DNA from: Microcaldota archaeon
GTDB lineage: Archaea > Micrarchaeota > Micrarchaeia > Anstonellales > JAGGVH01
Reading direction: 5' to 3'
NCBI GenBank assembly: GCA_020854835.1
Contig: JAHKLX010000003.1
Coordinates: 186,001 to 250,000 of the forward strand
Length of the DNA: 64,000 nucleotides
Every line of letters begins with the position of its first letter. Positions within the stretch are counted from its first letter, which is position 1. The notes beneath the pieces are model-generated. The model saw only the letters and a program-made list of their open reading frames with translations. It was not told the origin of the DNA and did no database searches. The translations under genes were made by a program, and so were the position numbers. Positions 1-64,000 of this stretch are shown one piece after another.

Positions 1-779
1 TTTGCTTGATTGGAAGCTGCAACAGCACTTAATGTTCCTCCTCCTTTAGCAGAACCATCCATTTTTGTTACTATAACTCCTGTGATACCTACTGAATTAT
101 CAAATTCCTCAGCTTGTTTTCCTGCAACTTGTCCAATATCTGCAGACAACACAAGAAACTTTTGGTCTGGAATGAAAGCTTCGTCTATTTGTTTGAGTTC
201 TATTGTTAATTCGCTATCAAAAGCACTTCTGCCTGCCGAATCAAGAATTAAAACATCCTCTTTGGAAGTTTTTAAAGCCAAATTTATAATTTTTTTTACA
301 TCAGTTTCTCCAGAAATGCCATAAAAAGCGCATTTAACTTTTTCAGATAATTGTTTTAATTGATCGTATGCTGCAGGTCTTTCAACATCACATGCGATCA
401 AAGCAGGTTTTAGACCTTTGTTTTTATAGAAATGTGCTAATTTTGCAGCTGCTGTTGTTTTTCCACTACCAAATAAACCCAAAAGCATGATTTTTTGAGG
501 TTTTAAGATGGGAGAATAGGTTTCGCCCAGCAACTCAACTAGTTCTTCATAAACTACATTCATAACATGTTCTCTAACTGTTAAATCTTTCATCAACTCT
601 TTATCTAATGCTTTTTTTTCTATTCTTTTACTCATTTCTAAAACAATTTTAACATTTACGTCACTAGATATGAGAACTCTCTGAAGTTCTTTAACAATGC
701 TTTTGACTGTTGATTCATCAACAATGGTTGAACCTGTGAGTGTTTTTATAACATTTCTAAGTCCTCTACCCAAATCCAT
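1..779 (-). CDS. srp54: Signal recognition particle 54 kDa GTPase (partial, C-terminus outside window)
   Basis: The minus strand reads as SRP54, the GTPase that binds signal peptides and 7S RNA and delivers ribosomes to the membrane. About 259 residues are present: an N-terminal helical domain (residues 1-95), then the G domain with P-loop GLFGSGKTT (about 101-109), DVERPAAYDQL, DSAGR in place of the usual DTAGR, and TKMDGSAKGGG. The M domain lies beyond base 1, so no stop codon is visible. The ATG at 777-779 sits about 27 bases from a palindromic TATA box at 802-809, which suggests a leaderless transcript. The divergent neighbour at 833 appears to use the same box. Confidence 0.96.
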   Translation of the reverse strand, partial: MDLGRGLRNVIKTLTGSTIVDESTVKSIVKELQRVLISSDVNVKIVLEMSKRIEKKALDKELMKDLTVREHVMNVVYEELVELLGETYSPILKPQKIMLLGLFGSGKTTAAAKLAHFYKNKGLKPALIACDVERPAAYDQLKQLSEKVKCAFYGISGETDVKKIINLALKTSKEDVLILDSAGRSAFDSELTIELKQIDEAFIPDQKFLVLSADIGQVAGKQAEEFDNSVGITGVIVTKMDGSAKGGGTLSAVAASNQA

Positions 780-801
780 AATATAAATTTTATAAGAAAA
801 G

Positions 802-809
802 TTTATAAA
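802..809. promoter_or_regulatory. Palindromic TATA box shared by srp54 and the divergent gene at 833
   Basis: TTTATAAA at 802-809 is a perfect palindrome centred at 805.5. It lies 26.5 bases from the srp54 start (779) and 27.5 bases from the start at 833. That is the usual archaeal TATA-to-start distance for leaderless genes in both directions. An A-rich BRE-like stretch lies on the left side, serving the plus-strand gene. Confidence 0.6.
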
Positions 810-832
810 ACACTACATACATAGATATACAT

Positions 833-1561
833 ATGACACCAAATAAAAAAATCACTACTGATCCTAAGTTAGTTAATAAAAAAATTAAAGAAAAATTAAC
901 TGTTTTGGAAGAAAAAATTGGGCCCCTTACATTAGAGATAATAGTAAAGAAAGGTTTGCCAAAAGGTTTTCAGTCAAATGAACAGTTTATAGGGGCAGTG
1001 ATTCATTCTTATTTATTGTGTGGAGGCATGGATGAAGAGGAATTAAATCTATTTCTTGAAAAAAGAAAGAATGGAGGATGTGATGAAGCTTTTGATATAG
1101 TTTTTTCTAAATTTTTAAAACTTGTTGAAACGGAAATGTTGGATTTTTTGAGGGAGTTGGTGTTGATAGATGTGGAAAATAGATACTATGATTCAAAAAA
1201 AATTAGTGAATTGTTGAAAGATGAAAATTTAGATTTGTTTAGGGGGGAAAATTTTTATGAATCTCCTCAAGAAACAGATCATATTTTCCAGTTGCTTAGG
1301 GTAACGCAAGTTCTATTAAAAGAAGAAATAGAAAAACGAAAAGGATTCAATGGAGAAACTTATGATCAAAATGTTTTAACACTTTTATCTAAAGAATTAG
1401 ATATAAAAGCAGAAGATATTAGAGAAATTTTAAAACCTTCAATCTACAACCAAATTCCTTCAAATTCTGATTCTGTATTGTTTGATAATTTGCCCCTTTC
1501 TTTAATGGAATTTAGATTGCAAAATATTAACAGTCATCTACAAGTTATGAGAAATAGATAG
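833..1561 (+). CDS. Hypothetical charged helical protein, 242 aa
   Basis: This gene is not recognised. The 242-residue product is soluble, rich in Lys and Glu and largely helical. It has no signal peptide or membrane segment. The N-terminal 25 residues are very basic; the middle holds an acidic stretch around MDEEELNLFLEKRK. The ATG at 833 is 27 bases after the TTTATAAA box, so translation is probably leaderless. The TAG at 1559-1561 directly abuts the 3' end of the oppositely oriented tRNA-Tyr. No Cys cluster or metal-binding motif was seen. Confidence 0.8.
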   Translation: MTPNKKITTDPKLVNKKIKEKLTVLEEKIGPLTLEIIVKKGLPKGFQSNEQFIGAVIHSYLLCGGMDEEELNLFLEKRKNGGCDEAFDIVFSKFLKLVETEMLDFLRELVLIDVENRYYDSKKISELLKDENLDLFRGENFYESPQETDHIFQLLRVTQVLLKEEIEKRKGFNGETYDQNVLTLLSKELDIKAEDIREILKPSIYNQIPSNSDSVLFDNLPLSLMEFRLQNINSHLQVMRNR

Positions 1562-1678
1562 TCCCGCGGGGGAGATTTGAGCTCCCAACCTATCGGTTTC
1601 AAAGCGACTTAGTGCACTAATCATCAGATTAGTGTAAACAAACTACAGCCGATCGCTCTACCATTGAGCTACCGCGGG
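1562..1678 (-). tRNA. tRNA-Tyr (GTA) with a 45-base intron
   Basis: The reverse complement folds as a tRNA. The acceptor stem is CCCGCGG/CCGCGGG with discriminator A, followed by D arm GCTC...GAGC, anticodon stem ATCGG/CCGAT, and T arm GGGAG-CTCAAAT-CTCCC. The anticodon is GTA in loop CTGTAG-A. The first pair is C1-G72, as in archaeal tRNA-Tyr. A 45-base intron (1598-1642) separates positions 37 and 38 and contains an 8-bp hairpin, CACTAATC/GATTAGTG. CCA is not encoded. The exact splice point could shift by a base or two. Confidence 0.95.
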
Positions 1679-1760
1679 GCAGATTATAATATTAATTATT
1701 TTAAGAAGGTTTTTTAAAGTTCTCGTTGATATATCCTACTGTATATAAAGGGGGATATGT

Positions 1761-2171
1761 GTGAATAAGGAATATAAAGACAGACTTTTAAGTAATGTGT
1801 TAGACATAAATATGAGCTTGATGGAAGCCTCGCATGATTTTATGCGCACTATACTAGATAGGGGGGTTGTAGATAGCCATTTTGAATTTAAAATAGAATT
1901 ATTATCTATGAATATGCATCTGAATTTGCACATGTTAGGATATGGGGATAAAGAAATCGCCGAGAATATTTTGTTTTATAAACAAATGGGATTTTCTCTT
2001 GCTTTTGGTTCTGTTATGGAAACGAAAGGTTTTGAGAGTGTAAGAAAAAATTATATGGAAGTTTTGGGGAACCCTAGTGATGAAAGTTTAAAGCACATAA
2101 AACGCATAACAGATCCAATTATGGATAGATATATTGGGATTTTTGGAATACGTTCTCTTAAAATGCATTAA
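1761..2171 (+). CDS. Hypothetical protein, 136 aa
   Basis: Not recognised. It is a Met-rich, mostly helical soluble protein without signal peptide or metal motif. The chosen GTG start at 1761 has a GGGGG tract 6-10 bases upstream that could act as a ribosome-binding site. TATA-like stretches lie at about 1729-1736 and 1741-1749. A start at the ATG at 1812 is possible if the second box is used. The stop shares the four bases TTAA with the stop of the convergent GH57 gene. Confidence 0.7.
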   Translation: MNKEYKDRLLSNVLDINMSLMEASHDFMRTILDRGVVDSHFEFKIELLSMNMHLNLHMLGYGDKEIAENILFYKQMGFSLAFGSVMETKGFESVRKNYMEVLGNPSDESLKHIKRITDPIMDRYIGIFGIRSLKMH

Positions 2172-3334
2172 TCTAAATAACTTTTTTCGAAATCATTTAG
2201 AATATTCATATAATTAATGAATGCTTCAAAAGGACTGTTGTATGGAGAAAAATAATTGTGGACATCTTGATCAGACAAACTTTTTGTAGAAATATAATAA
2301 AGATGATCACTTGACTGTAATTTTCGCCACATTGTGTAAACTTCTTTGTCTTTGTGAGGATTGATTTTTTCTTTTAATGAATATAATTTTCTAAATGCTG
2401 CTTGCTGCATTTCATTTCCCAACCATGCACTTTCATCACGCTCTAAATCTGCCCAAGACACAGTTCTGTTAATAGTTATATTTTTAGCAGGAAATTTGGT
2501 GGCCGTTTCTTTAACTGTTGAAAAATTTATTTTTTTGTTTTTTAATAATTGTTTAGGTAACGTGTTTAAAAAATTAAATATTCCAGTATCTGTCCAATGA
2601 TGTTCCCCAAATGTTTCGTAATCCATCGCTATTAAACTAAATTGACCATTTAAAGAAGACAACCAGTTTGTATATTTTGTTGATGTTAGAGGATATTCTG
2701 ACCATACTTTTGAAGAAAAGCGATAACCAATATCATCACTTAATTTGTAGTTTCTTAATAACAAATTTAAATTTCCGTCATTATATAAAAAATTACAATC
2801 TGTATTTATATCATCTGCCCCTTCAGTTAGTATTGATTGAAATCCCAGTTCTGCTGCTGTTTTTGAAATTTTTTTATTATAAATTAATTCTGTATTTCTA
2901 AAACTGGAGGGTGAATAATTAAATGTTTTTTTTATTAGTTTTGTGTGGTCTGTTATTTGTGATTTGAATTCATCATAATTTGGAAATAAAGATGATAAAC
3001 TGTGAAAGTATGTTTCGCCTAAAATTTCAACTTGTTGAGTTTTTATATATTTTTTTAAAGCTGTAAAAGTGTCAAAAACATCTTCACGAAAAATTTTTGC
3101 TTGATCTAAAACCACTCCAGTAAACGAAAAAACGATTTTGAAATCAGGATATTCCTCCAGTAAATCCAAAAGAATATTTGTAGCGGGTAAATAACATTTA
3201 TCTGATACTTTATTGAATATTTCTTCAGTTAGTTGGTAATTTAAATATCTTTCTTCTAAAGATTTGGAATTTTGTAAATGCAACCATTTTAATCGATAGG
3301 GTTGGTGTATTTGAAAATAAAATATTGTTTCCAT
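2168..3334 (-). CDS. GH57-family glycoside hydrolase (alpha-amylase/glucanotransferase type)
   Basis: A 388-residue member of glycoside hydrolase family 57, retaining enzymes that cut or transfer alpha-glucans. Visible family motifs are HQPYRL near the N-terminus, the GETYFHSL region, FRNTELIYN with the likely nucleophile Glu, and MDYETFGEHH with the likely acid/base Asp. No signal peptide is present, so it should act in the cytoplasm. The ATG at 3334 has AGGTGA five bases upstream; the GTG at 3343 is rejected. One base separates it from the upstream glycosyltransferase gene, so the pair probably forms one glycogen-metabolism transcript. The exact specificity cannot be read from sequence. Confidence 0.9.
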   Translation of the reverse strand: METIFYFQIHQPYRLKWLHLQNSKSLEERYLNYQLTEEIFNKVSDKCYLPATNILLDLLEEYPDFKIVFSFTGVVLDQAKIFREDVFDTFTALKKYIKTQQVEILGETYFHSLSSLFPNYDEFKSQITDHTKLIKKTFNYSPSSFRNTELIYNKKISKTAAELGFQSILTEGADDINTDCNFLYNDGNLNLLLRNYKLSDDIGYRFSSKVWSEYPLTSTKYTNWLSSLNGQFSLIAMDYETFGEHHWTDTGIFNFLNTLPKQLLKNKKINFSTVKETATKFPAKNITINRTVSWADLERDESAWLGNEMQQAAFRKLYSLKEKINPHKDKEVYTMWRKLQSSDHLYYISTKSLSDQDVHNYFSPYNSPFEAFINYMNILNDFEKSYLD

Positions 3335-3335
3335 A

Positions 3336-4490
3336 TTATTCACCTAATGCTTTTTTATAAACTTTAATTGTTTCTAACGCAACCTCATCCCATGTTAATT
3401 TTTCGACTTCTTTTTTTGCTTCCTTTTTTAGAAAATTGTGGAGTTGTTTGTAATTTAGGACACCATTTATCAAAAATGCCATTTTTTCTATATCCCAAAA
3501 ATCTGTAATCAAAGCAGATTTTAAAACTTCACTAACACCTGAAGTTTTAGTTAATACGACAGGTGTATTAAAAGCTGCGGCTTCTAAAACAGTTATACCA
3601 AAAGGTTCTGATGTTGAAGATAAAACATAAACATCTGCAATATTATATAAAAAATCCCTTTCTTCTTGTGTAATAAAACCTGTGAATGTGAAATTATCTA
3701 ACATATTTAAACTAATTACTTTGGAAATGGTGGAGGGCAGTGAATCACCTGTGCCTGCCATCACAAAATGAACATCTTTATTATTTTTCAAAACCTTTTT
3801 TGCTGCTTTAATAAAATAAAAAGGTCCTTTTTGTTCTGTAATTCTACCAAAAAATAAAACAATTCTTTTGTTTTTTAGGTGTGAGAAATAAGTTTTTTGA
3901 TGTTGTTGTTTTTTTTCATAAAAAAGTCCATTGTATACAACTTGAATTTTGTCTTTTGTTATAGAGTATTTTTCAGATATTGTGTTTTTTGTCATTTTGC
4001 TTACTGCAATTATTAAATCTGCTTGTTCGACTGCGTTTTTTTCAATTTGAACTATAAAATCCCAGGGTGAAGAAGTCCTATCAAATTCTGTAGCATGTAT
4101 TGTTTGGACATATGGAATTTTGAAATGTTTTTTTAGTTTGATTGCTGAGGGTGCTGTTAACCAATCATGGGCATGAATAAGATCATATTTTTTAATGTTT
4201 TTTGAGAGCATAGTGAAAAGAGAATTGTTGTAATTTATAACGTTTGATGAAAAGGGAGAGGATTGGGAATGTTTTTGTGGGTAGGGGGAGAATTTGTTTA
4301 ATAAAGTTATGGGAATAAGTGTTAAATTGTTGTTTATTTTTTTAGGTTTTAGAAGATTTTTGTTTGAAGGTAAATAAAAATCGATCTTTATATTTAATTT
4401 TGATAATGTATGGGTTAAGAAAAAGCAATGTGTTCCTAGTCCTCCAGAAAAAAAAGGGGGAAACTCCCACCCTAACATTGCTATATACAT
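3336..4490 (-). CDS. GT-B glycosyltransferase, starch/glycogen synthase-like (GT4/GT5)
   Basis: A 384-residue retaining glycosyltransferase. The N-terminus, GWEFPPFFSGGLGTH, is the sugar-nucleotide/acceptor loop of glycogen and starch synthases. The C-terminal Rossmann domain holds ILFFGRITEQKG-like sequence and the E-x7-E motif EPFGITVLEAA. It lies directly upstream of the GH57 gene with a 1-base gap. It probably transfers glucose from ADP- or UDP-glucose to an alpha-glucan, but the GT4 family also contains lipid and glycan mannosyltransferases. A GGTGGGC ribosome-binding site precedes the ATG at 4490. A separate GT3 glycogen synthase lies at 49480-51282. Confidence 0.87.
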   Translation of the reverse strand: MYIAMLGWEFPPFFSGGLGTHCFFLTHTLSKLNIKIDFYLPSNKNLLKPKKINNNLTLIPITLLNKFSPYPQKHSQSSPFSSNVINYNNSLFTMLSKNIKKYDLIHAHDWLTAPSAIKLKKHFKIPYVQTIHATEFDRTSSPWDFIVQIEKNAVEQADLIIAVSKMTKNTISEKYSITKDKIQVVYNGLFYEKKQQHQKTYFSHLKNKRIVLFFGRITEQKGPFYFIKAAKKVLKNNKDVHFVMAGTGDSLPSTISKVISLNMLDNFTFTGFITQEERDFLYNIADVYVLSSTSEPFGITVLEAAAFNTPVVLTKTSGVSEVLKSALITDFWDIEKMAFLINGVLNYKQLHNFLKKEAKKEVEKLTWDEVALETIKVYKKALGE

Positions 4491-4517
4491 ATGCCCACCA
4501 AAAATCTTAGAAAGTGC

Positions 4518-4528
4518 TTATAAAAAAG
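4518..4528 (-). promoter_or_regulatory. TATA box for the glycogen operon (minus strand)
   Basis: Read on the minus strand, TTTTTTATAAG is centred near 4523. It predicts a transcript start near 4497, a few bases before the GGTGGGC site and the ATG at 4490. Confidence 0.5.
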
Positions 4529-4542
4529 ACAGAACATTAAGA

Positions 4543-4550
4543 TTTATAAA
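4543..4550 (+). promoter_or_regulatory. TATA box for the PRC-barrel gene
   Basis: TTTATAAA at 4543-4550 predicts transcription starting near 4572. That leaves a short leader containing AGGTGAT just before the ATG at 4582. Confidence 0.5.
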
Positions 4551-4581
4551 TATATCTTTTATATTAGGATTAGGTGATCAT

Positions 4582-4827
4582 ATGGTTGTAAAAATTTCAA
4601 AAGTTTATGGGTTGGATATATATACAGATTCGGGAAAATATCTTGGAAGGGTTCATGATTTAATTGTTGATTTGGAAAAAGGTGAAGTTGTAAGATTAAC
4701 TTTAGAGCCATTAAATTTTTTAGTTTCAAAAGATGAAGCTATGAGAATATTGAGGGAAAAAAGTTTATTATATAAAAATGTGAAATCTGTTAGTGATGTA
4801 GTGATTGTCACTGAATCAGCTATTTAA
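4582..4827 (+). CDS. PRC-barrel domain protein, 81 aa
   Basis: The whole protein is one PRC-barrel domain, the small beta-barrel first seen in photosynthetic reaction centre H subunits and in RimM. The pattern KVYGLDIYTDSGKYLGRVHDL followed by DLEKGEVVRL is typical. Single-domain archaeal PRC proteins are common. Some family members act in cell division, others in RNA processing, so the role here is open. AGGTGAT precedes the ATG. A stem-loop and T-tract follow the stop. Confidence 0.88.
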   Translation: MVVKISKVYGLDIYTDSGKYLGRVHDLIVDLEKGEVVRLTLEPLNFLVSKDEAMRILREKSLLYKNVKSVSDVVIVTESAI

Positions 4828-4860
4828 GTGGGGGAGAGACACCTCACTTCCACTATTTTT
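4827..4860 (+). terminator. Stem-loop plus T-tract after the PRC gene
   Basis: AGTGG and GGGAG on the left arm face CTC and CCACT on the right arm, with an AGACAC loop, followed by ATTTTT. It sits in the 42-base space between two convergent genes, one of only two convergent junctions in the window with room for a terminator. Confidence 0.4.
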
Positions 4861-4869
4861 AAAATTGAT

Positions 4870-5136
4870 TTAATTAAGTTCATATATTTCTTCTGTTATT
4901 ATTTTAAAAACAACTACCCATTTTTTAAAATTTTTGAAAAAATGATCAAAGGTATCAATATATTCTATTGGAACAATAAGCATTGATTTGGAGTTGGTTT
5001 GATAAAAGATTGTTTTTTCTTTTAATTTATTTAATTTTTTATAAAATATTGTTTTTATGGTGTTATAATTTTTTTTATCATTATAAATTAATTCTTTTTT
5101 TATATCATAAACATATACTATAAAAATTTTTTTCAT
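4870..5136 (-). CDS. Small hypothetical protein, 88 aa, extremely AT-rich
   Basis: Not recognised. The product has a pattern of beta strand (KKIFIVYVYDI), helix (a Lys-rich stretch), strand, helix and strand, loosely like a ferredoxin fold. It is dominated by Lys, Ile, Tyr and Phe. Codon use is more AT-biased than in neighbours. The ATG at 5136 is preceded by a long alternating AT stretch that could supply a promoter. It could be a real small gene or a decayed one. Confidence 0.5.
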   Translation of the reverse strand: MKKIFIVYVYDIKKELIYNDKKNYNTIKTIFYKKLNKLKEKTIFYQTNSKSMLIVPIEYIDTFDHFFKNFKKWVVVFKIITEEIYELN

Positions 5137-5242
5137 ATAATCTATAGATTATATATATATTTATATATATATCTATTATATTAACCATTATATTATAAGA
5201 TAAAATATTACTGGAAGCATGGCCCCCCCCTCTACCAAAACA

Positions 5243-5250
5243 TTTATAAA
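5243..5250 (+). promoter_or_regulatory. TATA box for the JAMM operon
   Basis: TTTATAAA at 5243-5250 is centred 26.5 bases before the ATG at 5273. It supports a leaderless start there and argues against the longer frame from 5219. A run of eight C (5223-5230) lies 12 bases upstream of it. Confidence 0.6.
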
Positions 5251-5272
5251 TAAAAAAGAATATAATATAATA

Positions 5273-5665
5273 ATGGGTATTTTTATAAAAAAAAATATTA
5301 TAAAAAGTATATCCCACATAGCTCAACAATCACACCCAAAAGAATTTATCGGTCTTTTATCAGGTAAAAAAGAAAAACAAGATATTTTTATAGAAAAATT
5401 AATTATTCCCTCAGGAGGAATATCTGGTAAGGGTTTTGCATCCTACCCTATTTATCGAAGTCCTTACAACACATTGGGCACAGTTCATTCTCACCCCTCT
5501 ATACCCCTTCCTTCTAAAGCAGATCTAAATTTATTTTCAACAAATGGTATAGTACATATAATCATAGGATTTCCATATTTGTTAAAAAACATAAAAATTT
5601 ACTCTAATGACGGAACTGAAATAAAAGAATTTACTATAATTGGTGAAAAAAATGAAAGAAGCTAA
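5273..5665 (+). CDS. JAMM/MPN-family metalloprotease
   Basis: A 130-residue single-domain JAMM (MPN+) zinc protease. The metal and catalytic residues are present: Glu24 in PKEFIGLLSG, His72 and His74 in VHSHP, then Ser81-x-x-Asp84. Stand-alone archaeal JAMM proteins are known to remove ubiquitin-like SAMP modifiers or to process sulfur carriers; which applies here is inference. The start is set by the TATA box. The 3' end overlaps the radical SAM gene by 14 bases, so the two are translationally linked. No ubiquitin-like partner was found in the window. Confidence 0.9.
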   Translation: MGIFIKKNIIKSISHIAQQSHPKEFIGLLSGKKEKQDIFIEKLIIPSGGISGKGFASYPIYRSPYNTLGTVHSHPSIPLPSKADLNLFSTNGIVHIIIGFPYLLKNIKIYSNDGTEIKEFTIIGEKNERS

Positions 5666-6716
5666 AAATTATAAAAAACTAAAAAACAAAAACGTTCAAT
5701 GCCAATTATGTAAACGTTATTGTATAATACCCCCAAACCAAACAGGGGTTTGTAAAGTTAGAAAAAACATAAATGGAATTTTATACTCTTTAATTTATGA
5801 AAAAGCAATTGCACAAAACATTGATCCCATTGAAAAAAAACCATTTTATAATTTTTTACCTGGGAGCAAAGTATTTTCCTTTGCAACTGTTGGTTGTAAT
5901 TTTAAGTGTCTTCATTGTCAGAATTGGGATATAAGCCAACCTCAAGAGATTATAGGAAAAAAGCTAACAACCTCAGAAATTTTAAATTTTTCATTAAAAA
6001 ACAAAGTTGAAGGTATTGCTTACACATACACTGAACCCACCATTTTTTTTGAATATGCTTATGATACTGCAAAAAAAACCTACAAAAAAAATTTATTTAA
6101 TGTTTTTGTTACCAATGGTTATATGAGTAATGAAACAATTAAAAAAATGAATTTTATTGATGCTTCAAGAATCGATTTAAAATTTTTTAATTCAGAATCT
6201 TATAATCGAATATCAGGTGGAATCAAATTAACAAATGTGTTAGATACTATTCAACAAATTAACAAAATTCAACACATTGAACTAATCACTTTATTAATAC
6301 CTTCAGTAAATGACAGCGAAGAAGAAATAACCGCCTTGTCAAAATGGGTTAAAAAAACAAACAAAAATATACCTCTTCATTTTACTGCGTATTATCCTGC
6401 TCACAAAATGTTTCATCCCCCAACCCCTCTATCAACCTTACAAAAAGCTAGAAAAATAGCTCTCGAAGAAGGTTTAAATTATGTTTATATAGGCAATATT
6501 CAAGGAGATGAGGGAGAAAACACATATTGTCCAAATTGTGGTGAATGTGTTATTAAAAGATATGGGACAGAATTACTCAAAAAATCTTATCAAATTCTTG
6601 ATAACGGGTATGCTTCATGTTTGAAGTGTGGGGCAGATCTAAATATCATAACTAATTTAGAAAGATATAGGAGGGGAAAAAAAGATGGAAAAAGATCCGG
6701 AAGTTTATTACTATAA
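5652..6716 (+). CDS. AmmeMemoRadiSam-system radical SAM enzyme
   Basis: A 354-residue radical SAM protein. The 4Fe-4S cluster motif is CNFKCLHC (Cys82, Cys86, Cys89). An N-terminal cysteine group (Cys17, 20, 24, 34) and two C-terminal pairs (CPNCGEC, CLKCGAD) look metal-binding. AYTYTEPTIFFEY and the overall order match the pyruvate-formate-lyase-activating-like enzymes that co-occur with MEMO and AMMECR1 proteins. An AMMECR1 gene is at 18736; no MEMO gene was seen. The ATG at 5652 has GGTGA five bases upstream. The substrate of this system is unknown. Confidence 0.9.
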   Translation: MKEAKNYKKLKNKNVQCQLCKRYCIIPPNQTGVCKVRKNINGILYSLIYEKAIAQNIDPIEKKPFYNFLPGSKVFSFATVGCNFKCLHCQNWDISQPQEIIGKKLTTSEILNFSLKNKVEGIAYTYTEPTIFFEYAYDTAKKTYKKNLFNVFVTNGYMSNETIKKMNFIDASRIDLKFFNSESYNRISGGIKLTNVLDTIQQINKIQHIELITLLIPSVNDSEEEITALSKWVKKTNKNIPLHFTAYYPAHKMFHPPTPLSTLQKARKIALEEGLNYVYIGNIQGDEGENTYCPNCGECVIKRYGTELLKKSYQILDNGYASCLKCGADLNIITNLERYRRGKKDGKRSGSLLL

Positions 6717-7197
6717 ATTAATAACAAAGAGATATTCACAATATATTAATCAAAAAGAACAGAAATCTATAACTAGTTTGAAGCAGATGATAAATCCTAA
6801 AGATGAGACAGTACTCAAATTAATTTCTAAATTTTCCGAAGACGAGGGAACACCAATCGCACAACAAATATGTGATTATTTATCCAGTTTAAAAACACTC
6901 AATACAGATATAACTTTTTGGCCAACTTTTGAGGAAATAAATTTCATCAAAATTGGAGATCCTACGGATAAAGCTTTATTTGGTTGTTCACTATTTATAG
7001 CAGCAGGAATGAACTCTAAGATATGTATAACTGAAAATGAAGAAAAATATTTAGTGTATGATATCGAACAAACAAGATATTTTTATTCAATAAAAACAAA
7101 GGAAATATATCAAGGAACTGAATTGGATTTTTTATTAAGCAAAGGAGTTAAATTTAAATACTGTTTTAACCATCAACAATACAAAACATATGATTAG
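6685..7197 (+). CDS. Transglutaminase-like protein lacking the catalytic Cys
   Basis: 170 residues. The first third is helical (about 30-70). Then FWPTFEEINFIKIGDPTDKALFG resembles the transglutaminase-like core, where the conserved motif reads GDCxDKA and the Cys is the nucleophile. Here Pro93 replaces it, and the later His-containing strand is not evident. The protein is therefore probably a non-enzymatic relative. It overlaps the radical SAM gene by 32 bases. GGAGGGG precedes the ATG. The family call rests on motif reading only. Confidence 0.6.
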   Translation: MEKDPEVYYYKLITKRYSQYINQKEQKSITSLKQMINPKDETVLKLISKFSEDEGTPIAQQICDYLSSLKTLNTDITFWPTFEEINFIKIGDPTDKALFGCSLFIAAGMNSKICITENEEKYLVYDIEQTRYFYSIKTKEIYQGTELDFLLSKGVKFKYCFNHQQYKTYD

Positions 7198-7207
7198 GTG
7201 TTAAAAT

Positions 7208-7930
7208 ATGGGAGACAAATACAAGGTTGATAAAAAAGTTAAAATATTATGGATGATACCTTATACTGGAGGAATTCTTATATTATGGTTAATCTCAATT
7301 TTTTTATTATTTTTCGTTCAAGACATATTTCCTGCTTTTTTATCTGACATACCTTTCATTTTAAGTGTGATATTACTGTTGGTTGCGTTTATAATTTTTT
7401 TAGGAGGCCCTCCATATATATGGATGAGTTTGAGATATGATAATTTAACCTATGAATTAGAAGAAAATCACCTAATTATATCTGAAGGAGTGATATCAAA
7501 AAAACAAGTAACACTTCCCTACAATACTATTGAAAACATGAACGTTAAACATTCTTTAACAGAACAATTATTGGGCATACACACTCTGGAACTCGCAACT
7601 TCGGGAACGAGTGGAATAGAAGGAACAATACAAGGTCTTTCAGATCCAAAATATATCATGTCTATCATAAAATCAAGAATTCATAACTTCGAAAATAAAG
7701 AAAAAGGCAACGAAAAAAACAGTAATCAAGAAAGAGAAGTTCTTCAAAATGAAGTCTTAGTAAACATATTAAACGAATTAAAAGATATCAAAACTATTTT
7801 AAACAATGCTCCTCCTATAACAAACAAAACAGATTTCCAAACAAAAAAAATAGTTGATGATGAATCTTATAATGAAAGAATTCAAAAACTAGAAGACCTA
7901 ATAAAAAAAAGAATGAAGGACAAAAAATGA
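7208..7930 (+). CDS. Membrane protein with bacterial-type PH domain (bPH2/DUF304)
   Basis: 240 residues. Two membrane helices lie at about 13-37 and 45-70. A PH-like (YdbS/DUF304) domain follows, recognisable by NLTYELEENHLIISEGVISKKQVTLPYNTIENM and the later GTSGIEGTIQGL. A charged, probably coiled-coil tail occupies 165-240. A similar protein, with the same helix pair, PH domain and coiled tail, is encoded at 32435-33097. The function of archaeal bPH2 proteins is unknown. It lies 10 bases after the transglutaminase-like gene and 12 before rpoK. Confidence 0.8.
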   Translation: MGDKYKVDKKVKILWMIPYTGGILILWLISIFLLFFVQDIFPAFLSDIPFILSVILLLVAFIIFLGGPPYIWMSLRYDNLTYELEENHLIISEGVISKKQVTLPYNTIENMNVKHSLTEQLLGIHTLELATSGTSGIEGTIQGLSDPKYIMSIIKSRIHNFENKEKGNEKNSNQEREVLQNEVLVNILNELKDIKTILNNAPPITNKTDFQTKKIVDDESYNERIQKLEDLIKKRMKDKK

Positions 7931-7942
7931 GGTGAATTTACA

Positions 7943-8104
7943 ATGTATTCAAAATTTGAACGCGCAAGATTAATAGGTGCAAGAGCATTACAAATAGAAT
8001 GTGGCGCACCACCTTTGATATCAGTTTCTCCAACCATGAACCCCATATCTGTTGCAGAAGAAGAGTTTGGGAGAGGAGTACTTCCTTTAGTTGTTTATAA
8101 ATAA
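7943..8104 (+). CDS. rpoK: DNA-directed RNA polymerase subunit K
   Basis: A 53-residue frame, easily missed because of its size. It matches archaeal RpoK (the omega/Rpb6 homologue): KFERARLIGARALQIECGAPPLI contains the conserved E-(K/R)-AR-IGARALQ core, and the protein ends in GVLPLVVYK. It binds and stabilises the large polymerase subunit. It is slightly shorter than usual, lacking an N-terminal tail. AGGTGAATT precedes the ATG at 7943. It is the last gene of the JAMM operon, and its stop directly abuts the convergent gene's stop. Confidence 0.92.
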   Translation: MYSKFERARLIGARALQIECGAPPLISVSPTMNPISVAEEEFGRGVLPLVVYK

Positions 8105-8695
8105 TTATTTTTTCTTTTTCTTCTTTTTTGTTTTTGGCATATAATCAGTGTATTCAAAACTTTCAACTAATTTTTTCTGCACTTCTTTAATCCCACCATA
8201 TCTAATAATTCCTATTTCCAAAACTGCCAACAATATTCCCAAAGTCGCAACACTTAATATCCCCACAATAATTGGCACAACAAAATAAATAAAAGGAATC
8301 AATTTATTTTCATATCCTTTTGAACTGTATCCTGCAGTTATTCCCATAACTACCAAAATCAACCACAACATATTACAACCTATAAAACAAAATATATCAT
8401 CGTGAGGACACCTAAAAAGTCCAGAACAACCACTTTTAAGCCATAACAATCCTGCTAAGTCTTCACTTACAGGGAGCACACAAATTCCTTGTTCACAATA
8501 CCCTTCTCTACAATCAGAGGTAAATTCACAAGGTTCTTTGCTATATTTCTCAACTTCAGGAAGCATACATATATTTTCTTCACAATACCCTTCTCTACAA
8601 TCAGAGGTTTGTCCACACTTTTGTATCGCTAAATTTAAAGAAATCAACATAAAAATAATAAAAATACAAACAATAGTAAATTTTCCAAAATTCAT
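8105..8695 (-). CDS. Membrane protein with two tandem Cys-rich modules and poly-Lys tail
   Basis: 196 residues. An N-terminal signal or anchor helix (GKFTIVCIFIIFMLISLNLA) is followed by two near-identical 29-residue modules (TSDCREGYCE plus nearby Cys and MLP/VLP), a third Cys-rich stretch, two or three membrane helices, and the C-terminus KTKKKKKKK. The modules look like small disulfide knots exposed outside the cell, with the Lys tail cytoplasmic. The start at 8695 is chosen because a TATA box (8720-8729) lies about 29 bases upstream; the longer frame to 8731 would cross it. No family was recognised. Confidence 0.75.
   Translation of the reverse strand: MNFGKFTIVCIFIIFMLISLNLAIQKCGQTSDCREGYCEENICMLPEVEKYSKEPCEFTSDCREGYCEQGICVLPVSEDLAGLLWLKSGCSGLFRCPHDDIFCFIGCNMLWLILVVMGITAGYSSKGYENKLIPFIYFVVPIIVGILSVATLGILLAVLEIGIIRYGGIKEVQKKLVESFEYTDYMPKTKKKKKKK
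8492..8521. repeat. 30-bp direct repeat, copy 1 (inside the Cys-module gene)
   Basis: This 30-base stretch recurs exactly at 8579-8608, 87 bases away (29 codons). It encodes the core of the duplicated SDCREGYCE module. The exact nucleotide identity indicates a recent tandem duplication or gene conversion. Confidence 0.9.
8579..8608. repeat. 30-bp direct repeat, copy 2 (inside the Cys-module gene)
   Basis: Second exact copy of the repeat at 8492-8521, in the same reading frame. The surrounding protein segments differ at several positions, so identity is limited to the core. Confidence 0.9.
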
Positions 8696-8719
8696 ATACT
8701 TAACAACTAACATAGAAAG

Positions 8720-8729
8720 GTTTATAAAC
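8720..8729 (-). promoter_or_regulatory. TATA box for the Cys-module membrane protein
   Basis: GTTTATAAAC is a 10-base palindrome centred at 8724.5, about 29 bases from the minus-strand start at 8695. For the plus strand, a separate CTTTAAATAAAA at 8736-8747 fits the EF-1A gene better. Confidence 0.5.
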
Positions 8730-8735
8730 AATTCT

Positions 8736-8747
8736 CTTTAAATAAAA
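8736..8747 (+). promoter_or_regulatory. TATA box for EF-1A and S10
   Basis: CTTTAAATAAAA predicts a start near 8767 and a leader of about 50 bases that ends in the strong GGAGGTG ribosome-binding site at 8805-8811, before the ATG at 8819. Confidence 0.45.
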
Positions 8748-8818
8748 AATACACTTTTTTCTTACAATTCACAAACGTTCAGTTTAAAGGAATTGGGGAT
8801 TTAGTGGAGGTGTTTGAT

Positions 8819-10072
8819 ATGGCAGAAAAACCACATTTAAATTTAGTATTCGTTGGTCACATTGACCATGGAAAATCCACGACAGTGGGTAGGGTGCTCT
8901 TTGACACAGGTGCTGTTACTGAACAGCAAATGAGGAAACTCAAAGAAGAAGCATCAAGATTTGGAAAAGAAACATTTGAATTTGCTTACGTTATGGATAA
9001 TCTCAAAGATGAAAGAGAAAGAGGTATCACTATTGACGTATCTCATAAAGATTTCCAAACAAATAAATATTATTTTACTATTATCGATGCTCCAGGACAC
9101 AGAGATTTTGTTAAAAACATGATTACTGGTGCATCACAAGCAGATGCAGGAGTACTTGTTGTTTCAGCTAAAGAAGGAATTCAAGCACAAACAAGAGAAC
9201 ATGCATTCTTAGCAAAAGTATTAGGTATCACACAGCTTTTAGTTGCAGTAAATAAAATGGACACTGTAAACTACAGCCAAGACAGATATAACGAAGTTGT
9301 GGGGGAACTCAAAGAATTTATGAAAAAGATTGGTTATGATGTATCAAAAATTCCATATATTCCCATCTCTTCATTAAAAGGAGATAATGTAACTAAAAAA
9401 TCTGAAAATACTTCTTGGTGGGATGGAAAACCCTTGGTAGAGTATTTTGATGATTTCACAGTACCTAATAAACTTACTGATAAACCTTTAAGATTACCAG
9501 TACAGGATGTTTATACAATTACTGGTCACGGAACTGTTCCTGTTGGCAGAGTTGAAACAGGTGTTTTAAAACCAGGAATGTCAGTTGTAATAAACCCTGG
9601 CAATGTTAAGACAGATGTTAAAAAAATTGAAATGCACCATCAAGAACTCAAAGAAGCGAATCCTGGTGACAATGTTGGTTTCAATGTAAAAGGTGTTGAT
9701 AAAAAAGCAATAAAAAGAGGAAGTGTTATCGGTTCTGCTGATAGTCCTCCAACAGTTGCTAAAGAATTTACAGCCCAGATTATTGTACTTCAACACCCAA
9801 CTGCATTTGGTGCAGGCTATACTCCTGTTTTCCATATCCACACAACACAGTTCCCTGGAACTATAACAGAAATTGTTGAGAAAAAGGGAGGAGATATGGA
9901 ACATAAAGATCTTTTGAAAACAGGAGATTCTGCAATTGTTAAAATCAGACCTTTAAAACCTATATCATGTGAAAAATACCAAGAATTCCCTCCATTGGGA
10001 AGATTTGCTATTAGAGATATGGGTATGACAATTGCAGCAGGAGTCATTGTAGATATTACAGAAAAAGTGTAA
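8819..10072 (+). CDS. tuf: Translation elongation factor 1-alpha (EF-Tu homologue)
   Basis: 417 residues. This GTPase delivers aminoacyl-tRNA to the ribosome. G motifs are GHIDHGKST (G1), DAPGHRDF (G3) and NKMD (G4), followed by two beta-barrel domains with [14 protein letters not shown] and the C-terminal [14 protein letters not shown]. The ATG at 8819 has a GGAGGTG ribosome-binding site eight bases upstream; the in-frame GTG at 8804 overlaps that site and is rejected. Ribosomal protein S10 follows after 9 bases, the conserved archaeal order. Confidence 0.98.
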
Positions 10073-10081
10073 GGTTTTAAT

Positions 10082-10399
10082 ATGGTATCAAAAGCACGTA
10101 TATGTATAATTGGTAAGGACATAAGCGTCCTTAATTCTATCTGTGATGAGATCACATCTCTTGCCAAAACAAAAGGCATCGCAGTTAAAGGTCCCGTTCC
10201 CTTTCCCACTAAAAAAATTAAAGTAAGGGCAAGAAAATCTCCTTGTGGAGATGGTTCGGAAACTTATGAACATTGGGAAATGAGAATCCATAAAAGGATT
10301 ATCGAAATCCCTGGAGATGAGGCTGTTTTAAGACAATTAATGCGTGTTCGTGTTCCTGATACCGTTAAAGTAAGAATTATTCTTATAGAACCTAACTAA
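10082..10399 (+). CDS. rpsJ: 30S ribosomal protein S10 (uS10)
   Basis: 105 residues, the normal length for archaeal S10, a protein of the 30S head. Recognisable segments are KARICIIGKD, KGPVPFPTKK, RARKSPCGDGSETYEHWEMRIHKR and the C-terminal VRVPDTVKVRIIL. It is co-transcribed with EF-1A. The last eight bases overlap the stop end of the convergent HTH gene. Confidence 0.97.
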   Translation: MVSKARICIIGKDISVLNSICDEITSLAKTKGIAVKGPVPFPTKKIKVRARKSPCGDGSETYEHWEMRIHKRIIEIPGDEAVLRQLMRVRVPDTVKVRIILIEPN

Positions 10400-10805
10400 T
10401 TTTTCTTCTTTTTATTTTTTCTATACCAATTTTTTGTTTTTTTAATCTATAATAAAAAGTTCTTCTCGGAATCCCTGCTTTTTCACAAGCCTGTGATACG
10501 GGCATACCATTTTTAATCAATAAAATTATTTGTTTGATCCTTTCAGATGTAGTTTTATAAGGCGGTCCTCGTTTAACTGTGTAAATCTGAAAATGTATAT
10601 TCAACCTTCTAATTGCTTCAAGTACTTTGGGATTTACAGTTTTAAGAATACCTGGTGTGAAATATATTTTTTTAACTTTAGTTTCAGAAAATAGATAGGC
10701 AAGTAGTGAAATACTGGGTTTAACTTTGATAAATGCAACTGATTCTTCAGGATTTTTCCGTATCAAATCAAATATTTCTTTTCTACTACCTTTAATTATT
10801 AGCAT
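10392..10805 (-). CDS. Putative DNA-binding HTH protein, 137 aa
   Basis: The C-terminal part (about 88-122) reads IKQIILLIKNGMPVSQACEKAGIPRRTFYYRLKK, a resolvase/Fis-like helix-turn-helix with a basic tail. The N-terminal 75 residues alternate strands and helices (VAFIKVKPSISLLAYLF, VKKIYFTPGILKTV) and remind me of the archaeal DUF1699 fold, but weakly. It is the last gene of the topoisomerase VI operon: its start codon overlaps the preceding stop by one base (TAATG). It may be a regulator linked to topoisomerase VI, but its targets are unknown. Confidence 0.7.
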   Translation of the reverse strand: MLIIKGSRKEIFDLIRKNPEESVAFIKVKPSISLLAYLFSETKVKKIYFTPGILKTVNPKVLEAIRRLNIHFQIYTVKRGPPYKTTSERIKQIILLIKNGMPVSQACEKAGIPRRTFYYRLKKQKIGIEKIKRRKIS

Positions 10806-12100
10806 TATCTCCCTCTCAGCATCTTAATAAATTCTCCTCCCCTATTTGTAGTTATTGATTCCACTTGCCCTATAATTTGGTTTATTTCAGATTTAGGTAT
10901 ATCAAAAAATTTTTCACACCATTCAATATCTTTTCCGGTTTCCTTAATAAAATATGCAACACCCCACAAACTATCAAAGCCTTTTGGCATATTTTTTTCC
11001 AATTCAAATTTTTTAGATAAAATCCCGCCTGCGTTTTCAATATTATGTGTAGTTTTTAACTCATCAAAAATCCCAACAACTTCTTCTTCTGGTTCGATAG
11101 ATAAACTAGGACAAAAATTCATTTGAATCCTCTGTGGTTTTGTATTTTTTATGTAGAAATTATACATCAATCTAAGAAATTCAGATAATGCCTTTCTTGA
11201 AGCCATGGCATTCCTCTTTCTTCTTCTAGAAGCAATTTTTTGTTTCAACTCTTTTTTTGTAACAAACTCTTCACCAATTTTTTCAACAAAACCTTTTTTT
11301 ATCAACTCGTTTTTAATTTCCTCTCTCCCCTCAACAGAATCAAATATAATATCTCTAACAAAACCCAATTCAGCAAGAACAGTGTTATACTGATTAACTT
11401 CATCATCATCACTAATTTCAAAAGTTGTTTTTATTTTGTCAGCAGCCCAATGCGAAAATATAACTCCAATCGCGATCCTAGAAGAAGTGTTTTTTATTAT
11501 ACCCTTTTTTTTAACAATTTGTGTTTTTACAATTTCAGCGTCTTTCCCATATATCTCTTTTATTGTTTTTTTATTAACCACATCAAGTCTAACAGTTGTT
11601 TTTTCTTTTTTACCATTTTCATAATATGCAATTGTTGCGACAACCCATTTATCTGTTTCTCTTGGACACAATAATTCATTTATTTTTTGAAAGGCAGAAT
11701 ACCCCTCAATTCCTGCTTTTGATAGTGAGTTCACATAATTTCCATCAAAAACTAAATAATTATACAACTCTTTTTTTTCTATAAACGACAAACCAATTAA
11801 ATGAGAAGCCAAGCTAACTTTAGTACGATTCAAAGTTATTTTTTTAAGTCTCGCAACATATTTCATGATTTTTATTTGTTTTGATATCTCATTGAGTTGA
11901 CTTTCATTATCCTCATGTAAAACGTTTTTAGGAACTGAAAGTGATTCTTTATAAGGATTTTCAAACCCATAGTTTTTCATTTGTGTGGTATATCCTCTAA
12001 GCAAATCAATATTTTCCAATATTTCTTCCGTACTCTGAGGGGTTCTAATATTATCAAGAAAATCATTAATTTCTGCTATCAAGTTTAATCCTTGCAACAT
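10805..12100 (-). CDS. Unknown 431-aa protein in the topoisomerase VI operon
   Basis: Not recognised. The N-terminal third is helical, the middle (about 150-215) is strand-rich with VVATIAYYENGKKEKTTVRLDVV, and around 285-300 there is a strongly basic helix, ASRRRKRNAMASRK, suited to nucleic-acid contact. It lacks membrane segments and Cys clusters. It follows top6A by 9 bases with a GGGAGTG ribosome-binding site, and it is followed by an HTH gene. The context suggests a DNA-topology or chromatin role, which is inference only. Confidence 0.8.
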   Translation of the reverse strand: MLQGLNLIAEINDFLDNIRTPQSTEEILENIDLLRGYTTQMKNYGFENPYKESLSVPKNVLHEDNESQLNEISKQIKIMKYVARLKKITLNRTKVSLASHLIGLSFIEKKELYNYLVFDGNYVNSLSKAGIEGYSAFQKINELLCPRETDKWVVATIAYYENGKKEKTTVRLDVVNKKTIKEIYGKDAEIVKTQIVKKKGIIKNTSSRIAIGVIFSHWAADKIKTTFEISDDDEVNQYNTVLAELGFVRDIIFDSVEGREEIKNELIKKGFVEKIGEEFVTKKELKQKIASRRRKRNAMASRKALSEFLRLMYNFYIKNTKPQRIQMNFCPSLSIEPEEEVVGIFDELKTTHNIENAGGILSKKFELEKNMPKGFDSLWGVAYFIKETGKDIEWCEKFFDIPKSEINQIIGQVESITTNRGGEFIKMLRGR

Positions 12101-12109
12101 AACACTCCC

Positions 12110-13207
12110 TCAAGGTAAAAAATCGTTATTTGCTATTTTTTTAGCCAAATATTCTCCTACAAAAGTAAGTCTGGGTCCCTGCAATGCATCTTGCTCTAAT
12201 TTTTGTTTTGTTCTCAATACAGTTTTCAATTCATTAACCCATTCTTTGTGTCTATTAATCCAAGGGTAATCTATCATCTCCGAAGCGCGTTTAATATCTA
12301 CAGGTTTTGCTTTTATTGTTAATTTTGAGAGAAAATCGAAATCACTAATGTCTTTCATAGTAACTCCTATGAATCTGGCTTCTGGAACTGCAATTTCTGT
12401 ACCCAAATATGCTAAATTCATCGATCCCGTTTTTATTGCCCAATATATATACCATCCCCATGCATCACAATCAGTAAAAACGTAAATCGGCAATTTTTTA
12501 TCTGCCAATTTCCTAAGTAATCTCCTCGTTCCTCTTGATGCCTGTCCCTTTGGAGTTATCAAAAGACAGTTTTGTTTTTTCCAATATTTATCTTCATTTA
12601 ATCTTTGCCACATCGCGTCTTTTTCCACTACTAAAACATAATCTGCATTCAATTCTTTTATTTTCATACCATTATCCACATCACTTGGGATTGACCAACC
12701 TGACCTTCCCTGTTTTCCACAGTCAATTACAGTTTTTTCTCCCCCAAACGTGTCTTCAATTAACATATCACCTGCAACAAAACCTTTTCTATCTGTGCTC
12801 AAATTAAAATCTTCTCTTTTAACATCCAAGGCCACTTCCAAATCTTCAATCAAAGGATTTGATTCAGACTGCTCACTAAAAAGATCTTCTTCAAGATTCT
12901 CACCTAAAGAAAATTTTAATTGATAATACAAACCCCTAATAGAAGTATGTAGTTCTTCTTCAACAAATTTTTTACATTTAGCAGCAATGGCCATAGTTTG
13001 CATGAATTTTCTAGCTTGTCCAACATTTGCAAACGTTCTTTTTTCATCTTTCTTTCCAAGTTTTAAAACTCCTTCTTCTTTATCAAATTTTATATTTCCT
13101 CGTGATCTCAAAGGTGTTGTGAAGTATGGAGAATGACCTTTTTTTATCTGTCCAACCATATCTTTTCCCATATTATTTAATTTTTCTAGTGTATTAATTT
13201 TCTCCAT
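12110..13207 (-). CDS. top6A: DNA topoisomerase VI subunit A (Spo11-like)
   Basis: 365 residues. This is the DNA-cleaving subunit of the type IIB topoisomerase that decatenates and relaxes DNA. The 5Y-CAP (winged helix) domain carries the catalytic tyrosine within TSIRGLYYQLK (Tyr94/Tyr95). The Toprim domain shows VVEKDAMWQRL (Glu) and FTDCDAWGWYIY (DxD; usually DGDPWG). The ATG at 13207 has GGGGGATT just upstream and lies 14 bases inside top6B. The longer frame to 13267 is rejected. Confidence 0.96.
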   Translation of the reverse strand: MEKINTLEKLNNMGKDMVGQIKKGHSPYFTTPLRSRGNIKFDKEEGVLKLGKKDEKRTFANVGQARKFMQTMAIAAKCKKFVEEELHTSIRGLYYQLKFSLGENLEEDLFSEQSESNPLIEDLEVALDVKREDFNLSTDRKGFVAGDMLIEDTFGGEKTVIDCGKQGRSGWSIPSDVDNGMKIKELNADYVLVVEKDAMWQRLNEDKYWKKQNCLLITPKGQASRGTRRLLRKLADKKLPIYVFTDCDAWGWYIYWAIKTGSMNLAYLGTEIAVPEARFIGVTMKDISDFDFLSKLTIKAKPVDIKRASEMIDYPWINRHKEWVNELKTVLRTKQKLEQDALQGPRLTFVGEYLAKKIANNDFLP

Positions 13208-14801
13208 TTGTAATCCCCCCATTTTGCATAGCTTCTTCAAGTTCTTTCTCATCTTTTTTTGTATCATATTTTTCTTCTATTAGCTTAGATAAGAGATTTT
13301 CAATTTCAAAAGAAGCAATATTTGATAAATATGATAGGTCTTCAGATACTTGGTGTATATACCTAAGGATCGCTTTTTTCTTATGTATTCTCTCTTTCGT
13401 TTTTACAACACTTTGAATATGTGCCTGCATTTTTCTTGCAGCTTCCATAATACCAAACCTAACTTCATCAACTATCTCTTGTTCCATGGCTATTGCTTGT
13501 TTTCCTGCACCCGTATAAGGTATATGGACTGACGAAATATTTATCATCAAGGTTATTGGTGCGTCTTTCATACTTTTCAAACCATATCTTTTCCAATCCA
13601 CTGATTTTACACTTTCATTAATAGCACACCCTCCTGCATCAAACAACAAAGGTGCGCGATTTCCAAATCTCATAACATCGCTTGATGACACATCACCTGA
13701 AGAATTTCTCCCTGAATTCCCTCCATACCCCAATCCTACTTCTACAATAAACGGTATCCCTCCTCGGTATATTTTTGGTTTTCTCTCAATCACTGCAAGA
13801 AATTCAGGTTCGAGTATATTTATCATAGATGTTCTAATCTGTTCTTCTCCAATTGGGTAAATACCATCCACAGAAGGAGCAATCCATTTTATCTTCTGAA
13901 AAGCCCTAATTATATCATCTGCTTCACTCCACTCTAATTTTTTTGGATCTTTTTTGAAATTAATATGGGGGAGCAATTCTCTGAGTTCTTTTACTTTACT
14001 ATTTGACATTCTTGAAAACGTTTCAAAGAAAAATTGATTCAGTGTTTTATTAACATCTCTATGTGCAAAATCCATCAAATCATTAGTTGCCATTCCTAAG
14101 GGATGGGGTTTGACTTCTTCAGGTTTCGGAGGTATTTTTTCAATTGATCTTGGAAAAATATGAACCTCATTATTAGGGTCTATAAATGTAATTTGGGTGT
14201 GAGGATTTGCGATTGCAGTCCTTTTCAAATATTCATAAACTCCAGAAACACTTTTATCATATTTAACATCTTTGACTTCAGTTTCAATAATCAACCCGTG
14301 CCAATCCCCTTCTTCTTTTGATAAAATTTCCACATTTGCTTTATTTGTTTTAAAGTCAATATTAAGTTTGGCTTCTATAATTTTCCCCCGATATCCTGAA
14401 GTAACTTTAGTTGTTTTTCCAGTTGTTATTTGCGAATACATTGTTACCCCTGCTGCGCCAATACCTTGTTGTCCTCTTTGTTGGATATACCGATGAAATT
14501 TTGTTCCTGCTAACATTTGTCCCAATGCTTTTCCCATCAAATTTTCAGGTATCCCGCTGCCATTATCTTCTGCGGTTATTTTATAGTGTCCGGTTTCTTT
14601 ATCTAATTCTTCTAATTTTATTGTCACATCACAAAGAATTTTTGCTTCTTCAGCAGCATCCAGGGAATTTGTGACATATTCATGAACTATTGTTGTCAAA
14701 GATCTTACTTTTCCAGAAAAACCCAACATCTGTCTATTCTTTTTAAAAAATTCTGCAACCGAATGCTCTTTAAAGTCGCTAAACTGATCATCATTTTTCA
14801 T
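13194..14801 (-). CDS. top6B: DNA topoisomerase VI subunit B
   Basis: 535 residues. The ATPase subunit has a GHKL fold: HEYVTNSLDAAEEA (N-box), EDNGSGIP (G1) and QQGIGAAGVTMYSQ (G2), then the helix-2-turn-helix and transducer domains. A loop-rich glycine/serine stretch, GYGGNSGRNSSGDVSSSD, matches the conserved region near the transducer. ATP binding dimerises the subunit and gates DNA passage by Top6A. The ATG at 14801 follows AAGGTGTGAAT; the GTG at 14807 is less likely. It sits 2 bases after the KH gene. Confidence 0.97.
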   Translation of the reverse strand: MKNDDQFSDFKEHSVAEFFKKNRQMLGFSGKVRSLTTIVHEYVTNSLDAAEEAKILCDVTIKLEELDKETGHYKITAEDNGSGIPENLMGKALGQMLAGTKFHRYIQQRGQQGIGAAGVTMYSQITTGKTTKVTSGYRGKIIEAKLNIDFKTNKANVEILSKEEGDWHGLIIETEVKDVKYDKSVSGVYEYLKRTAIANPHTQITFIDPNNEVHIFPRSIEKIPPKPEEVKPHPLGMATNDLMDFAHRDVNKTLNQFFFETFSRMSNSKVKELRELLPHINFKKDPKKLEWSEADDIIRAFQKIKWIAPSVDGIYPIGEEQIRTSMINILEPEFLAVIERKPKIYRGGIPFIVEVGLGYGGNSGRNSSGDVSSSDVMRFGNRAPLLFDAGGCAINESVKSVDWKRYGLKSMKDAPITLMINISSVHIPYTGAGKQAIAMEQEIVDEVRFGIMEAARKMQAHIQSVVKTKERIHKKKAILRYIHQVSEDLSYLSNIASFEIENLLSKLIEEKYDTKKDEKELEEAMQNGGITNGEN

Positions 14802-14803
14802 AT

Positions 14804-15298
14804 TCACACCTTTTCTTTCATACTTCTAATTCTTCTTTGAATTGATTGATATACTGCACTATGGGTTGATCCCGAGACTATTTTCATAATGGCATCAAAC
14901 GCCAAATTAACATTTTCAATATCGCCTATAACTCCTATTGTATTCTCATAAATACAAATTTTAACTTCGGTCATTTCTTCAATATTTTTTTTAGCTTTTC
15001 CATTTTTTCCAATAATTCTACTTTTTATTCTTTTCAGAGATTTACTTTCAACATAATCCTCCAAATTTACCATTTTAAAGAGTTTTGTTTCATCAATCAA
15101 TCCAAAACTTTCAAAAGATTCAAATCCTAGGCTTAATGCAGTTATTACATCTTTACCTATCCACTCCTCAAAAGGTTTTCCATCTATGATTAATTCATTA
15201 CCTTCAAACTTGACTTTCATATCTAACCTTTTAGTTATTTCGGAAGCGTGTCCTTTAATTCTTTTGATTTGTTTATCGTCAAAACTAAATTTCATCAT
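14804..15298 (-). CDS. KH-domain RNA-binding protein (Dim2/Krr1-like)
   Basis: 164 residues. The second KH domain is clear: RIKSRIIGKNGKAKKNIEEMTEVKICIYENTIGVIGD, with the GxxG loop as IGKNGK. The first KH domain is degenerate. It matches the archaeal Pno1/Dim2 homologue that binds the 3' region of 16S rRNA during small-subunit maturation. In many archaea this gene is next to RIO kinase and IF-1A; here it leads the topoisomerase VI operon. A TATA box at about 15322-15330 (minus strand) lies 27 bases from the start. Confidence 0.9.
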   Translation of the reverse strand: MMKFSFDDKQIKRIKGHASEITKRLDMKVKFEGNELIIDGKPFEEWIGKDVITALSLGFESFESFGLIDETKLFKMVNLEDYVESKSLKRIKSRIIGKNGKAKKNIEEMTEVKICIYENTIGVIGDIENVNLAFDAIMKIVSGSTHSAVYQSIQRRIRSMKEKV

Positions 15299-15359
15299 GT
15301 GTAATATCTTTACTAAAAATATTTTTAAACCTTTACAATATTTGCCTTATCTTCTCTTA

Positions 15360-16676
15360 TTACTGGCGCAAATAAGAAATTTGAAACTCAATTCCTTGGC
15401 TGGTTTGAACAAGTTTAACATTTTCTGCACCACTATTATTGAAAAAACAGAGCATTTGGGATATTGCTCTATTCTCATTTTCTGTTTTTTTAACCGTAGA
15501 ATTCATCATGCTCAAAACATGCTCTGATATGACCGCACCCTCAAAAACAAAATTGAGATTAACACTGTCCTCACAAAGTTCCATATGGGCATTCATATTT
15601 TTAACACTATTTCCCATTCTATCAAATCCTTTTCTAACTGCCATTGCAATAGAATTGGATAAACACTCAGGGTTTGCACAAACCAATATATTTTGTGTGG
15701 GTTCATCTAGAACTAATGTAACATTTTCATAATTTGCTTCATCTAATTTATACATTATATGGAAGAAAAAATCTTTTAGATTTATACTCCCCATATTGTC
15801 ATCGTATCTTGTCATGCCTTTCATATACATATATTTATGTAAAAGATTGTTTATTTGTTCTACTTCTCCTCTTATTTTTGCCAGTTTTTCTTTTTCAGAT
15901 TGTGTCAAATGAGAATTTTTTTCTATTGTTTTAGCAAAATTTGATATAACAACTGTTTTATTCACGACACGGTCGATCAATTCCCTAGGCATCCGTCTGT
16001 TTTCCACAACATTAGCCAAAATCCCAAGAAATGCTTGCAATGTTTCATCAGTTTCCATCCACTCTTCAACAGATTCATAACCGTCTTCATTATTTTTATT
16101 GTCCATTATCAGAACACCTACTTCTCCATAGGAATCCCATAATGGAACAACCAAAAAACTTTTTACTCTAAAGGAATTATAAACAGAGATAGGATTTGCC
16201 AAATGTGAAGGATCATGTATATCTTTAACGTTAGATGGGTGATTATAAAAAAGGCTATGCCAAACTGGTCTTTGTTCCAAGTTCTGAGGTTTTGATACCC
16301 TCTGTGGGAAATCTGTTGAAGCATCTTGTGTCACATAACCTCCAAAAAATTCTAAACATTCATCCTCTCTATTGTATTCTAAAACCCATGCTCTTCTAAT
16401 TGGAAAAACATCAACAATTCTTTTCAAAACCATCAAGATTTGGTGTTGGAAAGGTTCTCCTTTTATAACTGATTCTTGCACTGAATTCAAGAGTTTAAGA
16501 GAATTATATCTTCTTTTTATATCAATCCCCGCATCAATAGTTTGTATTAAAGATCTTCCTAAGAATTCGGTGGTTTCAGACCCTTCGAAATGAGGAAGTA
16601 TCTGTTCTTGAATTGCATCCATGCCATTCTTTCTATGCATGTTTTCTATCACACTTCTTATAACTAATTTTGACAT
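15360..16676 (-). CDS. GAF-domain protein with degenerate histidine-kinase-like C-terminus
   Basis: 438 residues. A GAF domain spans about 60-215 (ILMVLKRIVDVFPIRRAWVLEYN through FLVVPLWDSYGEVGVLIMDNK). A two-helix region follows (about 235-290) where a DHp domain would be, but no phospho-accepting H-E/D motif is present. The last 140 residues resemble a HATPase fold (LSNSIAMAVRKGFDRM) without the N and G boxes. It is probably a pseudo-kinase or ligand-responsive scaffold. No response regulator is nearby. It shares a symmetric AT-box with the divergent reductase. Confidence 0.7.
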   Translation of the reverse strand: MSKLVIRSVIENMHRKNGMDAIQEQILPHFEGSETTEFLGRSLIQTIDAGIDIKRRYNSLKLLNSVQESVIKGEPFQHQILMVLKRIVDVFPIRRAWVLEYNREDECLEFFGGYVTQDASTDFPQRVSKPQNLEQRPVWHSLFYNHPSNVKDIHDPSHLANPISVYNSFRVKSFLVVPLWDSYGEVGVLIMDNKNNEDGYESVEEWMETDETLQAFLGILANVVENRRMPRELIDRVVNKTVVISNFAKTIEKNSHLTQSEKEKLAKIRGEVEQINNLLHKYMYMKGMTRYDDNMGSINLKDFFFHIMYKLDEANYENVTLVLDEPTQNILVCANPECLSNSIAMAVRKGFDRMGNSVKNMNAHMELCEDSVNLNFVFEGAVISEHVLSMMNSTVKKTENENRAISQMLCFFNNSGAENVKLVQTSQGIEFQISYLRQ

Positions 16677-16699
16677 ATTATATTGTTATCACAATAAAT

Positions 16700-16707
16700 A
16701 TTTAAAT
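16700..16707. promoter_or_regulatory. Palindromic AT-box shared by the GAF gene and the flavin reductase gene
   Basis: ATTTAAAT at 16700-16707 is a palindrome centred at 16703.5. It lies 27.5 bases from the minus-strand start (16676) and 26.5 from the plus-strand start (16730). No second TATA-like element fits either gene as well. Confidence 0.6.
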
Positions 16708-16729
16708 CAATAGTTCTTTACCATAAAAC

Positions 16730-17434
16730 ATGTCAAAATTAAAAAAATATCAAATAAAAAAAATATTAAAATTTGGACAGAATATCCGCTCATTTATCCT
16801 AGAACCTCTTGAATTTCCCATTGTGAAACATTATCCTGGTCAGTTCATAACTTTTCATTTATATGAAAATCTTGAAAAAGAAGAATTGTGGGAGGTGGCA
16901 AGAGCGTATTCTATAGTTTCATCCCCTCACGAGTACCCAAATTTAGAACTTTGCATAAAACTTCAAGGCACGTTTACTAATAAGTTATGGGAACTAAAAG
17001 AAGGAGATATAACCGCAGTTGGGGGGCCTTTCGGTGCACACAATCTTTCAAAAGGAAGTTCTCCGTTAGTATTTTTTGCTGGTGGAGTGGGAATAACACC
17101 AATAATGAGCTTACTCCGCTTTGAAAACACAAAAAACAAAAGAAAAATCAAACTGTTTTATTCAAATAGAACATTAGAATCAACACCTTATTTAAACGAA
17201 CTTAAAAAGTATTCCCTAAAGTCTAAATTTGAAATCATATTTTTATTTACGGGAGATAAAACTAACTTTGGGGAGCACTGTAGAATTTCCAAGGAAATAA
17301 TTGAAAAATACATTTCTAAAAAACAAGATTTTGATTATTTTATATGTGGTCCAAAGAGTTTTGCTGGTGCTGTCGAATCTATTTTAAAAGAAATGGATAT
17401 ACCACAAGAAAAAATTTATTCTGAAAGCTGGTAA
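16730..17434 (+). CDS. FAD/NAD(P)-binding oxidoreductase (ferredoxin reductase family)
   Basis: 234 residues. The FAD domain holds RAYSIVSSP (the RxYS motif) and a glycine-containing stretch around GTFTNKLWELKEGD. The NAD(P) domain holds FFAGGVGITPIMSLLR and DYFICGPKSFAGAVESIL. It has no 2Fe-2S domain, so it is a stand-alone reductase module that would pass electrons from NAD(P)H to an unidentified carrier. The start is leaderless, 26.5 bases from the AT-box. The 3' end overlaps the convergent gene by 19 bases. Confidence 0.9.
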   Translation: MSKLKKYQIKKILKFGQNIRSFILEPLEFPIVKHYPGQFITFHLYENLEKEELWEVARAYSIVSSPHEYPNLELCIKLQGTFTNKLWELKEGDITAVGGPFGAHNLSKGSSPLVFFAGGVGITPIMSLLRFENTKNKRKIKLFYSNRTLESTPYLNELKKYSLKSKFEIIFLFTGDKTNFGEHCRISKEIIEKYISKKQDFDYFICGPKSFAGAVESILKEMDIPQEKIYSESW

Positions 17435-18645
17435 TCTGCTTCCGAATTTACTGTGACCAACCCATCAATTTCTTTTGATTTATCTAGACAACTTCTTGCG
17501 AGGGGGGTTATTTCAACAGGTTTTCTAAAATTGCTTTCTTCTCTTTTTTCCTTGTCCAACAATGTTCTTCTACTTTTTTCAATATATCTATACAAAGGAT
17601 CTTTTTTCTTTTCATTCAAAGCACAAATAACCTCGTCAGGATCCAGACCCTCAACAAATACATTTTTTAATTCGTCCCAATAATTATTCAAATTTTCATC
17701 AGCAAAGTCAACGAGTTTTTTAATGTAATTCACTTTGAACATAGCAATTTTGTTGTCAATTTTTTTCTCTAACCATTTTTCAATTTCTTTACAAGCTTTT
17801 AGAAATTTATCTTCTGCTTTAAAAGTTTTTTTCCATCCCCATCTTCTGATAATTCCTTTAACAAGGTACCAAGATGCCATAAAAGTTCCTATGGCTGCCA
17901 CATAAATGAAATTTCCCATGTTCTCAAACACTTGCGAAAATTTTTCAATAATTTCAGTTCTTGCTGCAGTCCATATGGCCGTTGTTAAAAAAACAGATGC
18001 AGCTAACTTTCTCCCAAAACTTTCAAAAGACCTAAAATCGCCCAATAAATCTAAAGTTTTATCTCCTACTTTATGCATAAAACTTTTTTCACTGATATCT
18101 GCAGTTTCAATAATCTGTGCCTCCTCGGCAGGAGTGGGTTTTTCCATAACCATTCTGTGGGGGTTATAATAATCTGTTAATTCATTTCTTCTGGTTTCAT
18201 GATATGCCCTCATTTTATTTGCTGCATGCATAACTCCACTTATTCCATTCATCATTGCTATGGCTTCAGAGTATAACGATCTAAGCAATTCATATTTTAT
18301 CTGTACTATTCTATAAACCTGGCAATCTGGATGAACACCCCTTTCACGCAAAAATTTAATTGCTTTTTCATGTAAATACATATCCTCATTCCATTCTCTT
18401 AGGATTCCCATCGCTCTTTTTCTTTTTGGTTCTCTTTTTGATTGTCTGTCTAAAATAGAACTGAATTCTTGAACGCAAGTTGAAAGGGGAATGGGAGGAG
18501 ATTTTTCTAAATTTACTCCAAAACTATAAAGTTCAGATAATATTTTTTGTTTTTCCGTTTCTGTAGAAGGACATATTGTTTCAATTAAAATTCCTTCAGA
18601 GTTTTTCCCCAAATAGGGCGATTTCTCGATTTTTTGTGGGTTCAT
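17416..18645 (-). CDS. Hypothetical membrane protein, 409 aa, two transmembrane helices
   Basis: Not recognised. It has a long soluble helical N-terminal region (1-205), two membrane helices at about 212-230 (LAASVFLTTAIWTA) and 245-265 (IYVAAIGTFMASWYLV), then a 140-residue charged helical C-terminus. Both soluble parts probably face the cytoplasm. A TATA-like element, GATTTAAAAG, at 18671-18680 lies about 30 bases from the start. The convergent 3' overlap with the reductase is 19 bases. Confidence 0.75.
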   Translation of the reverse strand: MNPQKIEKSPYLGKNSEGILIETICPSTETEKQKILSELYSFGVNLEKSPPIPLSTCVQEFSSILDRQSKREPKRKRAMGILREWNEDMYLHEKAIKFLRERGVHPDCQVYRIVQIKYELLRSLYSEAIAMMNGISGVMHAANKMRAYHETRRNELTDYYNPHRMVMEKPTPAEEAQIIETADISEKSFMHKVGDKTLDLLGDFRSFESFGRKLAASVFLTTAIWTAARTEIIEKFSQVFENMGNFIYVAAIGTFMASWYLVKGIIRRWGWKKTFKAEDKFLKACKEIEKWLEKKIDNKIAMFKVNYIKKLVDFADENLNNYWDELKNVFVEGLDPDEVICALNEKKKDPLYRYIEKSRRTLLDKEKREESNFRKPVEITPLARSCLDKSKEIDGLVTVNSEADYQLSE

Positions 18646-18735
18646 ACGTTATAATTAATGTGGGTTCATGCTTTTAAATCTATTGGATACCCTAAATCAG
18701 TTAATCTTTTAAACTCTTATCGTAAATAGAACATT

Positions 18736-19362
18736 ATGTCTAGTCTGAAAGATTATGAGCTTACTGAAAAAGATTGTGCGTATATTGTAAAATTGGCCAG
18801 AGAAGCAGTAAAGCACTATTTAAAAAATGAAAAAAAGATTAAACCAGATTATGAAGCATATCCTGGGTTAATGAAACCGTTGGGTGTTTTTGTAACATTG
18901 AAAACAGAAGAAGATGGAGATTTAAGAGGTTGTATAGGATATCCTTCTCCCATAATGTCTTTAGGTGATGCTATTGTTGATAATGCAATAAACGCTGCCT
19001 TTAGCGATCCAAGATTTCCTCCTCTCACAGAAAGCGAATTGAATCACGTAATTTTTGAGGTTTCAATTTTATCTCCTGCAGAAAAAATAAATAAAGATGC
19101 GAAAGAATATTCAAAAGAGATAAAAATAGGAAAGCACGGCTTAATTGTCAAATATGGTTCGGTTTCAGGACTTCTCTTGCCCCAAGTTCCGGTTGAGTAT
19201 AATTGGAACGTGTCCCAATTTTTAGAAGCATTATGTCAAAAAGCAGGGCTCCCAAAAACAATGTGGGCAAATCCAACAGTTCAAATATTTAAATTCAGTG
19301 CGTTTGTGTATGGGGAAGAAAAACCAAAAGGAAAAATCAAACGATTCAAACTTTTGTCATGA
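18736..19362 (+). CDS. AMMECR1-domain protein
   Basis: 208 residues, full length for the family. Signature pieces are GVFVTL, the highly conserved LRGCIGYP, AAFSDPRFPPLTESEL and a C-terminal hydrophobic core. The invariant Cys of RGCIG has been proposed as functional. AMMECR1, MEMO and a radical SAM enzyme co-occur across archaea in the AmmeMemoRadiSam system; the radical SAM partner is at 5652-6716 here, not adjacent. A TATA-like CTTTTAAAC near 18710 suggests a leaderless start. Confidence 0.95.
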   Translation: MSSLKDYELTEKDCAYIVKLAREAVKHYLKNEKKIKPDYEAYPGLMKPLGVFVTLKTEEDGDLRGCIGYPSPIMSLGDAIVDNAINAAFSDPRFPPLTESELNHVIFEVSILSPAEKINKDAKEYSKEIKIGKHGLIVKYGSVSGLLLPQVPVEYNWNVSQFLEALCQKAGLPKTMWANPTVQIFKFSAFVYGEEKPKGKIKRFKLLS

Positions 19363-19371
19363 GGTTTAATT

Positions 19372-20079
19372 ATGAAAGAAATAAAATTAAACATCAAAAA
19401 AATTAAAGATCAAGTCTTTTTTTCCATACCTGTTGAGGAATGGGATCCTGCCGAAAACACAGAAATCAAGGCATATTTACATTCAGGAGTTTTAACGATC
19501 CCTTTACATTCCTTTGTGATTGGTTTTTCCGAAGACGAAATCAATATTTTACAAAAAATAGCATCAATACGGTTTGACCAAAGAAAAGTAAATGAAATAG
19601 ATAAACAACTCAGTTTAGATGAGAAGAAAACTCTAAAAAATCTTCTCAAAATAAAAGCAGTTAACATATACTCTAAGGGCCAGCACAAAGAGGGAGTTTA
19701 CACTATACCTGAAGTAATATATCCAATATTAAAAATTAAAAAACCTTCTTCTTATAAAAAGCTTTCAATTCCTGATTATCTTGTTGTTTCATCAGAGCAA
19801 GAAGCAACAGAACTTAGTAAAAAATATGCAAAAGAAATCAAAACAGGTTTGCTTATGGGAGTTAGGGATATGAAAGACAGAAATTATTACATTGTTTCAA
19901 ACTCATTATATTCTGAATATTCTCCTAAAATCTCATCTCTCCTGGAAAAAAAACCTCTATCTTATGATGAAATTATCCAAATTCTAAAAATAAATCCTAC
20001 TGCAGGCAAAGCAATATTGTGTTTAATGAATGAAAGCGGGGAAATATATTTAAAAGATAAAAAATATCATTTAGCTTAA
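19372..20079 (+). CDS. Unknown protein downstream of AMMECR1, 235 aa
   Basis: Not recognised. The N-terminus is strand-rich. The middle contains conserved-looking IPDYLVVSSEQEATELSKKYAKEIKTGLLMGVRDMKDRNYYIV. The C-terminal 50 residues (KKPLSYDEIIQILKINPTAGKAILCLMNESGEIY) look like a winged helix. It may be a nucleic-acid-binding protein. It starts 9 bases after AMMECR1 with GAGGTTTAATT as ribosome-binding site, so the two are co-transcribed. The stop end overlaps the convergent gene by 9 bases. Confidence 0.75.
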   Translation: MKEIKLNIKKIKDQVFFSIPVEEWDPAENTEIKAYLHSGVLTIPLHSFVIGFSEDEINILQKIASIRFDQRKVNEIDKQLSLDEKKTLKNLLKIKAVNIYSKGQHKEGVYTIPEVIYPILKIKKPSSYKKLSIPDYLVVSSEQEATELSKKYAKEIKTGLLMGVRDMKDRNYYIVSNSLYSEYSPKISSLLEKKPLSYDEIIQILKINPTAGKAILCLMNESGEIYLKDKKYHLA

Positions 20080-20631
20080 AAGTTTTTTAATGTGTTTATT
20101 CTCATAACATGAATCTGGTCTTTCATTTTCATTTAGATATATACAAATATTGAATTCAATATCTTCAAAAGTGGAATACCCATTCATTGATGTGGTCATA
20201 TTCGGCATTTCTAAAACATACGCAGGAGTTGTCAATAAAAGATTTTGTTCTACATAATAGATTTTCAAAGCTTCATTTTCATCTAAATTTATATATTTTA
20301 TTTTTATCCCTGGGAAAACTTTTGTTAGGTTAGTTTTTTCAAGATCACTTTTCCCCAGATCACAATACTCACAAGATTCATCATATAAATAAATAAGAGT
20401 TATATTAAAATTATCACTAATTTCTGTTTCAATATAATCTGAATCATTTTCTATATTATTTTTCTCACTTTCATTTGAAATCGGAGGGTTTTCAACAAAT
20501 AAAATATCTTCATCTACACTTATATTTCCACTATCTCGGTTTCCTACGGGATTCATGCCAACCATTAAAATAAGCACGACAGCAACAATTACCAATCCTA
20601 TGAACGTGTATCCAAACCATTTATCATTCAT
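20071..20631 (-). CDS. Membrane-anchored thioredoxin-like protein
   Basis: 186 residues. An N-terminal membrane helix (YTFIGLVIVAVVLILMVG) anchors an acidic linker, then a thioredoxin-like domain: NITLIYLYDESCEYCDLGKSDLEK contains the CxxC motif CEYC after a beta strand, and LLLTTPAYVLEM carries the cis-Pro (TP) expected opposite it. It probably acts outside the cell on disulfides, consistent with the Cys-rich exported proteins encoded beside it. The start at 20631 is chosen because TATA sequence at 20651-20660 lies 25 bases upstream; the longer frame to 20769 is rejected. Confidence 0.8.
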   Translation of the reverse strand: MNDKWFGYTFIGLVIVAVVLILMVGMNPVGNRDSGNISVDEDILFVENPPISNESEKNNIENDSDYIETEISDNFNITLIYLYDESCEYCDLGKSDLEKTNLTKVFPGIKIKYINLDENEALKIYYVEQNLLLTTPAYVLEMPNMTTSMNGYSTFEDIEFNICIYLNENERPDSCYENKHIKKLLS

Positions 20632-20650
20632 ATTTTTATAGTTTTTAGTT

Positions 20651-20660
20651 AGATATAAAA
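20651..20660. promoter_or_regulatory. TATA-like element between the thioredoxin-like gene and the 709-aa gene
   Basis: AGATATAAAA (minus strand TTTTATATCT) is centred about 25 bases from the minus-strand start at 20631. On the plus strand it would give a leader of about 33 bases containing AAGGTG before the ATG at 20715. Confidence 0.4.
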
Positions 20661-20714
20661 AGGTATCGGCTGTATAGTTATTGCGACTAGGTACAACAAA
20701 AAAGGTGTAAAAAA

Positions 20715-22844
20715 ATGGGAAAATATTGGTTATTTGTTTTGATAATCCTTTTGGGTTATGTGGCAGCATTAGATATATCAGGGTATCTATATCCTAACGA
20801 AACTATTGATTCCGTAACTCAAGAAAAATTCATTTATAACAATGAAGAATACAATATTTATTTTTATGATGATGAGATATGGTTAATTGAGGCAAATGAA
20901 ATATTATTATCTGATGAGTCTATAATAAAAAATATATTGACCCACTATTATAGTGCAGAACATTTTCCAGATGGGATAGATTTATCATCCATAGAAGAGA
21001 AATTAGATCAATTTGAAGAAAGCCGAAATCAAGATTATATATACTCTACAGTTTCATTCACCGGACACGAGCCTGAAAGATTCTGTTCCCACTCGCTAGG
21101 GTTTGTTAATAACCAAGGGCAAGTAGATATGGATGTTTGTTATGATGAAGAGACTTGTCGCAGCGTTGCCTTGCGTCTTGCAATGAGATTCGATGGAAAA
21201 AAAATATCATTTGAAGATGTTCCTTGGCTTGGAATAATCATGCTTGATTATAGAACGGGCATTACAAGTATAAACACCAATCTAGAATCTGCAAGAAATT
21301 TAACAAAAACAAAATCTATAGACAATTTATACCCAAATCTTTTAACCTTAAAAACAAACATTCAAAACATAAAGGCCTCGGCACAGGACATCAAAGAATC
21401 TCCCGCACGATACCCTGATCAAAATCGTGCACCTTGCTTATGGGACAGAGATTATATAGCAGAAAATGGAAAATGTTTAGGTCTATGTTCCGAAATACCT
21501 TATAATTTAAATATTCTTGATTCTGCGATTACTGACATAAATACTCTGCTTACAGTTGCAGAACCTTTAAGCAATATAGAGAGCATATCAGGTAAAATTT
21601 CATCACAAGCAGACAGCAGGGAGAATTATGTACAAACAAAAGCTTCAATGACAAGCACTGTTTTAGCATTTATTGGTTTAGAAAGAACACAAAACAAATC
21701 TTTAGAAGAAGCACAAGAAGTAATGAAAGTGGTTGACGATCCAGAATTAAAAAAACTTCTTTCATCAATAAACACTTTAAGAACAAAAATCCAAAATGAG
21801 ATTGATACGGTAACTGTATCTGACACAACAACAAGAGATATTGACGAATTGGGGGATAAATACATTGAACTGAGAGATTTGCTCGCATCAAACCTAACTT
21901 ATGAATATTACGAGATTTCATCTATCAAAAAAAGAATTGTTTCTAGATTTGTTGAAACAAAAATACTAATGCCTCCTACCGAGGAGTATATTATTAGATA
22001 CAATGAATTAGGAGAAAGATATGTATCGCTTGAAAATTCATATAAACCTCCTATGTCTTTGGCAAATTATAAAGATTATTATGGAAATTACTCAGAGTTA
22101 AGTAAAGATCTAGCTATTTTACAAAACGATATTATTGTTTCTCAAAGCGGGACAGTTACTGAAACAGCGAACAGTGCAAAAAGTTCTTCTATTGAGGGAG
22201 TTTTCAGTTTAACCGCAGGTTTGTATACTCTAGACACAACAACCAAAAAAATTATCGAACCCCTAATCCCTTTAATTTTATTGGCCGTAACAGACATTTC
22301 TTTGATTGCAGTATTGGCTTTGGGATTCATTGCTTTAATATATACAAATAGGCCGTATCTTATTAGGAAAAGAGTTGTTCTAACATGGGGATTCACATTT
22401 TTAGTAGGAGTTTTGTTAATAGGGATGGTTTCAGCAAGTAGTTGGTACCTAATGACTAGGGGAACATCCCCAACTGATGTGGGGAATGTAATAAACACAT
22501 TAAAACTTTCAAACGAAAAAGCAATAGTTATTGATAATAGAAATTCCCCCACAACTACAATAACTTCTATGAGGAACTGTGCTCAAAAACTCATGACTAC
22601 AAAAACTTTTACAAACACTAAATTTTATATCATTGAGCCTGATTCTTGTAACGCAGATGGAGTAATAACAACGCCTGAAAAATGTGAAGAAGAACTTGTT
22701 AAATACCCCAACATTTATATGTTTTATAACCGGGATGAGCTAACAAAAGGATACACTTTTGATAAAAGTGCTAGTTCAATGGTTTTAAGCGGCGAAGACA
22801 GTGTTTTTGATGAATGCGAAATATTTTTCATATTTAATAATTAG
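20715..22844 (+). CDS. Large exported/membrane protein, 709 aa
   Basis: Not recognised as a named family. It has a signal peptide (residues 1-18, LFVLIILLGYVAA), a Cys-containing N-terminal exodomain, a long helical coiled-coil-like region (about 190-500), two membrane helices (about 515-545 and 555-575), and a C-terminal 125-residue domain with four Cys. That domain resembles the next gene's product: an Ile/Val strand, then N-C, a strand ending FYIIEPDSC, then C-E-E-L-x5-PNIYMFY. A GGTG site precedes the ATG. The neighbouring thioredoxin-like protein may oxidise its Cys pairs. Confidence 0.8.
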   Translation: MGKYWLFVLIILLGYVAALDISGYLYPNETIDSVTQEKFIYNNEEYNIYFYDDEIWLIEANEILLSDESIIKNILTHYYSAEHFPDGIDLSSIEEKLDQFEESRNQDYIYSTVSFTGHEPERFCSHSLGFVNNQGQVDMDVCYDEETCRSVALRLAMRFDGKKISFEDVPWLGIIMLDYRTGITSINTNLESARNLTKTKSIDNLYPNLLTLKTNIQNIKASAQDIKESPARYPDQNRAPCLWDRDYIAENGKCLGLCSEIPYNLNILDSAITDINTLLTVAEPLSNIESISGKISSQADSRENYVQTKASMTSTVLAFIGLERTQNKSLEEAQEVMKVVDDPELKKLLSSINTLRTKIQNEIDTVTVSDTTTRDIDELGDKYIELRDLLASNLTYEYYEISSIKKRIVSRFVETKILMPPTEEYIIRYNELGERYVSLENSYKPPMSLANYKDYYGNYSELSKDLAILQNDIIVSQSGTVTETANSAKSSSIEGVFSLTAGLYTLDTTTKKIIEPLIPLILLAVTDISLIAVLALGFIALIYTNRPYLIRKRVVLTWGFTFLVGVLLIGMVSASSWYLMTRGTSPTDVGNVINTLKLSNEKAIVIDNRNSPTTTITSMRNCAQKLMTTKTFTNTKFYIIEPDSCNADGVITTPEKCEEELVKYPNIYMFYNRDELTKGYTFDKSASSMVLSGEDSVFDECEIFFIFNN

Positions 22845-22852
22845 GTGAGGAA

Positions 22853-23332
22853 ATGATAGACAAAAAATTCGGTGCAGTAATTCTTATAGTGTTGCTTTCA
22901 TTAATTCTAACCATTTACCTATTATTATTCAACAATACCCAAACCGATCCAAGTGTTTTTTTTAAAAATTGGGAAACAGCAGATGAAGTGGGACTTGTTT
23001 TAGATATTACAAACACCAATATTGGAACTGAAGTTCAAACAAATATTCTACAATGTGGGACAGACTATATCTCTTCAGCAGGTCATTTGATACAGCAAGG
23101 CAAACTTTCATATTATGTTATAGACCAACATGAGTGTTATATGGAAAGGCATATCAACATGGAAACGTCAAGCAATACTCCTGTGTCAACATCATCGTGC
23201 AAAAAAGAATATTCTCAACACCCTTATATTTTGGTAGTTCCAGGAAATTCTGCGCCTGAATTTTATGAAAACTACGCAGTTGTGTATATTAATCAAGATT
23301 ATATACAAGGACAGTGTAGTTTATATGGTTAA
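22853..23332 (+). CDS. Membrane-anchored Cys domain protein, 159 aa
   Basis: One N-terminal membrane helix (AVILIVLLSLILTIYLLLF) is followed by a domain similar to the C-terminus of the preceding 709-residue protein: a shared order of strand, ILQC, YYVIDQHEC, then C-KKEYSQHPYILVV and a final Cys. The four Cys positions correspond. It starts 8 bases after the preceding stop with AGGTGAGG, so the two are one operon. Function unknown; the pair may form a disulfide-stabilised surface complex. The stop shares TTAA with the convergent ndk stop. Confidence 0.75.
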   Translation: MIDKKFGAVILIVLLSLILTIYLLLFNNTQTDPSVFFKNWETADEVGLVLDITNTNIGTEVQTNILQCGTDYISSAGHLIQQGKLSYYVIDQHECYMERHINMETSSNTPVSTSSCKKEYSQHPYILVVPGNSAPEFYENYAVVYINQDYIQGQCSLYG

Positions 23333-23865
23333 ATATTCCCAAACCATATTTTTATTTCTCTTTCAGCATCTTTTTTGTTTTCTGAAGCATGAATAAGATT
23401 CTCAACACTTCTTCTTTGGTATGCTGACAAGAAAGCAGTATCAATGCCATAATCTCCTCTTATTGTTCCTGGTGCAGCGAACAAAGGATAAGTATCCCCT
23501 ACAATTTTTCTTACAATATCTATTGCATGAGGACCTTCAATAACCATTGCAACAATTTTTCCCCGGGTTAAATAATTTATCAATCTTTCCAAGATATCTT
23601 TCCCAATTTCTTCAGGATCTGTTGTTCCCAATTTAGTTTTATGACAAATCCCTTTTTCAGTGAATTCTTCTATTGTTTTTTTACCAACTTTCAAACACCA
23701 TTTGGCATTTTTATTATAATGTCTTTCAGCTTGTTTAACTGTCGGTTTAATCATTCTCATTCGGGTTATATCTAATCCAATTCTCTCAAATCTATTTATT
23801 ATCACTCCCATCAGTTCTCTTTCAACTGCATCGGGTTTTATCAAAACCAATGTTCTTTCTCTCAT
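23329..23865 (-). CDS. ndk: Nucleoside diphosphate kinase
   Basis: 178 residues. It transfers the gamma-phosphate of ATP to NDPs through a phospho-histidine. RTLVLIKPDAVER at the N-terminus, the RGDYGID segment and the active-site histidine in NLIHASE (NxxHxSx) identify it. It is longer than the usual 150 residues because of an insertion around 60-105, as in some archaeal enzymes. AGGTGATT precedes the ATG at 23865. Confidence 0.95.
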   Translation of the reverse strand: MRERTLVLIKPDAVERELMGVIINRFERIGLDITRMRMIKPTVKQAERHYNKNAKWCLKVGKKTIEEFTEKGICHKTKLGTTDPEEIGKDILERLINYLTRGKIVAMVIEGPHAIDIVRKIVGDTYPLFAAPGTIRGDYGIDTAFLSAYQRRSVENLIHASENKKDAEREIKIWFGNI

Positions 23866-23992
23866 ATAATCACCTGTAAATCTTCAAATATTTTTTAATT
23901 ATTTTAGCTATCTATTGAAGCGTTTCATTCAAAAACCTTTCTTTTCAACATTTTCCATATTTTCCAAATTGTTTTTTATTATTTAACTAAAG

Positions 23993-24098
23993 CGGGCCTG
24001 GAGGGATTTGAACCCTCGACCTACTGCTTTCCCAAACAAACCTATTTCAAAGAGATTTTTAGGAGGCAGCCACTCTATCCAAGCTGAGCTACAGGCCC
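23993..24098 (-). tRNA. tRNA-Arg (CCT) with a 31-base intron
   Basis: The reverse complement gives acceptor GGGCCTG/CAGGCCC with discriminator G, D arm GCTC...GAGT, anticodon stem GCTGC/GCAGT, loop CTCCTA-A with anticodon CCT, and T arm GAGGG-TTCAAAT-CCCTC. The intron at 24029-24059 interrupts positions 37/38. Exon bases TCCT can pair with GGGA near the intron end, which fits the central helix of a bulge-helix-bulge splice motif. CCA is not encoded. A TTTTTAAA element at about 24123-24130 would place transcription just before the 5' end. Confidence 0.95.
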
Positions 24099-24151
24099 AC
24101 CATTTCATCTATAATATCAACAGTTTTTAAACTTAGTTACCTACGAAACAT

Positions 24152-24158
24152 ATTTAAA
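24152..24158 (+). promoter_or_regulatory. TATA box for the gene at 24181
   Basis: ATTTAAA is centred 26 bases before the ATG at 24181, predicting a leaderless mRNA. Confidence 0.5.
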
Positions 24159-24180
24159 CATATTTTAACATAAATAGATC

Positions 24181-24705
24181 ATGTTAAAAGCATCCGAACC
24201 ACCAAAAATTAATTACTCTTCAAAAAGAAAAGCTACAATTTATTTTTCAGCACTTTTATTGACCGTTCCTCCATTGTTTCCCAGTTCTTCCCTTTCCACA
24301 TTATCTACAATCCCTTCAGATTTAGTTTGGGAACAGGACAGTACTAAATATAATCTATCTTTGGATTTGCTTACTGGCGATCTCCTCATATCCAACTCAA
24401 CTTTCAACGAATTAAGCGATTATGTTTTTGGAAAAACTAACTGCAAATTCGAAGATGGATCAGGATATGAAAATTACCAAAAAATATTGAAAAAACACAA
24501 AAAATTAATTTTATTTTACTGTGCTTTATGCGAGCAAAAGAGTCAAGACACAACTTTAGCATTTTTAGAAAGAAAAGATATACTTCATTCAGCCGCAGTT
24601 TTTTACAAGGATTTGGGAATACTTGAAAATTCTTCGGAATATTCAAAAAAAGCAGATGAATGTTTCAAGAAAGCAAGAAAAGTATTAGAAGATTTGATGC
24701 AGTAA
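24181..24705 (+). CDS. Hypothetical protein with C-terminal helical repeat, 174 aa
   Basis: Not recognised. A hydrophobic stretch at about 20-40 (TIYFSALLLTVPPLFP) could be a signal or anchor. The last 75 residues form amphipathic helices (DILHSAAVFYKDLGILENSSEYSKKADECFKKARK) like a single TPR pair. The gene precedes another helical-repeat protein by 41 bases and may be co-transcribed with it. The ATG is placed by its TATA box. Confidence 0.7.
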   Translation: MLKASEPPKINYSSKRKATIYFSALLLTVPPLFPSSSLSTLSTIPSDLVWEQDSTKYNLSLDLLTGDLLISNSTFNELSDYVFGKTNCKFEDGSGYENYQKILKKHKKLILFYCALCEQKSQDTTLAFLERKDILHSAAVFYKDLGILENSSEYSKKADECFKKARKVLEDLMQ

Positions 24706-24746
24706 ATTATATAAATATCTATTAGATATACTTACTAGGTGTGAAT

Positions 24747-25655
24747 ATGGTTCATAATTCAGAAGAATATAATTATTCCAAACATATCTTAGAGGATTGG
24801 AAAGATGTGGCAAGAAATCCTGGCGCTTTAAAAGCTTATTTTAAAACAGGAATTTTTAATGTCTCTTGGAGTGTAAGCAAAGTTTCAGACGAGCTCAATA
24901 AAAGTTTACAAAAAGCAGCAAAAAACGGCAAAGATATGGGAGAAGCAATAGATATTTATAAAAATGCGATAATCAAATTTCCATCAGAAACTGATCGGTT
25001 TAATCAAATTTTAATCGATAACATTCCTGATTTTAAAAAAATCATAAATGAAAAAACATTCTTCGGAAAAAACCAAAAAACAGATATTCTTTTCGATACT
25101 GCCTTAACATTTCTTTTTATGGAAGCTTATGAATCTACAAACAACTCACATATGAAAGATGATTTTATAGATTTTCTTAGGTTTGCGGGAGAAAAAATTT
25201 ATTCCACTTCTTCAAACCATCCAGAAGGATATTACCAAAAAGGCAAACTCATTAACAGCATGTATCTTTTTTCAATTAAACACAATTTACCTCATAAGGC
25301 CCTATATATAGACCAAATAGATGCATCTGTTGCTTTTCAAATGGCTGCAAACCGTTCCGGTTCCAATGAAGAAAAGTTATTTTATTTAGCAGAAGCAGCA
25401 TGGGTTTATGCCCAATTTGGAGAATTTAGATTCCGTTACGTTGCAGATCTTCTCGATTCAAATGAAATCCGTAAAATACCCCGAATTAATGTATGGGAAA
25501 ATTTGGCTTTAAAAGCTTTAGAAGTCAACAACCCAAAATTGGCAGTTGATTGTTATAACGAAGCATTAAAAATAACTGAAACTGTTTATTCTCTAGATTA
25601 CAGAAAAATGAAAATAAATGAAATAGAGGCCAAAAAAAGAAAAATTAGCGCTTAA
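24747..25655 (+). CDS. Helical-repeat (TPR-like) protein, 302 aa
   Basis: A soluble, all-helical protein. Repeats of the form A-x-x-x-Y-K-x-A-I (AIDIYKNAIIKFPSE, LAEAAWVYAQFGEF, LALKALEVNNPKLAVDCYNEALKI) resemble tetratricopeptide repeats, so it is probably a protein-interaction scaffold. The ATG at 24747 is preferred over the GTG at 24741 because AGGTG lies just upstream, the same AAGGTG-type pattern as before top6B. The stop end overlaps the convergent galT by 11 bases. Confidence 0.75.
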   Translation: MVHNSEEYNYSKHILEDWKDVARNPGALKAYFKTGIFNVSWSVSKVSDELNKSLQKAAKNGKDMGEAIDIYKNAIIKFPSETDRFNQILIDNIPDFKKIINEKTFFGKNQKTDILFDTALTFLFMEAYESTNNSHMKDDFIDFLRFAGEKIYSTSSNHPEGYYQKGKLINSMYLFSIKHNLPHKALYIDQIDASVAFQMAANRSGSNEEKLFYLAEAAWVYAQFGEFRFRYVADLLDSNEIRKIPRINVWENLALKALEVNNPKLAVDCYNEALKITETVYSLDYRKMKINEIEAKKRKISA

Positions 25656-26640
25656 TATTTTTTTTAAGTTCTTGAGAGGCTACTTCAGGTAAAACAGAAT
25701 TAAAAGCGCAGTTTGTCCCATATTCAAATCCTGCCCAATTTGATATTCTCGGATATATTTGTATATGTGTTTGTAGGTTCTCTCCTTTTTCAGAAGGAAA
25801 TAGCACTATATTATAACTGGGGAAATTCAGCATTTTATCAATTGCCCCAATAGCTTTGTGCGTTGCCATAGCAAAATCCTTAATTTCTTCTTTTGTCATT
25901 TTTTCAAAATCGATTGAAAGTTTTTTTGGAACAACCCACACTTCAAAATTAAACTTTGAAACATAAGGGCAAAACACAACAACATTTTTGTTTTTATAAA
26001 AAAACCTTTCTTTTTCCGAATCAAGCCATCTTTTCAACTGCTCTTCAGGATAGTTCTTAAAATATTCAACGTATTTATCATTTTCAGGGTATAAGATATC
26101 GCTTGAAACTAATTGCCAATGAGTATGTTCTAATGAAGCTCCCCCTAAAGGACCTTCATTTTTAAAAATCATAACACTTTTTACTTTTTTATCTGCCATG
26201 TGTGCAGCGTATCTTTCTTGAAAAATTTCAAATAACTTAACTGTTTGTTTTGGAGTTATTTCCGAAAAAGTTTTGAAATGTTCGGGGGTTTCGATAATGA
26301 CCTCATGCCTGCCGTATGCTTTTTCATATGCTGGGTGCACACCATAAAATTTATTAGGTATGACTCTTATTTGCCATTTTCCTCTTTCTTCATATCTGCA
26401 AATTTCTTTTGGAGTTTTTGATTCATTTCCTTGACAAAAAACACAGTCTGCAGGTTTTGTTGATTTAACTACTTTTGGTTGTGAAAACTGCTGTGGTCGT
26501 TTACTCCTATTAACTGTATATATAACACACCTATTAAAACAGTCAATTCTAAATTCATTCTCGGGCATTTTTTTATGTTCTGGGAAAATATAATCAGATA
26601 AAGGCTTCGATTTTATTTGTTTTTTCTTTTTCAACGCCAT
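25645..26640 (-). CDS. galT: Galactose-1-phosphate uridylyltransferase (HIT superfamily)
   Basis: 331 residues. It exchanges UMP between UDP-glucose and galactose-1-phosphate. Visible motifs are the zinc-ligand segment CVFCQGNE, RVIPNKFYGV, HEVIIETPEH and the active-site HIT-like motif LEHTHWQL (family form HPHxQ), then a second HIT-like half with ETHIQ replaced by LQTHIQIYPR. The start is uncertain: the ATG at 26640 overlaps the upstream HerA-like gene by 47 bases and follows GGGGTG very closely. Related nucleotidyl transferases such as ADP-glucose phosphorylase are an alternative. Confidence 0.85.
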   Translation of the reverse strand: MALKKKKQIKSKPLSDYIFPEHKKMPENEFRIDCFNRCVIYTVNRSKRPQQFSQPKVVKSTKPADCVFCQGNESKTPKEICRYEERGKWQIRVIPNKFYGVHPAYEKAYGRHEVIIETPEHFKTFSEITPKQTVKLFEIFQERYAAHMADKKVKSVMIFKNEGPLGGASLEHTHWQLVSSDILYPENDKYVEYFKNYPEEQLKRWLDSEKERFFYKNKNVVVFCPYVSKFNFEVWVVPKKLSIDFEKMTKEEIKDFAMATHKAIGAIDKMLNFPSYNIVLFPSEKGENLQTHIQIYPRISNWAGFEYGTNCAFNSVLPEVASQELKKNIKR

Positions 26641-28120
26641 CACCCCATTCTTTTAACATTTCATCCATTGTTTTATCTTCTTTCACAGTTCTTAATTTTC
26701 TTCTTCTAACTTTAAACAAAAGTGGTTTATTAACTGCCTCTCCTGTCAAAAAAACTTCGCCCACACACAAGCCAGGCAGATCTTTTGCGATTTGATTCGT
26801 AAAACCCTCAGAACTTTCTTGTATATGTTTTATATCATTCGGATTTGTCACCCTTAAGATTGCATGTGTATTGCACTGAGATAAGATTGTTGTGTCTAAT
26901 TGGACAGGCCTTTGGGAAATAACAGTTAAAGAAGCCCCAAATTTCCTCCCCTCTCTCGCAATTGTTTCAAGTACGTGTTTACTAATATTTTTATCTTTTG
27001 AAGATTGATTTGCAAAATTATGGGCTTCTTCCACAATCAAAACAAAAGGAGGTATCTTATTGTTTTTTCGTTTATTAAACATTAAATTCGCAAAATGTGA
27101 AACAATAATTTGTTTTATTGTATTGTTGTCAATTTCTTTTAAATTGATTATGGATAATTGGTTTGGTCTAACCAACTCATCAACAGTTATGCTATCCACC
27201 TTTCCAAAAATACCATAATGCTTCAAGTATGAAAGCCATTTGGTTAGGCTGTTTTTTGTGGCTGTTCTTGCATCGCTTTTTTCAACTCTTTCAATCACAT
27301 CATCAATGTCATAAGCACCCTTTACTTCTTTTTCTATTTTATACAACTCAGTCGTTATATCTCTCGTTTGTGTCCTTGATAAAGGAAGCCATTGAACAAG
27401 AGTGGAAGGACCCACATTTTTAAAACCGATTTTAACATCTGATATTATATTTATTTTTTTTTGTATTCCATCTGGAAGTTCTTCAAATAATGAAACATAT
27501 TCCCCATGAACATCTACCAGAACAATAGGCAGCATCAGGTTTTTTTTCATAAGTTCTTCTAAAATTACTGATACAAAATAAGACTTTCCTGCACCTGAAA
27601 TTGCCAAAATGGCCAAATGTTTTTTCAACAATTTATTGGAATCTATCTCTATCTCCATATCATGTGCTTCCAAGTCTCCCAACCACAATCCATTTTCTTT
27701 TAATCCCAATACTTTTGAAATAGATTTTGGATCTGCCAGTTCAACATTTTGACCGGGTTTTGGGGGCTGCGAAATCCTTTGAAGTCTCCCCCCCTCCAGT
27801 TCCCCGAAGATTTGACAGCTAGCAACCAAAAATTCTGATTGTTCAGTGGGGTAAATTTTTGAAAGAGGTTGTTCTTTTTCATAATAAGCCACGGAATCTG
27901 CAGATTGATAATAAGGATTGGAGGATTCAAGTTCATCTACAAACCCAATAATATTATTTATTTTAACATATGAATTTTTTTTAACTTCTTTTTTTACAAC
28001 AAACTTAAATCTATTCGTATTTGGAGAATCCTCTGTAGAAATAATAGTCCCTATCACAGAAAATATCTCTCCGTAAATATTTATAATCGTTGGTGTTAAT
28101 ATTATAATTTGGTGATTCAT
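26594..28120 (-). CDS. HerA-like bipolar ATPase (DUF87)
   Basis: 508 residues. An N-terminal barrel (IFSVIGTIISTEDS through about 130) precedes a FtsK/HerA-type ATPase with Walker A SGAGKSYF, DVHGEYV, Walker B VLIVEEAHNF and the arginine region TIAREGRKFGASL. HerA hexamers translocate DNA, usually with the nuclease NurA, which was not seen here. The ATG at 28118-28120 directly touches the start of the divergent gene. A GTG start at 28054 (after GGAGAG) is an alternative that would free a promoter region. Confidence 0.92.
   Translation of the reverse strand: MNHQIIILTPTIINIYGEIFSVIGTIISTEDSPNTNRFKFVVKKEVKKNSYVKINNIIGFVDELESSNPYYQSADSVAYYEKEQPLSKIYPTEQSEFLVASCQIFGELEGGRLQRISQPPKPGQNVELADPKSISKVLGLKENGLWLGDLEAHDMEIEIDSNKLLKKHLAILAISGAGKSYFVSVILEELMKKNLMLPIVLVDVHGEYVSLFEELPDGIQKKINIISDVKIGFKNVGPSTLVQWLPLSRTQTRDITTELYKIEKEVKGAYDIDDVIERVEKSDARTATKNSLTKWLSYLKHYGIFGKVDSITVDELVRPNQLSIINLKEIDNNTIKQIIVSHFANLMFNKRKNNKIPPFVLIVEEAHNFANQSSKDKNISKHVLETIAREGRKFGASLTVISQRPVQLDTTILSQCNTHAILRVTNPNDIKHIQESSEGFTNQIAKDLPGLCVGEVFLTGEAVNKPLLFKVRRRKLRTVKEDKTMDEMLKEWGDGVEKEKTNKIEAFI
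28078..28087 (+). promoter_or_regulatory. TATA-like element for the gene at 28121
   Basis: TATTTATAAT lies within the start of the HerA-like gene. It predicts transcription from about 28109, just before the GGTGA site at 28111-28115. Confidence 0.45.
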
Positions 28121-28639
28121 ATGGAACTTAGTATAGAAAATTTAAAGAAAAACTGGATTTTGGTTTTAGTTGGGGTGTTTGTATTACTTGCCTTGCTGTC
28201 CGTGGCTGTTTTTGTCGGGCTCCCTATCTTTATAGCTCTTTTAATGAACACACAAGCCCCTGAAATGTGCGACCCCAGCTCACAAGGTTTTATTTGCAAT
28301 GATCCTATACCCGTTATTAATGGAAATAAGCTGGAGGGGAGAATTGGCAATGGAATGCAACAACCAGTAATGGTTTATCAAATCGGGTGCACAGATGATC
28401 TTTCTGCAGACCCAATGGTGTCATGCAATGGGGAATCTACTACACTTTCGGATTCTGAATACGGCACATTTGAAAGCCTGAGCAATTCCGAAGTTGTTTG
28501 CCCGAACTCTGATAACACCCCCATTGGCGGGAATTACAAGGGCAAGATGGTCATGGCCTACAAATTCCCTGAAGATGAGATTATAGCTGTTAATTGCCGC
28601 TACATGCATGCTACAATAAATATAAAGAAAGTGAGCTAG
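28121..28639 (+). CDS. Pilin-like paralogue without class III signal peptide
   Basis: 172 residues. One N-terminal membrane helix (WILVLVGVFVLLALLSVAVFVGL) anchors an ectodomain that is clearly homologous to the next gene's pilin: both share QAP/TPR-x-CD-x6-GFIC-D-P, a GRxGNG segment, CTDD, VCPN/TCPN-D, GG-Y-GK and NCRY/DCRY near the end. Six Cys are conserved. Unlike the neighbour, it lacks the class III peptidase motif Q-x-x-x-E. It is richer in GGC, AAG and TTC codons than surrounding genes. GGTGA precedes the ATG. Confidence 0.85.
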   Translation: MELSIENLKKNWILVLVGVFVLLALLSVAVFVGLPIFIALLMNTQAPEMCDPSSQGFICNDPIPVINGNKLEGRIGNGMQQPVMVYQIGCTDDLSADPMVSCNGESTTLSDSEYGTFESLSNSEVVCPNSDNTPIGGNYKGKMVMAYKFPEDEIIAVNCRYMHATINIKKVS

Positions 28640-28704
28640 TCTCCGGTTTCTTTTCCTTTTTTCTTGCCGCCCCGACAGGCTGTGCGCCCTCCGTCGTAGC
28701 AACC

Positions 28705-28712
28705 TTTATAAA
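28705..28712 (+). promoter_or_regulatory. TATA box for the class III pilin gene
   Basis: TTTATAAA at 28705-28712 predicts a start near 28735 and a leader holding AGGTGAT before the GTG at 28761. A second TTATAAAT at 28724-28731 is less well placed. Confidence 0.45.
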
Positions 28713-28760
28713 CTTTATCTAGGTTATAAATTCAAACGTAATGATTATGAGGTGATAAAT

Positions 28761-29270
28761 GTGGCAAGAAAAGGTCAGGCAGCCATGGAATATTTAATGA
28801 CATACGGTTGGGCTTTGTTAATTATAATCGTGGTCATGGCAATATTCATTGGCTTGATATTAAATATTCAAACGCCAAGAGCGTGTGATTTCAGTACGGC
28901 AGGTTTTATTTGCCATGATCCAATGCCTGCAATAATGGGTTCTGATTTAAAAGGCAGACTTGGGAATGGCCCTCATCAGCAAGTAACAATACATGCTATT
29001 GCATGCACAGATGATAGAGGTTCGGATTCAAGTATATTAGGTGTAGATCCTTGTAGTGCAGCACCGTTAATAACTATGTCCCAAGGACAATACAAATCTT
29101 TTGATGAAATTTCCGGCGGCAGCTTAACGTGTCCAAATGCGGATACTGTGACTGTGGGTGGAACCTACACAGGAAAAGTTTGGATTGCATACACTTTGCA
29201 GGGCGATGACCAAGTAGGTATCGATTGCAGGTATGCAAATGCAGTAATAGCTGTTGAAAAGAGTGGTTAA
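28761..29270 (+). CDS. Type IV pilin-like protein with class III signal peptide
   Basis: 169 residues. The N-terminus reads ARKGQAAMEYLMTYGWALLII: a short basic leader, then the Q-A-A-M-E-Y motif cut by the archaeal class III (prepilin-like) peptidase, followed by a hydrophobic assembly helix. The ectodomain has six Cys and matches the preceding gene. It probably forms a major or minor subunit of a surface filament. The GTG start at 28761 is set by GGTGA at 28751-28755. A T-rich terminator follows. Confidence 0.9.
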   Translation: MARKGQAAMEYLMTYGWALLIIIVVMAIFIGLILNIQTPRACDFSTAGFICHDPMPAIMGSDLKGRLGNGPHQQVTIHAIACTDDRGSDSSILGVDPCSAAPLITMSQGQYKSFDEISGGSLTCPNADTVTVGGTYTGKVWIAYTLQGDDQVGIDCRYANAVIAVEKSG

Positions 29271-29274
29271 TTCT

Positions 29275-29312
29275 CTCTTTTTTTTATTTTTTTATATTTT
29301 TTAATTATCAAG
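29275..29312 (+). terminator. T-rich terminator after the pilin gene
   Basis: Four T-runs (CTCTTTTTTTT, TTTTTTT, TTTTTT) directly follow the stop in one of the two convergent gaps of the window, the usual form of an archaeal intrinsic terminator. A clean terminator fits a highly expressed surface subunit. Confidence 0.6.
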
Positions 29313-29344
29313 TGATTGATTTTAATATTTTTTTGAATAATTTA

Positions 29345-29836
29345 TCAATATTCATGACCTGGAAAGAGTTTTTCTATTTTTAATTTTTTAAGAAGACTTA
29401 GACTTTGTTTCATTTGGATTGGGTTTCCTCCCAAATCTGTTCTGCCGACTCCTCCACCATTAAAAATTGTGTCCCCGGAAAATAAGACTTTCTTGTTTTT
29501 ATCATACAAGCAGATGCTTCCAGGAGTATGGCCTGGAGTGTGCAAAATATCCAAATTCCAGTTCCCCCATTTTATGTTTTCGAAATCCAATTTCTTAATT
29601 TTTTTTGGGATAAAAGAATACTCGTTTTTTTTGAAATCATTTGGATGAAGATAAACGTTTTCCCAGTTATCTTTCACTCCTTTTGTATGGTCAGAGTGGT
29701 TATGTGTTAAAATGGCCAAAGCAGGCTCAAAATCAAACTTTACAGACCCGTCTCCCGTGTCTATTAACAGAATGCCCTTTTCGCTTTCCAATGCGTAGCA
29801 AACTGATGAATATGGGCCTCCTTTAAGAATTTTCAT
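29345..29836 (-). CDS. Metallo-beta-lactamase-fold hydrolase (glyoxalase II-like)
   Basis: 163 residues. Metal ligands are in LTHNHSDHTKG (HxHxDH), HTPGHTPGS and GDTIF, plus FPGHEY at the C-terminus. This is the compact MBL fold of glyoxalase II-like thioester hydrolases. The protein is at the small end of the family because the helical C-terminal substrate domain of true glyoxalase II is missing. The substrate is unknown. The start at 29836 is leaderless and shares an AT-box with the divergent gene. Confidence 0.9.
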   Translation of the reverse strand: MKILKGGPYSSVCYALESEKGILLIDTGDGSVKFDFEPALAILTHNHSDHTKGVKDNWENVYLHPNDFKKNEYSFIPKKIKKLDFENIKWGNWNLDILHTPGHTPGSICLYDKNKKVLFSGDTIFNGGGVGRTDLGGNPIQMKQSLSLLKKLKIEKLFPGHEY

Positions 29837-29855
29837 AGTTTTCTTTTACCCCATA

Positions 29856-29867
29856 AGTTATTAAACT
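29856..29867. promoter_or_regulatory. Near-palindromic AT-box between the MBL gene and the GIDE-LemA gene
   Basis: AGTTATTAAACT is nearly self-complementary and centred at 29861.5. That is 25.5 bases from the minus start (29836) and 26.5 from the plus start (29888). It is the only TATA-like sequence between the two genes. Confidence 0.55.
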
Positions 29868-29887
29868 TTATTTGAACCATATATCTA

Positions 29888-31207
29888 ATGAGTGGCGAAA
29901 CTGAACAAAACAATAGCCCAATTCTTTTTGTTTTCTTAATGGCAATCGCTTTGTGGCTGTATCTAAAATCACTTAGATTATACCAACTCTCAGATAAAAT
30001 TAAATACACGCCAACAACCAAAGTAATAGCTGCGACCCCAGGGGTGGTAGAAATCTCGGGTAAGGCAGAATCTGCTGGATTGACAGTATCCCCCATCTCC
30101 CACAAAAAATGTGCGTATTATTTTCTTTTAGTTGAAAGATATATCCGAGCAGGCAAATCTTCGCGTTGGGCGTTTACCCTTTCAGAGTACGCAGATTGTT
30201 TTTACGTAAATGATAGAACTGGCAGGATTTTGGTGTTTCCGTTGCCGGGTAACACAAGGCTTCTTCCAGAATTTGTCGGGATATCAAAAGATCTTGACAA
30301 ATCGTTTCAGAGGGTCAGTTTTTCAAATATTTTCTTTTCTGAAGAAAAGAAAAAATTTCCAAAACATATAGATAAATTTATTGACCAAAATCCAGTTCTT
30401 CGTAATTATGCAAACAAAGGGTATAAGTTACGTTTTACTGAATATGTAATTGATATAAATCAGGATGTTTATGTTATCGGTAAAGCAATAGAAAACCCTG
30501 ATAACGATGCCAGACTAATGATTACAAACAACAAAAAAGATACTTTTTATTTAGCTGAATCAAATGAGAAAAAAGTTTTGAGCCATGTTACTTCATCAAC
30601 TACTTTTGGGGTATTTTGTGGGGTATTTGGAGTTCCTTTTTTTGTATTTTTAGTTTTACATGGTCTAAAAATCAACCCACTAATTTCAATACTGCTTGCA
30701 ATGTTTATATATTTCATTTTTATAGGTTGGCTTTCTTGGGTTAGGTCAATTGCACTTTACAATGGTATTGTACTTTTAAGAAGAAATGTTGATCGCGCAA
30801 GAGCCAATATTGATGTTTTATTGGAAAAACGTTCAGTTCTTATCCCAAATCTTGTAAAAGTTGTTAAAAAATCAACCAAATACGAAAGTTCTCTTTTAAC
30901 AGAAATAACAAAATTGAGAACTTTTATAAGCTCAGATGATTTTATTCATAAACTTGAATCTGAATCATCCAAAAACAAAGTTAAAACTTTACTGGCTGTT
31001 TTGGAAAAATATCCAGAACTAAAAGCCAATAAAAACTACTTATTGCTGCAGGAACAATTGGATAGAATTGAAACGGAAATAGCTGAAAGTCGTTCTTTTT
31101 ACAATGACAGTGTTACCATTTATAACACTTGGATTAAGAAATTCCCATTTCTTTTCATTGCCCGTTTTATTGGTTTCAAACCCATAAAGTATATTAAAAT
31201 TCAGTGA
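29888..31207 (+). CDS. GIDE-like domain fused to LemA domain, membrane protein
   Basis: 439 residues. After an N-terminal helix (ILFVFLMAIALWLYL), residues about 40-215 resemble the GIDE/MUL1 membrane-ligase domain (TPGVVEISGKAES, HKKCAYYFLLVERY, ADCFYVNDRTGRILV), without a RING finger. Two membrane helices lie at about 245-290. The C-terminal 150 residues are LemA-like: LYNGIVLLRRNVDRARANIDVLLEKRSVLIPNLV. Archaeal LemA proteins usually stand alone. The role is unknown; an envelope function is likely. The 3' end overlaps the EndoQ gene by 14 bases. Confidence 0.8.
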   Translation: MSGETEQNNSPILFVFLMAIALWLYLKSLRLYQLSDKIKYTPTTKVIAATPGVVEISGKAESAGLTVSPISHKKCAYYFLLVERYIRAGKSSRWAFTLSEYADCFYVNDRTGRILVFPLPGNTRLLPEFVGISKDLDKSFQRVSFSNIFFSEEKKKFPKHIDKFIDQNPVLRNYANKGYKLRFTEYVIDINQDVYVIGKAIENPDNDARLMITNNKKDTFYLAESNEKKVLSHVTSSTTFGVFCGVFGVPFFVFLVLHGLKINPLISILLAMFIYFIFIGWLSWVRSIALYNGIVLLRRNVDRARANIDVLLEKRSVLIPNLVKVVKKSTKYESSLLTEITKLRTFISSDDFIHKLESESSKNKVKTLLAVLEKYPELKANKNYLLLQEQLDRIETEIAESRSFYNDSVTIYNTWIKKFPFLFIARFIGFKPIKYIKIQ

Positions 31208-32438
31208 GTGTTTTCTGCGGGTGTTTTATTTTTTCTTCTTTTAAAACATTTTCAACATCCACCTTAACAACCCCATAAACTCCATCATAACCAGGCTTAA
31301 CTGAAACATCTCCTTTCCGCACTTTCAAAACTGCAGCCCCGATCAAAGGAGGCATTTTGCTTATGTCTTTTGTATGCAATGCACCCCATTCAGTTTCATA
31401 GTTTCTCACGATTCTCATATATTCTTCTGCCACTTTTTTTGATGTTGCTGGACTGTTCAAAACCTTTGCAATTATTTCTTTTAAGGGAATCAAATGCTCT
31501 GTTTTTTGAGCATCTTTTGGAACAAATCCTTCAGGCCTATCGGCCAGTTCTTCAACCCTATGCTCAACACCTAATGTCAATGGTTTTTTGCAAACAGGAC
31601 AGATATTTTTCATTTTCTTACTTTCACTAGGCGATAAAGAAACATTACAATTTCTATGGCCATCCCAATGATATTTTCCTTCTTGGGGATAAAATTCAAC
31701 TGTGCCAACTTTTTTATTTATTATACCTGATAACATTTTTTCGTAGCCAAATTTTTCCAATTCCCCCTCAAAAACCGTCAATTCTCTCCCCAAGTTTTCA
31801 GGAGAATGTGCATCGCTACAGGAAATAAAAGTGTATTTATCCAACGCACTCAATCTCCAATTCATTTCCAAATCACTAGACAAACCTGTTTCCAAAGCAT
31901 GGATTTTATGAACTTGCTCCTGATATGCTTCTTCAAGCGAATCGAACCCTGATTTTGACCCAAACACCCCAAACCAAGGTGTCCAGATATGAGCAGGTAT
32001 AACTTCAACATTTTTTGAAAAATATGTAACAATTTCCACTAGTTCTGGTGAAGGCAACCCTAAAATTGGTCTGCCATCGTAAGAAATGTTAAATCTTTTT
32101 CCTAAAGCATCATTAATTTGTTCAACTACTTCCAAATCCGGAGCAATAATAACATTATGCACTTTTCTTGTTTTGTTATCTTGTTTATATATTGTAGAAA
32201 GTTCACTTGTTAAAACATACTTAATTCCATTATAATCATATATAGCTCCTTTATTGTCTTTTTCCCAAGGGTTTAGTTTTTGTTTCAATTCACTGAACCA
32301 TTTTGGGTGAGTAAAATCAGTTGTTCCTAAAAGATGAATTCCTTTATATTTTGCCCACTTTGATAAAATTTCGATTTCATTTCTAGGTGAAGTTGCTCTA
32401 GAATACTTTGAATGAAAATGCAAATCACCAAGAATCAT
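31194..32438 (-). CDS. Endonuclease Q-like PHP-domain DNA repair enzyme
   Basis: 414 residues. The PHP metal site is visible as GDLHFHSKYSRATS at the N-terminus, then SCSDAHSPENLGRE. A zinc-finger-like segment, CPVCKKPLTLGVEHRVEELADRPEG, with an earlier Cys follows. This architecture matches archaeal EndoQ, which nicks 5' of deaminated bases (hypoxanthine, uracil, xanthine) and AP sites. The match is by motif and order, from memory of the family. Its start overlaps the stop of the upstream PH-domain gene by four bases (ATGA), so both are one operon. Confidence 0.88.
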   Translation of the reverse strand: MILGDLHFHSKYSRATSPRNEIEILSKWAKYKGIHLLGTTDFTHPKWFSELKQKLNPWEKDNKGAIYDYNGIKYVLTSELSTIYKQDNKTRKVHNVIIAPDLEVVEQINDALGKRFNISYDGRPILGLPSPELVEIVTYFSKNVEVIPAHIWTPWFGVFGSKSGFDSLEEAYQEQVHKIHALETGLSSDLEMNWRLSALDKYTFISCSDAHSPENLGRELTVFEGELEKFGYEKMLSGIINKKVGTVEFYPQEGKYHWDGHRNCNVSLSPSESKKMKNICPVCKKPLTLGVEHRVEELADRPEGFVPKDAQKTEHLIPLKEIIAKVLNSPATSKKVAEEYMRIVRNYETEWGALHTKDISKMPPLIGAAVLKVRKGDVSVKPGYDGVYGVVKVDVENVLKEEKIKHPQKTLTEF

Positions 32439-33097
32439 TTTTTTCTACCTTTTTTTCTTACAACAACTTTAGGTCCTGTTATACATTCATCTAATTTGTC
32501 TCTGTCTTTTCTATATTCTTCAAAAAACCTATTTAGTTCAATTTTCATTTGATATATCTGTTCACTCAACATTATTACAACCTTCCCAATTTCCGTTAAT
32601 TCATCAATTTTTTCATCCTCTTCTTCTTTCAGTTCTTTGTTTTTATATTGGAGAATCTGTTCTTCAAGTTTTGAGGAAGAATCTATGCCAGGGATTGAAA
32701 AATTTGTGGCAACATTCCCCCCTGCTGTTTCAACTGTTATAGTACAGGTTCCACAAACAATATCTAAAAAATCTTTTTCTTTTTTAATATCTTGAACGTT
32801 TATGTAGGGAATAGTAATTTTATGTTTATGAATTACTCCTTTGGAAACAAGAAAATATTTATCTGTGATTTCATAACTATAACCCGTGTATCTTATTACA
32901 ACTGCAGCAACAATACTCACAATACTTATTACATACAACCAAAAAACTGGGGCAATCATGTCTTGATTTATAATGGTCAAACTTCCTGTGCTGCCTGCGT
33001 AATATATTGCACTAATCAAAACACTGAAGAAAGCGGTCGCAAATATAAAAGGGAGAATTCCCCATTTTACTAATATTTTTGGAGAAAGTTTTTTCAT
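32435..33097 (-). CDS. Membrane protein with bPH2 (DUF304) domain
   Basis: 220 residues. Two membrane helices (about 13-32 and 47-66) are followed by YSYEITDKYFLVSKGVIHKHKITIPYINVQDIKKEKDFLDIVCGTCTITVETAGG, a PH-like domain like the one at 7208-7930, and a charged coiled-coil tail ending in VVVRKKGRKK. It is co-transcribed with EndoQ. The TATA palindrome at 33121-33128 is 27.5 bases from its start, so it is probably leaderless. Confidence 0.8.
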   Translation of the reverse strand: MKKLSPKILVKWGILPFIFATAFFSVLISAIYYAGSTGSLTIINQDMIAPVFWLYVISIVSIVAAVVIRYTGYSYEITDKYFLVSKGVIHKHKITIPYINVQDIKKEKDFLDIVCGTCTITVETAGGNVATNFSIPGIDSSSKLEEQILQYKNKELKEEEDEKIDELTEIGKVVIMLSEQIYQMKIELNRFFEEYRKDRDKLDECITGPKVVVRKKGRKK

Positions 33098-33120
33098 ATT
33101 AATTATAACATTGCGATATT

Positions 33121-33128
33121 TTTATAAA
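33121..33128. promoter_or_regulatory. Palindromic TATA box between the PH gene and the 1464-aa gene
   Basis: TTTATAAA is centred at 33124.5, 27.5 bases from the minus-strand start at 33097 (leaderless). On the plus strand it would give a leader of about 19 bases carrying GAGGGCGAT before the ATG at 33169. It probably serves both directions. Confidence 0.5.
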
Positions 33129-33168
33129 TAAACCTTACTTACTAAAAAGCATACAAGAGGGCGATTAT

Positions 33169-36100
33169 ATGAAGTTAAAAAACTCAATTTTTTTATTATT
33201 GTTTTTGTCAACAGTTATTATTGGCGTAGAACCGAGCGAAACGTTTTATGAGGAGTGTTCTGATAGATATATCGGGATAGATACTTCTAGTTCAAATTCA
33301 AGATGTTGGGATTCCATGTGGCTTGTGAAGGGTCCAGCAAATAGGTACCTTATTCTAAAAATGAGCGGACTAAGTTTAGATAAAATAAAATATTCTGATG
33401 AATTATTATATTCTCACTCTCATTACGAAGAAACCAATTTTCAAAATGTTTTAGAAAATATACGTGATAGTTCTAAAGAGTATGATAATGCTTATGAAAA
33501 TTATGCAAAATTCAAAAATGATTACAAATCAATCTTTCCTAATTTATGTGCTGCCAGTCCCTATTATGATTCTTGTCTCGAAGCAAACAAATTTTATTAT
33601 TTTATAGATACTCAAGAGTTAGAAGGTTGTATGGAAGCGTTCGAGTCAAACAATTTGAATGCATTCAGCATATCTTCGGATACTTCTTCTGGAAGAGTGA
33701 AAGCTTCTTTTGATTGTCTGGGCGGTCTAGAATATGGTACAATAATATCTTCAGATTTATCCTCTGAAATTTTTACCAGTCTTTTTTTAGATAAAATGAA
33801 CGGTTATTATGATGAAGCCTATACTTCTAATGCAGACACAATCTCCAAACTAGTTTCATCATACAATTCCCTACATCTTTTAAATTCCAGAAAAGCAAGT
33901 GATTTAGCAGATAAAGGAATACTGGATGGGGAATATAACTCAACATTGCAAGAAAAATATAAACAAAATGTCAGAGAGCTTTATTCAATGTCCACGTCCC
34001 CTGAATGCAACTCACATTCTCTTTCAAACATACAATACAATAACGTTTATTATTCCTCCCAATATTTTTATGCCTCATCAATGTGCACACCCGCTACTTT
34101 AACAGAGCGTCCTGCTGTCGGGCATATTATTTATGATTATTATTTCAATGTTTTAGATTTTATGGGGGATGTAAAAAAAAGCGATGTTGCAAAAATGTAT
34201 CCTTTAGTTTTTTCTAGAGTAATCCTATATAATCTAGTTTCAGACAACGGTCTTTTGGTTAGAGAAATAAAAATTTACAAGGAATTGGCAGATACTGAAA
34301 ATGAAATGTTTTTATTGGACAAACATCTAGAAACAAATTATCAAACCTGCGAATCCACAACAAAAACTAAAAAAGAGCAACTGGAAAAACAAAATTTAGA
34401 TAAAATAAATATATTTTATTACGTTAACAGTGGCATATTAAAATATCCTGATAATGAAATTTATGATTATAACGGCGAAATTGAAGAAGTTAATGAAGCT
34501 TATTCAAATATGACTGATAAAGCAGCCATTGCCTCTTCAACTTCAATGGCACAACCGAGTTATTATTCTTTAAGATATAAAAATTATAATTCTGCAATTT
34601 TAAACTGTAGAGATATCCAAAACCAAATAAACAAACTAAACACTCGGGCACAAGCTGATTTAAATCTTTTTGATACTTTTGTTTCAAATAAAATAAAAGA
34701 ATGCCAGAACAAAAAATCAAATGCAGATTTTTATTATATGTCTCGGAGAGGAAATGAAAAATGCCAGGAAGCAAGTGATGTTTATGACTCTATAACTCCC
34801 TCAGATTCTTATGGGGATAAATTTGTAAAACTAGAGAGCGCATATAATCTTGCAGTAGTTGCAAGCAATTATTATGATAATTCTCTTTCGGATGATGATG
34901 TCATTGAGATAAATTATCTTTTAGGTTTGTACAAAACCAAAATTGATTGCGCCAAAACAGATGGAGTTTTAACAAATATAACGAGCATCCATACGGGTTA
35001 TTATAACATATATGCAGAGTGTGTTGATCCTGATAAGGATATTACATTTTTAGATTGTTTTAATATTCAAGATAAAATAGCCCTGAAAATAAACGAACTA
35101 GATATCGCAGAGGGCGAGGCAAATTTGCATCTTATAGAAAGATATACAATGTTTCAAACAAATTTCACAAATCCCCGAATTTTAAATCATTTACCTCTAT
35201 CGTTTCAAAATTCAAAAAATAATTTAGACAAATATTTTAATGGAAATGATTTTGATTATAATGTAGTGTATTGTAACATGAAAAATATTGAATCTGAAAT
35301 GAATTCAATTGAATTGGAATGGGAAACTGCCAAAAAACAAGCTTTGTCCGAATCTATGGGGGAGACCTCAACTGTTTATGTGTTTGGGGAATCACCTGTT
35401 TTAGATAAAAAAACATGTACAAGTGTCGAACTAAAAATCAACAACCCTACAAATATTGAGGGCAGGAATGTTATTTTTTTCATTGACAGAGATCTTGATA
35501 TTTTAAGTTATGATTTTGATAATATTTCTTCTTCTATAGAATATATCAGAAAGAACCAGAATAGACTCGAAATCAAAATGAAATACGTTAACGCTTTCGA
35601 CAGTTTCACGTTGACTGCAAACCGTTGTGAACTTATGGTTTGGACAATATCAAAAACTATTGATTTTGATTATATCTCTGCTTCCTCGGGCAAAGGAAAT
35701 ATCAATCTAAAAATTGAATCTTCTGAAGCTCCTCTTGACGGAGCAAAAATATATATTTCTATACCTGAAACATCATTAATCAACAGCGCACGTTTCAATT
35801 CAGTTGAAACACTCAGCGAATTAATTGGTTCTGGGAGCGAGTCAGAGGCTTTATTTCAGCTAAACCTAATCAAAAAAACTCCCAACCAATTGAGTTTTAA
35901 TATTGAGTTCGCCTCCCCTATTGAGACAGATATAAGAAACAAAGTCATAAGCGATAGTGTAGTAAATCCCTCTATAAAATATGATTTAATTGTTTCGGAT
36001 GCAACATTTGTTTTTTCTAAAACCAAGATTGTTGTTACAGATGCAGAAGCGGGATCAATTTCAAATTTTGCAGTTACTGACAACCTAGGAAAATCTTTAA

Positions 36101-37563
36101 CAACAACAACTTCACAAACAACAGAGGGAACAATGTATTCCTTTAATGTGGATTCTATAAATCCTAGCTCAACTTACACCTATCACGTCAGCTACACCAT
36201 AAATAATTTAGTTGAATATGTTTTATCTTTAAGAGAAAGTGTAGGTTATATAGTTAATGCATACGGCACAACCACTCACAAACAAACATTGTCTAATATA
36301 GATTCTCTAATTAATCAAAACAAACACAAAGAAGCCCTTCCTTTGTTATTGGATCTGAAATATGAGATTGAAGAACATGCATCCAAACAAAAACAATCCA
36401 AACAGATTTATGATGATGAAATTGAAGAAACTGCCCAAAAATTAAAAGATTTTGAAGAATTTAATGAAGAAATTGTGGAGCACGGTTTTGAGGATTTGGA
36501 TCAAATACAAAAAGTTAAGGATTTATTGGAACAAGCAAAACAAGCGTATGAGTCAGGGGATTATAAAACCGCGGCAGATCTTTTAAGACAGGCAAAAAGT
36601 TTGATGGATATTGATTATAACCAATATTTATCAGATATAATGAAAGAGTTATTGCTGGAATTTGAGACACTTAAAACAGATTATTATAGTATGGAAATCT
36701 ATGATCCAAATGTTGAAGAATTAATTGAACAGATACACCTTTTAGAAAGAGAATTAAGAGGTCATTTTTCAATGGAAAATTTATCTAATCTAAAAGAAAA
36801 AATAAATGATCTTAATTTACTTTTAAATCAAATAAAATCTTCTCAATCTGAAGATTTTTTAACAGAAATAGCCCAATTCAAGCAAGATGTTTTAGATACT
36901 ACAGTTTTGATGGGTAAATATAAACAGTGGCATAATGATATACACACAAAAAAGACTGTTGGAGGCAGTCCTTTATATTCATTTCCAATAACACCCTCCA
37001 AATTAGAACCGTATATCACCAAATCCCAAACACTTGTAACTAAACTAGATAAGTATGAAAATGACATAGCCAAACTTAAAACAGAGTGGGCGACAGGTCA
37101 AAATACAAAAAATCTCTTTTATCAACAAAAAGATACTTTAAATAAAACAATCCAGAATATGGAATCACAAGCTGAAGTATATCTGACTTCGGGTACGCAG
37201 CGATTGAAAATCTGTGAAGAGTTTGTTGCTGAAAAAGGTTTGGAAGCCCAATATTCCTCTGATTTAACAAAAATACAAAATGTTTTAGACCAGGGCAGTG
37301 ATTATTTATCTAAGGGAGATTATGGTAATGCTTTGCTTTATACATACACTGGCATGGCTGCAGCCGAAGCATTATCTGATGAATTGTCAAGAGAAAAATC
37401 AAACGAATTAGATATAACTTTAGTTGCTGTTGGTTTGACGACATTAATTATAGTAGGGTTGATTGTTTATTTCGTGTTTGGAAAATCTGGGGGGGAGGTT
37501 TCTCTTTTCAATAGAAAACAAGAAAAAGAACCAGCAAAAAAAACTCTTAAAAAAAATAATTAG
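33169..37563 (+). CDS. Giant surface protein, 1464 aa, signal peptide and C-terminal anchor
   Basis: Not recognised as a named family. A signal peptide (SIFLLLFLSTVIIGVEP) starts the protein. Residues about 25-740 are helical and Cys-bearing. About 745-1045 is beta-rich with repeated D-x-x-Y/F-S/T patterns like Ig or CARDB folds. About 1065-1420 is charged coiled coil. A membrane helix (LDITLVAVGLTTLIIVGLIVYFVF) lies near the end, followed by a basic cytoplasmic tail, KKTLKKNN. It is the largest complete gene here. An adhesin or envelope role is inference. Confidence 0.85.
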   Translation: MKLKNSIFLLLFLSTVIIGVEPSETFYEECSDRYIGIDTSSSNSRCWDSMWLVKGPANRYLILKMSGLSLDKIKYSDELLYSHSHYEETNFQNVLENIRDSSKEYDNAYENYAKFKNDYKSIFPNLCAASPYYDSCLEANKFYYFIDTQELEGCMEAFESNNLNAFSISSDTSSGRVKASFDCLGGLEYGTIISSDLSSEIFTSLFLDKMNGYYDEAYTSNADTISKLVSSYNSLHLLNSRKASDLADKGILDGEYNSTLQEKYKQNVRELYSMSTSPECNSHSLSNIQYNNVYYSSQYFYASSMCTPATLTERPAVGHIIYDYYFNVLDFMGDVKKSDVAKMYPLVFSRVILYNLVSDNGLLVREIKIYKELADTENEMFLLDKHLETNYQTCESTTKTKKEQLEKQNLDKINIFYYVNSGILKYPDNEIYDYNGEIEEVNEAYSNMTDKAAIASSTSMAQPSYYSLRYKNYNSAILNCRDIQNQINKLNTRAQADLNLFDTFVSNKIKECQNKKSNADFYYMSRRGNEKCQEASDVYDSITPSDSYGDKFVKLESAYNLAVVASNYYDNSLSDDDVIEINYLLGLYKTKIDCAKTDGVLTNITSIHTGYYNIYAECVDPDKDITFLDCFNIQDKIALKINELDIAEGEANLHLIERYTMFQTNFTNPRILNHLPLSFQNSKNNLDKYFNGNDFDYNVVYCNMKNIESEMNSIELEWETAKKQALSESMGETSTVYVFGESPVLDKKTCTSVELKINNPTNIEGRNVIFFIDRDLDILSYDFDNISSSIEYIRKNQNRLEIKMKYVNAFDSFTLTANRCELMVWTISKTIDFDYISASSGKGNINLKIESSEAPLDGAKIYISIPETSLINSARFNSVETLSELIGSGSESEALFQLNLIKKTPNQLSFNIEFASPIETDIRNKVISDSVVNPSIKYDLIVSDATFVFSKTKIVVTDAEAGSISNFAVTDNLGKSLTTTTSQTTEGTMYSFNVDSINPSSTYTYHVSYTINNLVEYVLSLRESVGYIVNAYGTTTHKQTLSNIDSLINQNKHKEALPLLLDLKYEIEEHASKQKQSKQIYDDEIEETAQKLKDFEEFNEEIVEHGFEDLDQIQKVKDLLEQAKQAYESGDYKTAADLLRQAKSLMDIDYNQYLSDIMKELLLEFETLKTDYYSMEIYDPNVEELIEQIHLLERELRGHFSMENLSNLKEKINDLNLLLNQIKSSQSEDFLTEIAQFKQDVLDTTVLMGKYKQWHNDIHTKKTVGGSPLYSFPITPSKLEPYITKSQTLVTKLDKYENDIAKLKTEWATGQNTKNLFYQQKDTLNKTIQNMESQAEVYLTSGTQRLKICEEFVAEKGLEAQYSSDLTKIQNVLDQGSDYLSKGDYGNALLYTYTGMAAAEALSDELSREKSNELDITLVAVGLTTLIIVGLIVYFVFGKSGGEVSLFNRKQEKEPAKKTLKKNN

Positions 37564-38627
37564 AATAATGCACTGTCAGACATGAAATTTTCATCTTCCA
37601 GTATTTCATCCATCTGGTTGTTGTATGCACATTCATATATTTTTTTAAGCCGCTTTCCAATGTTGCTCAAATCATGTTTTTCAGCCAAAACCTTGCCGTT
37701 ATCTATAATTTTCTTTCTTAAGTTTTTATCTTCATTGACTCGGTTAAGCAAACTTATAAACTCTTTATTGTTTTTTCCTTTAAGACAGTTTTCTTCGTGA
37801 AACAACCAGTCGCTATATACGGGAATATCTCTAACAACTATGGGTATGCCCATACTGGCAGCTTCTAGAATAACAATTCCTTGGTTTTCTTCGTATGAAG
37901 GAAAGAAAAAAGTATCGCCTGCAGAATATGCTGCTATTATATCTGGAACAAAACCCGAAAATCTAAGATTGAAAGGCGGATTCATTAAGTATTGTCTGAA
38001 TTCTTTATTGTCAACTAAGAATTGATCATACACTCTGCCAAACCATCTAAAGTCAAAATGGGGCATACTCTCTGCCACATTACAAAAATCAAAAACACCT
38101 TTTCTTTTGAAAACTTGGCCTACTGAAAAAATAAGCTCTCTTTCAATTCCCTCTTCTTCTTTATACAATTGGCCTTTAACACTGTTTTTTATGAATTTTT
38201 CTGTTTCTACCCCATTGCTTACAGGTATTATGGGAGGTTTTAATCTATATTTCAACAATATTCTTTTTGTATAATTTGACGGACAAAAAACAAGATCTCC
38301 CTGAGAATAAAACATTCTGAGGGTCCCCTTCAAAACAGGTCCAATTTTATTACTCATAACAAAACTATTGGCAAAATCCTCTGCAGTTGTATGCGCATGT
38401 ATTATAACTTTTTTACCCTTTCTCCTATAATAATTTGCAAAGGTTAATGAGGCAGGGCCTATCCCAAAATTAATATGCAATATATCGAAATCATCATTAA
38501 TATTTGTTGTATGTTCTATGTTTGCTTTATTCAACGCCTTTTTCAAATGATTAAAAGCACTTGTTATGCCACTTTGAGTTATCATCTTCATACTTTCTAA
38601 TCCTTCTTGATATAAGCAGACTTTCAT
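37560..38627 (-). CDS. GT4-family glycosyltransferase
   Basis: 355 residues. A GT-B fold with an N-terminal acceptor domain (LHINFGIGPASLTFANYYRRKGKKVIIHAH), VSNGVETEKF, FSVGQVFKRKGVFDFC and the E-x7-E motif ENQGIVILEAASMGIP. It probably builds a surface glycan or glycolipid. The start at 38627 is chosen over 38651 because an AT-box is centred 27.5 bases upstream; the longer frame would overlap it. The stop overlaps that of the giant surface protein by four bases. Confidence 0.9.
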   Translation of the reverse strand: MKVCLYQEGLESMKMITQSGITSAFNHLKKALNKANIEHTTNINDDFDILHINFGIGPASLTFANYYRRKGKKVIIHAHTTAEDFANSFVMSNKIGPVLKGTLRMFYSQGDLVFCPSNYTKRILLKYRLKPPIIPVSNGVETEKFIKNSVKGQLYKEEEGIERELIFSVGQVFKRKGVFDFCNVAESMPHFDFRWFGRVYDQFLVDNKEFRQYLMNPPFNLRFSGFVPDIIAAYSAGDTFFFPSYEENQGIVILEAASMGIPIVVRDIPVYSDWLFHEENCLKGKNNKEFISLLNRVNEDKNLRKKIIDNGKVLAEKHDLSNIGKRLKKIYECAYNNQMDEILEDENFMSDSALF

Positions 38628-38651
38628 ATTTTTATTATAGAGGCGTTTCAT

Positions 38652-38657
38652 TTTAAA
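38652..38657. promoter_or_regulatory. Palindromic AT-box shared by the GT4 gene and the PHP gene
   Basis: TTTAAA inside TTTTAAATTT is centred at 38654.5. It is 27.5 bases from the minus start (38627) and 26.5 bases from the plus start (38681). Confidence 0.6.
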
Positions 38658-38680
38658 TTTATCGGCTCCAAATTTATATT

Positions 38681-39370
38681 ATGAATTTAGATCTTCACAT
38701 TCATACTGAATATTCAATAGATTCTCAAATATCTCTAAAATCACTTGTTTCAGAATGCAAGAAGAAGAAAATAACACCAGGGATTTGCGACCATGGGAAC
38801 AGCAGGGCACATGAGGTCTTACATAAAATGAAAGTGCAGTTTATACCCGGAATTGAGATCTATACCCAACAGGGTCATTTAATTGCGTATTATACTAATG
38901 ATCCAGTTCCAAATCATCTTTCTTTTGCTGAAGCCTTAGATAAAATACAAGAACAAGGTGCAATTGCCTGCGCACCACATCCTTTTGACACTAAAACATA
39001 TCCTTTCATAAAAAAGAAATTTAGAAAAAGTATAGGGACAGAAGATGAAACAACAATGAAAAAATGCGATTTAATAGAGGTTTTCAACTCTAGAGCAGAT
39101 AAAAAAGCAAACCAACGTGCTTCAGAATTCTCAAAAAAACATAAGATATCTGCAACTGCAGGAAGTGATGCACATTTTCCATTTGAGATAGGTGCGGCTT
39201 TTATCCAAACTGCAGAAGATTTTGATATCGAAGACCCAAAACAATTTATCAAGACCATAAAATCCAAAAATTCAAATATCTATGGGAAGCAAACAACTTT
39301 TTTTGTGCACGGAACAACATCTGTTTTTAGAAAAATAAGGAAATGGTTCGGAGGAAAACCTTTGATGTAA
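38681..39370 (+). CDS. PHP-domain metal-dependent phosphohydrolase
   Basis: 229 residues. Metal-binding motifs are DLHIHTEYSIDS at the N-terminus, ICDHGN, GIEIY and GSDAHFPFEIG. This is the compact PHP fold of histidinol-phosphate-phosphatase-like and nucleotide-hydrolysing enzymes. The substrate is unknown. It is the first gene of a run with geranylgeranyl reductase, UppS and DUF192 (gaps of 13 and 20 bases, then an overlap). The start is leaderless. Confidence 0.9.
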   Translation: MNLDLHIHTEYSIDSQISLKSLVSECKKKKITPGICDHGNSRAHEVLHKMKVQFIPGIEIYTQQGHLIAYYTNDPVPNHLSFAEALDKIQEQGAIACAPHPFDTKTYPFIKKKFRKSIGTEDETTMKKCDLIEVFNSRADKKANQRASEFSKKHKISATAGSDAHFPFEIGAAFIQTAEDFDIEDPKQFIKTIKSKNSNIYGKQTTFFVHGTTSVFRKIRKWFGGKPLM

Positions 39371-39383
39371 AGGTTAGGGGTAG

Positions 39384-40436
39384 ATGGTTATGGCAATAAT
39401 GGGGGCAGGCCCTGCAGGGATTATAACTGGTTTAAATCTACTTAAAGAAGGTCATAATGCAGTAGTTTATGATAGGTTTGGAGAAAACGCATGGAAACAC
39501 GCAAAATGTTCCGGGATACTTTCTGAAAAAGCACTCAAAGAATTTCAGAAGATAGTTCCTTTAAAACATATAAAAACCCAAACTCGTTTGAACGTTTGGT
39601 TTGGAAACAAAAAAGTTGAAATAACCCCCAAACAACATGCTTATGTTATAGACAGACACGAACTGGATCGTCTGCTTGTTGAAAAATTTATATCCTCAGG
39701 AGGTAAATTGATTCATAAAAACATAACTCCCCAAGATGTGATCCATTTTTCAAAGCAAGCTAATCCCTATATAATAGGTGCTGATGGACCTGTTTCAACT
39801 GTAGCCCAAACTTTTAATTTTCCTAGATTTACTCACATATTCAAAACTGGTCAGATTTTTTTAGACATGCCCGAGGATTATGACGATTCCGTAAATTTAT
39901 TTTTGGATTGTAAAGGTCTTTTTGGTTGGTCCTTTCCAAAAAAAGATAAACTTGAAGTTGGGATAGCGACAGAAAAAAACCCTTCTAAAGAACTCAAAAA
40001 ACTTTTAAAAAGACTAAATCTCAAATATACCAATTCCCCTACTTACCATATAATTCCTTTGGGCCCAAGAAAAAAATTTGCTAAAACAGATAACAATACA
40101 CAAATATTTCTAGTAGGTGACGCCGCAGGTCATGTTAAACCTACAACAGGGGGAGGACTTTTTCATTCACTGATTGCATCAAATATTCTAACCCATACTA
40201 TCCTAAATAATAACACGCCGGAATATTATGAGGATATGTGGAGAAAAAAACAAGGATTAAATTTTAGTACGATGCGACTTATAAACAGAACAATTAATTT
40301 TATTCCAGATTCTCTGTATCCTTTGGCAGGCAGTGTTTTTGAAACTTTCAAGATGAACAAATTTCTCGCAGAAAAAGGCGACATGGAGGACACGAGGTTT
40401 TTAAATATACACAATTTAATAGATTTTATATTGTAG
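39384..40436 (+). CDS. Geranylgeranyl reductase-family FAD-dependent oxidoreductase
   Basis: 350 residues. The FAD-binding Rossmann motif is GAGPAGIITGLNLL at the N-terminus; the second FAD motif is FLVGDAAGHVKPTTGGGLFHSL. The family saturates the isoprenoid chains of archaeal lipids or dolichol-type carriers. Placement next to UppS suggests action on the polyprenyl carrier as well as on membrane lipids, which is inference. The ATG is preceded by AGGGGT. Confidence 0.9.
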   Translation: MVMAIMGAGPAGIITGLNLLKEGHNAVVYDRFGENAWKHAKCSGILSEKALKEFQKIVPLKHIKTQTRLNVWFGNKKVEITPKQHAYVIDRHELDRLLVEKFISSGGKLIHKNITPQDVIHFSKQANPYIIGADGPVSTVAQTFNFPRFTHIFKTGQIFLDMPEDYDDSVNLFLDCKGLFGWSFPKKDKLEVGIATEKNPSKELKKLLKRLNLKYTNSPTYHIIPLGPRKKFAKTDNNTQIFLVGDAAGHVKPTTGGGLFHSLIASNILTHTILNNNTPEYYEDMWRKKQGLNFSTMRLINRTINFIPDSLYPLAGSVFETFKMNKFLAEKGDMEDTRFLNIHNLIDFIL

Positions 40437-40456
40437 TTGGGGGATATGGTGATAAA

Positions 40457-41140
40457 ATGAAACCTTTTCATGTAGCAATTATACCTGACGGGAATAGAAG
40501 ATGGGCAAAACAAAAAAATTTACCTCCCTTAAAAGGTCATTCAGTCGGGATAAAAAAACTAAAAGATGCTTTGAAATGGGCGAAAAAAGCAAATGTTGAT
40601 ATTCTCAGTCTTTGGATACTCTCTACTGAAAATTTAAATCGTTCAGAAGATGAAATAAAAGGATTGTTCAAATATTTTGAAACAGAAATCATTAAACACC
40701 TAAAAGATAAATATGTTGATAAACACAAAGTCAAAGTTAATTTTATAGGCGAAATACAAACTCTGCCCCCAAAACTGCAAAAACTTATTTATGACGTTGA
40801 AAAGAAATCTTCAAAATATGATGAAGGTAAAATACTTAATTTATTTACTGCTTATGGAGGCAGGAAAGAAATGTTACATGCAGTAAACTCAATTTTAGAA
40901 AAAGGGTTGAAGAATATAGATGAAAAAACTTTTGGAAATTATCTATACACCAAAAACTTGCCCGATCCCGATTTAATAATACGCACTTCCGGAGAAATAC
41001 GTATAAGTGGTTTAATGCCTTGGCAAACTGTTTACAGTGAACTTTATTTCTCAGAAAAATTATGGCCCGATTTCAATGAAAAAGATTTTTTGGATGCCAT
41101 AGAAGAGTATCATAAAAGAAAAAGAAGGTTTGGGAAATGA
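40457..41140 (+). CDS. uppS: Undecaprenyl-type cis-prenyl diphosphate synthase
   Basis: 227 residues. Conserved cis-prenyltransferase motifs are AIIPDGNRRWAK (catalytic Asp and the phosphate loop), SLWILSTENLNRS, and RTSGEIRISGLMPWQTVYSELYF near the C-terminus. It elongates an allylic diphosphate with IPP to make the long-chain glycan carrier. A GGTGATAAA site precedes the ATG. The stop overlaps the next start (ATGA). Confidence 0.96.
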   Translation: MKPFHVAIIPDGNRRWAKQKNLPPLKGHSVGIKKLKDALKWAKKANVDILSLWILSTENLNRSEDEIKGLFKYFETEIIKHLKDKYVDKHKVKVNFIGEIQTLPPKLQKLIYDVEKKSSKYDEGKILNLFTAYGGRKEMLHAVNSILEKGLKNIDEKTFGNYLYTKNLPDPDLIIRTSGEIRISGLMPWQTVYSELYFSEKLWPDFNEKDFLDAIEEYHKRKRRFGK

Positions 41141-41463
41141 CAATAAAAATTTTTAATGATATTTTTGAAGTCGCCGATAATATGTTTTCAAGGGCCAGGG
41201 GGTTGATGTTCAGAAAAAAAATTATTCACATTTTTTTCATTTTTGAAAATGAAGGAAAAACTCCCATACATTCTTTTTTTGTTTTCAAAGAATTTGAAGC
41301 AGTTTATTTAAATTCTAAATCCAAAGTCGTTGATATTTTTAGTGTAAAACCTTTTACTTTTTGGGTAGAGAACACCGCTCCTGCCAAGTATTTGATTGAA
41401 GCCCCAATAGGGTGGTGCAAGAAAAACAAAATAAAAAAAGGGAGCTTTATAAAAGTGAATTAA
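41137..41463 (+). CDS. DUF192 protein
   Basis: 108 residues, a single DUF192 domain: SRARGLMFRKK (family GLM), MxF/IFFIFENEGKTPIHSFFVFKEFEAVYL, then the ENTAPAKYLIEAPIGW core. It has no signal peptide, unlike many bacterial members. Function unknown. The start overlaps uppS by four bases; the end overlaps the convergent membrane-protein gene by 17. Confidence 0.9.
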   Translation: MTIKIFNDIFEVADNMFSRARGLMFRKKIIHIFFIFENEGKTPIHSFFVFKEFEAVYLNSKSKVVDIFSVKPFTFWVENTAPAKYLIEAPIGWCKKNKIKKGSFIKVN

Positions 41464-42046
41464 TCGAAATGCCCAAAAGAATTATAGAACTAAGAATTAT
41501 GACTACACAGATTAAAGTTATAAAAAGTTTTAAATTTCCAAAAACTGATTTTATACTGTTTGTTGTATCATCTATATTATTTTTTAAAGGTGTGATCCCG
41601 TTTTTAATATCTCTAATTTTCAATTGTGTATTTCTTATGTTATCTGTACTAGCGGGCGAAATGTTAATGCCGAGTGTTTGTCCTATATTCGCGAGTGCAT
41701 TCACATTATCAATCACATCTGCCAAATCTCCTGCACTGTTTGCTGCAGAATCACATCCTTCTTCAACACCAACAAGCTCTTGAGATACAGAATTAAAAGA
41801 ATCTACAATATCTGTTTCCAAAGCTGTTAAACTTGGAGGCAGAGTAAAAAAGATAACTAATGCCAAAACAATGTTTATCAAAGATAACAATATGCCCACA
41901 CTTCCAAAACCCATTTTCACAATTTTTTTGATTTGGTAAAGATCAAAAGAAATATCATCAATTCTAGCTTCTGTTTCTGCGTATTTTTCTCTTATGAGAT
42001 CCTCGCCTTCTTCTTCCCCTTCCAAATTTTCTTCAGCTTTACTCAT
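41447..42046 (-). CDS. Hypothetical membrane protein with two helices, 199 aa
   Basis: Not recognised. It has an acidic cytoplasmic N-terminus (EENLEGEEEGED), a membrane helix at about 50-70 (VGILLSLINIVLALVIFF), a periplasm-like helical ectodomain, and a second membrane helix at the C-terminus (LFITLICVVIILSSIILLGI). The ectodomain resembles the helical sensor region of methyl-accepting-type proteins in layout only. Its start overlaps the end of the NHL gene by eight bases, so the two proteins are probably made together. Confidence 0.75.
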   Translation of the reverse strand: MSKAEENLEGEEEGEDLIREKYAETEARIDDISFDLYQIKKIVKMGFGSVGILLSLINIVLALVIFFTLPPSLTALETDIVDSFNSVSQELVGVEEGCDSAANSAGDLADVIDNVNALANIGQTLGINISPASTDNIRNTQLKIRDIKNGITPLKNNIDDTTNSIKSVFGNLKLFITLICVVIILSSIILLGISINSLL

Positions 42047-43937
42047 ACCTGCTCACCAACAAAACACATCCAAATAATATTACCAAGGGCAATCCACAAA
42101 AACAGGGAGTTTTTGTTTTTTGTTCAGCAGATTCATATGCTTCTGTAGACATGTTGGCAGCCATCTCAGGATATGTTTTCACTAAACCGTATGCTTCCTG
42201 GAACATCAACTCTTCATCATCAAAATCAATATCATGAGAATTTTTCAAAACTTCAAATTTATTGTAGTTGTCATCAATAACATAGGTGGAATCATTAACT
42301 TTTTCCGTATATTCTTCTATAGTTATTTTTTTAACATCCAGCAATTCATTTATTTGATCAAGTGTTTTTTCAGCCAACTCATCATCATTTGAAAGATAAT
42401 ACTCATATGCAATATCCAAATAATTCTTTTCCGATGTAAAAATCAAACCCAAGGAATATTCATTGTTTTTATTTTCATATAACTGTATTGTTTGGTTTGT
42501 TTTTTCAATTTTTTCCAAAATCTCGGAATTTGTTTGATTCATATCTGAATATTTTTTTATTGTTATATTAAGTTCATCAAAATATTCATAACATATTCTA
42601 AGATTCTCCATTGCATTTATTAAAGCGCCATCCGTATAAGATATATTTGCATCTGTGTGCGCTTCCAACAAAAGTTCGAGAGTATCTTCTTTATCTTGCG
42701 TCACTCTTAAATTTGCAATATTTGTGCTAATATCTTCGATGCTTTCAACAATAAGAAGATCAATTTTTTCTATTTCAAAAGGATAGCTATTCTCAATCCA
42801 TTCCTCAACACTTTTTAGATATATTTCAACTTCATTATATTTTTTTTGAGAATACGAATCGCTTGCAGAATCGACCCTATTTTTTAAATTAACAAGCGAA
42901 TAACTGTAATCAAATGTTTTTTCTGCTTCCCCAAATAATTTTTCTGCTTCATCTAAAGTTCTTTCTGCTTCCGAAATCCTATCATATAGGTCATCTCGGG
43001 TCCTATCGTCTTTAAATTTAAATACATCAATATATTCTACGCCCATGACAAAAATATAATAATAATCTCCTTCTTTTATCACTTCCATACCTAAAGAATC
43101 TTCAATTTTACAGTTTTTTGATTGCTGTCTATTCCCTAATTTATCGTATCTATCACATCCAAAATCCGTAAAGCTTTCAATGGGATATCCTGTTTTATCA
43201 AAGACCACAATTCTTTCTCTAAATGCGGTTGGCGGGCTGTCCAAAACAAACACGTAGTCATTAACATTTACGAATTTTGGTCTCTGAACGTTCAATCCTC
43301 CAAGTCCTCTGCCGTAATATTTTATAAAATTACAATCTATATCAACAACTTGAATTCGGTTATTTTTTCTGTCAGCTATATAAATTTCTTCTCCCTCAAC
43401 ATAAAAACTAAAAGGTTCATCTATATATCCATCCCATTCTCCTTTTTTGCATACAATGTTTTCATACTTATAGTTAAGAGTATTGTATTTCCAAATAACC
43501 GCACGTTCCCTATCCAAAACCAATAATTTACTCCCCATTATATCTATATCAACAAACCATCCTGATCCCGGTCCCCAAGAATCATCAAAACTTTTACTGC
43601 CAGGTCTGCCTTTTTGGAAAAATGTTAAATCACTATACTCCGAATCTAAAATATAGTGGCCAGTATCTGTTCTAATAACCTTGTTTAAGTTATTCAAACT
43701 TCCCCAACTTTCCTCTCTAGTTAAAATATCTTTATTCCAATCTAGACTATACAGCCTTCTTTCATAATTATCACATACATATAATACACCATCTTTTTCC
43801 AAAATACAACTGAATTCGTAGGTATGGCCCTCCCTATCTCTATTGCTTGGAAGACCATTCAATGTGTTTACATAACTTATTGTTGGAAATACAAGTGTTC
43901 CAAAAATCAAAATACAAAAAAATATTTTTTTATTCAT
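42039..43937 (-). CDS. Exported NHL beta-propeller protein with coiled coil and C-terminal anchor
   Basis: 632 residues. It has a signal peptide (IFFCILIFGTLVFPTISYV), then repeated propeller blades to about residue 320, e.g. FSFYVEGEEIYIADRKNNRIQVVD and RPKFVNVNDYVFVLD, typical of NHL repeats. A long charged helical region (about 325-605) follows, then a C-terminal helix (LPLVILFGCVLLVSRYE). It is likely displayed on the cell surface, tethered by its end. GAGGTGGATT precedes the ATG. It is 11 bases after the TRAM gene. Confidence 0.85.
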   Translation of the reverse strand: MNKKIFFCILIFGTLVFPTISYVNTLNGLPSNRDREGHTYEFSCILEKDGVLYVCDNYERRLYSLDWNKDILTREESWGSLNNLNKVIRTDTGHYILDSEYSDLTFFQKGRPGSKSFDDSWGPGSGWFVDIDIMGSKLLVLDRERAVIWKYNTLNYKYENIVCKKGEWDGYIDEPFSFYVEGEEIYIADRKNNRIQVVDIDCNFIKYYGRGLGGLNVQRPKFVNVNDYVFVLDSPPTAFRERIVVFDKTGYPIESFTDFGCDRYDKLGNRQQSKNCKIEDSLGMEVIKEGDYYYIFVMGVEYIDVFKFKDDRTRDDLYDRISEAERTLDEAEKLFGEAEKTFDYSYSLVNLKNRVDSASDSYSQKKYNEVEIYLKSVEEWIENSYPFEIEKIDLLIVESIEDISTNIANLRVTQDKEDTLELLLEAHTDANISYTDGALINAMENLRICYEYFDELNITIKKYSDMNQTNSEILEKIEKTNQTIQLYENKNNEYSLGLIFTSEKNYLDIAYEYYLSNDDELAEKTLDQINELLDVKKITIEEYTEKVNDSTYVIDDNYNKFEVLKNSHDIDFDDEELMFQEAYGLVKTYPEMAANMSTEAYESAEQKTKTPCFCGLPLVILFGCVLLVSRYE

Positions 43938-43948
43938 CTAATCCACCT

Positions 43949-44152
43949 CTAAACTTTTTTTCCGTACAAATATGTGTTGTAAATATGAGTTATTTCAATT
44001 TTACAATGGCCTATCTCTGCCCCTGGGACAAACACCAAAAACTGTTTCCCAAACTTCTCTATTTTTGCAATACCCTCGCCATGACCGTTAACATTTTCAA
44101 TATCAACGTTGAATTTTTGTCCTATTTTGAAAACATCTCTTATTTTTTCCAT
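43949..44152 (-). CDS. TRAM-domain protein
   Basis: 67 residues, one TRAM domain: FNVDIENVNGHGEGIAKIEKFGKQFLVFVPGAEIGH. Single-domain TRAM proteins are small RNA-binding beta-barrels found in archaea, where some act as RNA chaperones. The start at 44152 is chosen because TTTATATAA at about 44177-44185 lies near 27 bases upstream; the ATG at 44164 is too close to it. It leads the NHL and membrane-protein operon, an unexpected pairing. Confidence 0.88.
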   Translation of the reverse strand: MEKIRDVFKIGQKFNVDIENVNGHGEGIAKIEKFGKQFLVFVPGAEIGHCKIEITHIYNTYLYGKKV

Positions 44153-44199
44153 ACTCGTAATCATAGAAAAGAAATTATATAAACATTTCTCACAAGTTT

Positions 44200-44739
44200 T
44201 TAACTTTGTTTTTTCCCATAAACTATTTTTTTTCGTTTTTTTGAATATGTTTTTATGAATTTTTTAGGGCCAAATCCCAAATTTATTTTATTATATAAAT
44301 TCATTTTTTCATGTGCACTATCAAACCCTGTCATCATATGGTGCCCTGTTTCTATGTCATAAGCTATAAACATCTCTGGTTTATTGTCAAAATGTGAAAA
44401 AGAATTAATTATTTGTGGTATTGGCAGACCCCTACTTTTTGAGCTTGTTATATATACCCCAATAAGTGCTTCTGCCTGCGATAATATATTAATAGATCTA
44501 TAAGAATCCTTTTTTGAACCAAACTGTATTTCAAAACATGCGATCGGAGTTTCTCCTTTATAAACTTTAAAAAGTTCGAATTTTTTATATTCATTTATTT
44601 CAAATTCTTGTTTTTCAGCAAGATCATTTATTTGCGAGTATATAGATTCAACAAAATTTTTTCCAGGTTTTGGCTTTTCTATAGAGTTAACAATATCATA
44701 TATTTTTCTAACAAATATTTTTTTTTCAAAATCATCCAT
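44200..44739 (-). CDS. Hypothetical protein, 179 aa
   Basis: Not recognised. It is a mixed alpha/beta soluble protein with a basic C-terminal tail, KKFIKTYSKKRKKIVYGKKQ. The middle (FELFKVYKGETPIACFEIQFG, then SINILSQAEALIGVYIT) has a strand order like a restriction-endonuclease fold, but no convincing catalytic triad is seen, so no function is given. The start is leaderless and shares an AT-box with the divergent metallopeptidase gene. Confidence 0.7.
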   Translation of the reverse strand: MDDFEKKIFVRKIYDIVNSIEKPKPGKNFVESIYSQINDLAEKQEFEINEYKKFELFKVYKGETPIACFEIQFGSKKDSYRSINILSQAEALIGVYITSSKSRGLPIPQIINSFSHFDNKPEMFIAYDIETGHHMMTGFDSAHEKMNLYNKINLGFGPKKFIKTYSKKRKKIVYGKKQS

Positions 44740-44761
44740 ACACTAATAATAATCTTAATCC

Positions 44762-44767
44762 TTATAA
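44762..44767. promoter_or_regulatory. Palindromic TATA box shared by the genes starting at 44739 and 44791
   Basis: TTATAA is centred at 44764.5: 25.5 bases from the minus start (44739) and 26.5 from the plus start (44791). The whole intergenic space is 51 bases. Confidence 0.6.
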
Positions 44768-44790
44768 ATTTAAGTTAATTTATTTTATGC

Positions 44791-45189
44791 ATGGGGTTTG
44801 AAATAGAAAAAGCAGAAGATGTCCAAAATATGATAAACGAGATAGTAGATATTTTGGGTAATCCTCATATTATAGGGGGAAGAATAATCTGTGTTAGGTC
44901 ATGGGGGTCAAAAGCATATGCGTATGCCAGGATATGGAGTATGCCCAAAGTTTGGCAGGTGGCTTTAGATATACACACTTTTTATGTCATCGAAGTTTTG
45001 TCTGAACATTTTGACAAATTGGATTATGAAGAAAAAATAAAAGTCTTAATACACGAACTCATGCACATACCAAAAACTTTTTCAGGTGCCCTTTTACCCC
45101 ATAAAAACCCTGGAAAAAAAATAAATGATAAAAATGTAAATGAGCTTTATAAGATATATAAACAAAGAACAGAGAAATATGGTGTTTAA
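44791..45189 (+). CDS. Putative zinc metallopeptidase (HELMH motif)
   Basis: 132 residues. The motif VLIHELMHIPKTFSGALLPHK carries the HExxH zinc site, with a nearby third-ligand candidate (HK). The layout resembles the small archaeal/phage putative metallopeptidases (PhageMetallopep-like). RIWSMPKVWQVALDIHTFYVIEV before it forms the core strands. No signal peptide is present, so it acts in the cytoplasm. Its stop is directly followed by the dtdA start. Confidence 0.8.
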   Translation: MGFEIEKAEDVQNMINEIVDILGNPHIIGGRIICVRSWGSKAYAYARIWSMPKVWQVALDIHTFYVIEVLSEHFDKLDYEEKIKVLIHELMHIPKTFSGALLPHKNPGKKINDKNVNELYKIYKQRTEKYGV

Positions 45190-45933
45190 ATGATCTACCT
45201 TGTGCACGCAACAAAGAATATTGTCAGCGATTTAGTTTGCCAAAGTTTATCAAATATTTCAAACAACATCAAAATTCTTGAATCAGATACCAATGTACTG
45301 GATTTCCCAAAACCCCCCTCTGATGCAGAGCGAATCATCGTTCCAAGTACTCACTGTTCCGAATCTGGAAAACCCTGTTTCACTGTACATACTCCTGGGA
45401 ACTGGACATCGGCAGATTTGGGAGGGAATCCTGAAACTTTGCCTTATGCTGACAATCCACTACAAAAAACGTTATTAAACAATTTAATAAAAAACAATAC
45501 TTTAGGGTGGGAAGTAACAATGGAAGTCAACCACCATGGTCCGACCTATGATGTGCCAATAACATTTATTGAGATAGGGAGTTCAGAAAATCAATGGAAA
45601 AATGAGCAAGCCTTACAAATTTTATCTAAAACAATTATCGATACTTCAAAAACTTCACTGCCCAAAGGGGTAGGTTGTTTTGGTGTCGGGGGCCCGCATT
45701 ATTCCCCAAAATTTACTCGTTTTGAAATAGGAGAACCAGATTTTTTTGTTGGTCACATCCTACCTTCTTATAAAATTGATACTTTAAAGTATGAAACCTT
45801 TGTGCAAGGAATCGAAAAAACAGTCTTCAAAACAGAAAAAGTTGTTTTTGACTGGAAGGGATTAAAAAGTAAACAAAGGAAAACAGTTATAAATTTTTGT
45901 GAAGAATATGGAATAAATTATGAAAAAAGGTGA
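45190..45933 (+). CDS. dtdA: D-aminoacyl-tRNA deacylase (archaeal DTD2/GEK1 type)
   Basis: 247 residues. It hydrolyses D-amino acids from tRNA as a proofreading step. Family motifs are HCSESGKPCFTVHTPGNW, MEVNHHGPTYDVPITFIEIGS and GVGGPHYSPKFT. These zinc-associated motifs identify the archaeal/plant DTD2 family rather than the bacterial DTD1. The ATG immediately follows the metallopeptidase stop. Confidence 0.96.
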   Translation: MIYLVHATKNIVSDLVCQSLSNISNNIKILESDTNVLDFPKPPSDAERIIVPSTHCSESGKPCFTVHTPGNWTSADLGGNPETLPYADNPLQKTLLNNLIKNNTLGWEVTMEVNHHGPTYDVPITFIEIGSSENQWKNEQALQILSKTIIDTSKTSLPKGVGCFGVGGPHYSPKFTRFEIGEPDFFVGHILPSYKIDTLKYETFVQGIEKTVFKTEKVVFDWKGLKSKQRKTVINFCEEYGINYEKR

Positions 45934-45937
45934 GAAT

Positions 45938-46888
45938 ATGGATATTGTTTTTCAATGTATCGAACAAGGTTTTCAATTAACAAAAAAACACTGGAAAGTG
46001 TTTGCAATTCCTTTAATTATAACTATTTTGTTTTCATTAGTGGGAAGCTTTGGTGGAAATTATGGAGGTTCAGGATCCTCTAGTTCAAATCAACAAAATG
46101 ATTCTTCTTATGGCAGTTTTTCAAACAATATTTTAAACGCACAAATAAGTGATTTGTCAAGTATCGTGTCGCCAATATTTGCCTTATCTGCGGGCGTATT
46201 GATAATAATATTTGTGGCAATTCTCATTATTTCCTTAATATTGTCTTGGGTTGAAGGGGGGGCAAAGTTTTCTATGTTTCGGACCCAGAATGAACTTATT
46301 GATAAAGGTACTGAATTAATTGATTTTAGCTGGTTTAGTGAAATATTTTTTGGGATCAAGAAATTTATTCCCATATGGTTTGCAAGACTTTTAGTAATTT
46401 TACCAACTTTAATTTTAGTGCTTTTAGTATTGGTTGCATTTATTACTTCTATTTTGCCTGCAAAATACATACCTCAGCAAATCGCTCAGTACAATAATCT
46501 TTTAGGCCCGTTTGCTTTTATCTTATTACTATTGGCTTTTGTTTTTTTCATAATTCATTCTCTCATATTAATCTTGATAATGTTTGCACCGTATGAGTAT
46601 GTAATAAATGGAAGGGGGTTAGTTGATTCGCTAATACAAAGCAAACAATTAGTTTTTTCTAATTTTGGGATAGTATTTATTTATGTTATGTTCTGGTATT
46701 TTATAAGTTTGGCATCAGCTTTTGCATCACTTATTTTATCTGTTGGATTATTCTGTTGTTTATGCTGTTTTGGTCCTATTGTTGCAAGTATTTTGGTTTC
46801 AATTTGGTCTGGAGGAGTAGTTGTATTATGGAGTTCATTCTCTGATATACTGCTTTGGAAAAAACTCAAACAGAAATATACTTCATAA
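45938..46888 (+). CDS. Polytopic membrane protein, 316 aa
   Basis: Not assigned to a named family; it resembles the archaeal/bacterial DUF7847-type or glycerophosphodiesterase-membrane-domain proteins. Six or so hydrophobic segments are visible (IPLIITILFSLVGSFGG, VLIIIFVAILIISLIL, LLVILPTLILVLLVLVAF, FILLLLAFVFFIIHSLILILI, FIYVMFWYFISLASAFASLIL, CCLCCFGPIVASILVSIW). A Ser/Gly-rich loop follows the first. AAGGTGAGAAT precedes the ATG at 45938; the ATG at 45920 is rejected. Confidence 0.75.
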   Translation: MDIVFQCIEQGFQLTKKHWKVFAIPLIITILFSLVGSFGGNYGGSGSSSSNQQNDSSYGSFSNNILNAQISDLSSIVSPIFALSAGVLIIIFVAILIISLILSWVEGGAKFSMFRTQNELIDKGTELIDFSWFSEIFFGIKKFIPIWFARLLVILPTLILVLLVLVAFITSILPAKYIPQQIAQYNNLLGPFAFILLLLAFVFFIIHSLILILIMFAPYEYVINGRGLVDSLIQSKQLVFSNFGIVFIYVMFWYFISLASAFASLILSVGLFCCLCCFGPIVASILVSIWSGGVVVLWSSFSDILLWKKLKQKYTS

Positions 46889-46996
46889 CTTTTTCTTTTT
46901 TCTTTAATTCCCATACTATCAAAATAAAGATTACTCTTTTTCAACAGTTTTTTAGAAATGTTTATAAACTTTTCTCTTTTTAAAGATAAACACAAC

Positions 46997-47006
46997 TTTT
47001 ATAAAT
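46997..47006 (+). promoter_or_regulatory. TATA box for tfb
   Basis: TTTTATAAAT predicts a start near 47028 and a leader of about 23 bases with GGAGGG before the ATG at 47051. Another GTTTATAAAC-like element at 46960-46969 lies further upstream. The 162-base space before tfb otherwise holds only T-rich sequence. Confidence 0.5.
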
Positions 47007-47050
47007 TTAACTCCCAGTTTAATGTATTTTTCTGGGTTGGAGGGATCAAT

Positions 47051-47959
47051 ATGTCAGTTAAAAAATGTCCAAGATGTGGAAGTACAAGTCTCGCGCGCGA
47101 TTATGAACGTGGAGAGGTAGTTTGTACTGAATGCGGTTATGTCGTTACTGAAAACATAGAGGATTTGGGTCCTGAGTGGAGAGCATTTGATTCAGATCAA
47201 ATGGCATCCAGAGCAAGGGGAGGTGCTCCAACTAAATATACTAGACCAAACAAAGGTCTTGTCACTGAAATTGATCAATATGATAGAGATATTAGGGGGG
47301 CAAGAATTTCTCAAAAGAAAATCGCTCAATTGAGCAGAATGAGAAAGTGGCATAAAAGAGCCTCAATTGCAACTTCAATGGAAAGAAATTTGGCAATTGC
47401 GTTGACAGAATTGGATAGAATTTCGTCATATTTAGGTTTATCTAATGAAACCAAGGAAGCAGCTGCTCTTTTGTACAGAAAATGTGTGCAAAAAGAATTG
47501 GGCAGAGGCAGATTAATTGAATCATTGGTTGCAGCAGTTATTTATGCAGTTTGCAGAATGCAGCACATTCCAAGAACGTTAGATGAAATTGCAAGAGTTG
47601 CAGGGATTGAGAAAAAAGAAATTGGAAGAGCTTACAGATTTGTTAGAAGAGAATTGAAATTGAAAGTTCCTTTAACAGATCCAAAAAGCTATGTTCCCAA
47701 ATTCTGTGCAGCTTTAAAACTTTCAGGAAAAGTTCAAGAAAAAGCAGTTCAAATTTTGAAAAAGGCTATGAAAAAAGGTCTTGTATCTGGGAGAGGGCCT
47801 ACTGGTGTCGCAGCCGCAGCAGTTTATATCGCAGCAGCACTTGAAGGCGAAAGAAAAACTCAGAAAGAAGTTGCTGATGTCGCAAATGTGACAGAAGTAA
47901 CAATAAGAAACAGATACAGGGAGCTTAAGAAAGAACTGAAATTGAAAGTTGAATTGTAG
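47051..47959 (+). CDS. tfb: Transcription initiation factor B (TFB/TFIIB)
   Basis: 302 residues, standard length. The N-terminal zinc ribbon CPRCG...CTECG (about 5-30), then the B-finger region GPEWRAFDSDQ, and two cyclin-like repeats (about 110-205 and 206-300) with GRLIESLVAAVIYAVCR and GPTGVAAAAVYIAA. The C-terminal VTEVTIRNRYRELKKEL is the BRE-recognition helix-turn-helix. GGAGGGATC precedes the ATG at 47051; the frame upstream to 46958 is rejected because it crosses the promoter. Confidence 0.98.
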   Translation: MSVKKCPRCGSTSLARDYERGEVVCTECGYVVTENIEDLGPEWRAFDSDQMASRARGGAPTKYTRPNKGLVTEIDQYDRDIRGARISQKKIAQLSRMRKWHKRASIATSMERNLAIALTELDRISSYLGLSNETKEAAALLYRKCVQKELGRGRLIESLVAAVIYAVCRMQHIPRTLDEIARVAGIEKKEIGRAYRFVRRELKLKVPLTDPKSYVPKFCAALKLSGKVQEKAVQILKKAMKKGLVSGRGPTGVAAAAVYIAAALEGERKTQKEVADVANVTEVTIRNRYRELKKELKLKVEL

Positions 47960-47967
47960 GAGAGGCT

Positions 47968-48975
47968 ATGTTAATAGTTCTTCTTTTTTCTCTTTTTTTT
48001 GCTACTGGTGCCCTAGCTGTTTCAATTGCTTTTGTTTTGCTTTTTTTAACATCTAAAACCAAAAGAAAATACACTATCAGATCATTTTTTTTCCCCTTCA
48101 AAAAAGAAAATAGTTTGGTAGAAAATCTTGGTGCAGTAATAGTCAGTCCATTTGCATGGATTGTTATTTCAATATGCATTGTAATCTTGTTTTTATTTAC
48201 CCTTCTAAACTCAATTATTACAGATACCTCATTCGGATTTATAAGTTACATATTCTCAGGAATAGCCGCATATTTTTTCTCATCTTTTTATTTGTTGATA
48301 TTATATTATACTGATTTTCATGAAAGAGAACCTCCTCAATTTATTATATCTTTGTTTTTATGGGGAATTGCATCAGCTTTGTTTTCTTTAATTTTTTCTT
48401 TAATTCTTCAAAGCATTTTCAGTGTTGTTTTACCCTTTGAAATATGTTTGATGTTGATTGGATCTGTGGGTATTGCACCACTGGTTGAAGAAATATTCAA
48501 ATCATTGGGAGTTGTTTTAGTTATTTTAACTCCTGAAGTTGATAATGCGTTGGATGGTGCATTATACGGGGGAACTGTTGGGCTAGGTTTTGCGTTTATT
48601 GAAAATTGGATATATTTTACTTCTCAGCCCATAACAGATTCAGCATCATGGATCTTTCTAGTTTTGCTAAGAGGTATGCTTTCCACATTGGGCCATTTAG
48701 TATTTACTGGAACAACAGGAGCGGTTCTTGCTTGGTTGAAATTTAAATACAAATATTGGTGGGTTTTCGCATTCCCTCTTTTTATCATAGGTATAGTGCT
48801 TCATGCAATATTTAATTTCATAGCAACTTTAGTTGAAGCAGTTTCCTTGCATTTGACAGGATGTCCCATCCCAATATTTTTGATTTTGTTTTTATTTACA
48901 ATTTTAATCTCTTTTGCTGTTTTTTATGTTGCTTCTGTTATTGGCGAGGGGTATAAAAATGAAAGAAAAAACTAA
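47968..48975 (+). CDS. PrsW-family intramembrane protease-like protein
   Basis: 335 residues with about eight membrane helices. PrsW/CPBP-like motifs are visible: APLVEEIFKSLGV (EExxK), GLGFAFIENWIYF (FxxxEN), GHLVFTGTTGAVL (H) and GIVLHAIFNF (HxxxN). PrsW cleaves membrane-anchored regulators in bacteria; targets in archaea are unknown. It starts 8 bases after tfb with GGAGAG, so it is probably co-transcribed. The stop overlaps the next start by 17 bases. Confidence 0.88.
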   Translation: MLIVLLFSLFFATGALAVSIAFVLLFLTSKTKRKYTIRSFFFPFKKENSLVENLGAVIVSPFAWIVISICIVILFLFTLLNSIITDTSFGFISYIFSGIAAYFFSSFYLLILYYTDFHEREPPQFIISLFLWGIASALFSLIFSLILQSIFSVVLPFEICLMLIGSVGIAPLVEEIFKSLGVVLVILTPEVDNALDGALYGGTVGLGFAFIENWIYFTSQPITDSASWIFLVLLRGMLSTLGHLVFTGTTGAVLAWLKFKYKYWWVFAFPLFIIGIVLHAIFNFIATLVEAVSLHLTGCPIPIFLILFLFTILISFAVFYVASVIGEGYKNERKN

Positions 48976-49483
48976 ACACTTCTTGGAAAAAAACATTATA
49001 TTTTTTGTTTTGTTTTTGGGAATTGGCCTTGGTTTTTTAATAGCAAACACATTTGTTTTTTCTGATTGTAGGGCAGATTTTAGGATGTATCCAGAAAATG
49101 ACGATGAAATAATCTATTTAATTGATTCTGCAAATGAGAAAATTTATGTTGAGATGTATGTTTTTTCTAATGAGGAAATAAGGGATGCAATAATAAGAGC
49201 TTCTGATAGGGGCATTGATGTCAGAATTATTTTAGAAAAATCCATTGCCCAAAACACTGAAACCTACAATAATCTGAAATCAAACGGGGTTGATGTGCGC
49301 TGGTCGGGGGGGTATTCTCTTAATCATGCAAAACTTGTAATTATAGATAAATTAGTTATTCTTGGAAGTCCTAATTTTTCGTGGAGCGCCTTTCATAAAA
49401 ATCGGGAGCATGCTGTTTTATTGAAATGTGATACTCATCCTTTGGAAAAAGAATTTTTAAAAGATTGGCTTTTATCAGGTTAA
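48959..49483 (+). CDS. Membrane-anchored phospholipase D-like protein (single HKD)
   Basis: 174 residues. An N-terminal membrane helix (IIFFVLFLGIGLGFLIANTFVF) is followed by one PLD domain: YVEMYVFSNEEIRDAIIRASDRGIDVRIILE, then the catalytic motif NHAKLVIIDKLVILGSPNFS (HxKx4D). One-HKD proteins of this type act as dimers, as in the endonuclease Nuc. The active site should face outside. The ATG at 48959 has GCGAGGGG upstream; the frame from 48914 is rejected. Confidence 0.9.
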   Translation: MKEKTKHFLEKNIIFFVLFLGIGLGFLIANTFVFSDCRADFRMYPENDDEIIYLIDSANEKIYVEMYVFSNEEIRDAIIRASDRGIDVRIILEKSIAQNTETYNNLKSNGVDVRWSGGYSLNHAKLVIIDKLVILGSPNFSWSAFHKNREHAVLLKCDTHPLEKEFLKDWLLSG

Positions 49484-51282
49484 TTTAAAACAGCCATTTC
49501 ATAAGCTTTAACGTAGTGCCGTATTAACTTTCCCCAATTTGTATGGTCATGGACTAATTGATTTGCCTCTTCTTTCCAAATCTTAAGCGTGTGCTTATCA
49601 GTTTTATATATTTCTTCAAAAATATTTGCCAGTTGAATCACAGATTCTTGTACTGGCGTGTTATACATATTTATTACACGCAATCCTTTTCCCACTGCAT
49701 TTTTTTCAACCATATATCTTCCAAACCCTGACATATCAGAAGTTACTGCAATATTCAATTTTAATGCGGCTTCAACAGGGGTGTACCCATAGGGTTCATA
49801 TCTTGAAACAAAAATTCCTGCATCAAATCCGCTGACTATATCATAGTATGGAAGTTCCAACAAGCCATCTGAAGGCCCTAGATATGTCGGATAAAAAATA
49901 ACTTTAACAACATCCTCCTCTCTATTCATCAGGCCCTTTTTAGCTAATTCTCTTAAAATTTTATCTCTATCATATCTCAAATCATAAGCAGATAGTGGAG
50001 GAGTTGATCCTTCTTTTATATAATTGTTTATAAGTGAGAAAAAAAGTTTTTTCTTGTCTTCAGGCAATGTTCTAAATGCTTCATGCATATTCGAATATTG
50101 ATCTTGTTCTATTCCTTGTTTGTGCAGAAGTTCGTATATCTTATCGGTTGTTAAATAATTTTTTATAACTGAAAGTTTTGCACCTGTGGACTCACTCGGA
50201 ACAAACAAAAATGCAAAAACATTTCTTTTATTGTCTTTTCCTTTTATTCTATTATTTAATTCTGCTAAAGAATCAATAAAGATATCATATCCTTTATTAT
50301 CGTATTCATATCTTCCAGATGTAAAAACAAAAACAGAATCTGAATAATCGAGTTCATAGTATGGTGCAAAATACGATTCAATAAATTCTTTCAATTCATT
50401 TTTAACATATTCTGCAATTTCAGGTTTAAATTCAATACTACTCCCTCTGAAATCCATTCCGTTAACAGTTATTATGTCTGGATATCTCCCCAAAATATAT
50501 TCAACTTCCATTGCAACAGTTTCGCTAACTGTTGTAAAAACATCGGCAGTACTGGCTGTCGATGCTTCCAATTGGTGTTTTGCTTCAACTTTATATCTAT
50601 ATGCCTCGCTAACATTTATTTTTTTAATTTTACCTGAGCATTCCCCTAACACATCCCTGCCTGTCGAAGAAATAGTTCTGCCCAAAACTGTTGCATGGGT
50701 TGTAAACACTGTGCCTATTTCTGGAGTATTTTTTTTGCAGTATAACAATCCTGCTCCAGAAATCCATTCATGAAAATGTGCGACTGTTTTTTTCTGTGTT
50801 TGTTGATAAAACTGCTCTAAGAATATACCTACGCACCAGGACCAAGCAATATTTTCATCAAAATCCCAGTGTGAGTTCAAAGAGTCAATTTGATACCATT
50901 CCCACAATTTGAATTTTGCATAATTAAGATAACTATCTCTTTTTTCAATACCTTTATCATAATAGGAAGTTGTTTGCATCATATAATCTTTTGGGCCTAT
51001 CAAAACAACATTTACATTATCTCCTCCTACCCATTTTCCATAAGCAGTTTTAATTCCCATTTTATTTAAAACTTCAAATGCTTTCATTATATCCTCTGGA
51101 GGAGAAATTTCAGATATTTCTGCAAGCGATTTCTGATCTAATTTCCCAACCATAACATACTTATCTCCTAAAATTTCATGAATATAAGTAGTTTTTGTTT
51201 TTAACACAGTATAAATGCCCCCCACCTTGTTGGCAACCTCTGAAGAAACCTCAAAAACATAATCAACATTATCGCAAACCAT
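49480..51282 (-). CDS. Glycogen synthase, GT3 (eukaryotic-like) family
   Basis: 600 residues. The N-terminus, VFEVSSEVANKVGGIYTVLKTK, is the hallmark of the animal/fungal-type glycogen synthase family GT3. Other markers are HFHEWISGAGLLYCKK, TTHATVLGR, GRYEYDNKGYDIF and the E-x7-E motif EPYGYTPVEAALK near the end. It extends alpha-1,4-glucan chains from a nucleotide glucose. GGTGGGATT precedes the ATG at 51282. With the GH57/GT pair at 2-4.5 kb, it points to a glycogen store. Confidence 0.95.
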   Translation of the reverse strand: MVCDNVDYVFEVSSEVANKVGGIYTVLKTKTTYIHEILGDKYVMVGKLDQKSLAEISEISPPEDIMKAFEVLNKMGIKTAYGKWVGGDNVNVVLIGPKDYMMQTTSYYDKGIEKRDSYLNYAKFKLWEWYQIDSLNSHWDFDENIAWSWCVGIFLEQFYQQTQKKTVAHFHEWISGAGLLYCKKNTPEIGTVFTTHATVLGRTISSTGRDVLGECSGKIKKINVSEAYRYKVEAKHQLEASTASTADVFTTVSETVAMEVEYILGRYPDIITVNGMDFRGSSIEFKPEIAEYVKNELKEFIESYFAPYYELDYSDSVFVFTSGRYEYDNKGYDIFIDSLAELNNRIKGKDNKRNVFAFLFVPSESTGAKLSVIKNYLTTDKIYELLHKQGIEQDQYSNMHEAFRTLPEDKKKLFFSLINNYIKEGSTPPLSAYDLRYDRDKILRELAKKGLMNREEDVVKVIFYPTYLGPSDGLLELPYYDIVSGFDAGIFVSRYEPYGYTPVEAALKLNIAVTSDMSGFGRYMVEKNAVGKGLRVINMYNTPVQESVIQLANIFEEIYKTDKHTLKIWKEEANQLVHDHTNWGKLIRHYVKAYEMAVLN

Positions 51283-51312
51283 AATCCCACCCCTAAACCA
51301 AATGAATGAAAA

Positions 51313-51320
51313 ATATATAA
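51313..51320. promoter_or_regulatory. TATA element between glycogen synthase and the pilin-like operon
   Basis: ATATATAA is about 29 bases from the plus-strand start at 51345 and about 33 from the minus-strand start at 51282. The latter has a short ribosome-binding-site leader. It may serve both directions; a CTTTAAATAAAG further right is too close to 51345. Confidence 0.45.
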
Positions 51321-51344
51321 ACCTCACCCTTTAAATAAAGGATA

Positions 51345-51968
51345 ATGAAAGCATACATGTTCTCGTTTGATGCATTATTGGGATTTCTTGTATCACTTGC
51401 AATAGTTTATACTTTATTAATTGTTATACTTGTTCCGTATGGATATTATTATGAATTTGAACAGGCATATGTTGTTGCAAGAGATACAGGTTTGATGATG
51501 TATAATGCAAATTGGGATTCTGATACAACTTATTCTCAGAAATTAGCTTCTTTAACTCATGAATCAAATCCTCACCTAAGTTCATTTTGTGGCGGATTCA
51601 TAGCAAATGATAAAAGCATTAGAAATATTGTTCCTTCCCAGTATGCTTATGTAATTGAATATTATAACACTACTGAAGGAGAGTGGGAAGAAATATGCAA
51701 TGTAAATGCAACTTACGATACTACTGTGTCTTGCGACAGCTTTAGAAAATTCAAAGTTTATGCTCCTCTCTTAATCGCAGATTATGCGGGCGTCGGGTTT
51801 AATGAGGGCGATTTGCCTTATTGTTATGTTTCTTGTAAAGGTTATAAGGGCGATGATGATTATGCAGATCCTGGAATGTGTTTTTATACTCCTTGTGATG
51901 CGACAACTGATATGGCAACCAGACCTCCTGTTTTTACAGGTGTGGTGCGAATAGGTGTGTGTATATGA
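51345..51968 (+). CDS. Pilin-like surface protein, FSFD type, 207 aa
   Basis: The N-terminus reads YMFSFDALLGFLVSLAIVYTLLIVIL, a short leader directly joined to a hydrophobic helix with an acidic residue at its start, like archaeal minor pilins. The ectodomain contains eight or more Cys and aromatic-rich segments (DLPYCYVSCKGYKGDDD). No ribosome-binding site is seen, so it is leaderless. The last bases overlap the next start (ATGA). This is the first gene of a six-gene cluster of similarly anchored proteins. Confidence 0.75.
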   Translation: MKAYMFSFDALLGFLVSLAIVYTLLIVILVPYGYYYEFEQAYVVARDTGLMMYNANWDSDTTYSQKLASLTHESNPHLSSFCGGFIANDKSIRNIVPSQYAYVIEYYNTTEGEWEEICNVNATYDTTVSCDSFRKFKVYAPLLIADYAGVGFNEGDLPYCYVSCKGYKGDDDYADPGMCFYTPCDATTDMATRPPVFTGVVRIGVCI

Positions 51969-53863
51969 AAAAAGGAGTTTTTTTTACAGTTATAATGGTT
52001 TTATTTTTGTTTGTACTTAGTATGTCTCTTACAAAATGGTCGCAAGGAGTTAAAATGAATGAATATCGTGTTTCAAGACATGTTTATTTGGATTCTGTAG
52101 TAACAGCTTCTCAAATCTTAAGTGATGATAATATTGAAAAAATAACTATTATTTCGGCCAGGCACGCGCTATTCAAGTTGGCAAACCACACTTCAGAAGA
52201 TGAATTTACTAAGATTAACCCTTCTTCATCTGAAACTTTTGTGGATTATTGTCATGGGGTTGAAAATAGAGATACTTGCAGTGTTTCAGATGCACTGGGC
52301 CTTTTGATGTACAACGGCTCTGTTCCAAGTTCTTATTTCAATGGTGGTCCAGAGTACAAATATTCTGATGAGGATATTATGTACACTCTCAACTATTTTA
52401 ATAAAAGTGCCATAGAAGTTTGCAATGCTATAGGGTGGGTTTGTTATCTTTCAGAACCATATGATATTTCTATTCAACAGATCAACCCATTTGATGTGGA
52501 ATTCAATTATACTATAAACAAAACAATTCAGGATTCAACAAGTGATTTTCAAGTGAATCAATTTCCTATTAACATATCTGTGGTTATTCCCGTAGATGGA
52601 ATGCCCGATCCACTAACAACCCATCTGATGAGGCAGAATGCTTTTTCTGCAACAGGGGATCATATGAGATTGATATATCGGGATCCGGGAACAATAACAA
52701 CAAACTGGTTTAAAACTGTAGAAGTAGTGGATAATCCTGGAAAAGGATTTGTTTATGGTGCAATAACAAGTGATTGGAATTTAGACTCAACATCTTCCCA
52801 TAGGTATATATTCGTGGGCAAAAACGATGGTTTAAAAAATATAATATTGTCAGGTTCAACATTAGATAAATTTGGCGGGTATATTATTGAAAAGGTAGAA
52901 AGAAAAGATATTGATACCTATGCTGGAAATGAAATCGTTCATGTATCTCATACTTGTGCAGACCCGGTAACTATCGAATGTTCTATAGATTACTATGATA
53001 CTATCTCTTATGAAGAAAATTGCGTTATTGATTGTATAAACATAACAGAAACTTATGGGAGGTTGGATATTAACATAAATTATCCAATTCCTCTTGCTTG
53101 TGCAGGTCTTCAAAATGAGATTTCTTCACTATGTAGAACCCAATTTTTTAATACTCACACCTCTAGAAAAGAATATGTTGTGGAAAACGTTTATGATGTT
53201 CCTTACATCAAATTAGATTCTGCATTTGACCCCGCCACATTGGATCTGAATTATCCCTCCAATCATTTATATGATGCGGACGATTATTATCCTGGTACTC
53301 CTAATCATGGAATTTTAATAAATACACAAAACTCTGCAAATTCCTCAGAATGGGATTTAGAAGATGGAACTTATGACTACCTTTCTTCATTTGAAGATGT
53401 TTATGATCTTTTGAATGCCCATCCTAATGCCCACAGGCTCCACAACATTGAACCTTTAAGAGATATGGCAATTTGTGGATTCTTCACAGTCGATACGCGT
53501 GCGCCTTCTTTCTTCCAAAGAATGGTTTCTGAAGGGGATAGAAAAGCAAGCGATGATTACGGAATATATTCCTTTGCTGTAGGAAAATGGGCAATAGATG
53601 ATACAGATCCTACTGAAGTGTGGTCAAGCGTTGATTTTGAATATCATAAGTGTTATAGGGGGAGTTCATGTGAATATGCACGTGTTATAAAAGGTATGCC
53701 GGGGTGCAAAGATTATAAAATGTGTGCGATAACAGATATAACCTTCAATCCAAACGTTGATGGTGTGGGCCAAGTTGCCGTTGACACAGAATTTGGAAAA
53801 AATGTTTTTGGAATATGGGATCAGTTTGTATGCGAAAAGGATCATATGACTGATTGTTATTAG
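51965..53863 (+). CDS. Large surface protein with N-terminal pilin-like helix, 632 aa
   Basis: Residues 1-25 (KKGVFFTVIMVLFLFVLSMSL) form a single membrane helix. The rest is an extracellular, mostly beta ectodomain with many Cys (pairs at C-x3-C and CIDYYDT-type spacing) and N-glycosylation-type sites such as NKT, NIT and NTT. It is not recognised as a named family. The ATG at 51965 follows AGGTGTG; the GTG at 51959 is less likely. It may be the tip or adhesin of the filament encoded by its neighbours. Confidence 0.78.
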   Translation: MKKGVFFTVIMVLFLFVLSMSLTKWSQGVKMNEYRVSRHVYLDSVVTASQILSDDNIEKITIISARHALFKLANHTSEDEFTKINPSSSETFVDYCHGVENRDTCSVSDALGLLMYNGSVPSSYFNGGPEYKYSDEDIMYTLNYFNKSAIEVCNAIGWVCYLSEPYDISIQQINPFDVEFNYTINKTIQDSTSDFQVNQFPINISVVIPVDGMPDPLTTHLMRQNAFSATGDHMRLIYRDPGTITTNWFKTVEVVDNPGKGFVYGAITSDWNLDSTSSHRYIFVGKNDGLKNIILSGSTLDKFGGYIIEKVERKDIDTYAGNEIVHVSHTCADPVTIECSIDYYDTISYEENCVIDCINITETYGRLDININYPIPLACAGLQNEISSLCRTQFFNTHTSRKEYVVENVYDVPYIKLDSAFDPATLDLNYPSNHLYDADDYYPGTPNHGILINTQNSANSSEWDLEDGTYDYLSSFEDVYDLLNAHPNAHRLHNIEPLRDMAICGFFTVDTRAPSFFQRMVSEGDRKASDDYGIYSFAVGKWAIDDTDPTEVWSSVDFEYHKCYRGSSCEYARVIKGMPGCKDYKMCAITDITFNPNVDGVGQVAVDTEFGKNVFGIWDQFVCEKDHMTDCY

Positions 53864-53871
53864 GTGAATAT

Positions 53872-54336
53872 ATGAAAGGACAAGCATCTATGGAAACTAT
53901 TATCTTGCTCGGATTTATCATACTTATGACAATTCCAATCCTTATGATTTTTTTTAGTATTGATAGAACAACTCCTGCTTTAGGACAAGCAAGAGCTTCT
54001 GTTCAAATCATTGCAGATCATTCAAATAGAGTTTATGCACAAGGTAGTGATACACAAATCATAACAACAATCGCAGTTCCACAATACTGTAAAAAAATAA
54101 CCATCCAAGATGTTCCAGGACATGGGGGACAAATAATTTTTCATATGTGGACAGCAGATGGGGATATAGAGGTTTATCAAAAAACCTATGCCCCTTTGGA
54201 ATATTCTGAAGAACTAACAAACTATCGAAAACCATCTCCAGATTCATTTCTTACCCCTGGATTGCAAAGAATAAAAATCTCTTTAGTTGATGGAGCAACA
54301 TCGGGAGAAAAGGTGATAAAAATTGAACCCTATTAA
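53872..54336 (+). CDS. Class III signal-peptide pilin-like protein, 154 aa
   Basis: The N-terminus KGQASMETIILLGFIILM has the class III peptidase motif (Q followed four residues on by E) and an assembly helix. The ectodomain is strand-rich (TIAVPQYCKKITIQDVPG, QIIFHMWTADGDIEVYQ). TAGGTGAAT precedes the ATG at 53872. The 3' end overlaps the next start by 14 bases. Confidence 0.85.
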   Translation: MKGQASMETIILLGFIILMTIPILMIFFSIDRTTPALGQARASVQIIADHSNRVYAQGSDTQIITTIAVPQYCKKITIQDVPGHGGQIIFHMWTADGDIEVYQKTYAPLEYSEELTNYRKPSPDSFLTPGLQRIKISLVDGATSGEKVIKIEPY

Positions 54337-54760
54337 AGGACAAGCAGCTATGGAATTTTATATGTATATTTCAATGTTTTTATTATTTTTAGCTGTAATA
54401 ATGATAGTTTTGTTGAATCTTTCATCAACTGAAGTTGGTAAATATGATTCATACACTATAGAAGAAACAGCAGGTATGTTTGCAGACATTATACATTCTT
54501 CTTATGTGGCAGGTAACGGGTTTAACGGGTCCTTCAAAGTGCCAACAGATATCGACGGATTAAATTACACTACTTATTTTACCAATGGGTATGTTATAGT
54601 AACACAACACGGAACAAAAAACTTAACTGCGGTAAGACCTCTTGTCACTGAAGATATTATAAACGCAACAGGCCATACTGCATTCAGCTATACCTCACGA
54701 GAAATGTCTGGAAGAATCTACGTATTAAACAATCTGGGCCAATTAAATATAACATCGTAA
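54323..54760 (+). CDS. Class III signal-peptide pilin-like protein, 145 aa (TTG start)
   Basis: The sequence KGQAAMEFYMYISMFLLFLAVIM carries the class III cleavage motif and assembly helix. The ectodomain ends in a strand-rich region with NIT and NYT glycosylation-type sites. No ATG exists before the signal motif. The TTG at 54323 has AAGGTGAT six bases upstream, which decides the start. Confidence 0.83.
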   Translation: MNPIKGQAAMEFYMYISMFLLFLAVIMIVLLNLSSTEVGKYDSYTIEETAGMFADIIHSSYVAGNGFNGSFKVPTDIDGLNYTTYFTNGYVIVTQHGTKNLTAVRPLVTEDIINATGHTAFSYTSREMSGRIYVLNNLGQLNITS

Positions 54761-54772
54761 TTAACGCAAACA

Positions 54773-54780
54773 ATATAAAT
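54773..54780 (+). promoter_or_regulatory. TATA box for the gene at 54802
   Basis: ATATAAAT is centred 25.5 bases before the ATG at 54802. It indicates a second, leaderless transcription unit inside the pilin-like cluster. Confidence 0.5.
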
Positions 54781-54801
54781 TATTCTATATTAATCTATAA
54801 T

Positions 54802-55356
54802 ATGCGAGGCCAATATTTCTCATTTGATATTATTATAGCATTGGCATTATTTGTAATGACTTTTATTTTTGTCATGTCTTATTGGTTTAGTATTAACGCG
54901 GTTATGGAAAGTCAGTATTCATCTGCACAAGATGTTTCTCAAAGAATAGGAAATGCTTTTTTTACTCCTGGGATTCCTGAAGATTGGGAAACAGGGATTT
55001 TCGATGATGCGCGCGAAATAGGTTTAACACAAGGATATAATAATTCAGTATTATCTAGCCAAAAATGGATAAAAATGCAAAATGTTGCAAATCTGCCAGG
55101 TCCTTTGGGTTATGAAAATTTCAAAGACAAAATAAATTCTGCAGGTTGGGAAGTTTGTTTGAATTTAACCATTGTTGAAATATCTGGCACAGGTGGAACA
55201 GCAGGGAATTGTACACTTCCAGATTCTGCACATTCTAATGCTTATTATAGGATTGGGGCCGTCAATGTAACAACAGGCCCCTCAAGTTGGGAAGTTAAAC
55301 CTGCTATTTTAAAGGTTACAGTTTGGCGTGATGCAAATACGTCAATGATAAGATAA
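54802..55356 (+). CDS. Pilin-like surface protein, FSFD type, 184 aa
   Basis: The N-terminus RGQYFSFDIIIALALFVMTFIFVM matches the FSFD-type leader of the gene at 51345: a basic residue, then F-S-F-D and a long hydrophobic helix. The ectodomain has three or four Cys, a Gly/Thr loop (SGTGGTAGNC) and NLT, NVT and NTS sites. It is followed after 9 bases by the fibronectin-type protein. Confidence 0.78.
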   Translation: MRGQYFSFDIIIALALFVMTFIFVMSYWFSINAVMESQYSSAQDVSQRIGNAFFTPGIPEDWETGIFDDAREIGLTQGYNNSVLSSQKWIKMQNVANLPGPLGYENFKDKINSAGWEVCLNLTIVEISGTGGTAGNCTLPDSAHSNAYYRIGAVNVTTGPSSWEVKPAILKVTVWRDANTSMIR

Positions 55357-55365
55357 GGTGATTAT

Positions 55366-57477
55366 ATGGAAGATCAAAAATATTGGTATCCTGCTTTTTT
55401 CTTTGCAGTATTATTAGTTATTATTGCCGCGGTTGCAATATTTACTTTGTTTATTATAAACTATCCTCCTGAAGCCCCAAGAGATTTAAACATAGAGCAA
55501 GTTTCAACAGGTGCAAATCTTGAGTGGGCAGATTCCTTTTCACAAGATGTTGTTCAATACAATATATATCGTTCCCGCACCATCGGAGATGTGGGAAATT
55601 TAATTGCTGAAACTGACCAAACAGAATATTTAGATTTTTTAACTGAAGATGGGGTATACTATTATATCGTCAAATCTTTTGATGGTGAATTCGAAAGTGA
55701 GAACAACGAACAAAAAGAGTTTTATTATGATTTAACTGGGCCAGAAATTCATGATATCACTCTTCATACAGGCACGAGAAAAACCAACACCGAGGATATA
55801 ATGTTTTATTTTTCTGTAGATTCTGATGCAACCGAATGTCAAATAATAAATATAACTGAGTGGTTTCCAAATACTGGCATTTATTCTTATACTTTGAACA
55901 CATCCAACAATTCACATTCATTTGATTTTATATGTAAAGACAAGTGGGGAAATACTGGCCCTCAAAAAAATATTGAAATTATCTTTGACAACACTCCCCC
56001 TACAATCACCAAAATTCAACCAGATTTCTTTGTTGCTGAAGGGGATGTAGTATTTATTTTCACTGTGGACAAAGTATCTCAATGTACACTTAGTTTTGGT
56101 GAAGAGAAGATCTGGGAGGGAGAGGTTTATGGTAATATTTCAATCCCTGCAACAATTGAAAAAACAAATTATGTTTTTAGCTGTATTGATGAAGCGGGAA
56201 ACACAGAATATCTAACAGGTTCAGTTGAAGTTAAACTAACAGATATATTCTCTTTGATAATAAATAATGGAGAATCTGTTACAAACTCTCGAAATGTCGA
56301 TTTAGATTTCATATTCACACCCTTTTTAGAAGGCATAACTTGTGAGGTTTATAATGTTAAATTTGTAAGTTCTGCAGTATCTCAAGAAGGTGAGATGTAT
56401 TCTTTCGCTCCAGAGGGGGATACCACATTAGATTGGGAAATAACCTCTGGCTATGGGAGAAAATATGTTTTTGCAGCGTGTCAATTAGATAATCGAGTAG
56501 TCGGAACATCCATCGTTTCAGTTGATTACAAAAAAGAAAGTGAAGATTCAACTCCTCCATCAAATACAGATGATTCTTATAGCGGAGCTCCCAAAAACCT
56601 AAATATTAAAATAAACAATGGGGAAGCATACACAAATTCTTTAACAGTTTATTTAACATTAAACGCGAATTATGCAACAGATTGCGCATATAAAACTAAA
56701 CCTGGGGATGATTGGTCTTCATGGTCCAGATATGCCACAAGTAAAACTTTATTCCTACCATATTCTGAAAATACTGACACTTACACAGTTTATTATAAAT
56801 GCAAAAACAGACATGGCGAAAGCAATTCTGTAAGTGATAGCATAATTTTTGATGATGTTCCTCCAGGAATAGCAACATATTTAACAGCAGATTATAATGG
56901 CAGAGGAATTTACCTAAGTTGGAAACATGCAAATGATGCAGTTAGATATGATATTTATCGGATGGCGGCAGGCTCTTCAAGACCAAGTCCTGGCACTTCA
57001 ACATTATCACTATACCGCAAGGTGGGTTCAACTTCTGGCAGCAACTATGAAGACACTGCTTTATCCTCATCAGGTTACTACTATTATTATATCGTTGCGA
57101 TTGACAGAGCAGAAAACAGAGGTGAAGCTTCTGAAACAATTTCTGCATTTGCAGATGTCGATGCACCAGAAGTACGCATAACATCCCCAAGCAGTGGCTC
57201 TCAAACTACCGCGTCCTCAATTTTATTTTCTTTCGTAGCAACTGACAATCATGCATCTTCTTTATCTTGTTCAGCTATTCAAAGTGGGGCAGAAATATGG
57301 TCTGGTTCATCTGTTTCTGGAAATAAAGTTTCATTTACAGTTAGTCTTTCAACTGGACAAAACACAATAAAAGTTGGATGTTCAGATGAATACCATACTG
57401 GGCAGGCATCAATTTCAATATTGAGGACATCAGGCTCTGAAACACAAGATCCTGATCTTCCACCACCTGCATCATAA
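55366..57477 (+). CDS. Membrane-anchored fibronectin type III/Ig-like repeat protein, 703 aa
   Basis: An N-terminal anchor helix (YPAFFFAVLLVIIAAVAIFTLFII) is followed by tandem beta domains. The first (about 35-125) and a later one (about 495-600) have the FnIII signature, P-x-x-L, then W-A/KHAN, then Y-x-IYR and YYYIVxxxD. Between and after lie Ig-like domains with paired Cys and the phrase TITKIQP or VRITSPSSG. The protein ends in a Pro tail. Likely a surface adhesin or stalk. AAGGTGATT precedes the ATG. Confidence 0.85.
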   Translation: MEDQKYWYPAFFFAVLLVIIAAVAIFTLFIINYPPEAPRDLNIEQVSTGANLEWADSFSQDVVQYNIYRSRTIGDVGNLIAETDQTEYLDFLTEDGVYYYIVKSFDGEFESENNEQKEFYYDLTGPEIHDITLHTGTRKTNTEDIMFYFSVDSDATECQIINITEWFPNTGIYSYTLNTSNNSHSFDFICKDKWGNTGPQKNIEIIFDNTPPTITKIQPDFFVAEGDVVFIFTVDKVSQCTLSFGEEKIWEGEVYGNISIPATIEKTNYVFSCIDEAGNTEYLTGSVEVKLTDIFSLIINNGESVTNSRNVDLDFIFTPFLEGITCEVYNVKFVSSAVSQEGEMYSFAPEGDTTLDWEITSGYGRKYVFAACQLDNRVVGTSIVSVDYKKESEDSTPPSNTDDSYSGAPKNLNIKINNGEAYTNSLTVYLTLNANYATDCAYKTKPGDDWSSWSRYATSKTLFLPYSENTDTYTVYYKCKNRHGESNSVSDSIIFDDVPPGIATYLTADYNGRGIYLSWKHANDAVRYDIYRMAAGSSRPSPGTSTLSLYRKVGSTSGSNYEDTALSSSGYYYYYIVAIDRAENRGEASETISAFADVDAPEVRITSPSSGSQTTASSILFSFVATDNHASSLSCSAIQSGAEIWSGSSVSGNKVSFTVSLSTGQNTIKVGCSDEYHTGQASISILRTSGSETQDPDLPPPAS

Positions 57478-58470
57478 ATCTCTAGTCAAGAAAAAATCAG
57501 CTATTTCAAGTAACTTATCTCTGGCTTCTCCTTTTTCAATTTTTCTTTCCATTTTTTTCTTTGCTTTATCAACAATCGAATATGCTTTCTTTTTTGCGTA
57601 ATCTATTGTTTTATATTTTTTCATCAAAGCAATTATTTTTTCTATTTCCTGCTGGTTTGTTGTGTGTTTATCAAGCGCATCAATAATAAATTGTTTTTCT
57701 TCGGGAGTTGCTTTTTGTAAGAGTTTTATTATCATTAAAGTTCGTTTTCCTTCTGTTATATCTCCACCAATTTCTTTTTTATATTTATCAAAATCGCCAA
57801 CAACATTCAAAACATCATCTTGAATTTGGAAAGCCAAACCAATGGCTTCGCCATATTCTCTAAATACTTTTCTTTTGCTTTTTGTTGCTCCTCCACAATA
57901 AGCTCCCACTTCGCAGGAGGCACCGATCAAAGCACCTGTTTTGCCACCAATCATTTGGAGATATTTCTCTTCATCAATATTCCATTCTTTTTTATGATGC
58001 CACCCTATCTCTGTAGCTTGTCCTTTTAAAACTTCAGAGAATGCTTTAACAATTATTTTTTGAGATTCAACTTTTTTGTTTGTTGGCATGGGTGCGTTAA
58101 TTATGGTTTCCCAAACAAAATTATAAAGTCCGTCTCCTGCATTGATTGCCAAAGGAATTCCGTTTCTTATGTGTAAACAAGGCTTCCCTCTTCTCATCTG
58201 GGAATTATCTTCTATATCATCATGGATTAAAGTAAAATTATGAAACAATTCAATTGCAACAGCAGGATATATTGTTTTTTTTGAGTCCTCACCTAATGTT
58301 TCACAACACAACAAAGACATAACAGGTCTAAATCTTTTTCCGCCCAAATCTAAAAACTCCCAAATGAGTTTATTGACTTCTTCAGGTTTTCCATCTCTAG
58401 GAATCATTTCTTCCATAACTGGTTCTATCTCTGTTTTAGCCCTGTTTTGTATATAATCAAAAATATCCAT
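57472..58470 (-). CDS. idsA: Geranylgeranyl diphosphate synthase (polyprenyl synthetase)
   Basis: 332 residues. It condenses IPP with allylic diphosphates to make C20 chains for archaeal lipids. The first Asp-rich motif is LIHDDIEDNSQMRRGKP and the second is FQIQDDVLNVVGD; GGKRFRP and the KTG segment GGKTGALIGAS are also present. The residues before the first DDxxD (LFHNFTLIHDD) are consistent with C20 chain length but do not prove it. AGGTGAGAAT precedes the ATG. The stop end overlaps the convergent surface-protein gene by six bases. Confidence 0.95.
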   Translation of the reverse strand: MDIFDYIQNRAKTEIEPVMEEMIPRDGKPEEVNKLIWEFLDLGGKRFRPVMSLLCCETLGEDSKKTIYPAVAIELFHNFTLIHDDIEDNSQMRRGKPCLHIRNGIPLAINAGDGLYNFVWETIINAPMPTNKKVESQKIIVKAFSEVLKGQATEIGWHHKKEWNIDEEKYLQMIGGKTGALIGASCEVGAYCGGATKSKRKVFREYGEAIGLAFQIQDDVLNVVGDFDKYKKEIGGDITEGKRTLMIIKLLQKATPEEKQFIIDALDKHTTNQQEIEKIIALMKKYKTIDYAKKKAYSIVDKAKKKMERKIEKGEARDKLLEIADFFLTRDL

Positions 58471-58547
58471 ATTCTCACCTTTGAATTAGTTATATAAAAG
58501 GTATTATTGCCGAATGATTTTTAAACCTTATAACCGTTTTACTTCTC

Positions 58548-59564
58548 ATGGTAAAAAAGAAAACTAATAAAAAAAGTGTCAAAAAAACAAAAACTACAAA
58601 AAAATCCAAACCTTCTGTTAGAAAAAAAATTAAAAAACCTTCAAAAGCAAAGCTTCTTCCAGAAGTTTCAAGAATTTGCCAGGATATAAAAAATTTAGAA
58701 ATACAAGGTGCCCGAAATGTGGCTATAATGGGTTTGAGCGCATACGTTATTGAAGGTCTGGGTATGCAAGAAAAAAACACCAAAACATTTTTAAAACATT
58801 TAAAAAACACTTCAAATTACATAAAATCTCTAAGGCCGACAGAACCCATGCTATTTAATTTTTTAGATTCTGTGGAAAATAAGATAACCAAACAAAAAAA
58901 GGTCTCAGATATAAAACAAACATTATATGACTCTCATCGAAGATTTGAAGAATTGATGAGACAAAACAAAATAAAAATATCAGATCATACTTTGAAGTAC
59001 ATCAAAAATGGAGATATTATTTTAACACATTGCCATTCTTCAACTGTTGTGGAAGCGTTGATTCATGCAAAAACCAAAGGCAGGAAATTCAAAGTTTTTG
59101 CGACTGAAACAAGACCTAGATGGCAAGGTCACAAGACAGTTAGAAACCTCGCAAACGCAGGCGTGGATGTAACATTAATTCCTGATGGAGCATTTGCTTC
59201 TGTAATGAGTTTATACAATATAAAAAAAGTTATGGTAGGCTCTGATGCAATTGATAAAAATGGAAATTTTGCAAACAAAGTTGGTTCTTTTGCAATAGCT
59301 TTAGTTGCCAACCATATGAAAATACCATTTTATGTTTTGGGTGAATCATACAAACACGACAAAAGACCCAAAATTATAATAGAACTTAGGGATCCTTCTG
59401 AAGTTGTGGATCCAAAATTTTTCAAGGGAGTCAAAATATTAAATTTAGCATTTGATATGGTACCTGCAAAATACGTTACGACATACATAACAGAAAAAGG
59501 TCCCATTTCCCCAAAAAAATATACTCCTATGGCGATAAAACAAATAAAACATTTATTGGATTAG
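58548..59564 (+). CDS. Ribose-1,5-bisphosphate isomerase (eIF2B-alpha family) with Lys-rich N-terminal tail
   Basis: 338 residues. It converts ribose-1,5-bisphosphate to ribulose-1,5-bisphosphate in the archaeal AMP pathway. Core motifs are ILTHCHSSTVVEAL (Cys162), ATETRPRWQGHKT, LIPDGAFASVM and VMVGSDAI (Asp233). Residues 1-37 form a tail with more than 20 Lys/Arg and no acidic residues; normal members begin near residue 38, and no ATG lies between. The AMP phosphorylase gene follows after 7 bases, supporting the assignment over eIF2B-alpha. Confidence 0.93.
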   Translation: MVKKKTNKKSVKKTKTTKKSKPSVRKKIKKPSKAKLLPEVSRICQDIKNLEIQGARNVAIMGLSAYVIEGLGMQEKNTKTFLKHLKNTSNYIKSLRPTEPMLFNFLDSVENKITKQKKVSDIKQTLYDSHRRFEELMRQNKIKISDHTLKYIKNGDIILTHCHSSTVVEALIHAKTKGRKFKVFATETRPRWQGHKTVRNLANAGVDVTLIPDGAFASVMSLYNIKKVMVGSDAIDKNGNFANKVGSFAIALVANHMKIPFYVLGESYKHDKRPKIIIELRDPSEVVDPKFFKGVKILNLAFDMVPAKYVTTYITEKGPISPKKYTPMAIKQIKHLLD

Positions 59565-59571
59565 TGATACT

Positions 59572-61116
59572 ATGAGTGTGGATAAAGCAGAAGTATTTAA
59601 CCTAAAAGAATGGACGACAAAAGTAAAAGCTTTTGATATAATTGCAGGGGGGCACATTATATTATTAAATGAAGAAGAAGCTATGCAAAACGGCGTTTAT
59701 CCAAACTATAGAGTCGAACTTCATAAAGGAAAAGAAAGAGGAGTTGCTGTTGTTGATTTAACATCAGAACTTGTTAAACCTGGAGAAATCGGAATTTTCA
59801 AAGAAGTTGCAGCCGATTTAAAACTAAAAAATGGGGATAAAATACACATTCATCACATAACCCGTCCACCTTCTTTAGATCATATAAAAAAGAAAATGGA
59901 TGGAAATTCTTTAAAGAGAGATGAAGTTCATAGAATAATAAAAGATTTAATGGATAATTATTTAAGCCAAGCAGAGCTCTCTGCATTTATAACTTCAGTG
60001 TATATACGTGGATTAACAGACGATGAAGTCATTTATTTAACCGAAGCAATTTCACAATCTGGTGATATTTTAGACATAGGAAAAAAACCTGTTGTTGATA
60101 AACATTCTATAGGGGGAGTAACTGGTAGGGTTACAATGGTTATGGTTCCGATTCTTGCTGCAGCGGGTTTATGGGTTCCAAAAACTTCGTCACGTTCAAT
60201 TACAAGTGCAGCAGGAACAGCCGATGCGATGGAAGTTTTAGCACCAGTGGATATAGGAATAGAGGAATTAAAAGAAGTTGTTTTGAAAACAAATGGTGCG
60301 ATTGTTTGGGGAGGGGGCATGAATCTAGCTGCTGCAGATGATAAGCTTATTCAAATAAGACATCCGTTCAGTTTAGATCCAAAAGGAATTCTGCTTGCAA
60401 GCATTCTTTCAAAGAAAAAAGCAGTAGGTGCTGATAATGTAGTAGTTGATTTGCCAATTGGCAGAGGTGCAAAAATTCAAGATGCCAAAGTGGCAAAAGC
60501 TCTTGCCCGAGATTTTATTGATATAAGTAAAAGATTGGATATGAGGACCGAAGTTTTGATAACCGATGGTTCGGATCCTATTGGAACAGGTATAGGGCCT
60601 GCGTTAGAGTGTGTTGATGTTTTTAAAGTTTTAGAAGGAGAAGGTCCTAGGGACTTAAGAGATAAAAGCTGTGTTTTAACAGCTAAACTTTTTGAAATGA
60701 CTGGGAAAGCCAAACCGGGTGCAGGTTTTGCTATGGCAGAAAAACTTATTGATTCTGGAAAAGCTTTAAGCAAATTTAGAGAAATAATAGAATCACAAGG
60801 TGGCAACGGAAAAATTAGGATAGATGATCTTCCTATAGGGAGTTATAAGCATGAAATTATAGCAGACAAATCTGGTAGAGTTCACCACGTCGATAATAAA
60901 ATATTGTCACATCTGGCTCGCGCAGCAGGTGCGCCAATTGAAAAAGGCGCAGGATTAAGACTTCATTGTGAAAGAGGAGATAAAGTGTATAAAGGCAGTG
61001 TTTTATTTGAAATTTATGCTGAAAGCGAATCAAAACTTGATTTTGCAATAAAAGCTTATGAAGGAGGATGGAATCCCATTGAACTTCAGAAAATAGTTTT
61101 GGATTCTGTTAAATGA
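59572..61116 (+). CDS. deoA: AMP phosphorylase (thymidine phosphorylase family)
   Basis: 514 residues, the long archaeal form with an N-terminal 85-residue domain (VEVFNLKEW region) that drives multimerisation. The phosphorylase core has DKHSIGGVTGRVTMVMVPILAA, KTSSRSITSAAGTADAMEVLAPVD and GGMNLAAADD. It turns AMP plus phosphate into adenine and ribose-1,5-bisphosphate, the substrate of the preceding isomerase. The product of the pair normally feeds a type III RuBisCO, not found here. Confidence 0.96.
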   Translation: MSVDKAEVFNLKEWTTKVKAFDIIAGGHIILLNEEEAMQNGVYPNYRVELHKGKERGVAVVDLTSELVKPGEIGIFKEVAADLKLKNGDKIHIHHITRPPSLDHIKKKMDGNSLKRDEVHRIIKDLMDNYLSQAELSAFITSVYIRGLTDDEVIYLTEAISQSGDILDIGKKPVVDKHSIGGVTGRVTMVMVPILAAAGLWVPKTSSRSITSAAGTADAMEVLAPVDIGIEELKEVVLKTNGAIVWGGGMNLAAADDKLIQIRHPFSLDPKGILLASILSKKKAVGADNVVVDLPIGRGAKIQDAKVAKALARDFIDISKRLDMRTEVLITDGSDPIGTGIGPALECVDVFKVLEGEGPRDLRDKSCVLTAKLFEMTGKAKPGAGFAMAEKLIDSGKALSKFREIIESQGGNGKIRIDDLPIGSYKHEIIADKSGRVHHVDNKILSHLARAAGAPIEKGAGLRLHCERGDKVYKGSVLFEIYAESESKLDFAIKAYEGGWNPIELQKIVLDSVK

Positions 61117-61128
61117 AGGGTGTTGAAA

Positions 61129-61455
61129 ATGTTTTTAGAGGCCATAGCTGCGATGTTATTTTTTTCTATTTCTACCATCTTGCTAAAACAAATAAGCTCT
61201 CTAAACATCACACAAATATTTTCCCCTCCCAATTTATACTATGCTTTGGGCATTTGCTTTTTTTCATTGCTGGGTTTTGCCTTTTCTTTTTTTGCGATGA
61301 AAGAAGGGAAATCTGCAATTGTGGCAGCCATAATAAGCAGTGCTCCTGCAGTTGTTTTAATTCTTTCAATTTTTCTTTTAGGTCAGACATATAACTACAA
61401 ACAAATAATTGGGATAATTATTATTATTTTTGGACTAATTTTCTTGGTTATTTAG
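61129..61455 (+). CDS. Small EamA/SMR-like transporter, four helices, 108 aa
   Basis: Four membrane helices fill the protein: FLEAIAAMLFFSISTILL, YYALGICFFSLLGFAFSFFAM, KSAIVAAIISSAPAVVLILSIFLLG and YKQIIGIIIIIFGLIFLVI. The third helix with SSAPAVVLILSIFLLG followed by QIIGIIIIIFG is the EamA signature; the size equals a half-unit that would dimerise like SMR exporters. The substrate is unknown. The ATG at 61129 has AAGGGTG upstream; the GTG at 61120 overlaps it. Confidence 0.82.
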   Translation: MFLEAIAAMLFFSISTILLKQISSLNITQIFSPPNLYYALGICFFSLLGFAFSFFAMKEGKSAIVAAIISSAPAVVLILSIFLLGQTYNYKQIIGIIIIIFGLIFLVI

Positions 61456-61463
61456 GTGATTTT

Positions 61464-64000
61464 ATGAATCAGGGACCGTTAGTATTAACAGAAAAAGATA
61501 AAACACAACTTGATGCAGCACAAAAAAGAATACAAAATATCCAAAGTGAAATTCTACAAAGGGCACAACAAAGAGCTTCGGAAACCACGCAGTTTTCAAA
61601 TAGGGAGATTCAAACCGGTCCTGGAAAATACGCAACACCTAAAGGGAGAATATCCACGGAAGATGCATTAAAAAGTATTAAGGATGTTTTTTCAGATTTG
61701 GGTATGACTGAAAAACAATTTAATCAATTAAGAGATGATTTGAATCTAATGTCAAAATATTTGGGAGACAAAAACGAATCTTTAAATAATATGATAAAAG
61801 GAATGATTGATCCATCTGTCAATTATCAAAGTTCCATGCTCGAAATCGATTTAGATATTAGATTGGCAGCAGATTTAGGCAGGGTGCTAGAAGATTCCCA
61901 TGTTATTTTTCAAACTCCTAATATAACCCTAGAAGAACTTTTTTCAAGGGAATCTTTGGAAACACCTATCAATCCTTTGCCTGATGGTATAAATCCCAAT
62001 ATTTTCAATCCTCAAAGTGCTGAATCTTCTTCTATTCCTGAACACACAACAGATACTGTACTAGTTGGAAGTGTCCAAGCTTCATTAGATGTATTAACAG
62101 GTTCTAATTTTTCAAGACTTATCGATGAAACCCTCCCTTCTAATTTAGAGAGAATTTATCAAACTAAACAGGTAGTTCAAAATTCACACAAAAGAAATCC
62201 AGAAGATGTTGACTTTATTCTTAAAGCGATTTCCGAAGCACATGAATCTTTTGATGGTTTTCAAAAAAACCGTTCAAAAATATTAAATTTATTAAAGGAA
62301 TCTTGTAGTCACTCATTAGACCTGGATATACGCGAAGCTGCAAATCTATCCGAGGCAGAATTCATCGTTTTTTTTCAGAATGAAGTCATTCCACGAACCA
62401 CAGACCCAGATATAAAAGATTTTTATGAAAGATCCTTATCTTGGTTGAACAAAAATGGATATGAAAATTATATGGACATGCGAGAACAAGTTTTATCAAC
62501 TTCCTTAAGTGTATTAAACAATTTAGTCACTGATTTTAATACTGCGTTACAATCTGGCGCAGATCAAAAAGAACTAAGATCATTGGCAGGAGATATCGTC
62601 AAAACTTATCGCCAAACTGGTTTTTTTGTGCTCAATGAGGGGAGATATTCTGATAATCACATTTTAGATAAAATTCTGGGTACTGAAGTACTCGATCCTG
62701 CTGTTCGTGACCCCAGATATGTTTCTTGGATCAACGATCCCAAAATTTCATCTGATGAAAATTCACAACTTCTACAAAATAAAGATTTATTAGAAGCAAT
62801 AAATAAATCTTGGACAGATTTAAAGATATACGAAAAAGTAAATGGAAAAAATACTGGATCTTTCTCAGAATTTTTCCAAAAAGATGTTTCTAACTTAGGA
62901 GTTATAGAGGATTTAAACTCACTCTCCTCCTCAGTAGGAATCCTAGTGGACCCTTCTTCTGAAATATTTTCTATTGATCCTTCCTTTCTGGAAGGAATGC
63001 CGGTCCCAATCCAAACGACTTTAATCAACATAACAAAAGAGTTTGATATCAAAACCGAAAATCTAACTGATACAGAATACTTGGCACTTCAAAATTTTTA
63101 TTCAGGCGTTTCAAACATTGTTATTGTTGGTTACGAATTACATCCAGAAATGGATTCTACAGAATTTACAAGGAATTTTTTAACATCTTCCGAATTCCGA
63201 CAAAATATTAAAAAAGAAATTGATTCTGTTTTTAATTTGGCTAGAAACCCTGCAACTGGGCAAATAGATACAAATTGTTTCGAATATGAATTGGCTATAA
63301 CTTTGGGCATAGTTAACATGGCGGCAATCGAAATGGTTACCGCATCTCAGTCACTTTCTGAAAATTTTTCAAATTTCAGCATTTCCCTTGAAGATGCCAT
63401 GACTTCTCCAATCAAAGATTATATATCACGTTTCAGCGGAAAACAATACCAATCTTCAGTTATTGAATCTTTTTCACTTTCAAATAACAGTTTACTAAAA
63501 TTTGTTGAAAACAAATATGGTTTGGATAAAGTTGAGGCTACTAAATATGTAGCTAATCATCCACAAGAAGCAATCAAAATGTTGGAAGAAGAATACGCTC
63601 AAAGAATAGAGACTGTTTCAAAAATAGAAAATTCCACATTCCATATGTCGGGGGAGCATGAATTTGCTTCGGATGAAACTTTAAAAAATCAAATTGAAAG
63701 AACAATGAAAAACTTTGAAAATTTTGAAAGAGATATTGAAGTAATTAGGAAATTGGGAATAACCCATTCGTTAGCAGGAAACATTGATGCAGTTTTATAT
63801 AATTATAACCAAACGGGAGTAATCAATTTCACTGAATTTTCACAACTTTCTTTCTCCCCAGTTGTTCACAGATTCAATCAAGGAAATTACAAAGAAGGCT
63901 CAGCAAATTTTGCAAGAATGGCTATCGAATATGAAAAGAATGCTGCAATCACGGCTGCTGCAGCAACAGTTGCGATAACCGTAGTTAGCATGGGTGCGGG
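61464..64000 (+). CDS. Giant unknown protein (partial, at least 845 aa)
   Basis: An open frame from the ATG at 61464 (AGGTGATTTT upstream) runs without a stop to the window edge. It has no signal peptide. The first 845 residues are mostly helical and polar, with no Cys-rich or ATPase motif, and only a hydrophobic Ala/Val-rich helix at the very end (AAITAAAATVAITVVSMGAG), possibly a membrane segment. Not recognised. It follows the EamA-like gene by 8 bases and appears to be the last gene of the AMP-salvage operon, or a read-through neighbour. Confidence 0.85.
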   Translation, partial: MNQGPLVLTEKDKTQLDAAQKRIQNIQSEILQRAQQRASETTQFSNREIQTGPGKYATPKGRISTEDALKSIKDVFSDLGMTEKQFNQLRDDLNLMSKYLGDKNESLNNMIKGMIDPSVNYQSSMLEIDLDIRLAADLGRVLEDSHVIFQTPNITLEELFSRESLETPINPLPDGINPNIFNPQSAESSSIPEHTTDTVLVGSVQASLDVLTGSNFSRLIDETLPSNLERIYQTKQVVQNSHKRNPEDVDFILKAISEAHESFDGFQKNRSKILNLLKESCSHSLDLDIREAANLSEAEFIVFFQNEVIPRTTDPDIKDFYERSLSWLNKNGYENYMDMREQVLSTSLSVLNNLVTDFNTALQSGADQKELRSLAGDIVKTYRQTGFFVLNEGRYSDNHILDKILGTEVLDPAVRDPRYVSWINDPKISSDENSQLLQNKDLLEAINKSWTDLKIYEKVNGKNTGSFSEFFQKDVSNLGVIEDLNSLSSSVGILVDPSSEIFSIDPSFLEGMPVPIQTTLINITKEFDIKTENLTDTEYLALQNFYSGVSNIVIVGYELHPEMDSTEFTRNFLTSSEFRQNIKKEIDSVFNLARNPATGQIDTNCFEYELAITLGIVNMAAIEMVTASQSLSENFSNFSISLEDAMTSPIKDYISRFSGKQYQSSVIESFSLSNNSLLKFVENKYGLDKVEATKYVANHPQEAIKMLEEEYAQRIETVSKIENSTFHMSGEHEFASDETLKNQIERTMKNFENFERDIEVIRKLGITHSLAGNIDAVLYNYNQTGVINFTEFSQLSFSPVVHRFNQGNYKEGSANFARMAIEYEKNAAITAAAATVAITVVSMGA

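Follow-up and report, generated by a model that had tools for sequence, protein, structure and literature searches.

A conserved set of five pilin-like proteins, a probable minor-pilin module of an Epd-like type IV pilus in Micrarchaeota

Introduction

In Methanococcus maripaludis, the minor-pilin operon is separate from the ATPase and platform genes and from the major-pilin gene (PMC3875500), and the clade 1 archaeal type IV pilus (T4P) loci usually encode two TadC proteins and at least five minor pilins (Makarova et al. 2016; PMC4858521). Type IV filaments start from a complex of minor pilins at the tip, which has a cap subunit lacking Glu5, and in the bacterial filaments the subunit without Glu5 is the tip cap (PMC10191384; PMC6370729). 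Two T4P systems have been reported in Micrarchaeota archaeon Mia14, one of which is of the Methanococci/Thermococci group (PMC5498576).

The locus described here encodes five pilin-like proteins, P1-P5 (the quintet), and a sixth surface protein, P6. Its split arrangement is shared with the Epd pilus of M. maripaludis, to which the quintet is likened by gene arrangement; an ATPase-TadC-TadC operon plus five subunits were found, which is the composition expected of clade 1 (Epd-like) T4P, where one ATPase goes with two platform genes and several minor pilins. It differs from the Epd system in that the peptidase gene is outside this operon, and whereas the described M. maripaludis candidates have Gln at +1 and Glu at +5, three of the five quintet leaders do not. 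Mia14 belongs to the same phylum, but in the order studied here the quintet lies apart from the engine; set side by side by description, the Mia14 T4P loci are likely to be the linked form of the quintet system. The bacterial tip complexes PilHIJK and GspHIJK likewise contain one large acid-less subunit among several acidic ones, although homology to the quintet is undetectable and two quintet subunits use Asp at +6.

P1-P5 are best read as minor pilins that form the tip complex from which assembly starts in an Epd-like archaeal type IV pilus of Micrarchaeota, a reading to which a probability of roughly 0.7 is given. What is new here is the conserved five-gene set, its leader pattern and its engine.

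The gene cluster and its source

The window is the whole 64,000 nucleotide stretch that was analysed, positions 186001-250000 of contig C5 in genome G000; coordinates without a contig label are positions within it. The assembly is 2.04 Mb in 145 contigs, 87% complete and 5.6% contaminated, and the source archaeon, a member of the Micrarchaeota, is small and probably host-dependent.

An ORF check of the window confirmed the six genes of the first-pass annotation at their positions, all on the forward strand and either overlapping or with at most 41 bp between neighbours. P1 (51345-51968) is pilin-like with the leader MKA-YMFSFD, and the F-S-F-D leader that it was said to share with P5 (54802-55356; MRG-QYFSFD) is present in both. 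P2 (51965-53863) is a large, Cys-rich pilin-like protein with the acid-less leader MKKG-VFFTV; its ORF opens at GTG 51959, and counted from the Met at 51965 it has the 632 residues first given, including 17 Cys. P3 (53872-54336; MKG-QASME) and P4 (54323-54760; KG-QAAME) carry the class III leaders claimed for them, and P6 (55366-57477) is membrane-anchored with probable Ig-like repeats. A TATA-like box, TATATAAA (51314-51321, forward strand), is found 24-31 nt upstream of the P1 ATG; judged from the sequence it is a candidate operon promoter, which makes a single transcript for the cluster plausible.

Just upstream of the cluster (47968-49483, forward strand) are genes for a PrsW-type membrane protease and a PLD-type nuclease-like protein. 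Elsewhere in the window, Rfam matches to tRNAs of 117 and 106 bases are present on the reverse strand (1562-1678 and 23993-24098); these were uncalled by ARAGORN under bacterial settings and are probably intron-containing tRNAs.

Conservation in related genomes

A search with P2 alone in the contig collection detected no relatives, and whole-genome searches and a P5 profile were used instead. With a single-sequence search P2 was found in 87 of 118 genomes (its own counted), and with a P2 profile in 78 of the 83 relatives within the order and in 161 of 301 Micrarchaeota genomes. Its absence from five of the 83 is no more than expected from draft incompleteness. Both P2 and the ATPase are near-universal in the order, and a correlation of their presence and absence was therefore set aside.

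Conservation of gene order in relatives had been set beforehand as a test of the first-pass reading, and the order P1-P2-P3-P4-P5 around P2 is kept in nearly all loci read from the order, while the genes flanking the quintet differ from family to family. In families f13, f16 and f17 and some others the set mostly reads P3-P4-P5-P1-P2, which is the same cycle opened elsewhere. As five proteins keep a fixed order across strongly diverged genomes, it can be ruled out that P1-P5 are chance ORFs. In f13 and f17 (L087-L090, L100 and L205-L208) the P4 homologue reaches ~900-1150 aa and P1 ~620-890 aa, and these proteins have large ectodomains behind pilin-like leaders.

The sixth gene does not belong to this set as had been proposed; the only P6 homologue found is in the second genome of the genus, and P6 was rejected as a conserved tip subunit for this reason. 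The FnIII/Ig repeats claimed for it are hinted at by Ig-type Pfam matches to P6 and its genus homologue, all sub-threshold, and a phmmer search of P6 against the PDB found nothing. P6 would be a surface protein specific to the genus, joined to the operon and co-transcribed with the quintet.

Leader pattern of the five subunits

Leader positions were counted from the predicted cut, which removes the basic residues and the G/A behind them. Glu is at +5 in all 36 aligned sequences of P3 and P4, Asp is at +6 in all 37 of P1 and P5, and positions +1 to +22 of P2 have no acidic residue in any of the 18 sequences aligned. Of the five, only P3 and P4 thus fit a class III leader (basic residues, G/A, Gln at +1, Glu at +5 and a hydrophobic helix), with P1 and P5 having Asp at +6 and P2 being acid-less. 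Diverged sets inspected by eye follow this pattern as well, apart from occasional exceptions. The two subunits with Asp at +6 in place of Glu at +5 count against a pilin set, unless the cut is one residue later, which would bring the Asp of P1 and P5 to +5.

As the sole quintet member without an acidic residue near its N-terminus, P2 is, judging by its leader, likely to be a better tip candidate than P6. By analogy it may work like the tip cap GspK/PilK; it is not classed as a member of that family, as P2 had no sequence or fold match to GspK/PilK in the PDB.

Structure and database searches

The P5 model (18 sequences; pLDDT 89) has helices at 3-38 and 41-53 followed by strands, and the P2 model (pLDDT 65) is reliable in part only. 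The long N-terminal helix and strands of P5 agree with a pilin-like structure, but Foldseek gave no significant PDB match to the P5 or the P2 model, the only matches being of ribosomal and LptE type and all insignificant. PDB sequence searches with P2, P3, P5 and P6 returned nothing significant and no match to solved pilins, and none of the six cluster proteins matched Pfam or NCBIfam above cut-off. DUF7287 (PF23958), a family that occurs in Haloferax volcanii too, is matched by nine of the 18 P5 members (best E 9e-8), but for the P5 of the window the match is below cut-off (E 0.03). The modelled folds agree with pilins without proving a pilin fold.

Assembly engine and prepilin peptidase

No T2SSE or T2SSF domain was found within the window, in line with the first-pass view that neither an ATPase nor a TadC-like platform is encoded there, and the assembly system of the quintet is encoded elsewhere. 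The genome-wide search for PilB/TadC and class III peptidase genes that the annotation had proposed found four T2SSE-type ATPases with TadC-like partners adjoining, eight T2SSF matches over cut-off and two Peptidase_A24 candidates; a genome without an engine is therefore rejected. Of all the machinery candidates, a Peptidase_A24-like protein (C5:182739-183659) lies closest to the window, which begins ~2.3 kb after it; its Pfam match is below the cut-off. The second, on C71, is over the cut-off and is carried by a 6.3 kb contig of this slightly contaminated assembly.

An ATPase-TadC-TadC operon adjoins the quintet, or the part of it that is on the contig, in 17 loci of other families. Within the order and the nearest families of the class, none of the 27 loci has an engine within ~10 kb of the quintet (some are on contigs shorter than this), and in some f7 genomes the two share a contig at a distance of 16-32 kb. 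In a tree of 56 ATPases, those linked to long-P2 sets in f13, f16 and f17 form one clade (100/100) with C5a, the ATPase at C5:81403 in this genome and its counterparts in the order; those linked to short-P2 sets in f18 and f19 are in a separate clade (100/100), and the tree leaves out the ATPases of short-P2 loci found later.

A second, short quintet with the same leader pattern is present at C5:85943-89321 (L046 9943-13321), between two ATPase-TadC-TadC operons, and also in G001. Since the C5a operon of the genus carries this short quintet, the window quintet may depend on C5a, on a different one of the four ATPases or on the two together. Orthology argues strongly for assigning the window set to the C5a engine, and local context does so less strongly. 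In many genomes of the order a coiled-coil protein of ~490-580 aa precedes the C5a ATPase (L046 3600-5336); this protein may be a conserved cytoplasmic component of the engine.

Major pilin candidate and alternative readings

The C5a operon of most genomes read from the order consists of an ATPase, a variable protein, two TadC genes and then a pilin starting KGQAAMEYLMTYGWA. A profile built from 11 relatives of this pilin that follow the second TadC matched a PilA-type pilin in the window (KGQAAMEYLMTYGWALL; 28752-29270, forward strand; E=9e-36), which is the likely major subunit and contains the only occurrence of the PilA motif pattern in the genome. Directly before it, the same profile matched a PilA-like paralogue without a class III leader (28109-28639, forward strand; E=1.3e-15). 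The cluster had been described as complete, with major, minor and tip subunits; this was right for the minor and tip subunits, with the pilin-like P1-P5 belonging together, but the likely major pilin is separate, and its homologues end the ATPase/TadC operon in relatives.

In most of the order genomes read a PilA-type pilin is encoded alongside the C5a engine, which fits a real pilus and makes it rather unlikely that the quintet builds only a short pseudopilus, serving as a piston for secretion or as a scaffold at the surface (T2SS-like or bindosome-like). Five pilin-like genes of which one is large and acid-less do resemble the T2SS pseudopilins GspG-K, and the C5a ATPase does match the model of the bindosome protein BasE, but far below cut-off, and the archaellum motor and TadA models match it better. 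In a non-systematic look at the loci read, the neighbours of the quintet included no secretion partners and no substrate-binding proteins.

PilA also bears on whether the quintet could form its own filament, independent of PilA and with P3 or P4 as the major subunit, as their canonical class III leaders and the lack of linkage between the cluster and PilA and the engine in the order would allow. This is more doubtful still, as single-copy, large and heterogeneous subunits in a fixed order resemble minor pilins, and as PilA goes with the engine within the order and, in several families, is located close to the linked quintets. Least probable of all is that P1-P5 are ordinary membrane-anchored surface proteins which keep their N-terminal helix and stay unassembled, for although solved pilins gave no significant fold match to the P5 and P2 models and three of the five lack a canonical QxxxE leader, the acidic position is invariant for each gene, a basic-G/A junction is present and linkage to ATPase, TadC and PilA genes is seen repeatedly.

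Proposed mechanism

For the preferred reading, that P1-P5 are the minor-pilin set of an Epd-like pilus, we propose that P1-P5 and PilA (28752) would be inserted into the membrane, and that a FlaK-like prepilin peptidase would then cleave them behind K-G/A. P1-P5 would pack into a short initiating complex with P2 uppermost, where it would not need an N-terminal acid as no subunit is proposed to be above it. The C5:81403 ATPase and its two TadC-like platform proteins would then push PilA subunits in beneath this complex, and the Cys-rich ectodomain of P2 would reach the pilus tip and probably bind a surface or a host cell.

More tentatively, the leaders may point to a five-part initiator with a different core contact from the usual one, in which two subunits have Asp at +6, two have Glu at +5 and one has none. 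Some lineages would then have two paralogous quintets, and the phylum would run two pilus systems that differ at the tip, with the host-binding end presented by the unlinked long-P2 set; this extension of the minor-pilin reading is possible and is considered well short of probable.

Significance

The Micrarchaeota are a largely uncultured, host-associated phylum, and in one of its orders P1-P5 form a probable pilus module of five genes that is near-universal and unannotated. The module is a candidate for the means by which DPANN archaea, Micrarchaeota among them, hold on to their hosts, and it comes with a named engine, a likely major pilin and a likely tip protein. Pilin-like subunits that are acid-less or have Asp at +6 would escape the usual leader searches, and counts of archaeal pilus genes are therefore probably too low. 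If the five-part initiator were true, class III leader predictors would overlook such subunits, which may be hidden in other archaeal pilus operons.
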